Shown here piece by piece: positions 1 to 64,000 of a DNA stretch of 64,000 nucleotides (the stretch's first letter is position 1; each line of letters starts with the position of its first letter). Position numbers and translations under genes: made by a program. A model generated the notes under the pieces. It was not told the DNA's origin. It worked only from the letters and a program-made list of their open reading frames with translations, and searched no databases. Source of the stretch: Sabulicella rubraurantiaca (GTDB lineage Bacteria > Pseudomonadota > Alphaproteobacteria > Acetobacterales > Acetobacteraceae). The stretch is from NCBI RefSeq assembly GCF_017355885.1, contig NZ_JAFEUU010000008.1:62001-126000 (forward strand), in the 5' to 3' direction.

Positions 1-20
1 GATTTTCGGCAGCAACAAAT

Positions 21-42
21 CGGACGATGCATGCTTCGTCCG
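21..42 (-). terminator. possible hairpin terminator downstream of VOC gene
   Basis: Seven-base inverted repeat CGGACGA / TCGTCCG with an 8-base loop, about 50 bases beyond the stop of the VOC gene. Read on the minus strand it is followed by ATTTGTTG rather than a clean T-run, so it is a weak terminator candidate. Confidence 0.3.
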
Positions 43-89
43 AGGCCCGGCTGGGCGTGATTGGTCGCGCCCGCGAGTGAAGAGGCAGT

Positions 90-965
90 TCAGCCGGGAG
101 CCACGATGATCACAGTGCCCCAGGGATCGCACAGCATCCTCTCTCCGCTCTCAGCCTTGACGGTCATGCCTGCCGCCCGCGCGCGGGCCTCGACGGCGCT
201 GCCGTCGGCGCCGTTTCGGATCATCAGTTCAACGGCGTCGAGGCCAGCCATACCTTCCATGCGTGGCCCGGCGCCTCCGCTGCGCCAGGTGTTGGCTGCA
301 AGCTGGTGATGGTAGCCGCCTGCGCCGAAGAAGCTGGCTTGGGGAAAACGGCAGGTCACTTCGAAGCCAAGGAGGTCACCATAGAAGTGCTCGGCCTCCG
401 CGATGTCGCCAACCTGCAGATGCACGTGGCCGATCGTGCTTTCCGTCGGCATGCCGGTCCAGGGGCCATCGGCTACGCGCATCAGTTCTTCGAGATCCAG
501 CCTGTCGTTCGTCATCTCAACCTTTCTGCCGGTGCGGTGCCATGCCGACACTGGGCGGTCGGAGTAGATCTCGATCCCATTGCCCTCCGGGTCGGCGAGG
601 TAGACTGCCTCGCTCACTCCATGATCGGCAGCGCCATCCAGGCCGATGTTCCGTTCTTTCGCGAAACGCAGCCATCTGCCGAGGCTGGTGCGGTCGGGCA
701 GGATAAAGGCTGTGTGGAACAGGCCGGCCTGACGGCCTTCGAGCGCAGCGAAACGTGGATCGCCGATCAACTCCATGAGGGGCTGTGCGCCTGCGCCAAG
801 GACGGCGCGTCGGTTTGATTGCTTCACCGGCACTAGGCCCAGAATGTCGCGGTAGAACTGGACGACCCCTGAAAGGTCGCGCACCCGTAGGCGGACGCGG
901 CCGATCCGCATTGGCGCCGCGTTGAGGTCGAAGGAGGGGTCGAGATGTTGGTTTGAGCCGGACAT
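90..965 (-). CDS. VOC-family extradiol dioxygenase-like protein (two glyoxalase-fold modules)
   Basis: The 291-aa protein has two vicinal-oxygen-chelate modules, the usual arrangement of CatE-type catechol 2,3-dioxygenases. The first begins near residue 19 (RVRLRVRDL, then FYRDILGL) and carries HTAFIL and GIEIY. The second begins near residue 178 (HVHLQV, then FYGDLLGF) and carries HHQLAANTW, which resembles the metal and active-site strand of CatE-like enzymes. A metal-dependent ring-cleaving or related role in the cytoplasm is therefore likely, but the substrate is unknown. The ATG at 965 is preceded by GGGAGG at good spacing. The gene is divergent from the CBS-BON gene across a 414-base gap and has no operon partner in view. 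Confidence 0.85.
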   Translation of the reverse strand: MSGSNQHLDPSFDLNAAPMRIGRVRLRVRDLSGVVQFYRDILGLVPVKQSNRRAVLGAGAQPLMELIGDPRFAALEGRQAGLFHTAFILPDRTSLGRWLRFAKERNIGLDGAADHGVSEAVYLADPEGNGIEIYSDRPVSAWHRTGRKVEMTNDRLDLEELMRVADGPWTGMPTESTIGHVHLQVGDIAEAEHFYGDLLGFEVTCRFPQASFFGAGGYHHQLAANTWRSGGAGPRMEGMAGLDAVELMIRNGADGSAVEARARAAGMTVKAESGERMLCDPWGTVIIVAPG

Positions 966-1379
966 GAGGTCCTCCCGGCCCGAAACGTCTCAGAAAAGGT
1001 GAAGGATGCGTGGCGTGGCCAGGGAGGCTGCCCAGGCTGTCGCGCGCAGGGCTGGCGGGTCAGGGGCGAATGCCTGCTCCGGCAGCCGCGTCGCGGCTGC
1101 GGAGTGTCTGGGCCGGCGACCGAGCCCGCTGACACCCGTGGACTGGCCGCCTGGGCCGGGTCACCTGCGCCGTGCTTTCTGCAATTTTGACGGAGTGATG
1201 GGCTCGGCTGCAGCCGGCGCTTCCGGAAGAATGCAGCATCATTGCACTCATCGTGCATTGAATTTCGTTGGACCTTTTTCGGGCGGCAGCCTCATTCTCT
1301 TGACGGTATCTCCGGTTCGGGTGGCGCCCGAGTTCTCGCGCGACCACTGGTCTTTTCGTCAGGCGATGAGGAGGAGGTC
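966..1379. other. intergenic region between VOC and CBS-BON genes
   Basis: No gene is supported here. The gap separates two divergent genes and should hold both promoters. At 1255-1274 lies GCATTGAATTTCGTTGG followed by ACC. Its ATTTCGTTGGACC part is repeated exactly at 3088-3100, and its first 17 bases recur with two mismatches on the minus strand at 9798-9814. A TTGACG lies near 1299, but no good -10 partner was found. Confidence 0.6.
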
Positions 1380-2081
1380 ATGGACAACGCGACGGCTCGA
1401 AGTGTGATGACATCAGAGGTCGTGGTCATTCCGCCGGATGCGCGCATCCTGAAGATCGCTGCGTTGATGCGGCAGCACAGGATTTCGGCGGTTCCGGTCG
1501 TGGACAAGGGCGGCGCCTTGGTTGGAATCGTCACGGAGGCCGATCTGATGCGCCGCCTCGCCGTCATGGCAGAGAAGCCGCCATCTTGGTTTGCGTCTCT
1601 TTTCGCGGATCCCTCGGAGGAGGCGGACCGCTTTGCCCGGTCGCATGGCTTCGTGGCTGAAGAGATCATGACGACAGAACTGGTAACCGTTTCGCTCGAA
1701 ACCCCGGTCGCTGAGATCGCCGCCTTGCTGGAGCAGCGCCACATCCGTCGGGTGCTGGTGGTCAAGGCCGGACGCTTATGCGGCATCGTCAGCCGTGCGG
1801 ATCTGCTTCGGGTCCTCGATGAACCAAGGAACGATGCGGCTGACGCCTCCGACGAGCGCATCCGTCTTGCGGTGATCGCGGCGATGCGCCGCGAGCATTG
1901 GGCCTACAGCCCTTATACGAGCATTTCTGTTGAAGACGGCGTGGTCACGTTTCACGGCTTCTCGCAGGACCGGGCGGTTCAGCGCGGGCTTCGCGTCCTG
2001 GCTGGGTGCATCCCCGGTGTGAAAGGCGTCGTCGACAAGACAACGCTCATGCCGCCCGAGATGCTTTATCAGGCGCTGTAG
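1380..2081 (+). CDS. CBS-domain pair plus BON domain protein
   Basis: The 233-aa soluble protein starts with two tandem CBS motifs. The first contains MTSEVVVIPPD and a GIVTEADLMRR segment. The second contains MTTELVTVSLETPVAEIA and GIVSRADLLR. A C-terminal BON-like segment ends at residue 233 (VEDGVVTFHGF followed by VKGVVDKT). CBS pairs usually sense adenosyl nucleotides, and CBS-BON proteins are typical stress-associated regulators. The ATG at 1380 follows GAGGAGGTC. An in-frame upstream ATG at 1242 is less likely because the extra residues do not look like protein. The 3' end overlaps the convergent LysR gene by 13 bases. Confidence 0.85.
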   Translation: MDNATARSVMTSEVVVIPPDARILKIAALMRQHRISAVPVVDKGGALVGIVTEADLMRRLAVMAEKPPSWFASLFADPSEEADRFARSHGFVAEEIMTTELVTVSLETPVAEIAALLEQRHIRRVLVVKAGRLCGIVSRADLLRVLDEPRNDAADASDERIRLAVIAAMRREHWAYSPYTSISVEDGVVTFHGFSQDRAVQRGLRVLAGCIPGVKGVVDKTTLMPPEMLYQAL

Positions 2082-3040
2082 GCCCGGTAGCGTTTGCGAG
2101 CCTTGCGGTCTGGCCGTTTCGCCTTCTGGCGTGGCGCTGCCATTTCGCGGGCCGGATGGGGCTCCGACGCTCGGGTGGTGTCCGCCTGCGACACGATGGC
2201 CGCGTGGCGCAGGCCTGCCAGCGCCGTCTCCATCAATTCGCGGTCGCCACCGTTCTGCGCGTAGACGGCGTAGGCCGGGTAGATGAACTCGGGCGCGCCC
2301 TGCACAAGCTCGAGCTGACCGCTCGCCAAGTGGGATCGGACCGCGCCGAGGCGGAAGTACCCTGATCCGCCCGCCTGGAGGATGTAGGTCAGTGCCAAGG
2401 GGCCGAGGCCGACATGCAGGCCAGGTTCGGCCCGGTCGGGAAACGCCATGCCGTGTCGGACGGCGAATTCCGGGCCCCAATCCACATAGACGTAATTGTC
2501 GCCGTTGCTCTTGGCGCGCTGTCCGGGCGCCTTTACCATGACAAGCCTTTGTTCCGCCACAAGGTCCACCTTGAGGCCCGCGCGGTAGCGCGGCGCGTAG
2601 ACGACGGCCAAGTCGAGGATGCCCCCTGCGACCTGGTTGGCCAGGTCATCGGCAAGACCGATGCTGACGCGCAGAGCGACATCGGGCGCCGAGCGACGCA
2701 TCCACACCAGCCATTCCCGGAGAAGCGGCTCCCACAGGCTCAGTTCGCCGCCGATCGCCAGCATCGCCCGCCGGCCGGCCGGTACGGCGACTTCGTGGCG
2801 CGCCCGCTCCCAGAGCTGGATCATCTGCGGCGCATGGCGAAGAAACTGCTCGCCCGCCGATGTCAGCACCGCACCCGCTTTGTTGCGGACAAAGAGTGGC
2901 CGGCGGAGTTGCTCCTCAAGTGAGCGGATCCGCGCGCTGACCGTCGTCTGCGCCACATGCAGCTGGTCGGAGGCACCCACAAAGCTTCCAGCCGAGACGA
3001 TGGCGAGAAAGGTGCGAGCGAGTTCGATGTCCATGGGCAT
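2069..3040 (-). CDS. LysR-family transcriptional regulator
   Basis: The 323-aa protein has an N-terminal winged helix (DIELARTFLAIVSAGSF, then TTVSARIRSLEEQL), followed by a LysR substrate domain and a basic C-terminal tail rich in Arg and Lys. LysR proteins are tetrameric DNA-binding regulators that respond to a small ligand, which is unknown here. The start could be at 3040 or two codons in at MDIE. An inverted repeat GTCCAA-N9-TTGGAC at 3079-3099 lies just upstream and is a good autoregulatory operator candidate. No obvious divergent target enzyme sits next to it. Confidence 0.88.
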   Translation of the reverse strand: MPMDIELARTFLAIVSAGSFVGASDQLHVAQTTVSARIRSLEEQLRRPLFVRNKAGAVLTSAGEQFLRHAPQMIQLWERARHEVAVPAGRRAMLAIGGELSLWEPLLREWLVWMRRSAPDVALRVSIGLADDLANQVAGGILDLAVVYAPRYRAGLKVDLVAEQRLVMVKAPGQRAKSNGDNYVYVDWGPEFAVRHGMAFPDRAEPGLHVGLGPLALTYILQAGGSGYFRLGAVRSHLASGQLELVQGAPEFIYPAYAVYAQNGGDRELMETALAGLRHAAIVSQADTTRASEPHPAREMAAPRQKAKRPDRKARKRYRAYSA

Positions 3041-3078
3041 TTTCTCGCACGGATGAACGCAAGATTTTCGCTTGAATC

Positions 3079-3100
3079 GTCCAATATATTTCGTTGGACC
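3079..3100 (-). promoter_or_regulatory. inverted repeat, likely operator of the LysR gene
   Basis: GTCCAA (3079-3084) and TTGGAC (3094-3099) form perfect arms around a 9-base AT-rich centre, 39-59 bases upstream of the LysR start. The dimension fits a LysR-type site. The right arm is part of ATTTCGTTGGACC, which is identical to 1262-1274 upstream of the CBS-BON gene. Confidence 0.45.
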
Positions 3101-3227
3101 GTCGGCTCCGCCGTGGGTCCAGCCTCCCGGACGGGACCGCCCAGAAGAGGAAGGGATGGCGGAGAATCCGAATTTGGAGCGGCTCTCCGAGAGTTGGCGC
3201 TCTCACGACAGGGCCCGCCTGGGACAC

Positions 3228-3797
3228 CTACGCCGATCCTCCTCGCGCGGCAGGGGCTGGCAGCTTACTGGCACTGCGCAGCAGAGTCGTTTCTCCTGCC
3301 GCGGCAGACGCGGCGCCCCGCCGGGCGTCGAGACCCACGTGGAGCCGCCGGTGCAAGGGCGGAAAGGCGCAGCCAAGCGTCAGCCCCCACAAGAGGAAGC
3401 CCAGAAAAACCCCGAGGGCCGGGTTTCCGATCAAGGTGGGTCGCCCAGGCAACCACTGCAGCAGCGGCACGGGCACAAGCAGCCACAGCGCGAAACCAAA
3501 GGCCATGCCGAACAGCCACCCGCCGCGAGGGTCATTGGCGGCGCGTTGGAAGGTCAATCCGTAGAGCAGGCCGCTCCCTGCCATCCCTCCAAGGCAGGCC
3601 AGAACGCCCATGAGCCAAGGGCTTGTCCCCGTCCGCCCCAGTGCATCGAGCGATCCAAGGGCGTGCAGAACGGCGAGCATTGGCAACGCGGCCGCGAGGC
3701 CAGAGAGAGCGCCGCCCAACATCGGCCTTTGCGATGGGCCGGCCTCAAGACCGTGGGCCCGCAAGATCCTAAGCATCACACGCCTCAGCAGCTTCAT
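3228..3797 (-). CDS. integral membrane protein of unknown function
   Basis: The 189-aa protein has about four hydrophobic segments, including GALSGLAAALPMLAVLHAL, WLMGVLACLGGMAGSGLLYG, LFGMAFGFALWLLVPVPLL and LGVFLGFLLWGLTLG. The last segment resembles the end of the membrane module of the GH1 fusion next door (HLLWGVTLGWLY), so the two look like members of one family. The start at 3797 (MKLLRRVM) was preferred over 3842 because the upstream residues are not protein-like. It overlaps the 3' end of the glycosidase gene by 29 bases, suggesting translational coupling. Function unknown. Confidence 0.6.
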   Translation of the reverse strand: MKLLRRVMLRILRAHGLEAGPSQRPMLGGALSGLAAALPMLAVLHALGSLDALGRTGTSPWLMGVLACLGGMAGSGLLYGLTFQRAANDPRGGWLFGMAFGFALWLLVPVPLLQWLPGRPTLIGNPALGVFLGFLLWGLTLGCAFPPLHRRLHVGLDARRGAASAAAGETTLLRSASKLPAPAARGGSA

Positions 3798-5571
3798 GCA
3801 GCACCGTGTCGAGGGGCGCGCTTCGAGAAAGTTCCGAGTCAAACAGGTGCGCGAGATGTCGATAGGCCTGGCCTACCGGGCGCGGATCGCGGTTGAGATC
3901 GAACAAGCCGACCGGGTTCACGTTTCCCAGCGGTTCGCGCATCCCGATGTCCCAGTCCACCTGATCGGTCAGCGAGAACCAGGTGAAGCCGACGATCGGC
4001 ACGTTGCGCTGGCGCATGAGCTGCACGTTGTGCCACTGCCGCCACAGCCAGCGTGGAGCCTCGCGCGCATCAAGGTGGTTCGTCTCGGTGTGCATGAGCG
4101 GCCGCCGATAGCGCTCGTAGTATTGCTCGGCGACGACGTACCAGCCAAACAGCTCGCCCAGGGCCTGCACGCGGCGGTCGCTGTCGATGAGTTTCTCGTT
4201 CCAGTCATAATAATCGACGCCGAGCACGGCCCGATCGCGCACGCGCTGGCCCATGAACCAAGCGTACTCCTCGTCGGGCATTCCGTTGACGGCGAGATGA
4301 GCACGCATTTCCTCGCACACTGGTCTGGCATAGAGCAGATCGAGCGGCAGAAACCGGCGCTCGTTCTCGAAGGCAGCGATGCGGCGGATTTCCGGGTCTG
4401 GACAGCAGGGCTGATAGAACTCACCGCTCTCGCTGTTCACGAAGACCGCGTCTGGTCGCTCCTCCGCGATCGCCTGCATCATCAGCACATTCGCCTTGGC
4501 GAGGTGACGGACCGCGGTCACGAAGGCTCGCTCGTCCCGGAGCTGCTCGTTCCACAGACCATCGAGCGCGCTCAGCTTTGCGCAGACATACATTTCGTTC
4601 ACCGGGGTGTAGAGCCGCACCCAGGGGAAGCGGCGCGCGAAGGCCCGCGCGTAATCGGCCAGTGCCCGTGGCACTTCCGGATTCTGAAAGTTGCCGAGCC
4701 AGTCGGGAAGGCCGAAGTGACACAAATCCATGATCGGCACGATGCCGAGCCTCTGCATCTCGGCAGAGACTTCATCGGGGAAGGACCAGTCGTACCGATC
4801 CGCCCCGCGGTGAACGAGGTGCAGAGGCGGTCCGTAGCGCAGGTAGCGCAGGCCGAGTTCGCGGACCAACGCCAGGTCGGTGCGCCAGTGGCGGTAGTGG
4901 CCGCAGGCCTGCATCTGGTCCATCCGCCAGCTTCCGCCCTCAATGGTGGGATAGCTGCACTCGATGCCCGTGGCGAGCATGAAGCGCTCGTGGCTTTCCT
5001 GACGCGCCTGGCCGCGAGAGGCGAGGATGTGAGCCGCGCCTTTCCTGCCTTTCGCAAGGCCGATCCGCGGAGGTGGGCCGCCCGTGGGCGCACCAACCGG
5101 CCGCACATACAGCCAACCGAGTGTGACCCCCCAGAGAAGATGCCCAAGGGCGATCGAGATTGGTTCATGCAGACGGCCGGGCAGGCCGGCGAATCCGAAG
5201 TGCGGAAGCGCGGCCGCCTCGGCGCCGCGCAACTGCATGAGTTCGAATTGCGGGTGCACGACGAGGATGGCAAGCGTCATCGGAATGAAGGCGAAGAGCA
5301 GCCCCTGCAGCACGGGGCGAATCGGCAGGTCGGACCAGAAGAAGTAGGCGTAGAAGATGGCCCAGATGGCGCCGACCAGAAAGTGAAGCAGCAGGCCTGC
5401 GCCCCATGATACCCAGACGCCTACTCCCGGTGCCGCGACCGCGCCGAGCGTGCCCACGATGTCGGCGACAGGCAGCCCGAACAGAATCAGCAGCCGGGCA
5501 AGCGCCTCCCAGACCGCGGCTCCCGCTACGCCGGCGAGGATGACCTTCCGATATGCAACCTTGCGGATCAT
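3769..5571 (-). CDS. membrane-anchored GH1-family beta-glycosidase fusion
   Basis: The 600-aa protein is a fusion. Residues 1-160 contain roughly four transmembrane segments. Residues 200-600 form a family 1 glycoside hydrolase-like TIM barrel. The likely acid/base is Glu326 in TPVNEMY, and the likely nucleophile is Glu496 in HTETN, where canonical GH1 has TENG. A late FTWFSLTDQVDW segment also fits GH1. Ordinary GH1 enzymes are soluble and about 450 aa, so the membrane module is unusual. The catalytic domain should face one side of the inner membrane, and which side cannot be told. The start overlaps the stop of the SDR gene (ATGA), placing both in one operon. Substrate unknown. Confidence 0.82.
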   Translation of the reverse strand: MIRKVAYRKVILAGVAGAAVWEALARLLILFGLPVADIVGTLGAVAAPGVGVWVSWGAGLLLHFLVGAIWAIFYAYFFWSDLPIRPVLQGLLFAFIPMTLAILVVHPQFELMQLRGAEAAALPHFGFAGLPGRLHEPISIALGHLLWGVTLGWLYVRPVGAPTGGPPPRIGLAKGRKGAAHILASRGQARQESHERFMLATGIECSYPTIEGGSWRMDQMQACGHYRHWRTDLALVRELGLRYLRYGPPLHLVHRGADRYDWSFPDEVSAEMQRLGIVPIMDLCHFGLPDWLGNFQNPEVPRALADYARAFARRFPWVRLYTPVNEMYVCAKLSALDGLWNEQLRDERAFVTAVRHLAKANVLMMQAIAEERPDAVFVNSESGEFYQPCCPDPEIRRIAAFENERRFLPLDLLYARPVCEEMRAHLAVNGMPDEEYAWFMGQRVRDRAVLGVDYYDWNEKLIDSDRRVQALGELFGWYVVAEQYYERYRRPLMHTETNHLDAREAPRWLWRQWHNVQLMRQRNVPIVGFTWFSLTDQVDWDIGMREPLGNVNPVGLFDLNRDPRPVGQAYRHLAHLFDSELSRSAPLDTVLHEAAEACDA

Positions 5572-6623
5572 GACCGGAGTGGGGGCGAGGTGGTGTGCGC
5601 GCGGCGTCGCGCCAGGGCGATGGCCAATCGCGACGCCATCCCGGTCACCAGGAGGGCCGACGCTGCCCGTGCGAGTGCCGCACTGATGCCAAGAACCTGC
5701 GGCTTGGCCTCGTCTTCAAATGGGCCTCGCACACCCGCATCGTCTCCGGCAGGGTGGTTCAGAATGCTGGTCCCGTCACCCGCCGGCTCGAGCGACATCT
5801 GCGCCTCGTAGGCGCTTCGCGCGAGGTAACGGTCGAACAGGCCGGGCGCCACCATCGTCCCCAGGATCGCCCCGATGGCGGGCATGCCGACCCAGAACTC
5901 ACGGGGAGCGTGAAGTGCGGCGCGGACGATCTGCCGAGCGGCTGCCTCGGGCTCGAAAATCTTTCCGACGGGTCGGTGCCGGCGCGGCATGTGGGTCCGC
6001 GACCAGCTGAACTGCGGCGTGTTCACGCCGGGAAGCTGCACCATCGTCAGCCGCACGCCGCTGCGGTCGTGCAGCAACTCGCAGCGGAGGGAGTCCGTGA
6101 AGCCACGGAGGGCCGCCTTGGCGGCGCAGTAGGGTGCCTGCAGCGGGATTGAGCGATAGGCGAGAGCCGAGCCGACCTGCACGATGGTGCCGCCGTCCGC
6201 TTCTCGCATATGCCGGAGGGCGGCGAGCGTGCCATGCACGGCGCCGTGATAGGTCACCTCCGTCACCCGCCGCCACTCCTCAGGCAGGACGCGCTCGGCA
6301 GGTCCGAAGACGGTTGCCATGGCGTTGTTCACCCATACGTCCAGGCGACCCCATTGGGCGACGACCTGATCAGCCGCGGCGGAGACCGCAGCGCCATCGG
6401 CAACGTCGAGGGGGATAACCAGCGCCGCTCCGCCTGCTGCCTCCACGTCCCGGCGAGCGCCTTCCAACCCGGCGTGGCCTCGCGCCAGCAGCGCCACGCG
6501 CCATCCCAGGCGGGCGAAGGCCACGGCCGTCGCCCGTCCAATGCCCGCCGACGCACCAGTCACGACGAGGACGGGCGCGGCCGACCCGCCGTTCCGTGCG
6601 GGCCGAAGGAGGTGCGACGACAT
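5568..6623 (-). CDS. short-chain dehydrogenase/reductase with C-terminal extension
   Basis: The 351-aa protein has the classical SDR signature: TGASAGIGRA cofactor loop near residue 22, a VNNAM segment, and the catalytic YCAAKAALRG (Tyr-x3-Lys). Residues beyond about 260 extend the fold with a hydrophobic patch (AIGAILGTMVAPGLF) and a C-terminal amphipathic region, as in SDRs annotated next to stress or envelope genes. It should be an NAD(P)-dependent oxidoreductase; substrate unknown. It overlaps the glycosidase start by 4 bases, and its own start is flush with the cytochrome b561 stop, so the three genes form one operon. Confidence 0.88.
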   Translation of the reverse strand: MSSHLLRPARNGGSAAPVLVVTGASAGIGRATAVAFARLGWRVALLARGHAGLEGARRDVEAAGGAALVIPLDVADGAAVSAAADQVVAQWGRLDVWVNNAMATVFGPAERVLPEEWRRVTEVTYHGAVHGTLAALRHMREADGGTIVQVGSALAYRSIPLQAPYCAAKAALRGFTDSLRCELLHDRSGVRLTMVQLPGVNTPQFSWSRTHMPRRHRPVGKIFEPEAAARQIVRAALHAPREFWVGMPAIGAILGTMVAPGLFDRYLARSAYEAQMSLEPAGDGTSILNHPAGDDAGVRGPFEDEAKPQVLGISAALARAASALLVTGMASRLAIALARRRAHTTSPPLRS

Positions 6624-7183
6624 CAGAGCATCTTTCTCAGCGTGCCGTCGCGCCGCACGAACTGGTGCCAGAGCGCAGCCGAGACGTGGAGCACGATCAT
6701 GCCGATGAGGCTCCAGGCCATCAGGCGGTGCGCGAAAGTGACCATCTCGGCCAGCGGCACGTTCTTTCCGACCGGATCGGGGAGGGGCACCAAGCCGAAC
6801 CAGGTGAGCGGAAAGCCCCAGGCATTGGTCGCGATAAAGCCCAGCACAGGCATCACCAGAAGCCAGAGATAGAAGGCCCCGTGGTTCAGCCGGGCGGCGA
6901 GCTTGAGCGCATCCGGCAGATCCGCCGGTAATGGCGGAGCCGGATGGCCGAGGCGCCAGATGAGGCGGGCCAGGGTCACCAGCCCGATCGTGACGCCGAT
7001 GCTCTCATGCAGGTTGTACAGCGTCATCTTGATCGCCTCTCCGGGCTCGGCATGGGCGATCCAGAGGCCCAGCATCGCGGCAGAGAGAACCAGCACCACG
7101 GTGAGCCAGTGAAAAACGCGCGACGTTGTGTCGTAGCGCGCGGGGACAGACTGGGCACGCAAGACGTTCACGGCGGTCGACAT
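6623..7183 (-). CDS. cytochrome b561-type membrane protein
   Basis: The 186-aa protein has four predicted transmembrane helices and histidines placed as in the bacterial cytochrome b561 family: RVFHWLTVVLVL, NLHESIGVTIGL, LNHGAFYLWLLVMPVLGF and FAHRLMAWSLIGMIVLHV. These proteins carry two b haems and move electrons, often from quinol to oxygen or superoxide. The start at 7183 (MSTAVNVLRAQS) follows an AGGGAGG sequence. The longer reading from 7291 adds an unlikely Arg-rich leader. First gene of the b561-SDR-GH1-membrane protein operon. Confidence 0.88.
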   Translation of the reverse strand: MSTAVNVLRAQSVPARYDTTSRVFHWLTVVLVLSAAMLGLWIAHAEPGEAIKMTLYNLHESIGVTIGLVTLARLIWRLGHPAPPLPADLPDALKLAARLNHGAFYLWLLVMPVLGFIATNAWGFPLTWFGLVPLPDPVGKNVPLAEMVTFAHRLMAWSLIGMIVLHVSAALWHQFVRRDGTLRKML

Positions 7184-7235
7184 CGGCAGCCTCCCTTCTG
7201 GGTGGGCGCTGCGAAAGCGCCCCGTTCGTGAGCGG

Positions 7236-7973
7236 TCAGCGGAACAGCAGCGTGAGATAGGATGGCGCCACGGCCGGCTTGCGGGGAGCATCGCCTTCGG
7301 AAAGGCGCGACGTGAGCGTGATGCTGAGCGCCATCAAAGGCGGGGCTTGAGGTTCTGCGGCCCGTTCATCGGCGCCGATGTCACAAAGCCGGTCGAGCAG
7401 GTCGATGGCCTTGTTCCAGTACCATTCCTCATCGTCGGCCGTCGGTGCATCGGCCGCGCACAAGGTGATCAGGTGCCCCGCGGCCTCCGCCACGCGCTCC
7501 TTCAGCTCAAAAGGCGTGCTCTGCTCGCCTTCGGCGAGGAGCTTGGCGCGCGCGGCTGTGATCTCGCCGATGAGGACGCGTTTCGCCCTTCGGGTCCACA
7601 GGCGCCAAAAGAAGCCGCGCTCCCGTCCTTTGGCGCGCTCACGCCCCGCTTCAAACAACGTCTTGGGGACAACCTCCTCAAGAATGGCGCGGCACAAGAT
7701 GGCCGCCCGCAGGCCGTCGAGCCCGTCATTGGTGCCGAGGATGCGAGGCACGAAGACCTTCAGGCGCTGACGCGCCTCTGGAGGCATCCGGTCATTGACC
7801 GGGATCGCCAGGGCCCGGATCACCGCCGAGGCACAGCGGGGGCGATCGGTGTGACCTTCGCCTGCCAGGCAGGCGACCAGCGACATGACGCAGAACTGGC
7901 CGAGAAGCGGGTCACCAACCCCTTGGACAAGCTCCACTGCTTCGCAGACCGTCTCCAACTGCGGACTGTTCAT
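7236..7973 (-). CDS. conserved-looking hypothetical protein
   Basis: The 245-aa protein is soluble and mostly helical with no signal peptide. It has an ordered N-terminal half (ETVCEAVELVQGVGDPLLGQ and SVIRALAIPVNDRM-like segments) and an RRAKRVLIGEITAARAKLL helix. No family was recognised. A strong AGGAGG lies 7 bases before the ATG at 7973, which makes it a real gene despite its unknown role. It lies 35 bases downstream of the PAS protein gene on the same strand. Confidence 0.65.
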   Translation of the reverse strand: MNSPQLETVCEAVELVQGVGDPLLGQFCVMSLVACLAGEGHTDRPRCASAVIRALAIPVNDRMPPEARQRLKVFVPRILGTNDGLDGLRAAILCRAILEEVVPKTLFEAGRERAKGRERGFFWRLWTRRAKRVLIGEITAARAKLLAEGEQSTPFELKERVAEAAGHLITLCAADAPTADDEEWYWNKAIDLLDRLCDIGADERAAEPQAPPLMALSITLTSRLSEGDAPRKPAVAPSYLTLLFR

Positions 7974-8016
7974 CGTCCTTCCTCCTTGGCTGCCTCCCCG
8001 GGAGGGAGGCTGGGTC

Positions 8017-8481
8017 TCATGCCGGCTCGGTTGCGCTTCTCCGGTTCTCAGCGAGTTCGCGTCGCAGCGACCGCATCTCCTCGAAGCGGCGGGTCACGTC
8101 CCGCAGGATGGCGGCCATGCCCTCCATCCGCCCGTTGGGCCCATGGAGCGGCACAATGGTGAACTCGACCGAGATGCGGCTGCCATCCCCTCGCATCGCG
8201 GGCACCGCGAGCAGCCCGTCCGAGCCATACCGGCTCTCGCCGGTTTCGATCACGCGCTGGAATCCGGCCCAATGACGGGCCCGCTGCGGCTCGGGGATGA
8301 TGAGGTCGAGCGACTGGTCCAGCGCATCAGAGGCTGGAATGCCGAAAATGCGCTCGGCGCCGGGGTTCCAGAACCGGATGATCCCGTCCTCGTCGGCCAC
8401 GATGATGGCGTCCGAGGCCGTGTCGAGCAGCGCGCGCCCGACCCGATCGAGTTCCGAAGAACTCAGTTCCCCACCACACAT
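8017..8481 (-). CDS. PAS-domain protein
   Basis: The 154-aa protein is essentially one PAS domain: LLDTASDAIIVADEDGIIRFWN near the N-terminus, then GAERIFGIPASDALDQSLDLIIP, and FTIVPLHGPNGRMEGMAAILRDVT at the C-terminal strand, followed by a short RRFEEM coiled segment. No output domain is present, so it is probably a sensor that acts through a partner. The ATG at 8481 follows AAAGGAGG. It overlaps the end of the formyl-THF cyclo-ligase gene by 19 bases, indicating co-translation. Confidence 0.85.
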   Translation of the reverse strand: MCGGELSSSELDRVGRALLDTASDAIIVADEDGIIRFWNPGAERIFGIPASDALDQSLDLIIPEPQRARHWAGFQRVIETGESRYGSDGLLAVPAMRGDGSRISVEFTIVPLHGPNGRMEGMAAILRDVTRRFEEMRSLRRELAENRRSATEPA

Positions 8482-9101
8482 GGCACTTCCTCCTTTCTCG
8501 CTGAGTAGGTCACGTGCCGGTCGCAATCCGTGCCGCGCTCGGTGATGACCAGATCCATCGGTATGTCGTGTGGCTGCGGGTAGATCGTGCCCAGGCGCGA
8601 CATCTCGAAGCCAACACCGATCGCAATCGGCTTTGGCGCCATGGCCGCCAGGGTCCGGTCGTAATATCCGCCGCCATAGCCCAGCCGGTGGCCGCAGCCG
8701 TCGAACCCGACCAGCGGCACCAGCAGGATGTCCGGGAGAAGGGTCTCTCCGCGCGCGGGAATGGGGATGTCCCAGAGATCGGGGACCATGGCAGCCCCAG
8801 GCCGCCATTCCCGGAAAATCACGGGCCTCCCCCGCTCCACGACCACCGGAAGCGCCAGGCGGATGCACCGGTGATGCAGCTGGCGCGCGAGAGGCCGCGG
8901 GTCGAACTCGCCCTTGAAGGGCCGAAAGAAGCCGAGGGTGCGCGGTGCGCTCTGGGTCGCATCGACCATGAGGCTGAACAAGTGGTCGGTGATGATGCCA
9001 TCCCGGACCTTCCGCTCCTCGCGCGGCACAAGGAGCCGTCGCGCGATCAGGCGCTCCCGCTCGGCGCGTCGCCAAGCGCGCACTTCGTCCCAGCTGGGCA
9101 T
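8463..9101 (-). CDS. 5-formyltetrahydrofolate cyclo-ligase family protein
   Basis: The 212-aa protein carries the family signature LGYGGGYYDRTLA, preceded by ILVPLVGFDGCGHR, plus the N-terminal RAWRRAERERLIARR helix. The enzyme converts 5-formyl-THF to 5,10-methenyl-THF with ATP in the cytoplasm. Length and motif order are normal. It sits between a small hypothetical gene and the PAS gene on the minus strand, an unusual context for a folate gene. Paralogues with other roles exist, so the assignment is to the family. Confidence 0.88.
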   Translation of the reverse strand: MPSWDEVRAWRRAERERLIARRLLVPREERKVRDGIITDHLFSLMVDATQSAPRTLGFFRPFKGEFDPRPLARQLHHRCIRLALPVVVERGRPVIFREWRPGAAMVPDLWDIPIPARGETLLPDILLVPLVGFDGCGHRLGYGGGYYDRTLAAMAPKPIAIGVGFEMSRLGTIYPQPHDIPMDLVITERGTDCDRHVTYSARKEEVPCVVGN

Positions 9102-9107
9102 GGCCTT

Positions 9108-9560
9108 CTATTCCTCCTCTTGCGCTGCGGCGCAGTGCCTGCGGAGGAAATGCTGCAAGCTGGCGGACACGTCCTGAAGGTCGCGTCGCAAGCTTCGGTC
9201 TTCGATGCGCGGCAAGGCATCGCGCAGGTCGAGGGCGAGTTTCCGCAATGTCTCAGGAGTCGGTTCCTCCTCCACCGCCGCCAACTGCAGTGGCGATGTG
9301 GCCTTCGTTGCTCGGCCGTTGATCTGGGCGATGTGGCGGCGCAGCATGCTGCCGAGCCAGGCGCGCTCGAGAGGGGTGCGTGCCCATCGCACCGCGAGGA
9401 GGTCTTCCAGGAGCACCAGGATCTCAGCGCGCGTCAGAGGACCGAGGAAGGAAGGCGAGAACTCACGAAGGAAGCAGGGCGGCGAACTGCAGGAGATAAG
9501 GGGGATGTCGGGGTCGTCTTCGCGCGAGGCGGCTGCCTCACGCCTGTGATATCCGTTCAT
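9108..9560 (-). CDS. hypothetical protein
   Basis: The 150-aa protein has no signal peptide or membrane segment. It is helical in its central part (LTRAEILVLLEDLLAVRWARTPL, then WLGSMLRRHIAQING) and ends with a run of Glu residues. No family recognised. The ATG at 9560 is preceded by GGAGAAGCGC. A longer reading to 9827 is open but looks non-coding. It ends 6 bases before the cyclo-ligase start and probably shares its transcript. Confidence 0.55.
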   Translation of the reverse strand: MNGYHRREAAASREDDPDIPLISCSSPPCFLREFSPSFLGPLTRAEILVLLEDLLAVRWARTPLERAWLGSMLRRHIAQINGRATKATSPLQLAAVEEEPTPETLRKLALDLRDALPRIEDRSLRRDLQDVSASLQHFLRRHCAAAQEEE

Positions 9561-9884
9561 GTGCGCTTCTCCGCTTGTGTTGCAGCCTTGACGACTTTCA
9601 ACCATCGCGGGGAGGAGGGCTGCGGTGCCTCCGCGGCGAAGAGTTCGATGCGCGTCCTTCAGCCGGCTTTTGTCAGCGCCGTCGGCAGTCAGGAATCGAC
9701 TCAACACTGTCGCCGCGCCGTCCGAGAGATGCGGTTGATCCGCTGTCGCCATCGGTTCCATCTCAAGCGACAGCCTCATGAGTCGAAGGATGCAAAGCAA
9801 ACGAAAATCAATGCAGGAAGAGCGCAAGTTTATTGCATTAAAGGGTGATGCGACGCCGAGGCCCAGCAGCGGGTCTGGGGGCGC
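9561..9884. other. intergenic region before the MscS gene end
   Basis: No gene is supported. The stretch should hold the promoter of the minus-strand operon starting at 9560. On the minus strand at 9798-9814 lies GCATTGATTTTCGTTTG, 15 of 17 identical to 1255-1271. It is locally AT-rich around 9800-9840. Confidence 0.5.
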
Positions 9885-10820
9885 TTATCGGCCCAGCATG
9901 GCGACCGCCTGCGCTGTGTCACCGCCGGGCCGCTCCAAGCGCAGCCGATACCGCCGGTGAGGCGCCGGCACAGCCCGCCGGCGGAGCGCCTCATCCACGG
10001 CGGTCAGCACCGCATCGCGGCAATCGATCTCCTGGGCGAAGCTCGGCACCCAGTAGCGGACCATGTAAACAAGGCCCTCCGCCTCATGCGCGGTCAGGCG
10101 CGCATCCGGTGGCGGATCGGATAGAACGCCCGGGGCCGCGGCGGCCGCCTCTGCCAGCAACTGGCGCGCGTCGTGCGCTGCCAGCGAGTGGTCGAGGGTG
10201 ATGCGGACCTGCTGTCGATACTGGGGGCGCGGGGCGCTGTAGTTCGTGACGCGCTGCTGGGCGATGCGCCCGTTCGGCACGATGACTTGCACCTTGTCGC
10301 GCGTCTCGATGCGTGTCGCCCGCCAGGTGATCTCGATCACGCGCCCGCCGAGGCCCGCCTCCAGCTCCACCCAGTCGCCGATGCGGTAGGTGTGTTCAAG
10401 GCCGAGCGCGATGCCTGCGAAGACGTCGCCCATCACGCCGCGGAGCGAGAAGCCGAGCACGGCCACGATGACGCCGGACGTTGCCGCTGCGCCAAGGGCC
10501 GAGCCCTCGAAGACCAGCGCGATCGTCGCGAATGCCGCCGCCGAGAAGGCCGCCGCCGCCAGCAGGTCCTTCAGGAGCTTGGGCGAGCGCCGGCGTCCGC
10601 TGCCTTTCCGGGAGAGCACGGCATCGGCGAGGCGCGTGGCGAGCCAGGCGGCGCTGAAATAGGCCGCGCTGCCGAGCAGCAGGCGCAGGACCTGCCCGCT
10701 GCCCGGGGCCGGGCCAGCGTTTCCGAACAGCGGCAGCAGCAGCGGCTGCGCGAGCAGAAGCCCGACGCTCCCCAGCGTGGCGGCGAGCGGCCCTGCGATC
10801 CGCCGCAACTGCGCGTTCAT
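9885..10820 (-). CDS. MscS-family mechanosensitive channel
   Basis: The 311-aa inner-membrane protein has about four hydrophobic segments. They end in the pore-lining helix region (GSALGAAATSGVIVAVLGFSLRGVMGDVFAGIALG-like, residues about 127-160), followed by the beta domain entry YRIGDWVELE and VIVPNGRIAQQRVTNYS. These are hallmarks of MscS channels, which open under membrane tension to release osmolytes. Its start overlaps the stop of the Rnk-like gene by 4 bases (ATGA), so the two are co-translated. Confidence 0.9.
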   Translation of the reverse strand: MNAQLRRIAGPLAATLGSVGLLLAQPLLLPLFGNAGPAPGSGQVLRLLLGSAAYFSAAWLATRLADAVLSRKGSGRRRSPKLLKDLLAAAAFSAAAFATIALVFEGSALGAAATSGVIVAVLGFSLRGVMGDVFAGIALGLEHTYRIGDWVELEAGLGGRVIEITWRATRIETRDKVQVIVPNGRIAQQRVTNYSAPRPQYRQQVRITLDHSLAAHDARQLLAEAAAAAPGVLSDPPPDARLTAHEAEGLVYMVRYWVPSFAQEIDCRDAVLTAVDEALRRRAVPAPHRRYRLRLERPGGDTAQAVAMLGR

Positions 10821-11284
10821 GCCGACGACTCAGCCAGACGCTCACCCACCTCGAAAGGCTGTGGCGAGACCCGCAGCACGGTCAGCTCGCGCTCGCGCCC
10901 TTGCAGCGTGGGCCACAGAATGGAGCGGCCGGCGGCCATGCCGATCAGGCCGGCACCCACCAGGGTGAGGACGGAGACGCGTCCTGCCTCGATGTCGGCC
11001 TCGTGCGGATAAACGATCTGGACACGGCGAACCGTGCCGGTTCCGCCGTCGCGGTATTCGACATGCGAGTGCATGGCGACCACGTCCGGTGGCACGCGGC
11101 CGGGGGGCACGATCCGGGCGCGATCGATCTCGCGCAGGAGGTGCTCTGCCACCTCGGGGCTTCGGCGCGCGACGGCCGCGGCGAGGCTAGACAGCCGCTC
11201 CTCGTCCGTGGCCGAGAGGGTGATGGGGGGTTGGGCCAGCTTCTTGGTGCGGCGGGCCACCAGCGTTGTGGGCTCGGTGTTCAT
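10817..11284 (-). CDS. Rnk-like / GreA-GreB C-terminal domain protein
   Basis: The 155-aa protein has an N-terminal helical part (ATDEERLSSLAAAVARRSPEV) and a C-terminal FKBP-like domain typical of Gre factors: VAMHSHVEYRDGG, VQIVYPHEAD and SVLTLVGAGLIGMAAGRS. The organisation matches regulator of nucleoside diphosphate kinase (Rnk) proteins, which bind RNA polymerase but lack the Gre cleavage coiled coil. It is upstream of, and overlaps, the MscS gene. Probable global stress regulator. Confidence 0.85.
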   Translation of the reverse strand: MNTEPTTLVARRTKKLAQPPITLSATDEERLSSLAAAVARRSPEVAEHLLREIDRARIVPPGRVPPDVVAMHSHVEYRDGGTGTVRRVQIVYPHEADIEAGRVSVLTLVGAGLIGMAAGRSILWPTLQGRERELTVLRVSPQPFEVGERLAESSA

Positions 11285-11443
11285 GGGTTTCTTTCTTTCG
11301 GGGTCATCACGGGCTGGGCTGGGCTTGTTGCTGACTGCGCCCAGCAGCGCGCTGTGCCATTCGACACGGCGTTCCCTGGGTCACGGCGATGCCGACCGTG
11401 GGAAATGGCCGGTCCGCAAGCGATCCGCGGCCGAGGAAGGGCG

Positions 11444-11803
11444 TCAGCCCAAGGAAAGGACGAATTCGGGCTTCCACCAGGACAGAAACTGCGTGACAGC
11501 CAAGGCCGCCACCAGCGCGCCAACGATCATGGCCCGGACCTGGCCTTCCGTGGGGCCGCTCTCTTCTTCGGAAGGGGGCGCCCCGAGTCCGCTGATCACC
11601 CCGCGCCCGCCGGAGGCCGGACGTCCGTCACGCCGCGTCGCCAAAGACGCCAGGAAAGCCCGGGGGCCGCGCCGGCATGGTGCGACGGATTGGTGGCGGC
11701 CAAGGGCCGCAAGAAGCAGCGTATCGACCGACGCCGCGCGTCGATCCACGGAGGCATAGTGCTGCTCCGCTAGGTCTTGCTGTGTCATTGTGAAAACCTT
11801 CAT
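11444..11803 (-). CDS. small membrane-anchored hypothetical protein
   Basis: The 119-aa protein has a polar N-terminal region and a single transmembrane helix near the C-terminus (MIVGALVAALAVTQFLSWW). No family recognised. A second possible start (MTQQDLAEQHYASVDRR) lies five codons downstream. The leader between 11803 and 12028 contains GC hairpins (one at about 11868-11889) but no clear T-run. Confidence 0.45.
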   Translation of the reverse strand: MKVFTMTQQDLAEQHYASVDRRAASVDTLLLAALGRHQSVAPCRRGPRAFLASLATRRDGRPASGGRGVISGLGAPPSEEESGPTEGQVRAMIVGALVAALAVTQFLSWWKPEFVLSLG

Positions 11804-12028
11804 GCCAAGAGCGGTGCCGTTCAGGCGTGCGCATCAGCGGTCTTGCGCCGGACCATCCCCGAGCCGAAAGGCCCGGGGCTAATCTCCTGCGAGAAGGGTT
11901 CCCGCTTGGCGCGGGCGGAATGAAATTCCGCGCATCGGCATGATGACCTTTATGTAACAAATTCTTCGAAGGATTTCAACTCTATTCCATTTAGCGGGGA
12001 GAATTAGCGGCCCGCTGGAGAAGGGTCG

Positions 12029-12349
12029 TCAATCTGAGCTTGAAATCTTCATGAGAATCATTCCGCCCAGTAGTAGGAAGGCGGCGAGCACGCGCAAGGA
12101 AGTGACCGCCTCATCCAGGACGATGATCCCGACGACAAACGCGCCGACAGCGCCGATCCCGGTCCAGATCGTGTAGGCGGTTCCCAGCGGAAGAACCCGC
12201 ATCGCCCAGGAAAGGAGGACAAAGCTCAGCAACATCGCCGCCAGGGTGGCGACGGTGGGCCAAAGCCGCGTGAAGCCCTCCGATTGCTTCATGGTGAAGG
12301 CCCAAAGGACCTCAAGCAAGCCGGCGGCAATGAGATACACCCAGGCCAT
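12029..12349 (-). CDS. sugE: SMR-family transporter, SugE/Gdx-like
   Basis: The 106-aa protein has four transmembrane helices, the conserved Glu in the first helix (AAGLLEVLWAFTMK), and the SugE-like GTAYTIWTGIGAVGAFVVGI segment. SugE/Gdx members export guanidinium and some quaternary ammonium compounds in exchange for protons as antiparallel dimers. An upstream stem of GGCATCG/CGATGCC is present, but I could not match a guanidine riboswitch consensus. Confidence 0.9.
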   Translation of the reverse strand: MAWVYLIAAGLLEVLWAFTMKQSEGFTRLWPTVATLAAMLLSFVLLSWAMRVLPLGTAYTIWTGIGAVGAFVVGIIVLDEAVTSLRVLAAFLLLGGMILMKISSSD

Positions 12350-12439
12350 CGCAGTCTCCTCTGGGCATCGGAGGCCTGGACACCCTGGGGGACGATGCCT
12401 GGCGGTCTTGGGGCTTGTCCCTTGAAGGCGCCGTGCCGG

Positions 12440-12847
12440 TCAGTCGCGGTAATCGAAGCCTGGCATGGCGCGGACCTCGTCGCGGGTCATGGGCAGCTCC
12501 GCTCGGCGGTTGTTGCCCATGCGCAGGCGCTCAAAGGGAATCATGACGTGGCGGTCGCTGCGTAGCAGGCCACGGTCCACTTCCACGACGACGCCCACGA
12601 CACGTCCCTGGGCGTCCAGGATCAGATCCTCGACCTCGCCGACTTCGTGGCCGTCGGAGCTGTACACGTCCCAGTCCATGATGGCCTTGGCCCGCAGGTG
12701 GCCCTGCGCCATGCCTGCAGGCGCCGTTGTGGCCCGGGGGGCCGTCGTCACGCCTGGGGTCGTTGTCGTGCTGGGCGAAGGGGTCTGTGCCAGGGCAGGG
12801 GCCGCCAAGCCCAGAGCCAGGGCGGCGGCGAAAGTGGCCTTGAGCAT
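12440..12847 (-). CDS. exported PRC-barrel domain protein
   Basis: The 135-aa protein has a cleavable signal peptide (AALALGLAAPALAQ, cut near residue 20) and a Thr/Pro-rich linker. The PRC-barrel-like domain contains WDVYSSDGHEVGEVEDLILD and VVGVVVEVDRGLL. Exported PRC-barrel proteins are common in alphaproteobacteria and are linked to envelope or stress adaptation; no enzymatic role is expected. GAGGAGG precedes the ATG. It stands alone 90 bases from the SMR gene on the same strand. Confidence 0.82.
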   Translation of the reverse strand: MLKATFAAALALGLAAPALAQTPSPSTTTTPGVTTAPRATTAPAGMAQGHLRAKAIMDWDVYSSDGHEVGEVEDLILDAQGRVVGVVVEVDRGLLRSDRHVMIPFERLRMGNNRRAELPMTRDEVRAMPGFDYRD

Positions 12848-13249
12848 GAGAGGTCCTCCTCTTCAGCCCGGAGGGCGCCGAGGCCTGCACCTTGTTGCGA
12901 AGGCGAAGAGATCAGGCCATGCAGAGGCAAGTGTCCCGCACTCGGCTGACAGAAACCTTGCAAGCCGGATACGGCTGATTTCCAGCCCTGGCCGCAGCCC
13001 GAGATCCAGCGCTGTGTCCTGATCTTAAGGGCAGGGCGAGCCCTTTCTGGTAGGCGCCGAGCCCGTGGGATCCACCGGCGCGGAGTTTGCAGCGAGGCTT
13101 CAAGCCGAGGACGCAAAGTGGGGGGAGGCTGCCCGGGCAGCAGGGCTGAACCCAAGGTGATTGGCGGAAACTGACGCTCTTAGCAGGAAGCACTCTCTTC
13201 CTTGAGTGGGCCGATTCACATCGTGATTCCAGGTGCTTAGACTCATGCG
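12848..13249. other. intergenic region at the left edge of the helicase island
   Basis: No ORF here looks like protein. The gap separates the minus-strand PRC-barrel gene from the plus-strand helicase gene. It probably contains promoters for both. Nothing else was recognised. Confidence 0.5.
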
Positions 13250-15217
13250 ATGGCCCGATCCCTTCGCACGCACCAGCGCCGCATCCTCGGGGTCGTGCGG
13301 GCCATTGCGTCAGGCGAAGCCTCAGGGCTTCAGGACATCCTCGCGGCGGTGACACCGGGCGGGGGCAAGAGCCTCCTGCCTGTGCTGGCGGCGAGCGAGT
13401 TGATCCGCGCCGGGGTCGTGGACCGGGTGTGCTGGGTGGTTCCCAGAGACAGCCTGCGCCTGCAGGCAGAAGAAGCTTTCGCCGACGGGGGGTGGCGTTC
13501 GGAGCTTGGTCACAGCCTCTCCGTCCGAGCCGCCGAGAACGCGCCTGACCCATGCCGGGGCCTCGCGGGCTACGTGACCACCTACCAAGCCGTCGCCGCC
13601 GCTCCCGAACTGCACATGAGGGAATTCAGCCGGCACCGGTATCTGCTCGTGGTGGACGAGATCCATCATCTCCCAGCATTGAGCGACGCAGAGCCCTCGG
13701 GACAGGTAGGGGAGGGGGCGTGGGCCTTGGAGCGCGAGGCCTCCTGGTCGCGGGCCTTGTTGCCGATGCTCGAACTTGCCCGGGTCCGTCTCTTGCTTTC
13801 CGGAACACTCATGCGCGCGGATGGGCGGCCGATCCTGTGGCTGCCCTACGGCAAGGGAAGTTCCGACCGGACACGGGAAGTGGACCTTCGGGCGTCCGGC
13901 TGGGCGGTGGTTGGCTATTCCCGCGCCGAGGCCCTGCGGGAGAAGGCCGTGCTGCCGGTGACCTTCGGTGCCGTACAGGGGGAGGCGTCTTGGATCGAGC
14001 CCGACGGCCCAGCCGTAGGGCCCCATACACTGGATGCGGATTACGAGACCACGCGACCCGCTCTCTTCACGGCACTCCGCACCGAATTCGCCTTACAACT
14101 GCTCGACCGCGCCTTCGACGAGACGCGCATGCTCAGGGCCGGGCGACGCCGGAAGCTCGGTGTGATGGCGAGGGACGGCGGCAAGGGACTTGGAAAGCTC
14201 CTGGTCGTGGCACCTGATCAAGTGCAAGCACGGCGATACCTGGACCACATCAGAGGGCGGCTGCCCGTGGCGCGGCGGCTGGTGGATGCGCGGCTCGCCA
14301 TTTCGGACGAGCGCGACGCGCAAGAAACCCTTGCTGCTTTTCGGCTCATGAGCGAGCCGGCATGCCTCGTGACCGTGGCGATGGCCTACGAAGGCTTGGA
14401 CGCTCCGGGCGTGTCGGTCGTGGCCGCTCTCACCCACATCCGGTCACGGCCCTGGCTGGAGCAGATGATCGCCCGTGCCACGCGGATCGACCCCCATGCG
14501 GGGCCGGTGGACGAGCAGAGGGCGCTGGTCTTTCACCCTGACGATCTTCTGTTCCGCGCCTTCCGACGCCGTATCGAGACCGAGCAGGGCACGGTCGCGC
14601 GGAGGCCTAAGGAAAGCCGGGGGCAGCGCCTACCGGATTGGTTAAGACAGGAGCTGGGGGAAGAAGGCCGACACGGCATCGTGCCGCTCTCCTCCAACGC
14701 CACGGGGCTGCGGTGGGAGAACCTAGCGGCCGGGCCGACGCTTCAGGTGGGGCGCCCGGCAGCGGCGAAGGATCCGGGTCCGCTGCTCGATGGGCTGCCC
14801 ACAACGCCCGATGCCCCGACCCCTTCGAGCGTGGAGCGGCGGCTGCGGCATCAGGTCGGCGAGATGGTGGCCGCACAGGCGGTGGAGGACGAAGCCGCGC
14901 TGCGGGCGCCGCGCGGCGACGGGACCTATCACCGCTATAATGCCGTGTTGAAGCGGGTGATGGGCAAGGGCAGAGGACTCATGACCCTGGCCGAGCTTGA
15001 GGCGACGGTGGGCTGGCTCGAACGCAATCGCCTGGCCGAGCATCTGCATCTCGTGGAAGGCGACCCTCGCTACGCGCACCGGGCGCGGCGCGTGAACGAG
15101 GCGGAGCGGCGGCGCCTAGCCTCGGAAGGGCAGAGCGCCCTCGATGCGACGAAGGCCCAAGCCGAGTTCTGGCGGCCGCCTGTGGGAAAGCCCGACACCA
15201 GGGCGAGACGGGGATAA
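13250..15217 (+). CDS. superfamily II DEAD/DEAH-type helicase
   Basis: The 655-aa protein contains a full SF2 motor. Motif I is TPGGGKS (residues 35-41), motif II is DEIHH, motif III is LLLSGTLM, and motifs V-VI are VAMAYEGLDAPGVSVVAAL and IARATRIDP. Residues after about 440 form a helical C-terminal region with no recognised nuclease, methylase or specificity domain. It most resembles COG1061-type helicases found in repair and anti-phage loci. It starts with ATG at 13250, and codon use resembles that of its neighbours. The following small membrane protein and Cro-like regulator are separated by operator dyads, so they are a different transcription unit. Confidence 0.82.
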   Translation: MARSLRTHQRRILGVVRAIASGEASGLQDILAAVTPGGGKSLLPVLAASELIRAGVVDRVCWVVPRDSLRLQAEEAFADGGWRSELGHSLSVRAAENAPDPCRGLAGYVTTYQAVAAAPELHMREFSRHRYLLVVDEIHHLPALSDAEPSGQVGEGAWALEREASWSRALLPMLELARVRLLLSGTLMRADGRPILWLPYGKGSSDRTREVDLRASGWAVVGYSRAEALREKAVLPVTFGAVQGEASWIEPDGPAVGPHTLDADYETTRPALFTALRTEFALQLLDRAFDETRMLRAGRRRKLGVMARDGGKGLGKLLVVAPDQVQARRYLDHIRGRLPVARRLVDARLAISDERDAQETLAAFRLMSEPACLVTVAMAYEGLDAPGVSVVAALTHIRSRPWLEQMIARATRIDPHAGPVDEQRALVFHPDDLLFRAFRRRIETEQGTVARRPKESRGQRLPDWLRQELGEEGRHGIVPLSSNATGLRWENLAAGPTLQVGRPAAAKDPGPLLDGLPTTPDAPTPSSVERRLRHQVGEMVAAQAVEDEAALRAPRGDGTYHRYNAVLKRVMGKGRGLMTLAELEATVGWLERNRLAEHLHLVEGDPRYAHRARRVNEAERRRLASEGQSALDATKAQAEFWRPPVGKPDTRARRG

Positions 15218-15268
15218 GGCGGGCCTCTGACGCGGCGCGCGACGGTGGCGGGTGGCGGCGCAGAAACT

Positions 15269-15326
15269 AATCCGCACTTTGCGGATTTGTCATTGACGGC
15301 CGCGCCGCAAATCCGCACATTGCGGA
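15269..15326 (+). promoter_or_regulatory. promoter with two operator dyads upstream of the small membrane protein/XRE pair
   Basis: AATCCGCA-CTT-TGCGGATT (15269-15287) is a perfect 8-base-arm palindrome. TCCGCA-CAT-TGCGGA (15312-15326) is a second copy with 6-base arms. A TTGACG at 15293-15298 followed after 17 bases by CACATT places dyad 1 upstream of the -35 and dyad 2 over the -10. This is the layout of an autoregulated Cro/Xre promoter; the likely binder is the HTH protein at 15623-15850. Confidence 0.6.
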
Positions 15327-15356
15327 CACGACGAGGGTTAAGCCCCGTCAGATCGA

Positions 15357-15626
15357 GTGGAGACGCCGTTGAGCACCACCACGGACATCCCCGAGCGCCT
15401 CAACCTTGCGGAGCTGGTTTCACGCATCGAGCGCCAGCAGGAAGAGACGCGGAAGTTTGTCGCCGAGCAGCACAAGCTGACCGCCGAAGCTGCGAAGCTG
15501 AGCGCGGAGGCATCCAACCTGCGTGTCACGCGCTTTGTCACGCCGGTGGCCGCAGTGGTGGCGGCGATCGGTGCCCTGACGGCTGCCGCTCCGGTGATCG
15601 CACGTTGGCTGGGAGGGGGTGGATGA
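15357..15626 (+). CDS. small coiled-coil, C-terminally membrane-anchored protein
   Basis: The 89-aa protein starts at GTG (15357) and has a heptad-rich helix (LAELVSRIERQQEETRKF and EAAKLSAEASNL) followed by one hydrophobic segment (VTPVAAVVAAIGALTAAAPV). It is a tail-anchored coiled-coil protein of unknown role. The stop overlaps the start of the next gene (ATGA), so the two are translationally coupled. A membrane effector with a DNA-binding partner is one possibility, but nothing in the sequence proves it. Confidence 0.5.
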   Translation: METPLSTTTDIPERLNLAELVSRIERQQEETRKFVAEQHKLTAEAAKLSAEASNLRVTRFVTPVAAVVAAIGALTAAAPVIARWLGGGG

Positions 15627-15850
15627 GCCCCACCCGCCTGCGTGAGTGCCTCATTCTCCTGCGGTGGACGCAGCGAGGACTGGCCGATGCTCTGGGCATG
15701 GACGAGGCGCGCGTCCGAAAATGGGCCAGAGGCGTGGGCAGCGTGCCTACCGAAATCGCGGAGTGGCTGGAACGCCGTGCCGCCGCCATGGCCGAAGACC
15801 CGCCACCAACGGCGCCCGATGGACGACGCCGGCAGCCCGAGGCGGCTTAG
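15623..15850 (+). CDS. small Cro/C1-type HTH protein
   Basis: The 75-aa protein is mainly one helix-turn-helix: RLRECLILLRWTQRGLADAL followed by GMDEARVRKWARG. It resembles phage Cro or small XRE regulators. The ATG at 15623 overlaps the stop of the upstream membrane protein. It probably binds the TCCGCA-N3-TGCGGA dyads upstream of the pair and represses its own operon. Confidence 0.65.
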   Translation: MSPTRLRECLILLRWTQRGLADALGMDEARVRKWARGVGSVPTEIAEWLERRAAAMAEDPPPTAPDGRRRQPEAA

Positions 15851-15935
15851 TCACAGCCAAGCAGGATAGGCTGGGCCGCTTCAGGCGGCGCTTGTGGGTT
15901 CCCGACGCAGGTGAGGACGGAAGGCAGGAGAGACC

Positions 15936-16313
15936 GTGCACATCCAAGCTGACCTAACCGAGTTCCTCGCCACGGTGTCCGACGCCAGCGGACAGATCCG
16001 GCCCCTGGCGCTGTGCGAGCGGCTGCGCATCACGCCCGCGCAGCTCGCCGCATCCATCGGCGTGTCCTAAGAAGCGCTGACTCAGGGCGCGCGCATCTCC
16101 ACACCCACCATGCAGGCTTGGCTCCGCGATCTGGCCGAAATCATCGGCCGGGTGCGGCAGGCAGCGGGATCCGAGCTGGCGGCCTTTGCCTGGTAGCAGT
16201 CGCAGAACCTGCCTGGCTTCGGTGATCTGACCGCCGAAGACCTCGTGAAGGCCGGGCGAGCCGACGCGGTGCGCAGATACCTGGCCGACATCGAGCACGG
16301 CGGCTACGCGTGA
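15936..16313 (+). pseudogene. MbcA/ParS-like antitoxin pseudogene with two internal stops
   Basis: A single reading frame of 125 codons from GTG 15936 (with AGGAG upstream) to TGA 16311 encodes a protein with an N-terminal helix-turn-helix (CERLRITPAQLAASIGVS) and a C-terminal LPGFGDLTAEDLVKAGRADA segment followed by RRYL. These match the toxin-binding region of Xre/MbcA/ParS antitoxins (DUF2384). The frame is broken by TAA at 16068-16070 and TAG at 16194-16196 with no frameshift, so it decayed by point substitution. No RES-type or other toxin partner lies beside it. Recognition is by eye from the motif pattern. Confidence 0.7.
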
Positions 16314-16414
16314 CTGACTGAGGACGGAAACACCACGCGTCCCCCGGGACTCTTGCGGAATCCCCTCCCTCTTTTGGTAGACGGTTCCCAGAATGTTCAC
16401 GCTGGGAGGTCGCG

Positions 16415-17356
16415 ATGGAGGAAAAGAAGCCGGCCAAGGAGACGGAGAGCGCCGTTGTTCTCGACATCGAGACGGTGCCTGACCTCGATGCGGCGCGCCG
16501 CCTGCTCGGCTTCGGACCCGAGGCGCAAGATCAGGAGGTCCGCGCCGCCCTGACGGATTATTGTCGCCGACCGGGCCAGAAGGACGAGGAGGTCTTCGTC
16601 AAACCCGTCCTGCAGAAGATCGTCGCGATCTCGGTGATCCTGTGTCGCCGCACGGAGAACGTCGAGAAGTCGCGGGGCTGGGAGGTGTTGCGCATCGCCA
16701 CCCGGCACACGGGCCATGGGAGCGAGCGGGACATGCTGGAGCGGCTGGATCAGCTTCTCGGGCCCCGCCGGGAGACCAACAAGCAGCCCTGCATCATTGG
16801 CTGGAACACGGCGGGTTTCGATCTGCCCTTGGCCCGCCTTCGCGCCGTGGCGCTGCGCCTGCCGGCTCAGTACCTCGCCTATCGCAAGCCCGCAGGGATT
16901 CAGGACTGGAAGTTCGAGAAGGAGCACGGATACCCGCTGCCGCATGACTACTGGCGAAAATACGCCGACTGTCATGTGGACCTGATGGAGATCATGGCGA
17001 ACTGGGGCGCCAGCACAAGGTACAAGCTGGTCGAAATGGCGGCTGCGATGGGACTACCTGGAAAGGCCGACGGCGTGGAGGGTTCCATGGTCGAGCCCAT
17101 GGTCAACGAGGGCCGGATCGAGGAGGTGGGCCGTTACTGCGAGGGCGATGTCGGCCTGCTCTACGGTGCTTGGCTTCGCTACCAGCTTGCTTGCGGCCAT
17201 CTCAATGAGAAGGAGCACGCGCAGAGCTGGAAGTCCTTGGCGGACTGCGCCCGGACCCGCGGCGAGCGGTTCGATCATCTGCAGCCGCTGCTCGACGTCG
17301 CAGACATAGAAGCGCGCAACGCCGGCCTCCTGACAGCCGAACCCGTCATGGCCTGA
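16415..17356 (+). CDS. PolB-like predicted 3'-5' exonuclease
   Basis: The 313-aa protein matches the DNA_pol_B_exo2-type family of stand-alone exonucleases. ExoI is VVLDIETVPDLDAARR (Asp and Glu metal ligands). ExoII is CIIGWNTAGFDLPLARLR. ExoIII-like residues lie in VGRYCEGDVGLLYGAWLRYQL. It should degrade single-stranded DNA 3' to 5' and is usually a repair enzyme. The ATG at 16415 follows GGGAGG. It is followed 110 bases later by the HU-like gene. Confidence 0.85.
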   Translation: MEEKKPAKETESAVVLDIETVPDLDAARRLLGFGPEAQDQEVRAALTDYCRRPGQKDEEVFVKPVLQKIVAISVILCRRTENVEKSRGWEVLRIATRHTGHGSERDMLERLDQLLGPRRETNKQPCIIGWNTAGFDLPLARLRAVALRLPAQYLAYRKPAGIQDWKFEKEHGYPLPHDYWRKYADCHVDLMEIMANWGASTRYKLVEMAAAMGLPGKADGVEGSMVEPMVNEGRIEEVGRYCEGDVGLLYGAWLRYQLACGHLNEKEHAQSWKSLADCARTRGERFDHLQPLLDVADIEARNAGLLTAEPVMA

Positions 17357-17466
17357 GGCGGCACCTCCGTATTCTTCCTCGGTGCGAAAAAGGATTCCCA
17401 AGCGGTGTGGCTTGGGCTTCAAAGAAATGCGCTCGCCCAGCGAGGCTTTTTCAAGGGAGTGGAATT

Positions 17467-17778
17467 ATGTCCAAGGCGCTCATCATCGAGACGATCAAGA
17501 GCAACATCGAGATCACCGGGGTCGAGGCCACGCGGCTGGCCGGCGAGATCATCGGGGCGCTGCGCGACGAGCTGGTGAAGGAAGGCCGGCTGGCTCTACC
17601 CGAGATCGGTTCCTTGACGGCGCGTGAGCGGGCGCCGCGCTCGGGCTTCAACCCGCGCACCCAGGAGAAGATCAAGATCAAGGCCGGCGTGGGCTTCAAG
17701 TTCCGTCCCTCGGCCTCGATGAAGACGGATGCGCTGTCGGGTCTCAAGAAGGCGAAGCGCAAGGCCGCCAAGGGCTGA
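17467..17778 (+). CDS. HU/IHF-family DNA-binding protein
   Basis: The 103-aa protein has the HU fold order: helical N-terminus (ALIIETIKSNIEITGVEATRL), then LPEIGSLTARERAPRSGFNP with the RxGxNP beta-arm sequence, and KIKIKAGVGFKFRPS at the end of the body. A short Lys/Ala tail follows. It bends and compacts DNA as a dimer. The start is at 17467, where GGGAGTGGAATT provides the ribosome site. Confidence 0.88.
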   Translation: MSKALIIETIKSNIEITGVEATRLAGEIIGALRDELVKEGRLALPEIGSLTARERAPRSGFNPRTQEKIKIKAGVGFKFRPSASMKTDALSGLKKAKRKAAKG

Positions 17779-17788
17779 TCCGCAGCGA

Positions 17789-18316
17789 ATGAAGATACTT
17801 GTTTGGGCGGCCGCCGCGCTGGTGGCCGCCGGTTTCGCCTCTGTGCCTGCGCACGCCCAGGGGCCGCGAACCGAGCGCATCCCCGGCGGTGAGGTGCGGC
17901 TGGAATGGCCGGAGCTGAATGGGGACCCACGGCTGCGGCAGACGCTCGCCATCGGCCCGACGCGGCTTGCGATGCAGGCCACGGACCTCGGCGAGTTTTC
18001 CCTGCAGGCCAATGGGCGGGCGCTCCTCACCGGCGAGGAGGGCTTCGGCGGCTTTGCGGGTGTGTATCCGGCGCAGGACCGGACCTTCGTGCTGCTGACC
18101 GTCGAAAGCGGCGGGCGCGTGTGCCCGGCCCGGTTCCGCATCCTGGAGATGGGGCAGGGGGGAATGGCGGTCTCGCCGGCGTTCGGAACCTGCGCACCCA
18201 ATCCCCGCGCGACGGTCACGGAGGATGGGCGGCTGCGGGTGCAGGTCGCGGCTTGGCAGCGGCGCGCCGCGCAGGTGGTGACGTTTCGCGATGGGGCGAT
18301 GCGCGAGGGACGGTAG
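17789..18316 (+). CDS. exported hypothetical protein
   Basis: The 175-aa protein has a signal peptide (LVWAAAALVAAGFASVPAHAQ, cleaved near residue 24) and a beta-rich mature domain with no recognised family. It includes two cysteines (GGRVCPARFRI and FGTCAPN) that could form a disulfide in the periplasm. The ATG at 17789 is 11 bases after the HU gene stop. The stop lies directly at the first CRISPR repeat. Confidence 0.7.
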   Translation: MKILVWAAAALVAAGFASVPAHAQGPRTERIPGGEVRLEWPELNGDPRLRQTLAIGPTRLAMQATDLGEFSLQANGRALLTGEEGFGGFAGVYPAQDRTFVLLTVESGGRVCPARFRILEMGQGGMAVSPAFGTCAPNPRATVTEDGRLRVQVAAWQRRAAQVVTFRDGAMREGR

Positions 18317-19735
18317 GAATTCCCGCGCGGGCGGGGAGCGGCTCGACAAGCACATCGGCGAGTGCGTGATGGCGGGTGCATCCCCGCGAGGCGAGGAACA
18401 TCTCCGCCCGCTCGTCATCGGTCACACGCATCGCGGATCATCCCCGCAAAGGCAGGGGAACGTGTCGAGGACGCGGGTGGCACCAACACCTTTGAAGGGC
18501 CATCCCCGCAAGGGCAGGGAGGAGCAGGCCTTGCTCTGGGTCCGATTCTTTTGATCGGGCCATCCCCGCGAGGGCAGGGAAGCTGTCATGGGTCAGACCA
18601 CGGGCAACGTCTACGCCGGGCCATCCCGCAAGGCAGGGACACTCAGCCCATAAGCGCATCCAAACGCAAAAGACCGGCTCATCCTCTTCGGGCGAGGAAC
18701 AGAGACAGTTCGTGATGATGGCGTCCTGGATGTTCGGTGCAGCCCCGCAGGCGGGGACCTGTTGAACGCCAAGCCAGGGGTCGTCGTGACGATCGGGTCA
18801 TCCCTGCAAGTGCAGGGAACGGATGAATACGGTGCGTGGTCGGGACCTCGTGTGCGGTTCATCCCCGCTCGGCGGGGAATGCAGATTGTCTCCTCCAGCA
18901 CCATTTCCAACGCTGGATCATCCCCGCAAGGGCGAGGAGCTTGCGGCCCACAAGCGCATGCATACCAAAAAGATCGGCTGACCCCCGCAGAAGCAGGGAA
19001 CCTCTCGGTCTTGGTCTCGGCGGTGCATATGATGACCGGCGCATCCCCGCGAGGGAAGGGAGCCGGATTTCAGCTGGGCCGAGTTCGCTTCTACCGAGGG
19101 CCATCTCCGCAGAGGCGGAGAGTGGGACTGGCGAGCAGGCAAACTCACCTAGCAGACCGGTGCATCCCCGCAGGGCGGGGAAGAGGTTTGCACGCTGATC
19201 GCCTTGCATCACACCCCTGGATCATCCCCGCGCGGGCGGGGAACACATGCGCCTCTTCGGCAACTTCGAGAAAAACGTCGGCGCATCCCTGCGTGGGCAG
19301 GGAAAGGACGCGCTGCGGCTTTAGCCGCCCGTTGGGTTGGGCTCATCCCCGATGGCGGGGAACACCAAGGCACTGATGTCGGCGGCACATAGGAGCCAGG
19401 ATCATCCCCGCTGACGCAGGGAACCTCTTCGGGTGCTGGACCTCAAGCCGCCTCATTCGGGCTCATCCCCGCAGCGCGGGGGCCAAGGCAACAGCAACTA
19501 TGGCCGCACCACCGATCTCGGCTCGTCCCCACGCGAGCAGGGGAACAACTGGGCCGTGAAGGTGCGCTGTAACGGGCGTGTGGCTCATCCCCGCACGCGC
19601 GGGGAACACCTCAAGATGCCCTACGAGGAGCGCAAAGAGATCGGCTCACCCCGCAGGCGCGGGGAACACGGTCGCTGCGGCTAGAGTGACACCAGTCTAT
19701 TTGGATCATCCCCGCACGTGCGGGGGACACTCTTC
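18315..19735 (-). CRISPR. degenerate type I-E CRISPR array, 24 repeats
   Basis: Twenty-four repeats with the core ATCCCCGC-N4-GCGGGGAAC (as read on the plus strand) recur every 58-62 bases, usually 60 or 61. Core A positions are 18319, 18380, 18440, 18502, 18562, 18623, 18681, 18741, 18800, 18861, 18920, 18981, 19043, 19103, 19164, 19224, 19285, 19345, 19404, 19465, 19525, 19587, 19648 and 19708. The repeat matches the E. coli type I-E repeat read in reverse, so crRNA should be made on the minus strand, with 5' handles like AUGAGCCG. That direction puts the leader at the right end. The repeats differ from one another, but arm pairing is often kept. Copies nearest the presumed leader (19587, 19648, 19708) are closest to consensus, and 19224 is also intact. 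Confidence 0.9.
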
Positions 19736-19926
19736 CCGAAAGTCCTTGTTATCAAAGTTTTTCAGCCGGATCTCCCAATCGAGAATGGCGACCTGCCTTC
19801 TGAAGGCGGCGCGCGGCCCAATGAGAAAAGTGCCAGTGTCGACATCCAAGGGCCTATTGGCGTCAACGGCTGCTGGAAATGGGGCGATATGGGCTTTGAT
19901 TCTCGTATATCGCTCAAGAGGCTGCG
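19736..19926 (-). other. candidate CRISPR leader region
   Basis: This 190-base stretch lies between the RTX stop and the leader-proximal repeat and is less GC-rich near the array (TTGTTATCAAAGTTTTTC at 19746-19763). By position it should contain the array promoter. One minus-strand frame is open across it without a start codon (including AILDWEIRLKNFDNKDF), so it may also be a gene remnant. I could not match it to Cas1 or Cas2. Confidence 0.4.
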
Positions 19927-20934
19927 TCAGGTGAGAAGGTAATCTCCCGTGGTCAGGCTGCCACTGTCGACACCAGCGAGCGTCACGGCTCCAAAGCCCG
20001 ACACGCTGATCACCGTGTCGGCTCCAACCTGCTGCACACGCACGTGCGGCTCTCGCGGTCCGTGCAGGCCAAGCACGGCGAACTCCAGGATGTCCTCACC
20101 CGGCTGGAAATCGCCGACCCAGTCCCGCCCGAACCGGCCCGTGAAGACGAACCTGTCCTGCCCACCTTCGGGAGGATCGCCAGGGGGATCCGCAGCGGCA
20201 ATGATGGCGAAGTCGCCCCAGAGCGTGTCATTGCCGGGTCCGCCGTTCAGCACGTCATCGCCGCCACGCGCCTCGCCGGTCTCGGCCTGCAGAGCGTCGC
20301 CATACAGGGTGTCGTCGCCGCTACCGCCCGCCAACTCGTCGTTTCCGCCCGGGGCGTTGAGAAACGTCGCATCACCTAGCACCACGTCGTTCCCTGCCCC
20401 GGCCTGGAGCTGGTCATCGCCGGCTATGGCGCCTGCGAACATCTCATGCGCGTCGCCACGCAGAACGTCGTCCCCATCGCCGCCAAGGAGGCTATCACTT
20501 CCTCCCCCGCTGCCTGCGAACATCCAGAACGCATCGCCCATCAGCACGTCGCTACCGCCACCGCCGTCCAGCAAGTCGTCAGCACCCTGGCCGCTCAGCT
20601 CGTAGTAATCGCCAATCAGCCAGTCACCTCCGAGGCCACCGAAAAGGCTGTCCTGACCAGCGAGGCTTCCATAGTTGCCGTCTCCGAGGAGGGTATCGTC
20701 ACCCTCTTCCCCGAAGAGCAAGTCGTTGCCGCCCTGGCCGTCGCCGACCACGATGTAAGCGTCGCCGTACAGCACGTCGTTGCCGTCGCCGCCCCGGAGA
20801 GTATCGTGGCCGCCCTGGACATCAAGGATGCTGCTGCCGAACTCGCCTGGCAGGTCCTCGACGTCACCAAACAGTCTATCCGGCCCCGGCGTGCCGGTAA
20901 TGGTGTCGTCGCCAAGCGTGGTGCTGAGTGCCAT
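19927..20934 (-). CDS. RTX (haemolysin-type calcium-binding repeat) protein
   Basis: The 335-aa protein consists largely of RTX nonapeptide repeats of the GGxGxDxLxG type (for example GGDGNDVLYGD, GEEGDDTLLGD, GGSGDDTLYGD and GGPGNDTLWGD), ending in a hydrophobic C-terminal domain (VISVSGFGAVTLAG) like a type I secretion signal region. Such proteins bind calcium and fold after export. The start is at 20934 with AGGAGGG upstream. A longer frame to 21117 has a doubtful N-terminus. No type I exporter genes are nearby. It occupies the place where cas1-cas2 normally sit between cas6e and the array. Confidence 0.85.
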   Translation of the reverse strand: MALSTTLGDDTITGTPGPDRLFGDVEDLPGEFGSSILDVQGGHDTLRGGDGNDVLYGDAYIVVGDGQGGNDLLFGEEGDDTLLGDGNYGSLAGQDSLFGGLGGDWLIGDYYELSGQGADDLLDGGGGSDVLMGDAFWMFAGSGGGSDSLLGGDGDDVLRGDAHEMFAGAIAGDDQLQAGAGNDVVLGDATFLNAPGGNDELAGGSGDDTLYGDALQAETGEARGGDDVLNGGPGNDTLWGDFAIIAAADPPGDPPEGGQDRFVFTGRFGRDWVGDFQPGEDILEFAVLGLHGPREPHVRVQQVGADTVISVSGFGAVTLAGVDSGSLTTGDYLLT

Positions 20935-21109
20935 GACGGCCCTCCTGTCGATAACACGCTGATATTCATAGCAGTTCCGATAAAAGCGGACCAGAAAATC
21001 CGAACTCATCCGGGCAATGCCGGTTTCTACACCTCGCCGGACGGCCAAACAGCCGGCCCGGCGAGGGTCGTGATTGGCTGCGCGGAAGCACCCTTCTCGC
21101 GACCGAAGT

Positions 21110-21808
21110 TCAGACACGGCCGGTGAACAGCATCAGGCCGTGTCCAAAGGCGCGGGCCCGGCCGAGACCTGATGCTATGGCCTCCCGGAGCTTGCCGGGG
21201 TCCGTCACCTCCAGCACGCCGACGAGATCGGCGACATCCAAGCGGATCTGCTGCCCTTTTCCGGCGCAAGCGCGGCTGAGCGAGGTGTGACGCTCCTGTT
21301 CGACCTGGAGATCCAGCAACGCGAAACCGTGCTGCTCGCCCTTGCGGGAAAGCCAGTCCCGAAGTGCGGCATGAACCAAGCGGTCCTTCTCTTCGGGCGC
21401 GGCGTCCCGCGGCAGGCCGCGCAGCGCCTTGGAGACGACGCCGAGCCGCTTTCCCCGCTTCTTGAGGAGGCCGCCTTCCTCGCGCACCGAGGCTGTCGGA
21501 TTCACGCGCAGCTTGAAGCCCCAGCGGTCCCCAGCCGCCAGCGATAGCGGCAGGGGTTTGGTCCGCAAGTGGAACAAACCATGCGGGTCGCGCGGCTCGC
21601 GATGCGAAAGCACCCAGGCCACGTCGTCCTCCAGCCGCCACAGGAAGTCACGGCGGTCGTCGCGCGCCTCATGGAACAGGCCCCAAAGGAGCTTGTGCCA
21701 GGTGTCTGAGCGCTCGCTGTCGTCACGCGGCTGCAGCAAGGGCACGAAGGCCTGTGACGGCTGGTCGCGGCGCAGGCTGACCTGCGAAAGCCAGAGGGGA
21801 TGCGTCAT
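21110..21808 (-). CDS. cas6e: CRISPR repeat endoribonuclease Cas6e
   Basis: The 232-aa protein has the Cas6e/Cse3 plan: an N-terminal RRM-like start (LWLSQVSLRR), central GLFHLRTKPLPL and FKLRVNPTASVREEG, and the C-terminal glycine-rich ARAFGHGLMLF loop that marks RAMP proteins. It cuts pre-crRNA at the repeat hairpin and stays in Cascade. Its start overlaps the cas5e stop by 4 bases. The start context is GGAGATCCCCCG-ATG, one of the C-rich start boxes seen through this locus. Confidence 0.92.
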   Translation of the reverse strand: MTHPLWLSQVSLRRDQPSQAFVPLLQPRDDSERSDTWHKLLWGLFHEARDDRRDFLWRLEDDVAWVLSHREPRDPHGLFHLRTKPLPLSLAAGDRWGFKLRVNPTASVREEGGLLKKRGKRLGVVSKALRGLPRDAAPEEKDRLVHAALRDWLSRKGEQHGFALLDLQVEQERHTSLSRACAGKGQQIRLDVADLVGVLEVTDPGKLREAIASGLGRARAFGHGLMLFTGRV

Positions 21809-22518
21809 CGGGGGATCTCCGCCACGAATTCGGCGCGGCTGTCGTATTGCCGGCGCACGCGCGAGCGCAGGGCATCGAGACGCTGCTCCACCCGGCCCGA
21901 GAGGGTGAGGGAGGCGGCGTCCGCTTCGTCCAGCGCGAGGGTTTGGTGCTTCTCCCCGCCCGCATAAACGTCGAGAAGTCGCTTGCCCCGTCGCCCCGAC
22001 AGCACCGTGTTTTCCGGCCCCGTCTGAGCACGCTCCTTCAGGGCGACCTCGGCGTTCGGAACCTGAATGATGCGCGGGGCCAGGGGCAGGGCGAGCGGGC
22101 AGCAGGCCCGCCCGAGGTAGGGAGCGAAGACGGGCCGTCGCATGGCTTCCGCCACCTGCTCCAAACTCCAGGGTGAGGCCTCCCGCTCCCAGAGCGCCCC
22201 GAGGTGCCAGACATCCTCGCGGTACTGGCGGCGAGTAATGCGGGTGGTCAGGGACGAAGCACCCGGCACGCGGAACTGGACCGTGTGGTAGTCCACGCTC
22301 ATCCGCCCAGGGGCGAGGGTGAGCACGCCGAGGCCGAAGCAGCGCTCGATTTCCAGATGCGCGGCTTCGTCCGACCGTTCCACGCCCAGACAGGCCGCCA
22401 CGAGGCCGAGCAGGCCCGACCGGGTGGGCCGGGCTTGGCTCGGGCGGATCTCGCCCAGCGCCAACTCGCCGAAGGCGGCGAGCGGCGCCACCAGGGCGAA
22501 GGTGAGATGCGGGCGCAT
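21805..22518 (-). CDS. cas5e: Cascade subunit Cas5e
   Basis: The 237-aa protein matches Cas5e/CasD: HLTFALVAPLAAFGELALGE at the N-terminus (where the family has LxGPMxSWG), then RPTRSGLLGLVAACLGVER, and the mid-protein DYHTVQFRVPG, TTRITRRQYRED and VFAPYLGRACCPLA. Cas5e binds the 5' handle of the crRNA. The start is one base past the cas7e stop and lacks its own SD, so translation is probably coupled. The first motif is less canonical than in E. coli, but the overall pattern is clear. Confidence 0.92.
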   Translation of the reverse strand: MRPHLTFALVAPLAAFGELALGEIRPSQARPTRSGLLGLVAACLGVERSDEAAHLEIERCFGLGVLTLAPGRMSVDYHTVQFRVPGASSLTTRITRRQYREDVWHLGALWEREASPWSLEQVAEAMRRPVFAPYLGRACCPLALPLAPRIIQVPNAEVALKERAQTGPENTVLSGRRGKRLLDVYAGGEKHQTLALDEADAASLTLSGRVEQRLDALRSRVRRQYDSRAEFVAEIPR

Positions 22519-22519
22519 C

Positions 22520-24007
22520 TCAGGGCGTCAGGGCGAGGGCGATGAGGTCCTCGCGGCTGATGCTCGGCGGCAGCTTCTTGCCCTGGCAGGGCTCAGCCTT
22601 CTTGTCCGCTTTCCCGAATGGCACCCGGGCCGCGACCGCCTCTGCGATCTCCGCCGGCATCCGCGTGGTCATCATCGCGGCGGCATTCCCGTTGCCATAG
22701 ATGCGGTTCAGCCGCGCCCGGTAGTCGAGCAGCGAGCCGATCGAGGCATTCAGCAGGTCCTCACCCGACACCGGCATGGCGAAGGCGCCGGCGAGGGAAC
22801 GGGGCTGCTCAGCGCCGACCTCGACCAATGTGAAGTCCACGGGCGGATAGGCCGCGAAGCTCGCTTGCCGTCCGCCCGGCACCGCAGCCGGCAGGGCCTC
22901 GATCAGCGCGGTGATGGTGTCGCGGAGGAGGGCATTTTTCTCCTCAGCAGCCAGCCCGGTGCCGAGATTCCGCTCCAGCAGGGCGCGGTTCAGCACGAGA
23001 TACTGGTAGTAGACGCCGGAGCCGAAGAAGGCGGTGTCGATGTGACCGGCGCCGGTCTCGTCCGCGCCGCTGCGATCATCCATCCCGGAAAAAAAGTCAT
23101 CCTCAGCGACGGCGCGATGCGTGGTGAAGGCATGGGCCACATGCAAGGCGGCCGTGCGGTCGAATTCGTGCGCGTCAGCGAACATCCGCCCCATGAGCGC
23201 GACATCCACGCCCGGATCGGCCGCGTTCAGCACCGCCGCGCGGATCTCGCCCTGCGCCCTGCCAATCGCCTTCTCGTCACGCTTGGGCTTGGGGGCCGGC
23301 TTGCCGCCCTTCCTGGACTTCTCGGCCGCCTTGGCCTTGGCGGCGGGCGCGGCCGTGGGCGTGCCGAACATGTCGGTCGCACCTAGCACGGTGCCGGAGA
23401 AGTCGTCCTGCGCGGGCCCATCCTGCGCGCCCTCGGGGCCGGCATCGGCGTCGGCCGCGGGCGCCGTCTCCTCCGGTGGGATCGCCGCCAGTGTCAGGAA
23501 GGCCTTGATCCTCTCCGCATCCGCGAGCGTCTCGACCAGGAAAGCCTTGAGGCGCTGTTCCTCGAAGGGGGAAAAGAAGGCGAGCGTCTTGTTCTGGATA
23601 CGCCCGTTGGTCTTCTCAGCCGCTTCGAGCTTGCCAAACGCCTCGGCGATGAAGTGCGACAGGGTCAGCCGGTCCGCCGCGGAGAGGGACTGCGCGGCGG
23701 TGGCGTGCCGGGCCTCAATCTCGGCACGAATCGTCTCGCCGATGCGCCGGGTCCGTGCGCCGATCAGGCTCTCCAGCCGCGCCTGGAAGGCGGGCGAGAA
23801 GCGCAGCGCGCGCTTCTGGCTTTGCGAAGACAGCCGCAGGCGGGGCACGCCGCCCACGTTCGCCTGCTTGGGCTGGCCGGCCTCATCGCGGTTGAGGTTG
23901 TGCAAGCCGATGAAGCGCAGGAGGTGGATCTGCACGAAGGGCCGCTCGGCATAGGTGGGGGCATCCCCCGCGCGCAGCGGCGCGGAGGCAATGGTCGTCT
24001 TGGTCAT
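22520..24007 (-). CDS. cas7e: Cascade backbone subunit Cas7e with long internal insertion
   Basis: The 495-aa protein is clearly Cas7e/CasC: VQIHLLRFIGLHNLNRDEAG, LRLSSQSQKRALRF near residue 60, and the later GSGVYYQYLVLNRALLERNL and FTLVEVGAEQPRSLAGAF. Six copies normally coat the crRNA. It is over 130 residues longer than the E. coli protein. Residues about 176-247 are a low-complexity Ala/Pro/Lys insertion containing DDFSGTVLGATDMFGTP. The start context is GACGAGACCCCC-ATG with an upstream CCTCCTCC tract and no SD. Confidence 0.93.
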   Translation of the reverse strand: MTKTTIASAPLRAGDAPTYAERPFVQIHLLRFIGLHNLNRDEAGQPKQANVGGVPRLRLSSQSQKRALRFSPAFQARLESLIGARTRRIGETIRAEIEARHATAAQSLSAADRLTLSHFIAEAFGKLEAAEKTNGRIQNKTLAFFSPFEEQRLKAFLVETLADAERIKAFLTLAAIPPEETAPAADADAGPEGAQDGPAQDDFSGTVLGATDMFGTPTAAPAAKAKAAEKSRKGGKPAPKPKRDEKAIGRAQGEIRAAVLNAADPGVDVALMGRMFADAHEFDRTAALHVAHAFTTHRAVAEDDFFSGMDDRSGADETGAGHIDTAFFGSGVYYQYLVLNRALLERNLGTGLAAEEKNALLRDTITALIEALPAAVPGGRQASFAAYPPVDFTLVEVGAEQPRSLAGAFAMPVSGEDLLNASIGSLLDYRARLNRIYGNGNAAAMMTTRMPAEIAEAVAARVPFGKADKKAEPCQGKKLPPSISREDLIALALTP

Positions 24008-24017
24008 GGGGGTCTCG

Positions 24018-24542
24018 TCAGGAGGAGGGGAGGGAGGAGGGCTCGGAAAAGCCCCAGAATTGGTAGACGAGCCGCTGCTTTCGGCGGTCGTTCCAGTCGA
24101 GCAGGGTCTCGGCCAGGTCGATGATGGGCATCGTCCGGCCCAGGAGGTGGACCGTCCGCCGCCATTCGCCGAGCAGCAGTTCGGGCTCGGCGATCTTCAG
24201 CAGCCGCGCGAAGCGATGGGGGTTCATCACACGGCTGTCGCTGCCGGGACGGAGCGCGCCGAGATGGCGGCCCAGGCTTCGTGAGACAGCATTCTCGCGC
24301 ACCTGCGCCAGCACCCCGGCCGTGAGCGCCACCTGCTCGAAGCGGGGTCGGTACTCGGCCGGAAGCTTGCTGAACAGCTCAGCGGCGGCCGGCTGGGTCA
24401 TGAGCGCGAGCAGCGTGTCGGCCCGCGCCAGGGCGGTGCGGCTGCCCGCATCGCCCTTGAAGCTGCCGTTGCCCTGCAGGCGCGCCCACCAGGAGAGCGC
24501 CACGCTGCCATGCGTTTCTTTTTCGGCAGGGCGGGCGCTCAT
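24018..24542 (-). CDS. casB: Cascade small subunit Cse2 (Cas11e)
   Basis: The 174-aa, mostly helical protein has the Cse2 pattern: WWARLQGNGSFKGDAGSRTAL near the N-terminus, RRLKIAEP-like LLKIAEPELLLGEWRRTVHLLG, and DLAETLLDWNDRRKQRLVYQFWG at the C-terminus. Two copies normally form the inner spine of Cascade and hold the non-target strand. The start overlaps the cse1 stop by 4 bases and has GGAGAG upstream inside cse1. Confidence 0.93.
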   Translation of the reverse strand: MSARPAEKETHGSVALSWWARLQGNGSFKGDAGSRTALARADTLLALMTQPAAAELFSKLPAEYRPRFEQVALTAGVLAQVRENAVSRSLGRHLGALRPGSDSRVMNPHRFARLLKIAEPELLLGEWRRTVHLLGRTMPIIDLAETLLDWNDRRKQRLVYQFWGFSEPSSLPSS

Positions 24543-26194
24543 GCCGCACTCTCCACCGTGTTCGCGGGTCGCAGGGTCAGGGAGATCCCCAGGGGCTTGG
24601 TGATGGCCTTCCGGGCATCGTCGGTGCGTCCGAACAGGTGATCCATGAGGATCCGCCTGGCTTTGGCGATCCGCTCATTCGCGGGGCTGCCCAGAGGGTC
24701 CAGCGGCGCTTCCTCGTCGAAGATGCGCAAGGCCTCGAGCCGCAGCCGCGCCACCCAGGCCTCGCGACCCGGCATCAGCACGCCCGCATCCTCGCGGACG
24801 CGAGCCAGCGTGTCGTAGAACAGTGCCTCGGTGGCGCCCTCTAGCTGCTCTGTCACTGCGAGCAGCACGCCGTTCGACCCATCGAGCGCGCCAGTGTAGC
24901 TCGCCTTGCCGAGGAAAAGGGCGTCGTTCAACGCAACTCGGAGCACTTGGCTGGCGAAGTCTGCGGCTTGGGTAAGCAGCGTGGCCTCGGTGTGTACGCG
25001 CGGGGCGGCCTCCGGCTCCATCGCGAAGATGGGCAGGCGGCTGTGGAGAAAGCTCAGGGCCTTCGAGTTGGTGGTCTCGTAGCCCGCGAGCAGCAGGCTG
25101 CCGGCAGCGGCGGCATTGGTGTGCCCCCGCCCCACGGCATAGGCCTCGCCGCGCCACTCCAGCCATTCCTGGGTGGCCGGCGCAGGAGAGATGTCGGGGG
25201 CGTCCGGCCGCAGCAGCGCCAGGTTGTGGTAGTGGCGATAACCCACCAGGCCACGCCGGGCCTTCAGGCTGCGCTTGATCCTCGGCCCGTCCTTGCCAGC
25301 GGACAGATGCGCCACGGGGGTCAGCGGGTGAACCCCGGCCCAGTCCGCGTAGCGCACGCCGGACGACTGCATCCAGAAGCTCGACAGGACCACCTCCGGC
25401 TCCGTGCCGGTGATGGAGCAGGCGCGTCCGTTGGCGGGCTCGAAGCAGAGGCGGATGCGGCGCGGCATGGGCCAGAAGGCTTGCAGATCGTGGGCATCGT
25501 CGCGCACCGGGCGCACGGAGCGGCCGCCGATGCCGGTGATGGTGGGCGCGAGCCAGGGGAAGATCCGGGGCAGATCGGCCGCCTCGGGGGCCTTGCCGCG
25601 CGGCGTGTTGGCCCACACCGCCTCCCACAGCGTGGCATCGGGACGGGGCTGCACCAGCTGCACCAGGGGCGAGGCGCCGCGCAGAGTCGAGTAGTGGCCC
25701 CGGCCGCCGGGATGCGCCCAGGCCTGCAGCGTGTAGAGCGCGATCGCGGCCGCCCCGGGCGAAAGAGCCATCTCGAAGCCCGGCTTCATCGTGACGGGGT
25801 TGCCGTCTGCCAGGTCGAGCAGCAGGTCGGTCGCCGGGCGCTGGTTCTTCTCGCGCCCGTCCAGGGGATCGAGGTCCTGGAGGAAGCGCGGCGCATCGCC
25901 ATCGGCCCACAGATTGAACGCATGCGCGAAGGGAGCGAAAGCCGCTTCCAGTTCCGCTGGCGAGGGCGGGAAGGCGACGCAAAGGCGCCAGTCGCGGCGG
26001 TCCTGCGCGAGCCCGGCGAGGCGCATCAGGCCGACCAGCATCTCCAGCGTGGCGATGTGGAAATCCGCGCGCGGCCAGTCGATCCGTATGACAGGATTCT
26101 CTCGGAACTGGCTGGTGATCTGGGCAGGGCTGATGGTGGCCCGGGAGCCGTCGGCACGGCGCACCGGGAGCCAGGGATCGGTGATGAGGTTCAT
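24539..26194 (-). CDS. casA: Cascade large subunit Cse1 (Cas8e)
   Basis: The 551-aa protein matches Cse1: NLITDPWLPVRRADG at the N-terminus, EMLVGLMRLAG, FLQDLDPLDG, and GAAAIALYTLQAWAHPGGRGHY. It has an internal WMQSSGVRYADWAGVHPLTP and the four-helix C-terminal bundle. Cse1 recognises the PAM and recruits Cas3. The start lies 131 bases after the cas3 stop. Its context is CCGAGACCCCCTGA-ATG with no recognisable SD. Confidence 0.93.
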   Translation of the reverse strand: MNLITDPWLPVRRADGSRATISPAQITSQFRENPVIRIDWPRADFHIATLEMLVGLMRLAGLAQDRRDWRLCVAFPPSPAELEAAFAPFAHAFNLWADGDAPRFLQDLDPLDGREKNQRPATDLLLDLADGNPVTMKPGFEMALSPGAAAIALYTLQAWAHPGGRGHYSTLRGASPLVQLVQPRPDATLWEAVWANTPRGKAPEAADLPRIFPWLAPTITGIGGRSVRPVRDDAHDLQAFWPMPRRIRLCFEPANGRACSITGTEPEVVLSSFWMQSSGVRYADWAGVHPLTPVAHLSAGKDGPRIKRSLKARRGLVGYRHYHNLALLRPDAPDISPAPATQEWLEWRGEAYAVGRGHTNAAAAGSLLLAGYETTNSKALSFLHSRLPIFAMEPEAAPRVHTEATLLTQAADFASQVLRVALNDALFLGKASYTGALDGSNGVLLAVTEQLEGATEALFYDTLARVREDAGVLMPGREAWVARLRLEALRIFDEEAPLDPLGSPANERIAKARRILMDHLFGRTDDARKAITKPLGISLTLRPANTVESAA

Positions 26195-26325
26195 TCAGGG
26201 GGTCTCGGAAGTGTGGGGGTGAAGACCCCTGCTCGGCGCGCAAAGGCGATCCGGCCGGCCTCGTCAAAGCCGGGCCGGAACCAAGGCAGGGCAGGGGGAA
26301 GAGGAAATCCCGACGGGAGGGAGGC

Positions 26326-28962
26326 TCAGCCGTCGCCCTTGGAGCGGGGCAGGAGCAGGCCCTCGCGGGGGTGGTAGCGGACGTCGCGCAGGCCGAAGAC
26401 CGGCACGGGCGAGCCCTGGGGATCGGGCCGTCGCGCGAGACAGCCAAGCAGGAGCCGCTCGTTGTCGCGGTCCAGCTCGTTCCACGTCTCGCGCGTGGCT
26501 TTCATCGCCGCGTCCATCTGAGATGGAGCGGCAATCGCTGCGGCGCGCTTGAGCGATGCCGAGACTTCGGAGAGCGCCCAGGCGAGGGAAGGGCGCTTCT
26601 CGGTCGAATACGGGCGGAACTTCCCGCTCTCCAGGAAGCCCAGCCGGATCGTCACCGTCGGCTGATCCTCCAGGCGGGTCCGGGCCGACTCTTCGGATGT
26701 CCAAGGCGCGGAGCGGCGATAGCCGTCCTCGAAGCGCAGCACGGTGCTCTTGGCGATGGCTTCCTGGCGGCTTTCGTCCTCGCGGGCTTTCTGCGCCAAG
26801 GCGACGAGAGCGCCAGGTCCACCCTCTGCCGCGGCCGCTTCGATCAGGGTGCGGAGATTTTGCTCCTTGTCCTGGTGGCCCGGGGCCTTGATCGCGCCTT
26901 GGTCGAGAAGGGCTTTAGTGGACCGCCACAAGAGCGAGGGATCCGCGTAGACGGCGGCCGAGCCCTTGTGCTGGTCCAGCCATTCGGCGATCGCGTCCTC
27001 CGCCGGCTCCGGCGCGTAGAGCAGCAGCTCGGCGCGGGGCAGCGGACGGTGCGGTCGCTCGATGTGACGCCACAGGCGCCCAGCCCTCTGGATCACGAGG
27101 TCCACTGGGGCGAGGTCGGTGATCATCAGATCGAAGTCGAGGTCGAGCGACTGTTCGACGACCTGGGTGGCGATCAGGACCCGCGCCCTCTGGTCGGGCG
27201 TGCTCGTCTTGCCGAAAATGTCGAGCACCTCGGCTTCGATGGCGAGACGGTCTTCCATCGCGAAGCGGGCGTGGAAGAGGATGGGATCCAGCCCCCGGCT
27301 CCGCAGCAATCGCGCGGCCTCGATGGCCTCGTCCACGGTGTTCCGGACCCAGCACACGGCCGCGCCGAGCCGAGCGGCTCCTTCGATCTCGCTCAGCACC
27401 TCGCGGAACGAGCCGACGCGGCGAACGGCGGTGCGCGGTCCGATGGCCGGGCGCGCCAAGCAGGGCGCTTCGCGAACGCCCGAGGCGGAAGCCAGCGTCA
27501 TCAGCGGATAAGCTTCGGCTGTCACCGTCTCGGGTTGGACGCCCAAGCCTTCAGAATAGGCGTCCACCAGGCGCTGGCGCAGCTGCATCGGCAGGGTCGC
27601 GGACAGGATGATGGCGGAGCCGCCCAGGGCCGCATGAAAGCGCAAAAGAGTGAAGATCTCCTCGCGCATGTAGCTGTCGAAGGCGTGCGCTTCGTCGATG
27701 ACGAGGACCTTCTGGCTGAGGCCCCAAAGGCGCAGCGCGGCGTGCCGCACCGGCAGAATGGAGAGCAACGCCTGGTCGATAGTTCCCACACCGACGTGAG
27801 CCAGAAGCGCCTTGCGGCGCTCATCGCCAAGCCAACCCGCGCACTGGGCTTCGCTGTCGTTGCCCTGGATCACGGGGATGTCCTCGAACATCGGCAGGAT
27901 CGTCGAAGTGAACTCCTTTATGAGATCGGCGCGGCCGTGGGAGAGAGCGAGCGAGGGCTGGGTGCCGGGAACAAAGAACCGAGACCAGCACTTGCGCAGG
28001 CGGCGAAACATGCCGTTCGCCGTCGCCATGGTGGGGAGGGCGAAATACAGGCCGTCGCCGCGGCCCCTGGCGAGCAGCCGGTGCGCCAGGGTCAGAGCGG
28101 CTTCCGTCTTGCCCGCGCCCGTCATGTCTTCGACCAGGACCAGCACCGGCCCCTCGGGCAGGGGCTCGGTCTCGGCCTTTCTCTGCAGCGGCGTGGGTTG
28201 GGCAATCTGAGGGAAGAGATGGCGCAGCCCCGCGAAAGGCGCGACCTTGGCGTGACGGATGCCCGAGGTCGCCACAGCATGATCGGCAATCCGTCGGGAC
28301 CGGGCCAAGTAGTCCGACAGCGGCGGAAAATGCTTCGCCTCGACATAGGTGAACTGCTCGCGCGAGGATCCGAGCCAGTCGGCGAGCACCACGAAACCCG
28401 CCAGGCGCCACGTCAGCGTCGCCAGGGCGTGATCGCTGTCGATCGCGGGCAGGGGCTCAGGCCGGAACAGGTCGAGCAGGTGGCGCACGTAGGTCTCGGC
28501 AGCCTCGCATTCGAGCGGGCCGAGCTGCGTGGGAGCGGGCGGCAGGATGAGGTCGTGCGGCTTGCCGTGATGCCCGAAAATCACGTGCAGCAGGGCGTCG
28601 CGCTCCCACGGCATGAGGTTCGCAAACAAGGGGGCGAGGAGCGTGCGGATGTTCGGCAGGCGCACGAGATGGTGCCCCACACCCTCGTGGCCGGGATCGT
28701 CCACGGCCGGCGGCTCGCAGCCGAACAGGGCCGCATCCCAGGCCTCCGGCGCCTTGGCTTGGAAGCAGCGCGCGAATTTGCCGATGTCGTGAAGTGCCAG
28801 GAGAAAGCCGAGTTGTGCCTCGGAGAATGGCAGATTGTGGGGAAGCGTCATGGCGCACGCCGCGACATCAAGATTGTGCCCGATGACCGGATGGCTGTGG
28901 GTGGTGGCTTGGGCGTCAGGCTTGGCCTTCGCCCAGAAGCGCAGAAGAGCGTCGAGATGCAT
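26326..28962 (-). CDS. cas3: CRISPR nuclease-helicase Cas3
   Basis: The 878-aa protein contains an N-terminal HD nuclease (His22/His24, His29, and LLALHDIGKFARCF with His58-Asp59) and an SF2 helicase. Walker A is MTGAGKTEAAL (near 280-290), DEAH is at 423-426, SATLP follows near 454, and the C-terminal motor has LIATQVVEQSLDLDFDLMITD and QRAGRLWRH. A C-terminal domain ends at residue 878. All catalytic motifs are intact and the length is normal for type I-E. The ATG at 28962 lacks an SD: a CU-rich CCTCTCCTCCTCCC tract and GGCGATCCCC precede it. A structured leader with terminator lies upstream. Confidence 0.95.
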   Translation of the reverse strand: MHLDALLRFWAKAKPDAQATTHSHPVIGHNLDVAACAMTLPHNLPFSEAQLGFLLALHDIGKFARCFQAKAPEAWDAALFGCEPPAVDDPGHEGVGHHLVRLPNIRTLLAPLFANLMPWERDALLHVIFGHHGKPHDLILPPAPTQLGPLECEAAETYVRHLLDLFRPEPLPAIDSDHALATLTWRLAGFVVLADWLGSSREQFTYVEAKHFPPLSDYLARSRRIADHAVATSGIRHAKVAPFAGLRHLFPQIAQPTPLQRKAETEPLPEGPVLVLVEDMTGAGKTEAALTLAHRLLARGRGDGLYFALPTMATANGMFRRLRKCWSRFFVPGTQPSLALSHGRADLIKEFTSTILPMFEDIPVIQGNDSEAQCAGWLGDERRKALLAHVGVGTIDQALLSILPVRHAALRLWGLSQKVLVIDEAHAFDSYMREEIFTLLRFHAALGGSAIILSATLPMQLRQRLVDAYSEGLGVQPETVTAEAYPLMTLASASGVREAPCLARPAIGPRTAVRRVGSFREVLSEIEGAARLGAAVCWVRNTVDEAIEAARLLRSRGLDPILFHARFAMEDRLAIEAEVLDIFGKTSTPDQRARVLIATQVVEQSLDLDFDLMITDLAPVDLVIQRAGRLWRHIERPHRPLPRAELLLYAPEPAEDAIAEWLDQHKGSAAVYADPSLLWRSTKALLDQGAIKAPGHQDKEQNLRTLIEAAAAEGGPGALVALAQKAREDESRQEAIAKSTVLRFEDGYRRSAPWTSEESARTRLEDQPTVTIRLGFLESGKFRPYSTEKRPSLAWALSEVSASLKRAAAIAAPSQMDAAMKATRETWNELDRDNERLLLGCLARRPDPQGSPVPVFGLRDVRYHPREGLLLPRSKGDG

Positions 28963-29107
28963 GGGGATCGCCGGGAGGAGGAGAGGAGTCCGGCAGCGCG
29001 ACGGGATCTTTTCTTTTCATGCCACTGAGGCGGACCGTTCCGGCCTCCTGCGGGAGAAGAAAACCAGCGCTGCCGCGTCTTTTGTTTTCTTCACCGGACC
29101 GAGAAAG

Positions 29108-29141
29108 AAAAAAGGCCGGGGCGCCCCCCGACGCCCCGGCC
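29108..29141 (-). terminator. intrinsic terminator/attenuator in the cas3 leader
   Basis: On the minus strand a 10-base-pair GC stem (plus-strand arms 29114-29123 and 29132-29141, 8-base loop) is followed by six T and then CTTTC. This is a strong intrinsic terminator located about 150 bases before the cas3 start, so cas3 expression would need readthrough or a second promoter. Confidence 0.8.
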
Positions 29142-29239
29142 CACTTTACCCTCACTATCCGGGAGACAGGCCCAGGCGACGAAACCTGGACCGCACGAAG
29201 GAGGGCCGGGTTTTGAAGCTGGGCCTGAACTCCATCACT
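29108..29239 (-). ncRNA. candidate leader RNA / small RNA, copy A
   Basis: Transcribed on the minus strand, the sequence should fold into a stem GGCCCAG/CTGGGCC enclosing AAAACC/GGTTTCG, with a loop containing CCCTCCTTCGTGCGG, and then the terminator hairpin. Copy B has the same architecture with changes that keep the pairing (GAAACCC/GGGTTTC there). The loop CCTCCTT is complementary to an SD sequence, as in several alphaproteobacterial small RNAs. The promoter is not located. Confidence 0.55.
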
Positions 29240-29296
29240 GGTTTTTCAGGCGCTTAGCCGACTTTCCTGTCTGGAAAGTCGCCCAAAGGGCCTGCA

Positions 29297-29737
29297 TCAG
29301 GCCAGGGCCGGTTCGAGCTGCGGCACGACGGCAGCGCTGTGGGACAGATCCTTCTCCATCCGCGCGGCGATCGCCTCGCCCGACGCCCGGAGAGCCTTCG
29401 GCGCGGTGTCGCTGATCACCAGATCGCATTCGAGGGCGAGCAGGGCGGCCATGTCCGGCGTGGTGACGAGAATCTGCGCACCCGACCGCGCCTTGTCCGT
29501 GGCGAAGGCGCCGTTCGCTTCGGCTGCCGGATCGGCCTGAAGCAGGATGGGGTTGTAGCCGCCGACGCGCAGCAGGCTGGCCGCTTCCAGGGCGTCGTCC
29601 GCGGTCGCGCGGATCCAGCACACCGTCGCGCCAGCCATGGAGGCGCGTTCGATTTCGCATAGCGCTTCGACGATCGAGGAGATGTGGCGCGCAGGCGTGG
29701 AGAGGGCGTTGGGGAGCGGGCAGGTGTCGAGGGTCAT
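29297..29737 (-). CDS. mini-Cas3: stand-alone fragment of the Cas3 second RecA domain
   Basis: The 146-aa product aligns to Cas3 residues about 518-620. Over 40 positions (residues 24-63 against Cas3 521-560) I count 23 identities, including EIE, VCW and EAA-LLR. A later LVTTPDMAALLALECDLVISDTAP corresponds to the Cas3 motif V region. HD, Walker A, DEAH and the QRAGR motif are missing, so no helicase activity is expected. The ATG at 29737 shares its context (GGCGA-N-CCCC-ATG) and upstream leader with cas3, indicating origin by duplication of cas3 followed by internal deletion. It is an intact frame, so it may be a functional regulator or partner, or a young relic. Confidence 0.7.
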   Translation of the reverse strand: MTLDTCPLPNALSTPARHISSIVEALCEIERASMAGATVCWIRATADDALEAASLLRVGGYNPILLQADPAAEANGAFATDKARSGAQILVTTPDMAALLALECDLVISDTAPKALRASGEAIAARMEKDLSHSAAVVPQLEPALA

Positions 29738-29872
29738 GGGGTTCGCCGTCGGAAGGGGTGAGGAATTCGACAGCGCAGGGCGGCTTTTTCTTTTCTGCGG
29801 TCGCGCGATGCGCCGCGAGGTGCCGGAGGCTAAGCGCTGAAGCGTCTTTGTTGTCCCTGGAGGACGGAGAAG

Positions 29873-29905
29873 AAAAAAAGCCGGGGCACCTTTCGGTGCC
29901 CCGGC
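29873..29905 (-). terminator. intrinsic terminator/attenuator in the mini-cas3 leader
   Basis: A perfect 11-base-pair stem (plus-strand arms 29880-29890 and 29895-29905) is closed on the minus strand by a GAAA tetraloop and followed by seven T. It is a textbook intrinsic terminator. It sits about 140 bases before the mini-cas3 start. Confidence 0.85.
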
Positions 29906-30008
29906 CAAGTTATCCTGCAATCTACTAGGAGACGGCCCAGGCGACGAAACCCGGTCCGCACGAAGGAGGGCTGGGTTTCAGCGCTGGGCCAAACCCACTT
30001 CCATCACT
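29873..30008 (-). ncRNA. candidate leader RNA / small RNA, copy B
   Basis: On the minus strand GGCCCAG pairs with CTGGGCC and GAAACCC with GGGTTTC around a loop containing CCCTCCTTCGTGCGG, followed by the GAAA-capped terminator. Part of the right arm, GGGUUUCGUC, could pair with GACGAGACCC in front of the cas7e start (10 pairs, one G-U). Existence as a discrete RNA is inferred. Confidence 0.55.
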
Positions 30009-30106
30009 TTCTGGCCTATGCCGATTTCCTTGGACCTTCCGTAGGGATTTGCCTTTGACTTCGCCTGCTGCGATTGGAAGGAAATCCAGAGGAGGGGCAT
30101 AAGATA

Positions 30107-30544
30107 ATGAGCTTTTTGCCTAGGGAGATTTTGTTGATCCCCATGGCCGTTGGGCTCCTGCTCGGAGGCTGCGTGCAGGATCAAGCTGCGACCCAATTCG
30201 AGGACGTCCGCCCCATTGCGAGTTCCCTCGCCAGCCCTGGGTCTAGAAGAGCGGGATCAACACAGCATTGGGCGATAGGCCGTTGGACCGGTGAACTTGT
30301 TGGCCAACTGAGAGGCAATACGCGAACTCTACGGATCACAGAAGTAAACGGGCCTCGAGCAAGAGGGACCTGGGCAGGCTCTCCGGTAGACATCGTCATT
30401 GATGACAGAACCTTGAACTTTACGGGTCCGCAAGGCAACCCAATAAGCCTAACGATGACCGACCCAAACACTCTTTCGGGATACGTCATCACCATGCGTA
30501 ACCGATCAGGCGGCCGCTGGACTGTTGTCTTAACTCGAAGCTGA
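30107..30544 (+). CDS. putative lipoprotein
   Basis: The 145-aa protein has an N-terminal hydrophobic helix and a lipobox (LLLGGC, Cys at residue 22). A beta-rich mature domain follows, with WAIGRWTGELVGQL and GTWAGSPVDIVI. It would be anchored in the inner or outer membrane. No specific family recognised. The gene is divergent from mini-cas3, and its base composition is less GC-rich than its neighbours, which may indicate transfer. The start at 30107 follows GAGGGGC with a long spacing, so the exact start is less sure. Confidence 0.65.
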   Translation: MSFLPREILLIPMAVGLLLGGCVQDQAATQFEDVRPIASSLASPGSRRAGSTQHWAIGRWTGELVGQLRGNTRTLRITEVNGPRARGTWAGSPVDIVIDDRTLNFTGPQGNPISLTMTDPNTLSGYVITMRNRSGGRWTVVLTRS

Positions 30545-30708
30545 GTGCATGGCCTCTCCGTGGCGCCGCCTCTTGAGGACATATGTGTCCGGTCGGAGAT
30601 GTGGTGCGCGGTCGCCAGCCGGTCTGATAGATCCGCCTGCTCATTCCTCGGCGTCCTCTATTTCGCTTCCTCGCTCGACTGGCTCAGGCGCTGACGGGCT
30701 TTGGCGAA

Positions 30709-31528
30709 TTACAACTCCACGACAAGATCCGGACGGAAGTCAGGATTGGGGTCGTGGCCTACATAGCCGCGCGGATTGGCGACGAGACGCGTGCGGCCGA
30801 TCCAGAAGTCCTGGCTCGTGTGGATGTGCCCGAACAGCCAAAGGTCTGGCTGCATCTCCTCGATAAGGCCATCGAGCTTCGACGCATAGGCCACGATGAA
30901 CGGGTCGGAGAGCCGGTGCTGCGGCACGGCTTGCACCGAGGGCGCGTGGTGCGTCATGACCACCGTCCGGCCCGCGAATGGCTCCTGGAGCTTGTCGCGT
31001 AGCCAGCGCACCGATTGCTCGTGGAGCATGGCAGCGTCCTTGGGCCGGAAGCACCGGTAGGCGTCGGCCGCGACCCGGATTGCATGGAAGTCGTTGATCC
31101 GGCGGCGGTGGCGGTCGCCCACGCAGATGTTCGCCACGCGCCGCACCTCATCCAGAGCGGCCACGGGGTCTTCATCGCCGGTGAGCGGAAGGCGGAAGTC
31201 GGCCCACAAAGTGCATCCCAAAACGCGCAGCTCATGGCCGATCCGGAACTCGTCGCACTCCAGGAGCGCGAGACGTTTGGCTGGCGACATCGCCTTCAGC
31301 TTCGGCACCATGGTGTCGATCTTGCCGTCGTAGAACGCGTGGTTCCCACAGACCGCGACCACGGGATGGCCAAAGGCGGCTTCGGCATCCTCCCAGGGGC
31401 ATAAGCGGCCGCGGGTGAAGGTGTCGCCCGCGAGCAGAGCTAGGTTGGCTTCCACGGCCGGCGGCTCGAAGACACCGAACTGACGCTGCTCGCTCGCAGT
31501 GCAAATCGGACAGGACGTGCAGGCGCAT
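30709..31528 (-). pseudogene. metallophosphoesterase gene with a frameshift near the N-terminus
   Basis: The N-terminal MRLHVLSDLHCE (ATG at 31528) carries the first metal motif (Asp and His) of calcineurin-like phosphoesterases, but its frame soon turns nonsensical. The remainder continues in another frame from about 31490 (FGVFEPPAVEANLALLAGD), then VVAVCGNHAFYDG, VMTHHAPSV and LWLFGHIHTS, all expected motifs. The total of 820 bases is one off a multiple of three, consistent with a single indel around 31480-31500. This could be natural inactivation or a sequence error. Confidence 0.75.
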
Positions 31529-31679
31529 GGCGATAGAAGTTCCTTGCCGGGCGGATACAAGAGGCCACACCGATATTTTCTTGCAGGATCAGAATCTTAT
31601 TTTCAGTTTCGGGTGTATGCCCCCGCTGCGCGGGACGACCTCCGGATGATCCAGCCTGCCTTGAGCGCGTCCCTGCGCC

Positions 31680-32813
31680 TCACCCCTGAGCGTGTATCGC
31701 CCAACGAGAAACGACGATGCGCTGGACCTCCGAAGTGCCATCAAGGATGCGGAACAGTCGAGCGTCCCGGTAAAGCCGCTCGATCGCCGACCCTTCCATG
31801 TAGCCCTCCCCTCCGTGTAGCTGCAGCATCCGGTCGGCGACGCGACCGAGGGCCTCGGTCGCGAAGAGCTTCGCCGCCGCCGCCTCGCCTGGGGCGAGCC
31901 TCCCTTCGTCACGCTTCCGTGCAAGTTCGAGCGCCATGCAACGCGCGGCCAATGCCTCTGTCGCGCTGTCTGCCAACATCGCCGCGACCATTTGGTGCTC
32001 GTGCAGAGGGCGCCCGAACTGCTGCCGCTGCGCAGCATGATGTACGCCATCGCTGATCATCCGCTCGGACAGGCCTGCGCAGAGTGCGGCCAAGTGCAGC
32101 CGCACCTTGTCCAGGCCAGCAAGCGCCGACCTCAGGCCGGCTCCGGCCGGACCAACCAGCGCGTCGCCGGGCAGGCGCACGCCATCGAAGCGAAGGTCCG
32201 CCACATGCATCCCACGCAGCCCCATTTTGCGTTGTGTGGGCAGAACGGTGAGCCCCGGCACACCGGCCGGCACGGCGAAGGCGCTGATGGCGTCTCCCGT
32301 ACGGGCCATGACCAGGAAGAGCCCAGCTTCAGGTGCGTTCGTCACCCAGCGCTTGCTGCCTTGCAGTACCCAGCCTCCCGAACCATCGGGTCGTGCCTCG
32401 CTGCGCAGCGAGGCAGCGTCCGAACCCGCTTCCTGCTCCGACAGACAGAAAGCGGCTACGATCTCGCCGCTGGCCATGGAGGGCAGCCATCGCGCCTGCT
32501 GGGCCTCACTGCCCGCATGCAGCAGGATCTGCGCGGCGCCGCCGCTGTTCAGGGCATATCGCGACCGGTACGCGGGGGCGGAGTGGCCGAGCACCAGCAT
32601 CAGCTCGGCCTCCTCCTCCATGGTCAGGCCCAGGCCACCGAAGCTATCGGGGATCGAGATGCCGAAAAGACCAGCCTCCCGGATCGCGGCCAGGACGGGA
32701 GCAGGCACCTCATCCGTCTGGTCCATCTCGGCCTCGGCTGGGATCAGGACGTCCTCCACCAAGCGCTTCGCGGCCAGAAGGCGTGCTTCCTGGGCTGTGC
32801 GGTCCCGTATCAC
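31680..32813 (-). CDS. acyl-CoA dehydrogenase
   Basis: The 377-aa flavoprotein has the family blocks in order: PDSFGGLGLTMEEEAELMLV, CLSEQEAGSDAASLRSEARP, KRWVTNAPEAGLFLVMARTG and the C-terminal QLHGGEGYMEGSAIERLYRDAR. The last block has Glu at the usual catalytic-base region (MEGSAIERLYRDAR). It would oxidise an acyl-CoA to the enoyl-CoA using FAD and ETF. The GTG start at 32813 follows AGGAGG. It begins the catabolic region that includes the CoA-transferase and the biotin carboxylase genes. Confidence 0.93.
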   Translation of the reverse strand: MIRDRTAQEARLLAAKRLVEDVLIPAEAEMDQTDEVPAPVLAAIREAGLFGISIPDSFGGLGLTMEEEAELMLVLGHSAPAYRSRYALNSGGAAQILLHAGSEAQQARWLPSMASGEIVAAFCLSEQEAGSDAASLRSEARPDGSGGWVLQGSKRWVTNAPEAGLFLVMARTGDAISAFAVPAGVPGLTVLPTQRKMGLRGMHVADLRFDGVRLPGDALVGPAGAGLRSALAGLDKVRLHLAALCAGLSERMISDGVHHAAQRQQFGRPLHEHQMVAAMLADSATEALAARCMALELARKRDEGRLAPGEAAAAKLFATEALGRVADRMLQLHGGEGYMEGSAIERLYRDARLFRILDGTSEVQRIVVSRWAIHAQG

Positions 32814-33381
32814 GACGAGCCTCCTGACCGCGCCGTCCGAGTGTTCGTCATGGGAGGAACCCGATCGCGACGAGGACGCCCAACACCGCTATCCCCCTGA
32901 GGGGCCGCAAGCCACCATGAGCACGTCGCCCGGCTCGGCCTGCACCAGCGTGCCAAACATGGCGCCCCCGTCGGCCGGCGAGGCCTCGTCGGGGCCCAAG
33001 AGGGCCGCATTGGTCGGATCCAGCGGCTTGATGCGGCGGTCGAGCGTGGCCCAGGCCGCGCATCGTTCTGCAACGATGCGCGGACTGAGTGCCGTGGAAC
33101 TTCTCCACCAGTGCTTGAGAAGGGCAGCGGCCGAGGTGGACCGTCGGCAGCGGCGGATTCATGTGCATGCTCCAACTCTGCCTGAGTTGAGGCCGGACGA
33201 ACATCCGACCGTTTCGTTCTGGACGCGGCCTTATTGTGCGAGCTCCTTCAGGGCTACGCCACAGGCTCGTAGCCCTGAAGGTGGAGAGCTGCCTTCACTA
33301 CTTCCTGCAACTCCAGGCCCGTAGCGCACGCCCACGACGATGAACGGATGGAGGGTTGAGCTGTGCTCCCTCTTGCTTGGC
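32814..33381. other. intergenic region with possible gene remnant
   Basis: No complete gene is supported. A minus-strand frame ending at 32889 without a good start reads like protein for about 85 residues (including RIVAERCAAWATLDRRIKP and MFGTLVQAEPGDVLMVAC), so it may be a truncated gene. A 13-base perfect inverted repeat lies at 33246-33280. Confidence 0.35.
33246..33280. repeat. 13-bp perfect inverted repeat
   Basis: CTTCAGGGCTACG (33246-33258) and CGTAGCCCTGAAG (33268-33280) are exact reverse complements around a 9-base loop, with looser AGCTC/GAGCT symmetry outside. No T-run follows on either strand, so it is not a clear terminator. It might be a hairpin end of an old element. Confidence 0.5.
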
Positions 33382-34488
33382 TTAGCGTAGCACCGCGATC
33401 TCATTGCGCTGGATGAGACCGAAATCGATCTCGGCTCCAAGACCCGGCTTCTCGGGCGCGCGCACCATGCCATCCGCGTCGATCTCGATCTCCTCCAGCA
33501 AGCCATACTTCTGCGCCTCTTCCGGGAGCAGCACCTCGAAAAACTCAGTGTTCGGAATGCACATCGCGAGGTGAAGGTTTGCGAGGTTGTTCAGCGAGTT
33601 CCCGCCGTGGTGGATCTCATAGTTCATGCGAAACGCCTGGGCCAAATGCGCCGTCTTGAGGCAGGTGGTCAGCCCGCCCTTCACTGTCACATCGCCGCGC
33701 AGGTAGTCGGTCGCGTGGTTCATGAGCCAGACTGGATAGCTCTCAAGCCCGGTCATCGGATACTCTGTCGCCATGATGGGAATACGGAGCGTCTGGCGCA
33801 GCTTGACGTAGTTGTAGACGTCCTGGTCGTGCAAAGGATCCTCGTACCAATAGAAGCTCATCTCTTCGATGGCTCGTCCGACGCGCAATGCGGTCGGGAA
33901 ATCGTAGCCCCACGTCGAGTCCAGCATGACGCGATAGTCGTCGCCAACGGCGCGGCGGACAGCGGCGCAGGCCGCGATATCGTCCGCGAGGCGCTGTGGC
34001 GGGTGGATCTTGTAGGCCGCCCACCCGGCTTCCTTGATGCGGACCGCTTCCTCGGCATAGGCGGATGCTGAAGGAAGGACAGCCGAACTCGCGTAGGCGG
34101 GGATTGCGTCTCGGACCTTTCCGATCAGCTTCCAGACCGGCACGCCGAGCGCCTTGCCGGCGATATCCCAGAGTGCGATGTCGATGGCGCCGATGGCGCG
34201 GGTCGAGGTCTGTCGGAGGCGACTCCAGAGCTTCAGATTCAGCTTTTCGCGAGCGAACGGATCTTCCCCAAGCATCATGGGTTTCAGCGTGCGAATCAGC
34301 GCCGCTGCTTCGGTGTCTGCCCCGTTGGTCGCGCTGCCGAGAAAGGCATGGCCTGTCACGCCTGCGTCGGTTTCGATGGCGAGGAGGCCCAGCTTCGACT
34401 CGCCGCCGCCGGCCGCATGCGCTCCGTAGCTGATGGCAGGAAGACCCTTCCACGTGAAGAGCGTCAGGGTGATGTCCGTGATCTTCAT
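33382..34488 (-). CDS. mandelate racemase/muconate-lactonizing (enolase superfamily) enzyme
   Basis: The 368-aa protein shows the superfamily plan: an N-terminal cap (KITDITLTLFTWKGLPAISYG), then a barrel with AAYKIHPPQ, VMLDSTWGYD, WYEDPLHDQD and EIHHGGNSLNN. The Asp and Glu residues in MLDS and YEDP fit the magnesium ligands. The family abstracts a proton alpha to a carboxylate (dehydration, racemisation or cycloisomerisation of sugar acids and aromatics); the substrate is unknown. It ends five bases before the TctC protein stop on the same strand and is likely co-transcribed with it. Confidence 0.88.
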   Translation of the reverse strand: MKITDITLTLFTWKGLPAISYGAHAAGGGESKLGLLAIETDAGVTGHAFLGSATNGADTEAAALIRTLKPMMLGEDPFAREKLNLKLWSRLRQTSTRAIGAIDIALWDIAGKALGVPVWKLIGKVRDAIPAYASSAVLPSASAYAEEAVRIKEAGWAAYKIHPPQRLADDIAACAAVRRAVGDDYRVMLDSTWGYDFPTALRVGRAIEEMSFYWYEDPLHDQDVYNYVKLRQTLRIPIMATEYPMTGLESYPVWLMNHATDYLRGDVTVKGGLTTCLKTAHLAQAFRMNYEIHHGGNSLNNLANLHLAMCIPNTEFFEVLLPEEAQKYGLLEEIEIDADGMVRAPEKPGLGAEIDFGLIQRNEIAVLR

Positions 34489-34493
34489 CGCGT

Positions 34494-35462
34494 TCAGCTT
34501 TGCACCGTGATGTTGCGTTCGCGGATGACCCGGCCGTAGCGCACCTGCTCGTCCCGGATCAGGGCAGTGAAGTCTTCCAGCGCAACGTTCGCCAGCTCCA
34601 TATCCGGCGTCGCGCGCTGGCGCAGGAAGTCGGAACGAAGGGCGACGCCGAGCGCATCGGCGAGGCGCGCGCGGATCGGTTGCGGCACGCCCGCAGGCAG
34701 AACCAGCCCGTGCCAATAGCGCATCACCAAGTCGGCATGCACCGTCTCGCGGAAGGTCGGCACGTTCGGCAATGCCGGCAGGCGCTCGGGGGAGGACACG
34801 GCAAGGATGCGGAAGCGGCCGCCCTCAAGGTGCGGGAGGAGCGAATTGGTGGAGCCAGCATAGAAGGGAACCCGCCCCGTCATGAGGTCGGAGACGATCG
34901 GCGCTTCGCCGCGATACGCGACGCTCTCGATCGTTATGCCTGTCAGGCCCGCCATCATCTCGATGAAGACATGCGGCGAGCTGCCGTTGCCGACGCTGCC
35001 CACACCCTCGCCGGGCTTGGCGCGCATGTGTGCGAGGGCCTCCTGGACTGTGCGGATGGGGAGCTGTGCGCTCACGGCGAAGGCGACGGGTGCGCGGTAG
35101 GCCATCCGGAGCGTTGCGAAGTCGTCCAACCCGTAGGTAATGTTGGGGTAGAGGTTGGGATTCATCACGAGGGTCGAAGTCGCGACCCATCCGATTGTAT
35201 ATCCATCCTTGTCCGACCGAGCGACGTGCTCCGCCGCAATCATGGTGTTCGCACCAGGGCGGTTCTCCACCACCACGCTCTGGCCCAGGCTCTCGCGTAG
35301 CCTCTCCGCGATCGCGCGGGCGAGGAAATCCCCGCCGCCTGGTGCGAAGGGATAGACAATGCGAAGTGGCTTGTTTGGCCAAGCCATGTCCTGCGCGATG
35401 GCGGCGGCAGGCAGGGCAGCGATGCCGCTGGCGAGCGCGCGACGGCCGATGCTGATGGTCAT
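34494..35462 (-). CDS. TctC/Bug-family periplasmic binding protein
   Basis: The 322-aa exported protein has a signal peptide (GRRALASGIAALPAAAIAQ) followed by WPNKPLRIVYPFAPGGGDFLARAI and the typical VENRPGANTMIAAEHVA. Bug proteins bind carboxylates for tripartite tricarboxylate transporters, and many are orphans without membrane partners. None of the TctA/TctB membrane genes is seen here. It is adjacent to the enolase-superfamily enzyme, suggesting a common organic acid substrate. Confidence 0.92.
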   Translation of the reverse strand: MTISIGRRALASGIAALPAAAIAQDMAWPNKPLRIVYPFAPGGGDFLARAIAERLRESLGQSVVVENRPGANTMIAAEHVARSDKDGYTIGWVATSTLVMNPNLYPNITYGLDDFATLRMAYRAPVAFAVSAQLPIRTVQEALAHMRAKPGEGVGSVGNGSSPHVFIEMMAGLTGITIESVAYRGEAPIVSDLMTGRVPFYAGSTNSLLPHLEGGRFRILAVSSPERLPALPNVPTFRETVHADLVMRYWHGLVLPAGVPQPIRARLADALGVALRSDFLRQRATPDMELANVALEDFTALIRDEQVRYGRVIRERNITVQS

Positions 35463-35514
35463 TGCTTTGCTTCCTCCCTGTTCGCGGCCTCGTTTCCGGC
35501 CGCTCGACGCGTTC

Positions 35515-37884
35515 TCAAGCCACGGCGGCGCGTACCTTCCGCTGCGAAACTGGGATGGCCTCCGTTCCGATGACTTGCGCCTCTTCCAGTCGCGCAAGTT
35601 CTGCGGGTGGCAGGCCCAGTAGACCACCCAGCACTGCAGCGTTGTCCTCCCCGAGGGTCGGGGCCGGGCGGCGAACGGCATAGGGGGGGGCGCCGGCCTC
35701 CCGGAATGGTGCCGAAGGCTGGCGATGCGGGCCAAGCCAAGCGCGGTCGGTCGCCTGCCAGAAGCCGCGCGCGACGAGGTGGGGGTCGTCGTAGAGGCGT
35801 GTCGGCCAGCGAACGGCGCCAGAGGCAACGCCTGCAGCCTGCAGGGCCGCCATCGCGGCATCAGCGCCGCGCCCGCGCGTCCAGGCCGCGAGCGCCGCTT
35901 CGAGTTCCGCTTCGCGCGCACGGCGCCCTTCAGCGGCCGCAAGGCTCGTGTCGGAGGCGAGGTCGCTGCGGCCCAGGGCGCGGCACAGGCCTTGCCAAGC
36001 CGCATCGTCGGTCACTGCCACGGCGACCCAGTCCCCCCCAATGCAGGGGAAGCAGCCATGCGGCACGTGTTGCGGATGCCGGTTGCCGAGGCGCGGTCCG
36101 GGAGACCCGGTTGCCGATTGCGCCACGATCCAGGGTGCGACCAGGGGGAACATGCACTCGACCTGCGCGAGGTCGATATGCTGGCCTTCCCCGGTGCGAG
36201 CCCGATGCAACAAGGCGGCAAGCACTGCGGCCGCGGCGTTCAGCCCACCGATGGGGTCGCCATAGGCCAGCTGGTTCGTGGTCGGTGGCCAATGGGCCTC
36301 GCCGGAGACGCTTGGAAGGCCGGAGGCGTGCTCCAGCGTCGAACCATAGGCACGCGCGTCGCGCCATGGGCCGGTGCTCCCGAAGGCCGGCATGGAGACC
36401 ATCACGAGGTCCGGACGCTCCTGCGACAGGACGGCATAGTCGAGGCCCAGCTTCGGAAGCACCTCGCGCGCGTAGTTTTCCACCACCGCGTCGGCGTCGC
36501 GCACCAGCCGCCGGAGCAGCGCCGCGCCATCGGGCGAGGAGAGATCAAGCGTGATCCCAGCCTTGTTGCGGTTCAAAACGCAGAAGCGGATGTCCTTCTC
36601 ATACTGGCGCTCGGCGAAGAAGGCGTCGCGCGGGTCCACGCCCCGCCACCAATCCGGGTATTGCAGCGCCTCGACCTTCACCACCTCGGCGCCGAGATCG
36701 GCGAGCTGGCGCGTGCAGATTGGCCCAGCCCAGCCCATGGACAGGTCCACCACCCGCAGCCCAGCGAGCGGCAGCCCGCCCGTGCGCTGTGGCGGAGAGG
36801 GTGGGCGGGCGGGGAGGGGTTTCCCATTGTGCTCACCGGGAAGTGGCGCGCGACCCCCCGCCAGAGGGGGCGTGCGCGTCAGGCGCTGGGGAATCGTCGG
36901 GCCTTCGAATTCGGCCGTGCCGATGCGCACGGTGCCGAAGGCATCCCGCGCCCGGTGCGTCGGGGTAGCGAGCAGCCGCGCGATGTCGGGGACCACGGCG
37001 AAGGGAAGGCGGCGTTCCAGCGCCTCGGCGAACCATTCCTCGGCGGTGCGCTCCGTAAGGCGGGGCGCGAAGAGGGCTTCCAACTCGTCGGCGAAGCGCA
37101 GGCGGTCGATCCCCATCACAAAGCGCGGGTCGCGCCCCAGCTCGGGCGCGCCGATCATGTCGCAGAAGGTGCGGAACTGCGCAGGCGTCACGATGGTAAT
37201 GCCGAGCCACCCCTCCTTGCAGCGATAGACGCCGAGCGGGCTGGTTGGCGCGAAGCGGTTCACGCCGTGGCGCCGGTCCACCTCGGGGTGCGTCAGGCCC
37301 TGGGTCGCTTGGTACTCTGCGATGGCGACGTTGGCCTCGTGAATGCTGACCTCGAGCCGTCGCGGCGCGCCGGAGAGCAGCGCGGCGGCGACGGCGTTGA
37401 ACGTAGCGATGCCGCCCACCGCCTCCCCGGCGATCCCGCCCAGCATGGAGGGTGGACCTTCGGCAGGGCCAGTCCCGGCGACGACACCCGCCAGGGCGCG
37501 GCAGGTGGTGTCCGTGGCTGCGAAGCTGGCATAGGGACCATTCTCGCCGAACCAGGAGATGAGCGCGGTGATCGGCGCTTCGGCGCTGCGTTGCCCGACG
37601 GGCCGCGAGTCGAGCAGCACGTCGAACTGCCCAGCCTCCGGCGCATGGGTGACGCTTTGCTTATTGGTGTTGAGCCAGGCAAACAGAGCGGATTGCGCAC
37701 CGGCCCCGGTTTCGATGAGCGGTGGCGCCTGGCGGAGCGGGTCGCCCCCGGGCGGCTCGAGCTTCACGACGGTTGCGCCGAAATCGGCAAAGAGCTTGCC
37801 GGCATAGGCCAGGGCGACGCCTCCGCCGGCCTCCATCACCCTTAGATGGGCAAGCGGCAGGGGAGCGTCACTGGCACGCGGCAT
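35515..37884 (-). CDS. double-length family III CoA-transferase (CaiB/BaiF tandem)
   Basis: The 789-aa protein contains two CaiB/BaiF domains. The first starts with LAHLRVMEAGGGVALAYAGK and FGATVVKLEPPGGDP. The second starts near residue 370 with LPLAGLRVVDLSMGWAGP and LGAEVVKVEALQ. Single-domain enzymes are about 400 aa and work as interlocked dimers, so this is probably a fused pair. It should transfer CoA between carboxylic acids. A conspicuous GTGATCAC palindrome lies upstream at 37935-37942. Confidence 0.9.
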   Translation of the reverse strand: MPRASDAPLPLAHLRVMEAGGGVALAYAGKLFADFGATVVKLEPPGGDPLRQAPPLIETGAGAQSALFAWLNTNKQSVTHAPEAGQFDVLLDSRPVGQRSAEAPITALISWFGENGPYASFAATDTTCRALAGVVAGTGPAEGPPSMLGGIAGEAVGGIATFNAVAAALLSGAPRRLEVSIHEANVAIAEYQATQGLTHPEVDRRHGVNRFAPTSPLGVYRCKEGWLGITIVTPAQFRTFCDMIGAPELGRDPRFVMGIDRLRFADELEALFAPRLTERTAEEWFAEALERRLPFAVVPDIARLLATPTHRARDAFGTVRIGTAEFEGPTIPQRLTRTPPLAGGRAPLPGEHNGKPLPARPPSPPQRTGGLPLAGLRVVDLSMGWAGPICTRQLADLGAEVVKVEALQYPDWWRGVDPRDAFFAERQYEKDIRFCVLNRNKAGITLDLSSPDGAALLRRLVRDADAVVENYAREVLPKLGLDYAVLSQERPDLVMVSMPAFGSTGPWRDARAYGSTLEHASGLPSVSGEAHWPPTTNQLAYGDPIGGLNAAAAVLAALLHRARTGEGQHIDLAQVECMFPLVAPWIVAQSATGSPGPRLGNRHPQHVPHGCFPCIGGDWVAVAVTDDAAWQGLCRALGRSDLASDTSLAAAEGRRAREAELEAALAAWTRGRGADAAMAALQAAGVASGAVRWPTRLYDDPHLVARGFWQATDRAWLGPHRQPSAPFREAGAPPYAVRRPAPTLGEDNAAVLGGLLGLPPAELARLEEAQVIGTEAIPVSQRKVRAAVA

Positions 37885-37920
37885 CGGGCAGAATCCTCCA
37901 GGCCCTGTCCGGGTGGACAG

Positions 37921-37953
37921 CGGCCAAAAAATTTGTGATCACTATTTTGGCCG
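37921..37953. promoter_or_regulatory. nested palindrome with likely GntR-type operator upstream of the CoA-transferase
   Basis: The perfect palindrome GTGATCAC (37935-37942) lies inside the arms CGGCCAAAA (37921-37929) and TTTTGGCCG (37945-37953). The AATTTGTGAT part is also found at 38698-38707 in front of the biotin-carrier gene. The position, 51 bases before the CoA-transferase start, and the neighbouring GntR gene make it a good operator candidate. Confidence 0.55.
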
Positions 37954-37965
37954 CGCCTGGGGCTG

Positions 37966-38649
37966 TCAACCCTTCCGCGCCGCGTTGATCTCCGGAAGGC
38001 GGCGGAGGATGGCCTGCGAGTAGACAGCGATGTCCCGCTGGACCGCCAGGCGCGCGAGAGCCCCATCACGGGCGCGCAGGGCACGGATGATCTCGTTGTG
38101 AGGATGCTCCTCGGGCCGGTGCAGGAAGCGCATGTGGAGCAGCGCGAAGTTCAAGGGGCCGCAGCGCAGCCAGAGGCCTTCCACGATCTGCTGCAGCACA
38201 GGCATGTCGGCGAGGTTGCAGAGTTCCATGTGAAAGCGTTCGTTTTCGATCAGCATCTCGGGCGCGCGGCCCGCCAGCCGCGCCTCCGACATACGAGCAT
38301 GGATGCCAGCGAGCCGGTCCGCGTCCGCCGGGGAGGCCCGTTCCGCCGCGCGTTCCGCGGCCTTTCCCTCCAGCTCCATGCGAAGTTCGCAGACCTCGTT
38401 CAGCCGTTCATCGGAGAGGAGCGGCACACGGGCCGAGCGGTGGTCCACCTGCTCGAGCGCATTCTCGCTCACCAGCCGCGCGAGGGCCTCGCGCACGGGG
38501 GTGAGGCTCACGCCAAGTTCCTCTGCGAGGTCGCGCAGCTTCAGCTTCTCGCCGGGCCGGAATCGACTTCGCATGAGTTCCTGTCGCAGCCACTGGTGCA
38601 CGCGCGCGGCGAGGCGTTCGCCGCCGGGCGACTGACGCTCGGCATCCAC
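37966..38649 (-). CDS. GntR-family (FadR-like) transcriptional regulator
   Basis: The 227-aa protein has the GntR winged helix (VHQWLRQELMRSRFRPGEKL, LRDLAEELGVSLTPVREALARL) and an all-helical FCD domain (LRMELEGKAAERAA, then ENERFHMELCNLADMPVL). FadR-type regulators respond to acidic metabolites. The chosen GTG at 38649 follows AGGAAG. The longer open frame to 39111 is antisense to the carboxylase genes. It is divergent from the biotin-carrier gene across an 87-base promoter region. Confidence 0.9.
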   Translation of the reverse strand: MDAERQSPGGERLAARVHQWLRQELMRSRFRPGEKLKLRDLAEELGVSLTPVREALARLVSENALEQVDHRSARVPLLSDERLNEVCELRMELEGKAAERAAERASPADADRLAGIHARMSEARLAGRAPEMLIENERFHMELCNLADMPVLQQIVEGLWLRCGPLNFALLHMRFLHRPEEHPHNEIIRALRARDGALARLAVQRDIAVYSQAILRRLPEINAARKG

Positions 38650-38672
38650 GGTTGGCTTCCTTTCTCCACGCC

Positions 38673-38716
38673 TTGACAAAGGACGCGCAAGGCGGCGAAT
38701 TTGTGATAACAGATTT
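38673..38716 (+). promoter_or_regulatory. promoter with likely GntR operator for the carboxylase operon
   Basis: TTGACA (38673-38678), a 17-base spacer and CGAATT (38696-38701) form a promoter with a weak -10. AATTTGTGATAACAGATTT (38698-38716) overlaps and follows it. Its GTGATAAC core matches GTGATCAC at 37935-37942 with one change. Occupancy would block transcription start of the operon. Confidence 0.55.
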
Positions 38717-38736
38717 AACGCCTTGGAGGAAGCATC

Positions 38737-38958
38737 ATGGCCGAGATCACCGTCGTCGCCGAACTCGCGGCCGCCGTCTGGAAGGTCGAGGCCGCCTTGG
38801 GGGCGCGTGTCGCTGAGGGCGATACGATTGTGATCCTGGAGTCCATGAAGATGGAGATTCCGGTCCTGGCCCCGGCGGACGGCACGGTCATCTCTGTCCT
38901 CGTCGGCGAGGGCGAGCAGGTCGAGGAAGGGCAGGCTGTTGCGACCCTTGAGGCGTAA
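38737..38958 (+). CDS. stand-alone biotin carboxyl carrier protein
   Basis: The 73-aa protein is a single biotinyl domain with the biotin-accepting Lys in ESMKMEIPV and the usual hairpin VVAELAAAVWKVEAALGARVAEGD and PADGTVISVLVGEGEQV. It carries CO2 between the biotin carboxylase and carboxyltransferase encoded downstream. The ATG at 38737 follows GGAGGAAGC. It is a minimal carrier without the Pro/Ala-rich extension of AccB. Confidence 0.93.
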   Translation: MAEITVVAELAAAVWKVEAALGARVAEGDTIVILESMKMEIPVLAPADGTVISVLVGEGEQVEEGQAVATLEA

Positions 38959-38959
38959 C

Positions 38960-40345
38960 GTGATCGGGCCCGTCCTCATCGCGAACCGAGGCGAGATCGC
39001 CTGCCGCATTGCCGCCAGCTGCCGACGCCTGGGTGTCAGGACGGTCGCGGTGTATTCCGACGCGGATGCCACAGCGATGCATGTCGCCGCCGCCGACGCG
39101 GCGGAGCGCATTGGGCCACCGCGGCCGCTGGAGAGCTACCTTTCCATCCCGGCGATCCTTGAAGCCGCGCAGCGGTCCGGCGCGCGTGCCGTGCATCCGG
39201 GATACGGCTTTCTCAGCGAGAATGCCGACTTCGCCGATGCCTGCGCCGCGGCCGGGCTGGTGTTCATCGGCCCGCCCGCCGCCGCGATCCGCGCGATGGG
39301 GGGCAAGGCCGCCGCCAAAGCCGTGGCGCACCGGGCCGGCGTGCCGGCGCTGCCGGGCTACGACGGTGCCGACCAGTCGCCCGAACGTCTCGCGACAGAA
39401 GCGGCGCGCATCGGGTTTCCGGTGATGATCAAGGCTGTCGCGGGGGGCGGGGGGCGCGGCATGCGCCGGGTCGAGACGGCGGACGCCTTTCCCGCTGCTC
39501 TCGCTGCCGCCCAACGCGAGGCGGCCGCGTTCGGGAACACGGCGGTGCTGCTCGAGAAGTTCGTCGCCAGCGCGCGGCATATCGAGGTGCAGATCTTCGC
39601 CGATGCCGCCGGGGAGGTGATCCACCTCGGCGAGCGCGACTGCTCTCCGCAGCGGCGCAACCAGAAGCTTCTCGAGGAGGCGCCGGCGCCGGGAATGGAC
39701 CCCGCACTGCGCGGCGAACTTGGCCGACGTGCGACGGCGCTTGCCCGGGAAGTGGGCTATGTCGGCGCCGGCACGGTGGAGTTCGTCGCCGACGGCTCGC
39801 AGCCGCTCAGCGCCGATCGGATCTGGTTCATCGAGATGAACACGCGGCTTCAGGTCGAACATCCCGTCACCGAGATGGTCACGGGCCTCGATCTGGTGGA
39901 ATGGCAGCTTCGCATCGCGGCCGGCGAGCCCTTGCCGCTGGCTCAGGATCAGGTGCGGCTAGACGGGCACGCCATCGAGGCACGGCTCTGTGCCGAGGAT
40001 CCGGCCCGCAACTTCCTTCCTTCGCCCGGCTGCCTCACCACGCTTCGCCTGCCCGAGCCAAGCCCGGGCTTGCGCGTCGACACCGGCGTGCGGTCCGGCG
40101 ACACGCTGACGCCCTTCTACGACCCCATGATCGCGAAGGTCATCGCTCATGCGCCGACGCGGGCCGAAGCGCTGGAACGCCTCACCACGGCGCTGGAATC
40201 CTGCTCTGCGGAAGGTGTTCGCCTGAACGCCGCCTTTCTCGCCCGGGCGCTCCGCGCGCCGGAAATGCGGTCGGGCGGCGTGAATACCGCGTTCCTCGAA
40301 TCCTTCCGCGCGCGCGAGGCCGCCGCCGCGCGCAGTGCAGCCTGA
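38960..40345 (+). CDS. biotin carboxylase subunit (ATP-grasp)
   Basis: The 461-aa protein matches AccC-type biotin carboxylases: VLIANRGEIACRIAA, VHPGYGFLSENADFADAC, KAVAGGGGRGMRRV (ATP loop), and FIEMNTRLQVEHPVTEMVTG at the active site, followed by IEARLCAEDPARNF. It carboxylates the biotin of the small carrier with ATP and bicarbonate. The GTG start (38960) lies immediately after the carrier stop. A TTG start at 38939 would overlap the carrier and is less likely. Confidence 0.92.
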   Translation: MIGPVLIANRGEIACRIAASCRRLGVRTVAVYSDADATAMHVAAADAAERIGPPRPLESYLSIPAILEAAQRSGARAVHPGYGFLSENADFADACAAAGLVFIGPPAAAIRAMGGKAAAKAVAHRAGVPALPGYDGADQSPERLATEAARIGFPVMIKAVAGGGGRGMRRVETADAFPAALAAAQREAAAFGNTAVLLEKFVASARHIEVQIFADAAGEVIHLGERDCSPQRRNQKLLEEAPAPGMDPALRGELGRRATALAREVGYVGAGTVEFVADGSQPLSADRIWFIEMNTRLQVEHPVTEMVTGLDLVEWQLRIAAGEPLPLAQDQVRLDGHAIEARLCAEDPARNFLPSPGCLTTLRLPEPSPGLRVDTGVRSGDTLTPFYDPMIAKVIAHAPTRAEALERLTTALESCSAEGVRLNAAFLARALRAPEMRSGGVNTAFLESFRAREAAAARSAA

Positions 40346-40362
40346 ACCATGGAGACCCCCGC

Positions 40363-40899
40363 ATGATTGTCCGCCGTGCAACAGATATCCTCCGCCTTGC
40401 GCTTCTCGCGCTGGGTGGGAGCTTGGCGATCGCCGCCTCGGCGCAGATCCAGGTACCGATGCAGCCGGTGCCAATGACGATGCAGAGCCTGGTCGTGCTG
40501 CTCGTCGGCATCGCCTACGGCCCACGCCTCGGAGCCGCCACGGTGCTGCTCTACCTCGTCGAGGGGGTGGCTGGATTGCCGGTCTTCGCCGGCTTCCGCT
40601 CCGGACCGGCGGTGCTGGCTGGTCCAACCGGCGGCTTCCTGATCGGCTTCATTCCCGCCGCGGCCCTGGCGGGCTGGCTGGCGGCTCAGGGCTGGGCGCG
40701 CGGCTCGCTGCGTTCGGTGGCGACCTTCCTCGCCGGGCATGCGGTGCTCTTTGCCTGTGGCATTGTCTGGCTCGGTTTGCTGATTGGGTTCGATCGTGCG
40801 GTCGCCGTTGGGTTTCTGCCCTTTCTACCGGGAACCGCGGTGAAGGCTGCGCTGGGCGTGGCGCTCCTGGCCGCGCTGCGGGGGGTGCGTCGTGCTTGA
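40363..40899 (+). CDS. bioY: BioY-family biotin transporter
   Basis: The 178-aa protein has about six transmembrane helices and the family signatures MQPVPMTMQSLVVLLVG and the GLPVFAGFRSG loop followed by GPTGGFLIGFIPAAALAGWL. BioY is the biotin-binding S component of ECF transporters, and solitary BioY proteins also work. It starts 17 bases after the biotin carboxylase stop and overlaps the carboxyltransferase start by 8 bases. The gene is therefore inside a biotin-dependent carboxylase operon and feeds its cofactor. Confidence 0.9.
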   Translation: MIVRRATDILRLALLALGGSLAIAASAQIQVPMQPVPMTMQSLVVLLVGIAYGPRLGAATVLLYLVEGVAGLPVFAGFRSGPAVLAGPTGGFLIGFIPAAALAGWLAAQGWARGSLRSVATFLAGHAVLFACGIVWLGLLIGFDRAVAVGFLPFLPGTAVKAALGVALLAALRGVRRA

Positions 40900-42487
40900 C
40901 CGTCCTGAGAAGCCCGCCGAAACCAAGCCCCTGACCTGGCAGCCTGAGCTGGAGGAACTGCGACAGCGCGAAGCTTTCGCCCGCGAGATGGGCGGCCCGG
41001 ACAAGGTGCGGCGTCAGCACGACGCGGGCCGCCTGACCGTGCGCGAGCGGATCGAGAAGCTTGCCGATCCAGGTTCCTTCCACGAGGTCGGAGCGATCGC
41101 GGGCAAGGCGAGCTACGACGACAAGGGTCAGCTGGTCGAACTCACGCCCTCGAACTGCGTCTGGGGACGCGCGACGCTGGACGGTCGCCGCGTGGTGCTG
41201 GTGGGAGACGACTTCACGGTGCGCGGCGGCTCCGCCGACGCCACCATCCGCGAAAAGCCGCTGATGGCCGAGCGGATGGCCAACGAGTTCCGGCTGCCTA
41301 TCATCCGCATCATCGAGGGCTCGGGCGGTGGCGGCTCGGTGAAGACGATCGAGACGACGGGCCGCGCGAACCTTCCGGGCGGTGTCGGCGGCACGGGCCT
41401 GTTCAACTACACGACCCTGAACCTGTCGGCCGTGCCGGTGGTCGGGCTCGGCCTCGGCTCCGTCGCGGGCCTCGGCGCGGCGCGGCTCGCGGCCAGTCAC
41501 TTCTCCGTCATGACCAAAAAATCCGCCATGTTCGTGGCCGGCCCGCCCGTCGTGTCGCGCCTCGGCAAGCCGGTGACGAAGGAGGAGCTGGGCGGCTGGG
41601 AGACCCAGTGCAAGGCTGGCGCCGTGGACCATGCGGTGGAGACGGAGGAGGAGGCATTCGACGCGGCGCGCCGCTTCCTGTCCTACCTGCCGTCCTCCGT
41701 GCACGACGTTTCCCCGGTGCTGCCTTGCGAGGACGATCCGGAGCGGCGCGACGACAAGCTGATGAACGCGGTTCCGCGCGACCGGCGCCGCGTCTACCAG
41801 ATGCGCCCGATCATCGAAAGCGTGGTCGATCGTGGGTCCTTCTTCGAGATGGGCAGGCTGTTCGGCCGTTCGCTGATCACGGGGCTCGCGCGCCTGGAGG
41901 GCCGGGCGGTTGCCGTGATGGCGAGTGACCCCTTCTTCTATGGCGGTTCCTGGACCTTCGACGCCTGCCAGAAGGCGGTGCGCTTTATCGATCTCGCGGA
42001 GACCTTCCACCTTCCGGTGGTCTACCTGATGGACTGTCCGGGCTTCATGGTGGGGCTGGAGGCCGAGCGCAACGCCACCATCCGCCACGGGGTGCGTGCC
42101 ATGGCGGCGATGAACCAGGCGACCGTGCCCTGGTGCACCGTCATCGTGCGCAACGCCTTCGGCGTGGCAGGCGCAGCGCACCAGCCGGCGAACAGGCTCT
42201 CGCTCCGTTACGCCTGGCTGTCTGCGCGCTGGGGCTCGCTGCCGCTGGAGGGCGGCATCGAGGCTGCCTATCGCGCCGAGATCGACGCGGCGGAAGACGG
42301 GGCGGCCAAGCTCGCGGAGATCGAGGAGCGGTTGAACCAGCTCCGCTCGCCGTTCCGCACCGCCGAGACCTTCTGGGTCGAGGAGATCATCGACCCGCGG
42401 GAGACGCGCCCACTTCTGTGCGAGTTCGCTCGCATGGCTGATCCGCTGCGCCAGCCCGTGCCGTCACGCTTGCAAATGCGGCCTTGA
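40892..42487 (+). CDS. acyl-CoA carboxylase carboxyltransferase subunit
   Basis: The 531-aa protein is a beta-type carboxyltransferase with two crotonase-fold halves. The N-half has RIIEGSGGGGSVKTIE and the C-half has VYLMDCPGFMVGLEAERN and RYAWLSARWGSLPLEGG. It matches propionyl/methylcrotonyl-CoA carboxylase subunits in length. With the carrier and biotin carboxylase genes it would form a complete enzyme that carboxylates an acyl-CoA; the substrate cannot be read from the sequence. The GTG start at 40892 overlaps bioY. Confidence 0.92.
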   Translation: MLDRPEKPAETKPLTWQPELEELRQREAFAREMGGPDKVRRQHDAGRLTVRERIEKLADPGSFHEVGAIAGKASYDDKGQLVELTPSNCVWGRATLDGRRVVLVGDDFTVRGGSADATIREKPLMAERMANEFRLPIIRIIEGSGGGGSVKTIETTGRANLPGGVGGTGLFNYTTLNLSAVPVVGLGLGSVAGLGAARLAASHFSVMTKKSAMFVAGPPVVSRLGKPVTKEELGGWETQCKAGAVDHAVETEEEAFDAARRFLSYLPSSVHDVSPVLPCEDDPERRDDKLMNAVPRDRRRVYQMRPIIESVVDRGSFFEMGRLFGRSLITGLARLEGRAVAVMASDPFFYGGSWTFDACQKAVRFIDLAETFHLPVVYLMDCPGFMVGLEAERNATIRHGVRAMAAMNQATVPWCTVIVRNAFGVAGAAHQPANRLSLRYAWLSARWGSLPLEGGIEAAYRAEIDAAEDGAAKLAEIEERLNQLRSPFRTAETFWVEEIIDPRETRPLLCEFARMADPLRQPVPSRLQMRP

Positions 42488-42519
42488 AGGGCCGCGAGGA
42501 CGAGGGAGGAAACAAGAAA

Positions 42520-43476
42520 ATGACACGCATCCTCTTCGCAGCCCTGGCGGCTGCAACTGTCGCTGCGACGCCCGCGACCGCCTTCCCGGACCGACCCGTG
42601 CGCATTCTGGGTGGCTTCGCTGCGGGTGGCACCAGTGACATCGTCAACCGCCTGACGGCCGAGGCCGTGGCCGGCACCTTCGGCCAGCGGCCAGTGGTGG
42701 AGATCCGAACTGGCGCAAACGGCTTCATCGCCGCCGCCGAGGCGGCCCGCAGCCCGGCGGACGGGCATACCGTCGTGCAGTGCTCGACCGGGTTGTTGAC
42801 CATCACGCCCGAGCTGCCGGGCGCCCAGATGCCGATCGACCCGTCGCGCGACCTCGTGCCGATCGCGAACCTGGTGCACTCGACGCAGGTGATGGTGGTG
42901 TCCGCGCGTTCACCGTATCGCTCCGTGGCAGAGGTGGTCGCTGCGGCGCGTGCGCGGCCCGGCACCCTCAGCTATGCGAGCGCGGGGATCGGCGCGGTGT
43001 CGCACCTCTCCGGCGCGCGCTTCGCGCAGATGGGACGGCTGGACCTTGTGCACGTGCCGTATCGCGGGGCGGCGCCGGGCGTGCTGGACGTCGCCGCCGG
43101 CCGGGCGGACATGATCATCACCAATCTTGGCGACGTGACGGCGCAGCTGGGCGAGGGGCTGCGGCTGCTGTCCTTTGCGGACGGCATTGGATCACCCCGT
43201 TTCACCGATGTGGGGCAGGTGTCCGATGCGCTGCCAGGTTACGCCGTCAGCGGCTGGTTCGGCCTTTGCGGGCCACGCGGGATGCCGGAGGAGGCGATCG
43301 CGCGGTGGGTCGATGCCTTGCGTTCGGGTTTCGCCGACCCGGTGCTCCGCCAGCGCCTCGTGGATAATGGCCTGACGCTGCGCTTCGAGGAGCCGGAGCG
43401 CTTCGCGCGCACCATCGCCGCGGACCGAGCGATGTGGGGCGAGACCATCCGCGTTGGCCAGATCCGCGTGGAGTGA
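42520..43476 (+). CDS. TctC/Bug-family periplasmic binding protein
   Basis: The 318-aa exported protein has a signal peptide (ILFAALAAATVAATPATA), then FPDRPVRILGGFAAGGTSDIVNRL and an RTGANGFIAAAEAARSPADG loop. It follows the carboxyltransferase gene by 32 bases with GGAGGAAAC before the ATG, so it belongs to the carboxylase operon. It may capture the carboxylate used by that pathway. No TctA/TctB membrane genes are near. It is paralogous to the next gene. Confidence 0.92.
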   Translation: MTRILFAALAAATVAATPATAFPDRPVRILGGFAAGGTSDIVNRLTAEAVAGTFGQRPVVEIRTGANGFIAAAEAARSPADGHTVVQCSTGLLTITPELPGAQMPIDPSRDLVPIANLVHSTQVMVVSARSPYRSVAEVVAAARARPGTLSYASAGIGAVSHLSGARFAQMGRLDLVHVPYRGAAPGVLDVAAGRADMIITNLGDVTAQLGEGLRLLSFADGIGSPRFTDVGQVSDALPGYAVSGWFGLCGPRGMPEEAIARWVDALRSGFADPVLRQRLVDNGLTLRFEEPERFARTIAADRAMWGETIRVGQIRVE

Positions 43477-43501
43477 CGCTCCGAAAGAGGAGGAAAACGG
43501 G

Positions 43502-44467
43502 ATGAACAAGCGACCGATTGCTGCATGGCTTGGGGCGGCTTTGCTTGCCTCTGGCGTGGCATTCGCGCAGCCTTCGGACAGGCCTGCGCGCATCGTCGTC
43601 GGTTATGCGCCAGGCGGAACGACGGACATCACCGCACGGGTCGTCGCCGAGGGGGTCGGAGCGAGCTTCGGGCAACGCGGGGTCGTGGACAACCGCACCG
43701 GGGCGAACGGCTTCATCGCCGCGGAGTTCGTTGCGCGTGGACCGGCCGACGGCTCGCAGGTGCTGCTGTGCCCAATGGGGCCAATGACGATCAGCCCTGA
43801 GATGCCGGGCATGCACCTGCCGATCGATGTCCGGCAGGACTTGGTTCCGGTCGCAAATGCCGCGCGCTCCTCGTACGTAGTCGTGACCGGTGCCAATAGC
43901 CCGTATCGCACGCTGCAAGAGTTAATTGCCGCGGCAAAGGCGCGGCCCGGTGCCCTGACCTATGCAAGTGCTGGCTATGGTCAGGCGCAGCATCTCTCAT
44001 CTGAGCGGCTGAAGCGCATGGCTGGGATCGACCTAGTCCACGTGCCTTATCGTGGCGCAGCTCCTGCAGCGGTGGACGTGATTGCGGGCCGGGCGGACAT
44101 CCTCATCACCAACCTCGGTGACGTCATTCGCCAGATCCAGGGCGGCCAGCTGCGGCTGCTCGCGATGGCGGACCGCGCCGGCTGGCCCGAGTTTCCCGAT
44201 GCCCCGCGGCTACCCGACATCGTGCCAGGACTGGAGGTGATCGGGTGGTTTGGCGTTTGCGGGCCGCGCGGCATGCCGGAAGAAGCGATCGCGCGCTGGG
44301 CGGAGGCGATCCGCACCGCGCTGAACGATCCGGTGCTCAGCCGGCGCCTCATCGACAGCGGGCTGGCACCGAACTACGAAGATCCTCAGACCTTCGCCCG
44401 CACGATTGCCCGTGACCGGCGGGCGTGGGGCGAGACCATCCGTGCCGCCGGGATCCGCGCCGAATAG
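43502..44467 (+). CDS. TctC/Bug-family periplasmic binding protein (tandem paralogue)
   Basis: The 321-aa exported protein has a signal peptide (AAWLGAALLASGVAFAQ), then DRPARIVVGYAPGGTTDITARVV and DNRTGANGFIAAEFVARGPADG. It is a close paralogue of the preceding protein: both share IDLVHVPYRGAAP-like segments and WFGLCGPRGMPEEAIARW / WFGVCGPRGMPEEAIARW. A tandem duplication with divergence of ligand specificity is likely. AGGAGGAAAACGG precedes the ATG. Confidence 0.92.
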   Translation: MNKRPIAAWLGAALLASGVAFAQPSDRPARIVVGYAPGGTTDITARVVAEGVGASFGQRGVVDNRTGANGFIAAEFVARGPADGSQVLLCPMGPMTISPEMPGMHLPIDVRQDLVPVANAARSSYVVVTGANSPYRTLQELIAAAKARPGALTYASAGYGQAQHLSSERLKRMAGIDLVHVPYRGAAPAAVDVIAGRADILITNLGDVIRQIQGGQLRLLAMADRAGWPEFPDAPRLPDIVPGLEVIGWFGVCGPRGMPEEAIARWAEAIRTALNDPVLSRRLIDSGLAPNYEDPQTFARTIARDRRAWGETIRAAGIRAE

Positions 44468-45026
44468 GGTGCCGCCAACGGGGAAGGCGGGAGCGTCGGA
44501 CGTCAGGTGTGCGTCGGCGCTCCGTCTTGCCGGAAGGTGCATCAGAGCCAGGAGGAGGCGCCGGGGAGGTGTGGCAAGTGGCCGGCCGGCTTTGGTGGGC
44601 CGGGCAGACAGCGGTGATAACCGCGCAAGGCACCGGGTGCCACGCCGTCTGAGCTTGGGGTCTTGGCGAGCGCTGCGATGAATGAGAGTGGGGCCTTGAG
44701 GCGCCCGCGCGATCCGGGCGACGTAGTGGCCCGACGCCGAGGTCACCGCCACAGAGAGGCTCAGCACGAGTTGACCTCTTGTGACTGCGCGCAGCAGCCA
44801 TCCTAAGATAATGAATCTAAAAGAAAAACTCTGCGCTTTCCCTCCCTGACCCTCTTGATTGGCCCGTCACGCCGTTATGGGGGCTGCGGCCTTTTCCTGT
44901 TGGCCGGGCCGTGCAAGCGGGAGATGGTTGGCCAAGGGGTTCCACCCCCTTGAACACGCCGTCTCCGAAAATATCTCGACGGGCGCCGAAGCCTTCGGTC
45001 CACGGTGATTCTTGAGGGAACTGCCG
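44468..45026. other. intergenic region before the heat-shock island
   Basis: No gene is supported in this 559-base stretch. It is locally AT-rich at 44800-44830. The only functional element recognised is the heat-shock-type promoter at 44946-44977. Confidence 0.5.
44946..44977 (+). promoter_or_regulatory. candidate RpoH (heat-shock) promoter
   Basis: CCCCCTTGAA (44946-44955) contains the heat-shock -35 CTTG at 44950-44953. After 17 bases AATATCT (44971-44977) resembles the alphaproteobacterial -10 CYTATNT. It lies 50 bases upstream of the 45027 gene. Confidence 0.45.
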
Positions 45027-45617
45027 ATGAACGAATGTGAGGAAGCCAGACATCCAGAGATTGGCAAGCAACCCTTGTCAGCGAGTTGCGGCCCTCCCAC
45101 GGCGCCGCTCACAAGCCGCGAAGCGGCCGCTCGCTACACGGACCCACGACAGGTGGTGGAGGATCCCGCCCTTACCCCTGCTGAAAAGCGCGAGGTCCTG
45201 GCGTCCTGGGCCTGCGACAGCCGCGCTCCGCACGACTCCCCCTCCTCGCGGATGCTGGACAGCGGTGCTGTGGTCTATGTGCGAGAAATCCTGGAGGCCC
45301 TGAAGTCCCTCGATGGGACGGCAGTGCCAGTTCAGGACGACGGGCCGAGCCGGCCGCGCCATGCCTATCCCCGTCGCGGACGAGCAACCTGGCATGCGTG
45401 GCGTGATCGGCGCCTGCGCAAGGGGCGGCCCGAGGAGGATGACGATCCTCCACCTTGCCCGGTGCGGTCGCGCCCTCCGGGTCCCACTCTTCCGCCGCTC
45501 GCGGCCATGGCCACGGCCCCGCGATATGAGCGAATGCCGGATGACGCTCTCGGCCGACCGATGACCTTTCACACAGAGCCTTGGCGGCAGCGAAGCGCGA
45601 CGGCATCGGCGGCCTAA
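45027..45617 (+). CDS. hypothetical protein with a shared DP-EKRE-W domain
   Basis: The 196-aa protein contains YTDPRQVVEDPALTPAEKRE and VLASWACDSRA (residues about 37-66). This matches FRDPLQVATHTRLTRAQKRE and ILARWEWDARL in the NDUFS4-like fusion at 46720-47475. Its C-terminal half is Pro/Arg-rich and low in complexity. Function unknown. Its position behind a heat-shock-type promoter suggests a role in the stress island. Confidence 0.55.
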   Translation: MNECEEARHPEIGKQPLSASCGPPTAPLTSREAAARYTDPRQVVEDPALTPAEKREVLASWACDSRAPHDSPSSRMLDSGAVVYVREILEALKSLDGTAVPVQDDGPSRPRHAYPRRGRATWHAWRDRRLRKGRPEEDDDPPPCPVRSRPPGPTLPPLAAMATAPRYERMPDDALGRPMTFHTEPWRQRSATASAA

Positions 45618-45657
45618 AGCCCAAGCCCGCTCCGCCTGATTTTTGGAGAGTGCGGTC

Positions 45658-45852
45658 ATGATAGGGGATTGGATGAAGTTCAGCGCAGTGAGGCCCCAGC
45701 ATCTGAAGGACAAGGGGCGACAGCGCCGACGCCGACCGGGGCTGCAGGGCGACGTCATCGAGCTGCTGGCGCGTTCGGCTGGGTGGATGCTGATCTGCCT
45801 GGGCATTCTTCATGGCGCTGGGCTTGCCTACCTACCCCTTGATGCCCGGTGA
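45658..45852 (+). CDS. possible small membrane protein
   Basis: The 64-aa ORF has a basic N-terminal half and one hydrophobic segment (AGWMLICLGILHGAGLAYLP). No family recognised. It lacks a good SD and may be spurious, but it fits the spacing between neighbours. Confidence 0.3.
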   Translation: MIGDWMKFSAVRPQHLKDKGRQRRRRPGLQGDVIELLARSAGWMLICLGILHGAGLAYLPLDAR

Positions 45853-46034
45853 GGGTGACGTGCAAGTCGAGCGGCTTGCCGGAAACCTCCACTAGGCCAG
45901 CGTGACCACACTCGCCGCCACGATCGCCTTGCTCTTCTCCTTCGCGTGGGCACCGCCTCTCTGGGTGCCGGCTCTTCTCGCTCCCCCCGCGTTTCCGTGG
46001 CCCCACGTACCGCGTCCAACCCGGAAGCGTGGGG

Positions 46035-46062
46035 CTTGAAGTCCCCTGATCGCGCACCTAGA
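46035..46062 (+). promoter_or_regulatory. candidate RpoH promoter of the hsp20 gene
   Basis: CTTGAA (46035-46040) and CCTAGA (46057-46062), with 18 bases between CTTG and CCTAGA, approach the alphaproteobacterial heat-shock consensus. It lies 109 bases before the Hsp20 start. Confidence 0.5.
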
Positions 46063-46170
46063 CAAAAATGCGCTGGGAGCCCGATCGGGGCCCAGTGACC
46101 GGCGCCCGGTGGCCGGTGAGACGGCTTGGCGCCGCTCGTGTCCATGTTGCTTCGGAAGGAGGATGTGGAA

Positions 46171-46662
46171 ATGAGGACCGAGTTCGACTTCAGCCCCCTG
46201 TTCCGTTCGACAGTGGGCTTCGACCGCATGCTGGATGGGCTGCGGAGTGCGGCACGGCTTGAGCGTCTTGAGAACCAACCGCCCTACGACATTGAGCGCT
46301 TAGGCGAGGACGAGTATCGCGTCACGCTCGCCGTAGCCGGCTTCCATCCCGACGAACTAACGGTAACGGCCGAACACAACATGCTCATGGTTGTTGGCGT
46401 GCCGCGGGAGCGGAGTGGTGACGGCACGAACGACAACGGCCAGCGCCAGATACTTCACCGCGGCATCGCGGCCCGCGCTTTCGAGCGTCGCTTCGATTTG
46501 GCGGATCATGTGAAGGTGGTGGGCGCGAGCCTCTCCGATGGGCTGCTGACAATCAACCTCCGCCGCGAGGTGCCCGAGGCCATGCGGCCGCGCCGTATCG
46601 AGATCGGCGCCCGCGATGGCGGGCCGGAGCGTCAGCAACGGACGGGGAGTCAGGCCGCGTGA
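46171..46662 (+). CDS. Hsp20/alpha-crystallin small heat-shock protein
   Basis: The 163-aa protein is IbpA-like: FDFSPLFRSTVGFDRMLDGL, then YDIERLGEDEYRVTLAVAGFHPDELTV and the alpha-crystallin domain end RRFDLADHVKVVGASLSDGLLTINL. It forms large oligomers and holds unfolded proteins. The ATG at 46171 follows GGAGGATGTGGAA. A Caulobacter-type heat-shock promoter is visible upstream. Confidence 0.93.
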   Translation: MRTEFDFSPLFRSTVGFDRMLDGLRSAARLERLENQPPYDIERLGEDEYRVTLAVAGFHPDELTVTAEHNMLMVVGVPRERSGDGTNDNGQRQILHRGIAARAFERRFDLADHVKVVGASLSDGLLTINLRREVPEAMRPRRIEIGARDGGPERQQRTGSQAA

Positions 46663-46719
46663 CGCGCGCTGGGGACGGCGGCGCACGCCGCCGTCCCTTG
46701 CGGATGAGAGGTGATCTCT

Positions 46720-47475
46720 ATGAGTGACGTGCTTGAGCGCACGGCGCTACCATCGCCGTGCTGCATGCCGCTGAGCCACTTGGCAGGCGCTGCTGCGGTG
46801 CTCAGCCGACGCTGTGGACCGACCGGGGCCGCGCGTGGCCTTCGCGGGGAAGAATGGGTGCTGCGCTTCCGGCCTCGCTGGCGCGGCCGCATAGACGAGT
46901 TGATGGGCTGGTGGGGCGGCGGTGATCCGCTCGAAACCCTGACGTTGCGCTTCCCAACCCGGCAGTCGGCAGAAGACTATGCGCGCCGCCAGGGGATCCG
47001 GCTCGAGGTCTCCGAGCCATTGCCGGCCAACGACGCTTGCCGGCGGCTCGCGATGCCCGTGGCAGTGAACGCCGCTTGGCCGGATCCTTTCTTGCCCTGG
47101 AGCTGGGACGGCCGCGCGGCCGTCTCGCCGAACCTGGCGCAGGGCGATGCCGATGAGGTCGATATCGACCTCGTGCTGCTTGATCCAGCGGCGGTGTTCA
47201 GGGATCCGTTGCAGGTGGCCACGCATACACGCCTGACACGCGCGCAGAAGCGCGAGATCCTGGCGCGCTGGGAGTGGGATGCCCGATTGATCGAGACGGC
47301 TCAGACCGAAGGGATGCCGGACGGCGGCGAACCGTCGCGACTGGAGGAGGTGCTCGCCGCACGGCGGATGCTGGAGGGTGCTGACCCCGCACGAGCCAGT
47401 CTTCGGCCGACGGGGAGTAGCCTGCGTGCCGCGCCCGCACGAAGGTTCAATCCCGGCTCCGGGCTTGCGGCTTGA
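46720..47475 (+). CDS. NDUFS4-like domain fused to a stress-island C-terminal domain
   Basis: The 251-aa protein has two parts. Residues about 44-95 (WVLRFRPRWRGRIDELMGWW, LTLRFPTRQSAEDYARRQGI) match the ETC complex I NDUFS4-type domain (PF04800 family), with MGW and the YA-G pattern. Residues about 165-225 contain FRDPLQVATHTRLTRAQKRE, ILARWEWDARL and GMPDGGEPSRLEEVLAA. This second part is shared with the 45027 protein. NDUFS4 is normally a structural subunit of respiratory complex I. Its fusion with a stress-island domain behind hsp20 is unusual. The ATG at 46720 follows GAGAGGTGATCTCT. Role unknown. Confidence 0.7.
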   Translation: MSDVLERTALPSPCCMPLSHLAGAAAVLSRRCGPTGAARGLRGEEWVLRFRPRWRGRIDELMGWWGGGDPLETLTLRFPTRQSAEDYARRQGIRLEVSEPLPANDACRRLAMPVAVNAAWPDPFLPWSWDGRAAVSPNLAQGDADEVDIDLVLLDPAAVFRDPLQVATHTRLTRAQKREILARWEWDARLIETAQTEGMPDGGEPSRLEEVLAARRMLEGADPARASLRPTGSSLRAAPARRFNPGSGLAA

Positions 47476-47501
47476 ACCCCGAGAATCATGGAGGTGACGG
47501 C

Positions 47502-47852
47502 ATGTACAGCCTTGATCCGCGGGACTGGGGTTGGCCGGGGCAGGGCGGAGCTGGGCGTGGACAAAGGCCGGGAGATCCGAACCTAAACCGCCTGGTGATG
47601 TTCGGCTTGGTGGCCGCAGCCTGTCTCTGCGCTGCCTCGTTCGCGCCCCCGGACCTGATGCCGCAACTTGCCGCCGAGATGTTGGGCTGGGCGGCGCTCT
47701 TCAGCGTGTATGAGGCCATTTTGTGCGACCAGCTGCCCTCCGAGGAAGGACTGACCGCTTGGGATCAGGCGGCGGGTCTCCTGGCAGCCTCGCTGCTCCT
47801 GCGTATCCTCTTCCCGCTGCAGGGTCTGCCGGCGGCCGGAGCGGGCCCATGA
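47502..47852 (+). CDS. small membrane protein of the stress island
   Basis: The 116-aa protein has a Gly-rich N-terminus and about three hydrophobic segments (LVMFGLVAAACLCAASFAPP, MLGWAALFSVYEAIL, AGLLAASLLLRILFPL). No family recognised. GGAGGTGACGGC before the ATG at 47502 is a strong ribosome site. It lies between the NDUFS4-like gene and the M48 protease gene on the same strand and is probably in one operon with them. Confidence 0.6.
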   Translation: MYSLDPRDWGWPGQGGAGRGQRPGDPNLNRLVMFGLVAAACLCAASFAPPDLMPQLAAEMLGWAALFSVYEAILCDQLPSEEGLTAWDQAAGLLAASLLLRILFPLQGLPAAGAGP

Positions 47853-47987
47853 ATGGCCGCGCCGCGCGGCACGGTGAGGCGCCGTGCAGGACTGCTGGGT
47901 CAGCCGGAAATGGCTGGGGCGGCCTCCGTCCCTGACCCGCGGTCATCGGCCGCGGGTCGTCCCACCCGCACTCGCGCGAGGTCTAGC

Positions 47988-48992
47988 ATGCGCTTGGTCG
48001 GGCCTTCTGGCCGGCGGCAGGGGGCGATACAGCGTCTGGACCGTCTAGTCCTGGCGCGCCAGCGCCGGCTGAATCAGCTGCAGTCGGCGCTGCTGATTTT
48101 CGGCCTCGTGCTGCTGGCCAGCCTGACTGGCTTCGTCGTGGCCGGGCCGGAAGGTCTGGTGTACGCGGCATGCCTGGCGGGGCTGTTCCTCCTGTTTGAC
48201 CCGCTGGTGCCGGGAGACCTTCTGTTCCGCCATGCGTTCGGCGCCATTCGGCTGACGTCCGAGCAGGCGCCGGAGGTCTATCAGGGCTTGGCAGAGCTGA
48301 CGCGACGCGCGGATCTCATGACGCTGCCGACGCTTTATCTGATCCCCTCTCGCATGCTGCAGGCCATGGCGGCCGGAACGCGCCAGGAACCTGTCATTGC
48401 TGTCACGAGCGGGCTTCTTCGCGCGCTGCCGTCGCGCGAACTCGGAGCCGTGCTGGCCCACGAGATTGCGCATATCCATCACGGTGACGTGGCAGTGATG
48501 CGCCTTGCGATCGCTGCGGCGTCCCTCACAAAGGCCATGGTGTGGGTTGGACTGCTGATGCTCGCTCTGTGGGCCCCAAAGGCGCTCTCGATGGGCCTCG
48601 TACCGCCGGTGGAGGCCATTCTGCTGCTGCTGGGCGCTCCGCTGGCCGGTGATCTGATGTCGCTGTCGCTCTCCCGGCAGCGCGAGTTCCTTGCCGACGC
48701 AGGGGCGGTGGAGCTGACTGGCGACCCGCTTGGACTTGCGGCGGCCCTGACACGCCTTCATCGGTTGCAAGGCGACGACTGGGAGAGGCTGGCCACCCGC
48801 GGAGCGGGATGGGTCCGCTTGCTTCGGACCCATCCAAGTTTCGGGGAGCGTGTGCGCCGGCTGAGGCAGGCGGCCGTGGTCGCTGAGCCCGTTTGGCCCC
48901 ACTGGAAGTGGAGCGACGACATGCCCTTGCGGCTGGCGCGCCTGAGCTGCCGGTACCCTGCACAAGCGCTGATCCGCCGCTGGCTGCTGTGA
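47988..48992 (+). CDS. M48-family membrane metalloprotease (HtpX-like)
   Basis: The 334-aa protein has N-terminal transmembrane helices (ALLIFGLVLLASLTGFVVAG), the zinc motif HEIAH in LAHEIAHIHHGDVAVM, a second membrane pair, and the third ligand region LSRQREFLADAGAVELTGDP (Glu). HtpX-like proteases degrade misfolded membrane proteins. The start at 47988 (MRLVGPSGRRQ) is preferred over 47853. Gene order Hsp20, NDUFS4-like and M48 resembles protein quality-control islands. Confidence 0.88.
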   Translation: MRLVGPSGRRQGAIQRLDRLVLARQRRLNQLQSALLIFGLVLLASLTGFVVAGPEGLVYAACLAGLFLLFDPLVPGDLLFRHAFGAIRLTSEQAPEVYQGLAELTRRADLMTLPTLYLIPSRMLQAMAAGTRQEPVIAVTSGLLRALPSRELGAVLAHEIAHIHHGDVAVMRLAIAAASLTKAMVWVGLLMLALWAPKALSMGLVPPVEAILLLLGAPLAGDLMSLSLSRQREFLADAGAVELTGDPLGLAAALTRLHRLQGDDWERLATRGAGWVRLLRTHPSFGERVRRLRQAAVVAEPVWPHWKWSDDMPLRLARLSCRYPAQALIRRWLL

Positions 48993-49139
48993 GCGCGCTG
49001 CGCGGCCGGTGACCAAGAGCATAGATGACAAGTCCTGCCTCCCCCTTGCGGCAGGCGTGTGCGCCTCATGGCGTGTGGTTAAGAACAGGCGGCACCCTTG
49101 CTTGCGCCGGGTTCTTCGGGGCGTCCAGAGTCAGGGGGT

Positions 49140-49508
49140 TCAGCCCGCATCAAGCGGAGGATCTCCGGCCCCGCGCTTTGCCACCTCCTCCGGCCTGTCC
49201 TGGATCTGCATCAAGATCTCCTGCCGCAGAGGCTCGGGCAGCGCCCGCAGTGCCACACTCAGCCTGCCCAGTAGGTCCCGTAGTCCGTACACTTGGTCGA
49301 GCAGGCCGAGCACCACGTCGATACCTTCGTCATTGACCCCCATGCTCTCCCGTAGGTCGCGGATCAGGCAGGCGCGTGAGAGGTCGATCTCGGAAAACGT
49401 ATGCTGCGGCCCGGCCTGCCGTGGCGCCAGCCATCCGGCTGCGATCCAGGCGTCGAGCGATGCGGTATCGAGCTGTGCGCGAAGCAGGAATTCGCGGTGT
49501 CCGTACAC
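49140..49508 (-). CDS. cbpM: chaperone modulator CbpM
   Basis: The 122-aa protein matches CbpM: an N-terminal HTH-like segment (TASLDAWIAAGWLAPRQAG, FSEIDLSRACLIRDLRESMGV), then VVLGLLDQVYGLRDLLGRLS. It inhibits the CbpA co-chaperone by binding its J domain. It lies directly behind cbpA with no gap, in the same operon. Confidence 0.85.
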   Translation of the reverse strand: MYGHREFLLRAQLDTASLDAWIAAGWLAPRQAGPQHTFSEIDLSRACLIRDLRESMGVNDEGIDVVLGLLDQVYGLRDLLGRLSVALRALPEPLRQEILMQIQDRPEEVAKRGAGDPPLDAG

Positions 49509-50423
49509 TTATTCCTCCATGCCTGCGCGCGGATTGTGGGTCTTGCCTGCCTCCCAGCGAGAGGCGAATGCTTCAAGTTCCGGATCTGGCCGGTCGGGCA
49601 GTACGACACGCAGCGTCACGTAGGCATCACCGTACGAGCCATCGGGCCGAGGCACGCCTCGGCCCTTCAGCCGGAGCACGGAACCGGTATTGGAGTGCTT
49701 AGGAACTGAGACGACGACAGTGCCAGCCGGGGTCGGTGTCTCGACACGGCCGCCGAGCACTGCCTCCCTGAGGTTGATCGGAAGTTCAAAATGGATGTCG
49801 TCGCCCTTTCGGACGAAGTGATGGTGCGGTCCGACCTCGACCTCAACGAGCAAGTCGCCCGGCCGCCCGCCGCCAAGCCCGGCACCGCCCTTGCCGCGCA
49901 AGCGGAGCACTTGGCCGTCGCGCGTTCCGGGCGGCACAGTGACGTCCACGATAGACCCGTCGGGCAGAGTCAACCGCTTCGCTGTGCCATTGACTGCCTC
50001 CAGGAAATCCAGCGTCAGACGCCCGTAGTGGTCCCCGCCGCGCGCTCGCATGCGGGTGCCGCTGCGGCCAAACAGTTCAGCGAGCAGCTCGTCTGAATCC
50101 ATCATATCGGCGAAGCCGGCATCGCTGGCATAGGGATTTCGGTCTGCGCCGGTGCGGCTTGTGAAATCCCGATAGGAGTATGTCGGCTGCGGCCGCTCGA
50201 CGCCGGAGGCATCGATCTCGCCGCGGTCGAAGCGGGCCCGCTTCTCGGCATCTCCCAGCAGATCATAGGCCGCGGAAACCTCCTTGAAGCGCTCTTCGGA
50301 ACTGCGGTCCCCAGGGTTGAGGTCCGGGTGCAGCTGCCGGGCCAAGCGGCGGTATGCGCTGCGGATCTGCGCTTCTGTCGCCTCAGGCTTGACGCCCAGG
50401 ATCTCATAAGGGCTTTTGGTCAT
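49509..50423 (-). CDS. cbpA: DnaJ-class co-chaperone CbpA
   Basis: The 304-aa protein has an N-terminal J domain (YEILGVKPEATEAQIRSAYRR, then HPDLNPGD with the HPD motif), a G/F-like linker, no zinc finger, and the DnaJ C-terminal substrate domain (LTLDFLEAVNGTAKRLTLPDG, VLRLKGRGVPRPDGSYGDAYV). It stimulates DnaK. The ATG at 50423 has a candidate heat-shock promoter about 60-80 bases upstream. The gene opposes the Hsp20-M48 operon and shares its stress role. Confidence 0.92.
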   Translation of the reverse strand: MTKSPYEILGVKPEATEAQIRSAYRRLARQLHPDLNPGDRSSEERFKEVSAAYDLLGDAEKRARFDRGEIDASGVERPQPTYSYRDFTSRTGADRNPYASDAGFADMMDSDELLAELFGRSGTRMRARGGDHYGRLTLDFLEAVNGTAKRLTLPDGSIVDVTVPPGTRDGQVLRLRGKGGAGLGGGRPGDLLVEVEVGPHHHFVRKGDDIHFELPINLREAVLGGRVETPTPAGTVVVSVPKHSNTGSVLRLKGRGVPRPDGSYGDAYVTLRVVLPDRPDPELEAFASRWEAGKTHNPRAGMEE

Positions 50424-50477
50424 GGTCGCCTTCGGGAATGGGCGGCTGCGTCTTTGGGCTGAGCGTTCAGCCGAATT

Positions 50478-50510
50478 GTTGATGGTTTATCTTCTTTTCC
50501 GTTCAAGACC
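50478..50510 (-). promoter_or_regulatory. candidate heat-shock promoter of cbpA
   Basis: On the minus strand CTTGAA (plus positions 50502-50507) is followed after 13-17 bases by AAACCATCA, near the RpoH pattern. It lies about 60-80 bases before the cbpA start. Confidence 0.35.
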
Positions 50511-50523
50511 TTGCAGCAAGGTC
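50507..50523. repeat. palindrome adjoining the cbpA -35
   Basis: GACCTTGC and GCAAGGTC are exact reverse complements around one base. The left end touches the CTTGAA element, so it could be a regulatory site for heat-shock control. Confidence 0.35.
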
Positions 50524-50855
50524 TGATGAACGTGCCACCCGCTCCGGAACGGGCGCGGACCAGCAGCGGCAGGCCAAGCGGGGATGCCCTCAGCGCAGAG
50601 ACCCAGGTTTCGCCCGGAATTTGCCTCCTTCGAAACTTGATCCGGACCCTGCGCGCAAGCTATAAGATGTTGATTATGCTTGGAAAACGCCATAAGTTTT
50701 TCCATAACGAATCTTACGCGGTCGCTGGGTCACCTTTGTTCGTGCCCTCGCCCTGCAACTGAGAACGTCGTGGCATAAGGATCTCCCGAGCGATAAGGTC
50801 CCTGCCATTCCGCGGCAGGCATGAGCCGGCCCGCGCAGTTCGGGGGCAGATCACG

Positions 50856-51089
50856 ATGCGGTGGCTGACGGTGTGTGTTGCTCTGGTGGCGGGCTGCGCG
50901 CCCTTTCCCCAGGATCGTTCGAGATCAGCCGCCTTGTGGACAGGCAGCGATTGGGACGCACCTTCGCTTCTCTTCCCACGCTCTCTGACGTCCCGAGCGG
51001 CCGCCCATCATCCTGGTCAAGGGGATGGAGTGACGCGCGAAGGTGTGACCGAAGCGCTGTTGTCCGGGTTCGAGCGGTCTGGAAGCTGA
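50856..51089 (+). CDS. possible small lipoprotein
   Basis: The 77-aa ORF starts with VCVALVAGCAPFPQD, a plausible lipobox with Cys at residue 14. The rest has no recognisable pattern. A frameshift in a larger gene is possible. Low confidence. Confidence 0.25.
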   Translation: MRWLTVCVALVAGCAPFPQDRSRSAALWTGSDWDAPSLLFPRSLTSRAAAHHPGQGDGVTREGVTEALLSGFERSGS

Positions 51090-51181
51090 GGGGTGGCGCT
51101 TGAAGCGCCGATGATGCGAGGTCGCACGGATGTTGCGCCCGGTCACCTCTGCTACCCCTCCCAGGTCATGCGGAGGGACTG

Positions 51182-51427
51182 ATGAAGTTCTACGTGGACG
51201 AGGACGGGCACCGGCGTCTGATCGGACGTGCCGAGATCCCTGAGGATGTGGGTGCGGTGCATCGCGAATGGCTGTTTGGCGGCGCGAGCGCGATCTACGA
51301 AGACTTCGCCATCGGCAGCGTGACCCACTTCGGTCCTGATGGGAGCACCACAGTCGAACGCGCGGTGATCCTCAGCCCGCTGCAGCGCGCCGACTTCCTG
51401 CCCGGCTGGGCCCCCCTCGCCTCCTGA
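51182..51427 (+). CDS. hypothetical protein preceding the HigA-like gene
   Basis: The 81-aa ORF encodes MKFYVDEDGHRRLIGRAEIP followed by GSVTHFGPDGSTTVERAVIL. No known toxin family (RelE/HigB) was recognised in it. GCGGAGG is 5-8 bases upstream. The HigA-like frame begins two bases after its stop, so the two are likely co-translated. Role unknown. Confidence 0.45.
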   Translation: MKFYVDEDGHRRLIGRAEIPEDVGAVHREWLFGGASAIYEDFAIGSVTHFGPDGSTTVERAVILSPLQRADFLPGWAPLAS

Positions 51428-51428
51428 G

Positions 51429-51802
51429 ATGGAGGAGCGACGCCATCCAGGGTGGAGGATGTGCTGCCGCCGCTTGGCCTGACCCTGCCCCAGGCCGCGG
51501 CGATGATGGGCCTGTCCTATCAGCTGCTCTACAAGCTGAGGAACGGGCGCATCGCCATCTCGCCGGCGATGGCGCTGCGGCTCGGCAAGCTGACCGGCAT
51601 GGACCCGCATGTCTGGCTGCGCGTGCAAGCGGTCTACGACCTCGCCACGCTGGCGCCGCAGATGGCGGAGGAGTTGGAGACGATCCCGACTTTCAGGCCG
51701 GCCACCGTCTCGAAAGACCACGCCCCCGTGTCAAAGCAGCGTGTGCGCAGGAGCGGCTCGCAGGTCAGCGTGGCAGGTCCTGCTTCCGGCCCGATTGGGT
51801 GA
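51429..51802 (+). CDS. HigA-family antitoxin, possibly frameshifted at its start
   Basis: The main frame (from GTG 51452) has PPLGLTLPQAAAMMGLSYQL, then GRIAISPAMALRLGKLTGMD and HVWLRVQAVYDL, the HigA/VapI HTH pattern. The usual N-terminal HPG motif appears only in the overlapping frame that starts at ATG 51429 (MEERRHPG). Joining the two frames near 51450-51454 needs a -1 shift or one extra base. Either the GTG start is real and the HPG match is chance, or the gene is frameshifted. No HigB toxin gene is adjacent. Confidence 0.6.
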
Positions 51803-51912
51803 AGGAGCAAGTGCCTCCGCGAGGCCCGACGCAGGGGCTGCTTTGCGTGCAGGTGTCGCCCGCCTACGGACGGACTGCACCCAGGACCGACGCGCGGTGC
51901 GCTGTCATGCCG

Positions 51913-52998
51913 TCAGCCGCGTGGCCCAACCGAGCGCGCGATCCAGTCGGCCAGCCAGCCAGCCAACTCCAGCGAATTCCGGTCCTGCATCAACATGTGC
52001 GAGTTGCCGCGGATCCCCATCTCCGGCAGCACCGCGATCTCGACCTTGCCGCCCTGGGCGTTGGCGGCGCGGGCGAAGTCGCGGCATGCGCTCAGGCGGG
52101 GTGCCCAGCGCGACGATTCCTCGACGAAGTCGCCCCACAGCACCAGCACCGGCAGGCCAGCATAAGGGGTCATGTCCCCGTCCGCCGCCGGGCAGGCTCC
52201 GGGCTCAATTGAGACGATCCCCGCAATCCCTTCGCGTCGCATCGCCGCAGCCTGGAAGGGATGTATCCCGGACTGCGAGTGGCTGATCAGCACTGCCCCG
52301 TCCAGCCGCCGCGCCAACTCCGAAAGTCCGACCACAGAGGGGTGCGGTGTCGGCACCGCCAGGTTCCAGTCGGGCACCATCTGCTTCCAGAATTCCTCCA
52401 GTGCCTCCGTCGGGAACAGCAGGCCTGGGAAGGTGTCTGAATGGCGCGGGCCGAAGCGGAAGATCGTCCATGCGTCCTCCTGCCCTGCGGCGAAGACGGT
52501 CGGCAGGGTGTCCGCTGCGGCACGACCAGTGCGCACGGCGTTGATCGTGGTGGGGTGCGCCGCCGAGCGACCGCGCCAAGCTTGGTCCACGACATAGATC
52601 GGGTGGCCGCGGCGCAACAGGAACTCGTCCCAGCCCATACGGCCATCGGGTGTGGTTTCCCAGGTCTTGCCGGTCAGGCAGCAGCCATGGACGAGCACCA
52701 GCGGTCGGCGGCCCGCCATGTCCACCGGCTCCTGGAAGCGGACGTAAACTTGGTCCACGGTGATGGTGCCGCTGGCAGCATAAGCGGGTACGGTGGATAG
52801 CGTGTCCGAGCGCAGTGTCCGCCCGCCGACGAAAAACGATCCCTGCCGGGCGATGGTCAGCGGCCCCGCATCGGAGGCCGGCGCCCCTGTCGGCGACTGG
52901 ACAGGCGTTGGGGCGGGCATCTGGCTCCAGGCTGGTGTACCGAGACCAAGGGCCGTTAGCAGGGCGGCCAACCCCGCGAAGAGAGAAAATCTGGGCAT
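51913..52998 (-). CDS. exported alpha/beta-hydrolase
   Basis: The 361-aa protein has a signal peptide (LFAGLAALLTALGLGTPAWSQ). The hydrolase core has RPLVLVHGCCLTGKTWETTPDG as the oxyanion region, VLISHSQSGIHPFQAAAM as the nucleophile elbow (Ser), and a late GNSHMLMQDRNSLELAGWL with His. The nucleophile context S-H-S-Q-S-G fits esterases of the alpha/beta-hydrolase fold. It should act in the periplasm. Substrate unknown. Confidence 0.85.
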   Translation of the reverse strand: MPRFSLFAGLAALLTALGLGTPAWSQMPAPTPVQSPTGAPASDAGPLTIARQGSFFVGGRTLRSDTLSTVPAYAASGTITVDQVYVRFQEPVDMAGRRPLVLVHGCCLTGKTWETTPDGRMGWDEFLLRRGHPIYVVDQAWRGRSAAHPTTINAVRTGRAAADTLPTVFAAGQEDAWTIFRFGPRHSDTFPGLLFPTEALEEFWKQMVPDWNLAVPTPHPSVVGLSELARRLDGAVLISHSQSGIHPFQAAAMRREGIAGIVSIEPGACPAADGDMTPYAGLPVLVLWGDFVEESSRWAPRLSACRDFARAANAQGGKVEIAVLPEMGIRGNSHMLMQDRNSLELAGWLADWIARSVGPRG

Positions 52999-53115
52999 TG
53001 GCGCACGTCCTCCGCTGCGGGCCGGACGTCTGCGGGCGCCGGTCACGCAATGGTAGTCAGCCACCGCGGCACGCGGCAATCACACACATGCCATATGGCC
53101 AGCGCGCCAAGGGCA

Positions 53116-53553
53116 ATGAACTCTCGTTTGATGCATATTTTCCTCATGGGTAAAGCTTCGGGCTTTTGGCGGCGCGGAGTTCACCTCTTCGTTGCCTTCA
53201 CCGCTGTCCTCCTCCTCGGAACGGCTCCAGCAGGCGCCCGAGGTCTGCGTTGTCAGGCGAGCGACGGTGATACGCTTCGCTGCGGGGCCGAACGCATTCG
53301 TTTGATCGGTCTCGACGCGCCGGAGATGCGTGGGCAATGCCCCCGCGAGGTGCGCTTGGCTCAGGTGGCCAGGAACCGGCTGGCAGTTCTGGTCGCGCAG
53401 GGTGTGGAGATTGAGCCTCGGGGCCGCGACCGATACCGGCGGCTGTTGGCCGTGGTGCGCGACCGGGAAGGCCGAGACGTTGCGCAGACGCTGATCACCG
53501 AAGGACTGGCTCGGCCCTACTACGGCCGCGGCCGACGCCAAGGATGGTGTTGA
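53116..53553 (+). CDS. exported thermonuclease-like (SNase) protein
   Basis: The protein has a hydrophobic export segment (VHLFVAFTAVLLLGTAPAG) and a short SNase domain with CQASDGDTLRCGAERIRLIG, LDAPEMRGQCP, EPRGRDRYRRLLAVVRD and GLARPYYGRG. Asp, Arg and Glu-region residues expected for calcium-dependent cleavage are present. The start could be at 53116, 53131 or 53146; none has a good SD. It is shorter than staphylococcal nuclease but typical for small alphaproteobacterial members. A damaged second copy lies at 56680-56940. Confidence 0.8.
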   Translation: MNSRLMHIFLMGKASGFWRRGVHLFVAFTAVLLLGTAPAGARGLRCQASDGDTLRCGAERIRLIGLDAPEMRGQCPREVRLAQVARNRLAVLVAQGVEIEPRGRDRYRRLLAVVRDREGRDVAQTLITEGLARPYYGRGRRQGWC

Positions 53554-53791
53554 CTGACTGGCACAGGTCCGGGGGTGGCCGTTAAGCCGCGTCCTGGACA
53601 GTGCGGCCGCGCTGAGGATCGATCACCGCTGTTTCGAAAGGATGACCAAAGAGCGAGCGCGACATCTTGCTGCGTCGTGCGCTGGCAAGCCCCTTTGCGC
53701 CGTTGGCCGAAAAATCGAATGATCCAAGCTTCGTAGCTTACCGTGCCAGGGCCATCGTGGAGGCTAAGGTGGCGTGGCTCACCGAAAGAGG

Positions 53792-54907
53792 TCAGCGGCC
53801 AGCATCCCGCGGCATCGGCGCCCGTGACCGCTCCACAGAGAGATCCAGCGTTCGATCATTTGGGTCTAGTGCTGCTCCCAATCTGTCCAGCGCTTCAGTG
53901 AACTCCGCATGCAGTGCCGACCTCTGTTCCTCGGGTAGCCAGCTTGCCTGTACCCCAGCCAAGCTCAGCTGCCGTGCCTCTGCCACGCCCCAGCCGGTGT
54001 GCTGAAAGACGGTGCGCCAGCAATGGCCCATGTTTGTCTCGAACATAGTGGGGTCATCAGTGCCAAGCACGATGTTCAGTCCAGCCGAGAACATACGTTG
54101 GATGCGGTCGCGCCGAGGCGCCCGGTTGGGCGGAATGGAGGACCAGCAGGCCATGGTGAAAGGCGTGCCGTCCCGCGCCATGCGGGCAGTGATATCGGGA
54201 TCAGCGAGCATATTGTAGCCGTGGTCTAGGCGGTCGCAGCCCAGCGCGTCGCGGCAATGGGTGATGTGCTGCGGCGGACCTTCGAACAGGGTCTGGTTGT
54301 CCTCGCAGACGTGGGCGGTCCGGCGATAGCCGGCGCGGCCTGCGCGGCGCCAGGCCTCGAGCCAGACGAGCGGCGGGCCGGCGCGCTCCGCGCCGTCGAG
54401 GCCAATGCCCACCACGCGTGGGTGCGGGTACTCGGCCATCCAGTCCAGCATTTGCAGCGCCTCGGACGGCAGGCAGACGGAGCGGTCTATGCAGGCGATC
54501 ATCAGCGACGAAACGCCAAAATCGCGCTCCGCGTGTTCCAGCCCCTCCGCCAGGCCATCCACCACTAGCGGGTAAGTCGCGCCGTTAGGTGTGTAGTAGT
54601 GCGGATTGAAGAAGATCTCGACGTGTCGGACATTTCCATGGCGGTGCATGTCCTCGACGCATTCGTATGCGATGCGCGAGAAGTCCTCGCGCCGCTTAAC
54701 GGCCAATGCGCCGAGGCGCAGCACCTCAAGGAAGCCGTAGAAGTCCTGCCACCGGTAGAGGGTCTCGGCCGGGCGTGGCAGATGCACACCGTTCGCAGTG
54801 GCCATCTCCACGAGCGTCGTCGCGCGCACGGCGCCAGCGATGTGGCAGTGCAGCTCCACCTTCGGGACAAGGTCCAGGTAGTCGGAAAGGGAGAGCATAG
54901 CTCTCAT
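53792..54907 (-). CDS. adenosine deaminase-like amidohydrolase
   Basis: The 371-aa protein has an ADA-type barrel: KVELHCHIAGAVR (first metal His pair), DCRDALGCDRLDHGYN, and the later GTDDPTMFETNMGHCW with Asp-Asp. In the canonical family the third block is HAGE, but here it reads RTAHVCEDN. This suggests a divergent subfamily rather than a classical adenosine deaminase. The start overlaps the downstream SBP_bac_5 stop by 4 bases, so it is in an operon with a substrate-binding protein and may process an imported nucleoside or heterocycle. Confidence 0.78.
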   Translation of the reverse strand: MRAMLSLSDYLDLVPKVELHCHIAGAVRATTLVEMATANGVHLPRPAETLYRWQDFYGFLEVLRLGALAVKRREDFSRIAYECVEDMHRHGNVRHVEIFFNPHYYTPNGATYPLVVDGLAEGLEHAERDFGVSSLMIACIDRSVCLPSEALQMLDWMAEYPHPRVVGIGLDGAERAGPPLVWLEAWRRAGRAGYRRTAHVCEDNQTLFEGPPQHITHCRDALGCDRLDHGYNMLADPDITARMARDGTPFTMACWSSIPPNRAPRRDRIQRMFSAGLNIVLGTDDPTMFETNMGHCWRTVFQHTGWGVAEARQLSLAGVQASWLPEEQRSALHAEFTEALDRLGAALDPNDRTLDLSVERSRAPMPRDAGR

Positions 54908-56490
54908 CGCTCACGCCTGATGTTCCAGAGGAACATGGCCGGCCCCGTCGGTACGTCGGAGAGTTCCGCACGCCATGCGGAGGCGGCGACGAACTGGCCG
55001 AGCGGCATGTAGAAGCCAGCCTCCGCTGCATGCCGGTGCACTTCATCCGCGATCCGTCTGCGCGCAGCCTCCTCCGAGGCAGCTGCGAACTCGACGCGGC
55101 CTGCCTGCACCGCCTCGTCCTTCGGCCAGCCCGCAAAGCCTGATGGCGGGCCGGCCGCCTCCATGTACACGTTCTGCACCGGTGTCTGCATGTCGGGCAC
55201 GGTGTTGGTGGTGTGGAAGACGTTCCAGCCCTCCGGCCGTGCGCGTCGGGCAAAGAATGTGTTCAGGTCCATAGCCTGCAGGTCGACGTTGAAGCCAAGC
55301 CTCGTGAGCAGATCCTGGGTGACAAGGCCGAGCGCGGCGATACCAGGCGCATCGGCGGGATGTAGAATAACGATGGGCCGGGACAAATCAGCGCCGGTTT
55401 CCCGTAAGGCGCGGCGCGCTGCTTCAAGGTCGGGTGCGGAGGGCATCCCGACATTGGTCTCATATGGCGTCCCGCAGCCGTACATGGATGTGCAGATGCG
55501 GCCATACTCCGCTCGGCCGGCGACGCCAGGGAGGTATTCGGCCTGGTTCACCGCGGTCATCACCGCACGTCGCACCCGCACATCGTCGAAGGGGGGCTGG
55601 CTGTGGTTGAAGCGCAGGATTCCCTGATAGCCGTAAGGCGAGACGACCTGCACGCGCACCGTCCGGTTCCGCTCCAGGATGGGCAGGACATCGGCGGGCA
55701 GGCGCTCTAGGTAGTCCACCTCTCCGGTCAGCAGGGCGCTCACCTGGCTCGAGACGTCGGGCATGGAGATCAGTTCCATCCGCTCGAACGTCGGACGCTT
55801 GCCACCCGAAGCCCAGACGGAGGGCTCTGACCGCGGGCGGTACGCCTCGTTCCTCACCAGCACAATGCGATCGCCTGGCCGGTACTCAGTCGCCAGGAAG
55901 CGGTATGGCCCGGAGCCGATGGGCTCCGTCACGGGACGGCTGGGCGGGGTTTCGGCCAGGCGCTTCGGCATGATCATTGGCACCATGGCACCGGGCTTCG
56001 CCAACGCCTGCAGGACCAAGCCGAAGGGCTGGGAAAGGCGCAGTCGAAAAGTGGCCGCATCCAGCGGCTCGAGCGCCTTTGCCGCGCGAAGGAGCATTCC
56101 GCCGAGCGCGTCGCGCGCGCCCCAGCGGCGCAGGCTGGCGACAACGTCCTCGGAGGTGACAGGGCTGCCGTCGTGGAAGGCGAGGCCGTCTCGCAGCGTG
56201 AATCGCCAGTCCCGCCCGTCCGGGGAGCGCTCCCAGGTCTCCACCATCTGGGGCCGCGGCTCCCATTTGTCGTTCACCGCAAAGAGCGTGTCGTAAACGA
56301 GGTAGGCGAAGTCCCGCGTGGTGAAGGAGGTCGTGAAATGCGGATCGAAAATGTTGGTAAGCGTCTCCGGCACCACCCGCAGGGTTGTGGCTCGCAAGGT
56401 CCTGCTGCCAGAGGACTGGGCTCGACCGAGGGAGGGGAGGAAGAAGGGCAATGGTGCGGTCAGGCTGGCTAGCATCGGCCGGCGGCGCAT
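54904..56490 (-). CDS. SBP_bac_5 (oligopeptide/nickel-type) ABC substrate-binding protein
   Basis: The 528-aa exported protein has a signal peptide (MLASLTAPLPFFLPSLGRAQ region) followed by the SBP_bac_5 fold: VVPETLTNIFDPHFTTS, YLVYDTLFAVNDKWEP, DWRFTLRDGLAFHDGSPVTSEDV, and LAGWPKDEAV-type C-terminal lobes. It binds a peptide-like or other solute for an ABC importer. No permease or ATPase genes are adjacent. It is upstream of, and overlaps, the ADA-like gene. Confidence 0.92.
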   Translation of the reverse strand: MRRRPMLASLTAPLPFFLPSLGRAQSSGSRTLRATTLRVVPETLTNIFDPHFTTSFTTRDFAYLVYDTLFAVNDKWEPRPQMVETWERSPDGRDWRFTLRDGLAFHDGSPVTSEDVVASLRRWGARDALGGMLLRAAKALEPLDAATFRLRLSQPFGLVLQALAKPGAMVPMIMPKRLAETPPSRPVTEPIGSGPYRFLATEYRPGDRIVLVRNEAYRPRSEPSVWASGGKRPTFERMELISMPDVSSQVSALLTGEVDYLERLPADVLPILERNRTVRVQVVSPYGYQGILRFNHSQPPFDDVRVRRAVMTAVNQAEYLPGVAGRAEYGRICTSMYGCGTPYETNVGMPSAPDLEAARRALRETGADLSRPIVILHPADAPGIAALGLVTQDLLTRLGFNVDLQAMDLNTFFARRARPEGWNVFHTTNTVPDMQTPVQNVYMEAAGPPSGFAGWPKDEAVQAGRVEFAAASEEAARRRIADEVHRHAAEAGFYMPLGQFVAASAWRAELSDVPTGPAMFLWNIRRER

Positions 56491-56679
56491 CGGGATGCTC
56501 CTTCGTTGGTGCGCTGAAGGATGGTGCCATCTGACACGGCGGGCAAGCGTGGCGGCCGGGCGGCCGCCGTATCCTCGAGATAGCTTGTAATGGGCGGGTG
56601 CTCCACAACGCAGACCGGAACACTGTAATGCATGCGCGACGAGAAGTTGTGTGCGAGCGCCATCAAGCGGCGTCCTCGG

Positions 56680-56940
56680 TCAGAGCGAGAGATCCCCGCG
56701 TGCCGGAGATGCGAGGGGCCTGCCCCCGCGTGGCGCGTTCGGCAGCGGCAGCCCAGGACCGGCTGGCGGTGCTGGTAGCGCGGGGTGTGACAATCGAGCC
56801 TCGCGCCCGAGACCGATACCGGCGGCTGCTGGCTGTGGTGCGCGACCGGGAAGGCCGTGACGTGGCGCAGACGCGGTCCACCGGAGGCTTGGCGCGGCCC
56901 TATAGCGGCCGCGGCCGACACGCCAAGGGTGGTGTTGAGC
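56680..56940 (+). pseudogene. thermonuclease (SNase) gene fragment
   Basis: The frame carries DPRVPEMRGACPRVARSAAA, then EPRARDRYRRLLAVVRDREG and GLARPYSGRGR, closely parallel to the intact nuclease at 53116-53553. The N-terminal half with the export signal and first catalytic strand is missing, so this is a truncated second copy. The DNA level similarity is high. Confidence 0.75.
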
Positions 56941-57079
56941 GCGGGGCGGAACCCAATGATGGGGGTATCAGGTCGCTGCTTGCACAATACGGCCGCCCTG
57001 CAGATCGGTCGCGAAGCGGGTTTCGGCTCAGGGCTCGATCTTCGGGGTATGGCTGCCCCGACGCCACGCGTCCTTGTCG

Positions 57080-57178
57080 CTGCGATAACCTGGGCGACCG
57101 CGCCACACCCGAGAGCGACCCTGCCTCCGCGATGCGGACCAAGAGGCGCATCAATCTGAGTCTATCCAGCGAAACCAA
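57080..57178 (-). pseudogene. LysR-family gene fragment
   Basis: A minus-strand frame from TTG 57178 reads VSLDRLRLMRLLVRIAEAGS and then LSGVARSPRLSQ, the first half of a LysR winged helix, before losing similarity. The rest of the regulator is absent. It is upstream of and divergent from the MBL-fold gene, where a LysR regulator would be expected. Confidence 0.6.
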
Positions 57179-57297
57179 CGGCGGCCGCCTATTCGATTGG
57201 CGAATATCCGGCTTTCCTGCAATCAGGCTACCGGCTCAAGCGCGTTGTCGCGACTTGTCCAGGAACGCCCAACAACGATCCACTGGGAGGAAAGCCG

Positions 57298-58179
57298 ATG
57301 GATGCGGCGCAAGACCAGGACCGCGGACTGTACTGCGGCCAGTTCCGGCTCGATGTTGTACCGGAGTTCGGCGGCCCCCGCATGCTACCGTGGGAGATGT
57401 TCCCTGCCCTTGCGCCCGAGGCCGCCGCCAGTCTCATTGCTCGGACCCCGGCTGCTGCATTCGATGCCACCAGCGGCAAGCTCGTGACGAGCGTGCACAC
57501 TTGGCTCGTGCGCGGCGAGGGCGTGGTGATGCTGATCGATACTGGCTCCGGCAACGGCAAGAACCGCCCCAATTTCCCGATTTTTCACATGCTGAGCACT
57601 GATTGGCTGCAGCGCCTCGTATCCGTGGGCGTCCACCCCAGCGACGTGACCCATGTGGTGAACACCCACCTCCACCACGACCACGTCGGCTGGAACACGG
57701 TGCAGCGCAAAGGCAACTGGGTGCCGACTTTCCCGAATGCTCGCTACATCATGCCACGGCTCGAGGCCGAAGCCGGCCCAGGCATCATGCCGCCGTGGAA
57801 CGCTGGAGCGTTCGAGGACAGCGTCGCGCCCGTGCTCGCGGCAGGCCTCGCAGATCTCGTGGAGCCGTCGTTTCAAATCGCGCCGGGCCTGAGGGTGCTC
57901 CCGGCCCCCGGCCATTCGCCCGGAATGACCGTCATCGAGGTTTCGGATGGCAAAGGCGGCGGAGTGTTCTTGGGCGGCGACCCGATGCACCATTGCCTGC
58001 AGGTGTTCGCCCCTGAACTGAACACCCGCTTTTGCCAAGATCCTGCAAAGGCCGCGGCGACCCGCCATGCTCTGCTGGAACGCTGCGCCGACGAGGGTTT
58101 CGGGATCGGCGCCATTCACTTCTACGCGCCACGCATCCTGCGCGTCCGGCGCGATGGGCCAGCCTTCGCTTTCGCCTGA
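57298..58179 (+). CDS. MBL-fold metallo-hydrolase
   Basis: The 293-aa protein has the metallo-beta-lactamase-fold motif VVNTHLHHDHVGWNTV (HxHxDH), then APGHSPGMTVIEVSDG and FLGGDPMHH. The zinc-binding His and Asp are all visible. Many such enzymes are lactonases or thioesterases. The ATG at 57298 follows GGGAGGAAAGCCG. It lies 50 bases before the TctC gene on the same strand, hinting at a catabolic role. Confidence 0.9.
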   Translation: MDAAQDQDRGLYCGQFRLDVVPEFGGPRMLPWEMFPALAPEAAASLIARTPAAAFDATSGKLVTSVHTWLVRGEGVVMLIDTGSGNGKNRPNFPIFHMLSTDWLQRLVSVGVHPSDVTHVVNTHLHHDHVGWNTVQRKGNWVPTFPNARYIMPRLEAEAGPGIMPPWNAGAFEDSVAPVLAAGLADLVEPSFQIAPGLRVLPAPGHSPGMTVIEVSDGKGGGVFLGGDPMHHCLQVFAPELNTRFCQDPAKAAATRHALLERCADEGFGIGAIHFYAPRILRVRRDGPAFAFA

Positions 58180-58229
58180 CCAACCCTGCCTAGGCCGAGG
58201 CCGGGCGACATCATATGGGAGGAAGAACC

Positions 58230-59201
58230 ATGAAGCGTCGAGTACTCCTCGTAGCGGCATCCGCGCTGTCCGCACCCGCAGCCGCCACGGCCCAGCAGTC
58301 CTATCCGTCGCGCCCGATTTCCCTCGTCGTCGCGTTTCCGCCAGGCGGGCAGGCAGATGTCGTCGCGCGCCTCGCCGCGCCAGCGCTTGAACGCGACCTT
58401 GGGGTTCCGGTGCCAGTCTCCAATCGTCCTGGTGCGTCCGGTGAGGTGGGCAACTCGTTCGTCGCACGCGCGGCCCCAGACGGCCATACGCTGCTCATGG
58501 GTCTATCCTTCATGACTCTGGTGCCGGAAGCGGCGCGGGTGAACGGGCGCGAACCGGCATATTCGCCCGACCAGCTCCAGCCGATCGCCTTGTTTTCACT
58601 CGATCCGACTGTGCTGATCGTCCCTGCATCGAGCCCGATCCGCACGGTCGAGGAGTTCGTCGAGGACGTTCGGCGACGACCGGGCGCCGTCGCCTACTCG
58701 TCGGCGGGTAACTACTCAGCACTGCACGTCTCGGTGGTCATGCTGTCCCAAGCGGCTGGGCTCGATATGCTCCACGTCCCGTTCCAAGGCGGCGGACCGG
58801 CCACGGCAGCACTCCTCGGCGGGCAGGTGCAGTGTATGGCTGCGACGCCGTCCGCTGCGGCGCCCCTTGTACGCGATGGGCGCGCGCGAGCACTGGCGGT
58901 CTGGGGCAGAAGCCGGCTGCCAAGCTTCGAGGGTGTGCCGACCTTTATCGAGCGTGGCTTCGAGGGTGTGGAGTTCTACATCTGGGTGGGGCTGTTCGCG
59001 CCGCGCGGCACGCCGACATCTGTTGTCGATCGCCTGCGCATGGCTGCGCGCTCGGTCACGGAGGCAGCCGAATTCCAGCGTGCCATGGCCGCCAGCGGCA
59101 ACACCTTGGATTTCAGGGACGGGGAGACGTTCCAGCGCTTCTATGACGAGGACACGGCACGCGGGGTGCGCGTCGTGCAGCGTCTTGGACCCATTCAATA
59201 G
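58230..59201 (+). CDS. TctC/Bug-family periplasmic binding protein
   Basis: The 323-aa exported protein has a signal peptide (LLVAASALSAPAAATAQ), then YPSRPISLVVAFPPGGQADV and VSNRPGASGEVGNSFVAR, all typical of Bug proteins. GGGAGGAAGAACC precedes the ATG. Together with the MBL-fold hydrolase it probably forms a two-gene catabolic unit. It is the fourth TctC-type protein in the window and is not a tandem copy of the others. Confidence 0.92.
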   Translation: MKRRVLLVAASALSAPAAATAQQSYPSRPISLVVAFPPGGQADVVARLAAPALERDLGVPVPVSNRPGASGEVGNSFVARAAPDGHTLLMGLSFMTLVPEAARVNGREPAYSPDQLQPIALFSLDPTVLIVPASSPIRTVEEFVEDVRRRPGAVAYSSAGNYSALHVSVVMLSQAAGLDMLHVPFQGGGPATAALLGGQVQCMAATPSAAAPLVRDGRARALAVWGRSRLPSFEGVPTFIERGFEGVEFYIWVGLFAPRGTPTSVVDRLRMAARSVTEAAEFQRAMAASGNTLDFRDGETFQRFYDEDTARGVRVVQRLGPIQ

Positions 59202-59657
59202 ACAGGCCGCCCAAGTGGCTCACCCTGAGCGGCGCGGCAGCCGGAGCGAGGCAGGGACGCGATGTCCTGCGCGGGGGATGTGTTCTCCCTGCATTCCCTC
59301 CTGCGTCATCACATCGGCTGATTCTTGTCGATAGGGGCGACGCTGCGGGTCCGGCTGCAGCCCGTCTTCGGGTACGCCAGGGACCAGCCCTCGCTCTGGC
59401 AGGACCGAGTTTTATTGAACGAGGAGTTCCACCGGGCCCTGCGTAACCATCCGGTGGCGCCCAGCCACTCGCTGTTACCCAATGAGACGATAGCAGGCGG
59501 AAGGACATTCGATGGATGTCATGCCGCCTGCTGAAGTGGGTCAACCCTGTCTCGTGTCAGATGCTTCTCGCAGCACGTTCCTTTGCGCAGATCCGAACTC
59601 GTCCGTCCTCGCCTGAGGATTGATTGCGCGGACTGGTGATTCGGGGCGATCGAATGC
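59202..59657. other. intergenic region
   Basis: No gene or RNA was recognised between the convergent TctC and GMC genes. The small ORFs here are shadows or lack start sites. Confidence 0.5.
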
Positions 59658-61226
59658 CTATGGTTGGCGCATCCGCCTTGCGAGGTTCTCGCCAATCATC
59701 ACGCAGGTGAAGTGGAGGTTCGCGCGGCAATCGGTGGGCATGATGGAAGCGTCCGCCACGCGCAGCCCGCGCACTCCACGCACGCGTAGGTCGGGATCGA
59801 CGACGCCGTGCGGAATTTCATGCGCCGTCATTCTGCAGGTGCCCGCAGCGTGCTGGATGTCACCCGCCTGTTCCAGCATCAGCGCGTTCAGCTCACCATC
59901 CGGCATCGCGGCCGCTTCGGTAAGGCTGAGTTCAGTTTCGCCAAAAGTGACCCTTTCGGAGATGCCGGTCACAGCCTCACGCGCTGCGATACGGGCAAGA
60001 CGCCTGATTCCGTCGCGCATCCGCAGCAGATCGCCAGGGTGATCAAGCATGTTCTCCTCCACCACCGGATTTGCATCCGGATCGGATGAAGCCAGCTGCA
60101 GCGAGCCGCGCGAAAAGGCATCGTAGAGCGATACTCCGATCGCGCCGGAGGCGGAGGGCGAGTCATCCGCTGTGATACCGCGGTGGTTGAAGGCGATCAT
60201 GATCATGTCGCGCTCACCACCGCCCCCGAGGCCACTGCTGTAGGTCATGCAGCAATTGGTGTGGCGGGCATCGCGTCCGCGCGCGATATGCTCAGCCTTC
60301 AGCGCGATCGTCGCCCGCAAGATGGGGTGGTCCATCAGGTTGCGCCCGACCGCTGGCAGATCACACAACACCGGGATGCCTAGAGCGGCGAGTTCCGAAG
60401 CCGGGCCGATGCCCGATCGCAGCAGAATGGTCGGGCTGTGAATCGCGCCAGCGGAGAGCACAACCTCGTGCGCCGCGATCTCCTCCCACGCTCCCTTTCC
60501 AAAGCGCACCCGCACCCCACACGCGCGCGTCCCATCGAACAGCACGCGGTCGACCATGGCCTCGCCGCGGATGGTTAGGTTCTCGCGACCTCGCGCCGGT
60601 TCCAGATAGCCGTCATTGGTCGTGATGCGCTGCCCGTTGCGCAGATTAATCGGGTAGCAGGAGACGCCCTCGCCTTCGGGCGCGTTGAGATCAGCCTTCC
60701 AGGGATAACCTTCCGCCAGCGCTGCGTCGCGCAGCGCGCGGTCCACCGAGCCCCATTCTCCGGGTGGTGCCCTATAGACGGGCAGAGGTCCGCCTTGGCG
60801 GATGCCGGGTCCTGCGGCCGTTTCAGGATCGTCCTCTATGGCGTCAAACAGGGGCAACACATCGACCGCCGCCCAGCCCTCGCAACCGGCCTCGGCCCAG
60901 GCGTCGAAGGCCTGTGGCACGCCGCGGATGGCGATCTGGGCGTTGACCGTGGAGCTGCCCCCCATGGTCTTTCCGCGCCAGTAGAATTTCGGCTCCTGCG
61001 CTTTGGTCCGACGGGTCATCAGCCCGGGCCATTGCCACTCCGCCTGGTGCGAAGGCTGGTGCATGAAGGGGATGATGTTGGCGCTGCGGAGTGCGTGCGG
61101 AGCCTCGGCCGAACGCCAGTCGCGTCCGGCTTCCAGCAGCAGCACGCGACGCGACGAGTCCTCGGACAGTCGTGCGGCTAGCGGGGCGCCGGCGGAACCG
61201 GCGCCCACCACGATCACGTCATACAT
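59658..61226 (-). CDS. GMC-family oxidoreductase (choline dehydrogenase-like)
   Basis: The 522-aa flavoprotein has the N-terminal FAD loop DVIVVGAGSAGAPLAARLSE, the GMC signature RGKTMGGSSTVNAQIAIRG, VVLSAGAIHSPTILLRSGIG, and the C-terminal active-site region DIQHAAGTCRM with His. It oxidises an alcohol using FAD; the substrate is unknown. The ATG at 61226 is 6 bases before the stop of the SBP_bac_5 gene above it. The pair is on the minus strand and may be co-transcribed. Confidence 0.92.
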   Translation of the reverse strand: MYDVIVVGAGSAGAPLAARLSEDSSRRVLLLEAGRDWRSAEAPHALRSANIIPFMHQPSHQAEWQWPGLMTRRTKAQEPKFYWRGKTMGGSSTVNAQIAIRGVPQAFDAWAEAGCEGWAAVDVLPLFDAIEDDPETAAGPGIRQGGPLPVYRAPPGEWGSVDRALRDAALAEGYPWKADLNAPEGEGVSCYPINLRNGQRITTNDGYLEPARGRENLTIRGEAMVDRVLFDGTRACGVRVRFGKGAWEEIAAHEVVLSAGAIHSPTILLRSGIGPASELAALGIPVLCDLPAVGRNLMDHPILRATIALKAEHIARGRDARHTNCCMTYSSGLGGGGERDMIMIAFNHRGITADDSPSASGAIGVSLYDAFSRGSLQLASSDPDANPVVEENMLDHPGDLLRMRDGIRRLARIAAREAVTGISERVTFGETELSLTEAAAMPDGELNALMLEQAGDIQHAAGTCRMTAHEIPHGVVDPDLRVRGVRGLRVADASIMPTDCRANLHFTCVMIGENLARRMRQP

Positions 61227-61231
61227 GCCGG

Positions 61232-62797
61232 CTACCGCTTCTCCACGTTCCAGAAGAGAGGAATCGCCGAGGGGATCAGGTTCCGCAACTGCACCCGATG
61301 GGCGGCGGGCTGAGCGAACTGGCCCCAGGGAACGGCTATGCCCTGGCCATAGACGACCTCTTGGATCTGCGCGGCGATGCGCTGCCTCTCGCCTTGGGTT
61401 GAAGCCGCGGCGAATGCGTCGAACAGGGGGGGCAGCGCTCGTTCGCAATGAAAGCCGCCGGTGTTCGAGTCCGTGCAGTTGGGGCCGATGATCGAGTTGG
61501 TCAGCGGGTTGTGCAGGTCGACGCCGAGCGCATGGACTCCGAAGACCGACCATCCATCACGCCGAGTGCGGCGCGCAAGCACCGAGGCCCAATCCATCAC
61601 TTGCAGGTCGACGGTAAATCCTGCGCGCCGCAGGCGATCGGCAAGGATCTCGGAGGAGACTTTTGGTGCCTCCAGGTCGCTTGCGACCAGCACGACGACG
61701 GGCTCGCCGTTGTAACTGGTTTGACGCAAGGCTGCCTGCGCGGCCTCGACAGACGGTCTACGCATCGGCTCGGTGCCCACGTCGCTTTCATAGGGCGAGC
61801 CGCAAATGAAGAAGGCATTGCAGGTCTGAGAGTAGCGGCCGGAAAGGCCGAGCCCTGCCATCACTTCCGACTGGTCCACCAGCGAGAGCAGCACACGCCG
61901 GATCGCCGGATCTGCGAAAGGTCCTGAAGCCGCGTTGGTGCGGTAGTGGCCGGTGAACTGCTCGAGCCCATGGAAATTCACCAACGAGATGCGCCGATCG
62001 CGTTCCAACGCGGAGAGCATATCAAAGGGCGCATACTGAATGTAGTCGATCTCGCCCCTGCGCATGGCAGAAACTGCAGTCGTGCCATCCGGCACAACGC
62101 GGATGTCGAGCGCTTCGATCCGTACCACCTTCCCACCAGCCAAGTGATCGGCGGGCTCGTTCCGCGGCACATAGGCGGCATTCCGCCGCAGCAACATGCG
62201 ATCGCCGGGGCGATGGTCCTCTCGCCGGAAGACGAAGGGGCCCGAACCGATGATCTCGGTGATCCGTTCCGTCCCCGGTGTCTGAGCAAGGCGCGCAGGC
62301 ATCATGAACGGCCCGGGCGATGAGGTCGTGCCCAGGGTTTCGAGCACAAGACCAAAGGGCTGGCCCAGCGTCAGCACGAAGGTCTTTGTGTCGCGCGCCT
62401 CCAACGACGCAGTGGCCCGGCCCAGCCGTCCGCCCAGCACGCTGCGTGTGAACCAGCGCCGAAGCGAGGCCACGATGTCCGTCGCCGCCACGTCTGTCCC
62501 GTCATGCCACTTCAGGCCGTCCCGCAGCGTGAAGGTCCAAGTCAAGCCGTCATCGGAACGCGTCCAGCTGTCCACCATCTGCGGCTTGACCTCGCCCGCC
62601 GCGTTCATTGCAAATAGCGTGTCAAAGACCATGTAGCCGAAGGTGCGCGTGATGTAGGCCGGCGTGAAATGCGGGTCGAGGGTGACGATCTCGGCTTCCA
62701 ATACCGCGGTCACTGTCTGGGCCTGCGGCGATGCGGGGGCGAACCCCGCGAGCAGGCCTAGTGCCAGAAGCCATCGCTTGCGCAATGTTGTCGCCAT
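61232..62797 (-). CDS. SBP_bac_5 ABC substrate-binding protein
   Basis: The 521-aa exported protein has a signal peptide (RWLLALGLLAGFAPASPQAQ), then VTAVLEAEIVTLDPHFTPAY and YMVFDTLFAMNAAGEVKPQM, WTFTLRDGLKWHDGTDV and the C-terminal IAVPWGQFAQPAAHR. It is a paralogue of the 54904-56490 protein. No permease or ATPase genes are adjacent, so both look like orphans. The downstream GMC oxidoreductase may act on the same solute. Confidence 0.92.
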   Translation of the reverse strand: MATTLRKRWLLALGLLAGFAPASPQAQTVTAVLEAEIVTLDPHFTPAYITRTFGYMVFDTLFAMNAAGEVKPQMVDSWTRSDDGLTWTFTLRDGLKWHDGTDVAATDIVASLRRWFTRSVLGGRLGRATASLEARDTKTFVLTLGQPFGLVLETLGTTSSPGPFMMPARLAQTPGTERITEIIGSGPFVFRREDHRPGDRMLLRRNAAYVPRNEPADHLAGGKVVRIEALDIRVVPDGTTAVSAMRRGEIDYIQYAPFDMLSALERDRRISLVNFHGLEQFTGHYRTNAASGPFADPAIRRVLLSLVDQSEVMAGLGLSGRYSQTCNAFFICGSPYESDVGTEPMRRPSVEAAQAALRQTSYNGEPVVVLVASDLEAPKVSSEILADRLRRAGFTVDLQVMDWASVLARRTRRDGWSVFGVHALGVDLHNPLTNSIIGPNCTDSNTGGFHCERALPPLFDAFAAASTQGERQRIAAQIQEVVYGQGIAVPWGQFAQPAAHRVQLRNLIPSAIPLFWNVEKR

Positions 62798-64000
62798 ACC
62801 GGGTTTCTCCGTCAGAACCGTCGTGGGCGCAGCCTCCTACCAGCAGCGGTAGCAACAATGTGGCTGCTTGTCGTAGAGTGCTCGCGTGGTGCCGGTCTGG
62901 CCAGCCCGGTCTTTTGCCTTTTTCCCCGTCGGGACCGACCCGGAGCAACGTGACTTGGTCTCCCCCGCGGCTCGACTTTTGCCCGGTCCGCGATGCCTGA
63001 CCCTGGTTTTCTTTTTAGAGTCAGCCCGCCCCGCGGAATTGTGCAAGATCAACCCCGGCCGGCGCGAACCAGCCACCAGCCGCATATTTCGCGCCCACGG
63101 CATTGGCACGGTCCTTGTTGCCGAAGGGAAATTTCAGCGGCGTGGCATCGGACGGTCGCGGCCCGCCCCTGGCCGGTGAGCGGGACGCTGCCTTGGGCGC
63201 AGGCCGAGCAGACGTCTTGCCCGCCGATCACACGCCTTTCCCTCTCGCATTCCCTTCGGCGCCAAGCTGGCTTTTCGGGGCTGCTTCGGCAATTACTTTT
63301 CGATCCAAGCCCAGAGGGCGCGCGACGAGGAGCGGGCGTCATCCGGGATGGGCTCGCCAATCTCGCCTGATCTTCTCCGCAAAGCGCAGCTGCGCATCGG
63401 ACGGAGGTCGCGGCCCCTTCCCCTCCCTGGCGTTGCTTCCCGCTTCGGGGTGTGCTGATCCAGAAATGCGCGCGAGATTGCCGTCGTTCGCGTAGCCCCT
63501 TGAGAAGCAAGAGTCCCTTCGCCTTTGCCAAACGTCAGCGATACCCGTCATCGCTGGCGTGGGTGGGCTGGCCTTCTGCCCTACGGTGGGGAGCCCGGCG
63601 CCGCCTGGGCTGCACGTGAGGGGAGTGGGCGGCGTCACAGCAGACGCCGTCCGACCCGGTCAATGCTGCAGTTTGAGACCTGTTCCCCTCGTTGCAGGGA
63701 GTAGATCCTATGATGGATGCTTTAGGTGCGGCGCCACCGAAGCTGGGCGCTGGGGCCTTCTCGACTGGCGGCGGGCTTGAGCGTTGGCTTTTACGCTTTA
63801 GCCGGTCAGCAAAGCCTCACCCGTCCCTGTGGCGGGTCAGGGATCCAGCCATCTCGTCGGCTCGTCACCCTCTCCTGCTCAGGAAGCTCGCCGCGGTGCT
63901 CCCGCTGCTCCGGGATCAGACCTGTGCTCCCCGGCCCGCTCTCTGCGGTCTCCCTCTGGAAGCGCTGAGCCACGACCGCAGGCGGCTTCGACACTAGCCT
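62798..64000. other. right-end region without a recognisable gene
   Basis: No feature was firmly recognised in the last 1.2 kb except one small possible ORF (63710-63997). Sequence composition resembles the rest. No insertion sequence or tRNA was seen. Confidence 0.4.
63710..63997 (+). CDS. possible hypothetical ORF
   Basis: The 95-aa ORF starts MMDALGAAPPKLGAGAFSTG and continues as a helical, Arg-rich segment (LERWLLRFSRSAKP). No family recognised, and no clear SD. It ends near the window edge, so it could be complete or part of a larger unrecognised unit. Confidence 0.25.
   Translation: MMDALGAAPPKLGAGAFSTGGGLERWLLRFSRSAKPHPSLWRVRDPAISSARHPLLLRKLAAVLPLLRDQTCAPRPALCGLPLEALSHDRRRLRH

Follow-up and report, generated by a model that had tools for sequence, protein, structure and literature searches.

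How bacteria control Cas3, a processive DNA-degrading enzyme, is an open question, and the controls of Cas3 known to us act mostly at promoters or on proteins. The window analysed here, a 64-kb stretch of Sabulicella rubraurantiaca DNA, raises the question of whether interference can also be throttled at the level of RNA: its cas3 gene stands behind a leader that bears a terminator, and the same leader, copied along with a Cas3 fragment, stands a second time just upstream, an arrangement that would make RNA-level throttling testable with reporters. Among the matches listed in a search of the open-access literature (titles and abstract starts), which is no proof of absence in print, we found no case of leader or attenuation control of cas3 or of a cas operon. 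The answer that we tentatively favour is that both copies are 5' leaders, each throttling transcription of its own downstream gene as an attenuator that has no RNA-only switch.

Results

The window carries a type I-E effector operon on the minus strand, in the order cas3, cas8e, cse2, cas7e, cas5e and cas6e by Pfam. The cas3 gene (26326-28962, minus strand) encodes HD, DEAD and Cas3 C-terminal helicase domains and is also recognized as Cas3e by PADLOC; the five genes that follow it occupy 21110-26194 on the same strand, and with cas3, cas8e, cse2, cas7, cas5, cas6e and an array the system is of type I-E. Upstream of cas3 and in the same orientation lies mini-cas3 (29297-29737, minus strand), which encodes 146 amino acids corresponding to a fragment of the second Cas3 helicase domain.

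Each of these two genes is preceded by a leader of about 270-280 nt, copy 1 (29738-30010) before mini-cas3 and copy 2 (28963-29241) before cas3, and sequence comparison bears out an earlier sequence-only reading that had described the leader as duplicated, in the same order of parts and on the minus strand. In both copies a 57-nt structured element is followed by a 27-nt linker, an intrinsic terminator, an A-rich tract and the start context. Segment alignment places the element at 29934-29990 in copy 1 and 29169-29225 in copy 2 (minus strand), where it scores 91.4 and 86.8 bits, respectively, with a model of the element only (R2; a second model, R1, comprises element and terminator). Terminator scans place the hairpins at 29879-29906 (copy 1, with a GAAA loop, then T7) and 29113-29142 (copy 2, then T6), both on the minus strand and each T-run including the T paired at the stem base. 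The A-rich tract AAAAGAAAA (29786-29794 and 29009-29017, minus strand, by motif count) lies within GAAAAGAAAA, which begins 58 nt before the ATG in copy 1 and 56 nt before it in copy 2; the window has four occurrences of AAAAGAAAA, where 0.05 are expected, and two of the four are those in the leaders. Neither gene start has a Shine-Dalgarno sequence, and a C-rich stretch ending in CGGCGANCCCC precedes both (29738-29763 and 28963-28990, minus strand); segment alignment and motif count also confirm the A-rich tracts and similar start context read in both leaders before. Leaders that share an mRNA with their coding regions would be expected to keep order, A-tract spacing and start context, and these kept features argue for the throttle. 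They count against the closest rival explanation, which we regard as possible but doubtful, namely that the copies are two stand-alone small RNA genes of about 125 nt whose loop UCCUUCGU pairs with the ribosome-binding sites of other mRNAs, with cas3 and mini-cas3 served by promoters of their own behind the terminators.

The terminators are GC-rich hairpins with a T-run directly after them. Their stems comprise 12 and 13 pairs, each stem including 11 that are Watson-Crick, and the stem with the GAAA loop has 11 perfect pairs and one G-U. A strict test requiring at least 10 gap-free pairs with at most two G-U and then a T-run, applied to both strands of all 64 kb, finds exactly these two (30 Markov sequences contain 0.03 on average and at most 1) and thereby supports the claim of an intrinsic terminator in each leader, one with an 11-pair stem and a GAAA loop; a loose scanner finds no excess of terminator-like sites between 26000 and 34000 (5 sites, shuffles averaging 4.8). 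Both strict-test terminators, the strongest of the window, face a downstream gene and, since they are strong and face cas3 and mini-cas3, the attenuated transcription proposed for cas3 may fairly be supposed. The terminator of copy 1 has no close upstream client, the nearest open reading frame (30074-30544) running in the opposite direction and the nearest same-strand gene, that of a metallophosphoesterase, ending at 30709, about 800 nt away. The terminator of copy 2, however, lies 155 nt behind the stop codon of mini-cas3 and could simply end that transcript. This position lends weight to a reading in which the terminators serve as insulators or close off upstream transcripts, the likeness of the leaders being a remnant of an old duplication of leader and cas3 with no regulatory role; the terminator without a client speaks against such a reading, which we consider unlikely.

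A search for sigma-70-like promoters, with scoring tuned to E. coli-like promoters, yielded no convincing candidate between terminator and ATG, as the throttle would have it, but none upstream of the elements either, and the same scoring offers promoter evidence for neither of the two putative small RNA units. In both copies the A-tract is complementary to the U-tract of the terminator (-7.2 and -7.9 kcal/mol), a relation that is only a lead because any A-tract would pair with a U-tract. Between the mini-cas3 stop and the cas3 leader, close to the former, lies an inverted repeat (29259-29281) of two perfect 9-bp arms separated by 5 nt; having no T-run after it, it may be a protein-binding site. 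An ATG precedes each element, yet the frame and length that follow differ between the copies when read from the sequence, and we have set aside a leader peptide.

Divergence between the copies is strikingly uneven. With gaps counted as differences, the element is identical at 50 of 57 positions, compared with 11 of 27 in the linker, 21 of 27 in the terminator stem-loop, 77 of 143 in the stretch from the terminator to the ATG and 29 of 72 in the stretch upstream of the element. The element thus stands at 88% identity against 40-54% in the neighbouring segments, and its excess over the post-terminator rate is significant (binomial P = 5e-8; Fisher 3.7e-6). Because the element has been kept far better than its flanks, the RNA ahead of the terminator has probably been under selection, although a short gene conversion could mimic this pattern; judged from the two copies, the duplicated leader with its strong terminators is real and apparently selected. 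Retention of the element while equally old flanks decayed weighs against the remnant reading and for the throttle. The same distribution also has a side that favours stand-alone small RNAs: conservation is stronger before the terminator than after it (88% versus 54%), as expected of an RNA acting by itself, and the low similarity upstream of the element is likewise a point against the throttle.

What has been kept in the element is its sequence, above all CCCUCCUUCGUGCGG and the 3' half; the 5' arm holds most of the differences. The differences had been described as pairing-preserving, a description that does not survive: of the 21 pairs, 17 are invariant, one is C-G in one copy and U-G in the other, and three can form in only one copy; no pair is changed on both sides, the sole compensatory pair between the copies being in the terminator. 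A test for covariation has no power with only two sequences (228 of 500 shuffles reach the score). Conservation of sequence and not of pairing could mean that the element works at the DNA level, say as an inverted-repeat site bound by a protein, its RNA fold being a by-product, and the element is indeed a near-palindrome, the opposite strand of copy 1 matching R2 at 33.5 bits. Its arms are unequally conserved, however, and the T-runs give the unit a direction, and we hold a role as DNA to be very improbable.

Compared with 200 dinucleotide shuffles, each leader folds more stably (z = -4.07 and -3.54), and in the predicted fold the eight bases of UCCUUCGU, which lie inside CCCUCCUUCGUGCGG, are mostly unpaired in both copies. 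An exposed loop of this kind, in a hairpin followed by a strong terminator with a U-tail, fits the anatomy of a small RNA. CCCUCCUUCGUGCGG contains CCUCCUU, which we take to be part of the 3' end of 16S rRNA; an anti-Shine-Dalgarno role is therefore possible, even though the stretch is only partly exposed, the leading CCC being paired in the predicted fold. Pairing of the 15-nt stretch with the starts of seven cas genes proved to be background, the best lying at the 15th percentile of random windows, and we have dropped these as targets. Small RNAs with anti-Shine-Dalgarno loops do exist in alpha-proteobacteria (PMC10746234). No Rfam family matches at its gathering score anywhere in the window, which counts against a small RNA and leaves the leader without a place in a known RNA family; the 19 Rfam matches to the leader region at E up to 5 all fall below their family gathering scores.

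The sequence-only reading had further suggested a leader-RNA switch on interference, and here the predicted folds of the two leaders argue the other way. The terminator pairs form with mean probabilities of 0.988 and 0.999, no competing antiterminator fold is found, and the best terminator-free folds are 22.8 and 22.7 kcal/mol worse. The leaders have no exclusive antiterminator fold of similar energy, and in the sampled genomes no cross-species conservation with covarying pairs was found. With no competing fold, an RNA-only switch appears unlikely, and any control would need an outside factor, be it a protein, a ribosome or another RNA; for the throttle, the absence of an antiterminator fold is a weakness.

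Lack of the element in other genomes had been named beforehand as a result that would speak against the switch, and covariance-model and sequence searches gave this result. R2 (E up to 0.001, with stricter filters that lose weak matches) recovered the copies in the own genome, of which there are only these two, and matched none of 396 other genomes of the family, 394 of the order and 384 of the class, these samples overlapping. R1 gave matches in 38 of the 396 other family genomes at 22-36 bits, compared with 146-154 bits for the true copies; five of the 38 alignments were viewed, and four were carried by the terminator and one (L090) by a different hairpin. By blastn, two of 149 other family genomes had matches, both to the terminator part alone, and among 20 other genomes of the genus eight had matches of 23-41 nt, none spanning the region. 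An exact 18-base pattern searched in one genome for each of 84,980 species returned 31 matches, none with the flanks of the element by eye; in viral contigs one pattern had no match and another had six without these flanks, and in plasmids the element had no match. No similar leader was found, by eye or with R1, in the DNA upstream of 19 Cas3 genes of 19 family genomes (40-51% identity), where six stretches fell short of 1,500 nt, in L029 and L030 also owing to a partial Cas3 match, and the leader is absent from three plasmid relatives. Having no match in the sampled genomes, the element would be private to this lineage as far as the samples show. Its restriction to one genome among those sampled tells against the throttle and in favour of a functionless remnant.

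The protein behind copy 1 is a relative of Cas3, as had been proposed: it shares 41% identity over 111 amino acids with Cas3 residues 511-619 of its own genome (E 7e-19 in a single comparison) and matches PADLOC Cas3e at E 1.7e-5, while Pfam and NCBIfam give no match at threshold. In place of the full Cas3 make-up of an HD nuclease and two helicase domains, mini-cas3 retains only part of the second helicase domain. Among the proteins compared, Cas3 of the own genome is its closest relative (41%), ahead of plasmid Cas3 proteins (33-38%) and the Cas3 loci of the family. The leaders are homologous from about the element onward, past the ATG and into the first few codons; since this homology crosses the ATG and the own Cas3 is the nearest relative, the claim that the leader was copied along with the gene is upheld. 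In the simplest history, leader and cas3 would have been duplicated together and the upstream copy would then have lost a large internal part.

The codon-position G+C of mini-cas3 (0.70/0.53/0.87) follows the pattern of the cas genes, and 44 of 100 residues are identical to Cas3 compared with 32.8 +/- 3.2 under simulated neutral drift, a value reached in none of 2000 runs. Codon positions 1, 2 and 3 differ at 41, 32 and 45 of 100 codons, so the constraint on mini-cas3 looks weak, which is again in keeping with a remnant; some of the divergence may have arisen in Cas3. In the protein alignment, mini-cas3 has lost the residues aligned to those we take to be helicase motifs V and VI of Cas3, and it is therefore probably not an active helicase. 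An AlphaFold2 model (pLDDT 61.6) and a Foldseek search with no match at E <= 0.001 were uninformative, and in a tree of Cas3 proteins mini-cas3 sits on a very long branch of unsure placement. Searches with peptide patterns found no relatives in genome contigs, and a search for mini-cas3 gave eight plasmid records and one phage record, all inside annotated Cas3 genes.

The system to which these genes belong appears to have stopped acquiring spacers. Cas1 had no match in the own genome (99.16% complete) by a search that was positive in nine of 14 control genomes, and cas1e and cas2e lie past cas6e in the two Roseomonas plasmid relatives read that far. In the present locus, an RTX-repeat protein gene (21117-19927, minus strand; Pfam HemolysinCabind, E 7.4e-28) lies between cas6e and the array, in the place that cas1e and cas2e occupy in the two Roseomonas relatives. 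The array is worn, with at least 22 mutually divergent I-E repeats at 18435-19731 (minus strand) and at least two more repeat-like units below 18435, to about 18330. Within single repeats, 114 of 132 hairpin-arm pairs are Watson-Crick, against 105.4 +/- 1.9 when arms are swapped among repeats (P = 5e-5), or 122 against 117.4 with G-U included (P = 0.002); without two repeats misread by the arm finder, 109 of 120 pairs are Watson-Crick where swapping gives 103.0 (P = 0.001), and counting G-U raises these to 116 and 113.1 (P = 0.008). Repeats that have drifted while their hairpins were kept are expected if crRNAs are still made, and the array, non-learning in a genome that has no Cas1 match, is by this pattern apparently maintained. 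For none of 21 spacers does the match to the window exceed that of its shuffled versions, matches of the array to the own genome are weak and partial, the two best off-contig ones both lying in or near metabolic-looking genes of one contig (C12, by eye), and those to phages are weak and come from five records. Two spacers (18943-18975 and 18646-18675, minus strand) are about 80% alike over 30 nt (24 of 30, by eye), as if a repeat-spacer unit had been duplicated long ago and then drifted.

Discussion

Under the throttle that we favour, we infer that transcription would start upstream of the 57-nt element and that most RNA polymerases would halt at the terminator, freeing a structured RNA of about 125 nt, while a minority would read through into cas3, perhaps with the Cascade genes behind it, or into mini-cas3. 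The conserved loop and the 3' half of the element are where a protein or RNA that raises read-through would then probably bind.

Such an arrangement resembles intrinsic-terminator attenuation leaders in having a structured 5' RNA, an intrinsic terminator and a same-strand gene behind it, but differs from them in that we found no antiterminator fold, no leader peptide in a shared frame and no conservation across species. The alpha-r14/NfeR1 'cuckoo' small RNAs (PMC10746234) likewise present a C/U-rich, anti-Shine-Dalgarno-like stretch in a hairpin loop; they have three hairpins, each with an identical CCUCCUCCC, whereas a single hairpin bearing another motif stands in each leader here, and Rfam yields nothing at gathering score. 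With type III toxin-antitoxin loci (PMC5086642) the leaders share the layout of an RNA unit, a Rho-independent terminator and a protein gene that read-through would reach, but they contain one element each in place of tandem RNA repeats, and behind them stand genes for Cas3 and a Cas3 fragment where a ToxN-type endoribonuclease would be expected. CreTA, the CRISPR-guided repression of a toxin (PMC8501985), also places a small RNA unit inside a type I cas locus; a repeat-like guide of that kind is rejected here, since ungapped alignment of the CRISPR repeat to the leaders reaches at best 13-14 of 28 positions, where the null averages 14.4-14.5. The small RNA PhrS (PMC6700203) offers a parallel for a CRISPR locus whose termination is under RNA-linked control, but it concerns Rho-dependent termination at the leaders of arrays, in contrast to an intrinsic terminator before cas3.

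A wider reading is that this adaptation-less I-E system has been reused for a regulated, non-adaptive job, in which the worn array would still be processable, Cas3 would be throttled by a terminated leader RNA peculiar to the lineage and the same leader would drive a catalytically dead Cas3 fragment that modulates Cas3, for example as a decoy. We entertain it because the array repeats drifted while their hairpins stayed, and regard it as quite unlikely in its full form. A worn array with kept hairpins makes this locus a case for asking what CRISPR does after learning stops. Beyond the array, a helicase gene of the ResIII type and a gene for a PolB-like 3'-5' exonuclease (13250-17356, plus strand) possibly form another defence or mobile module.
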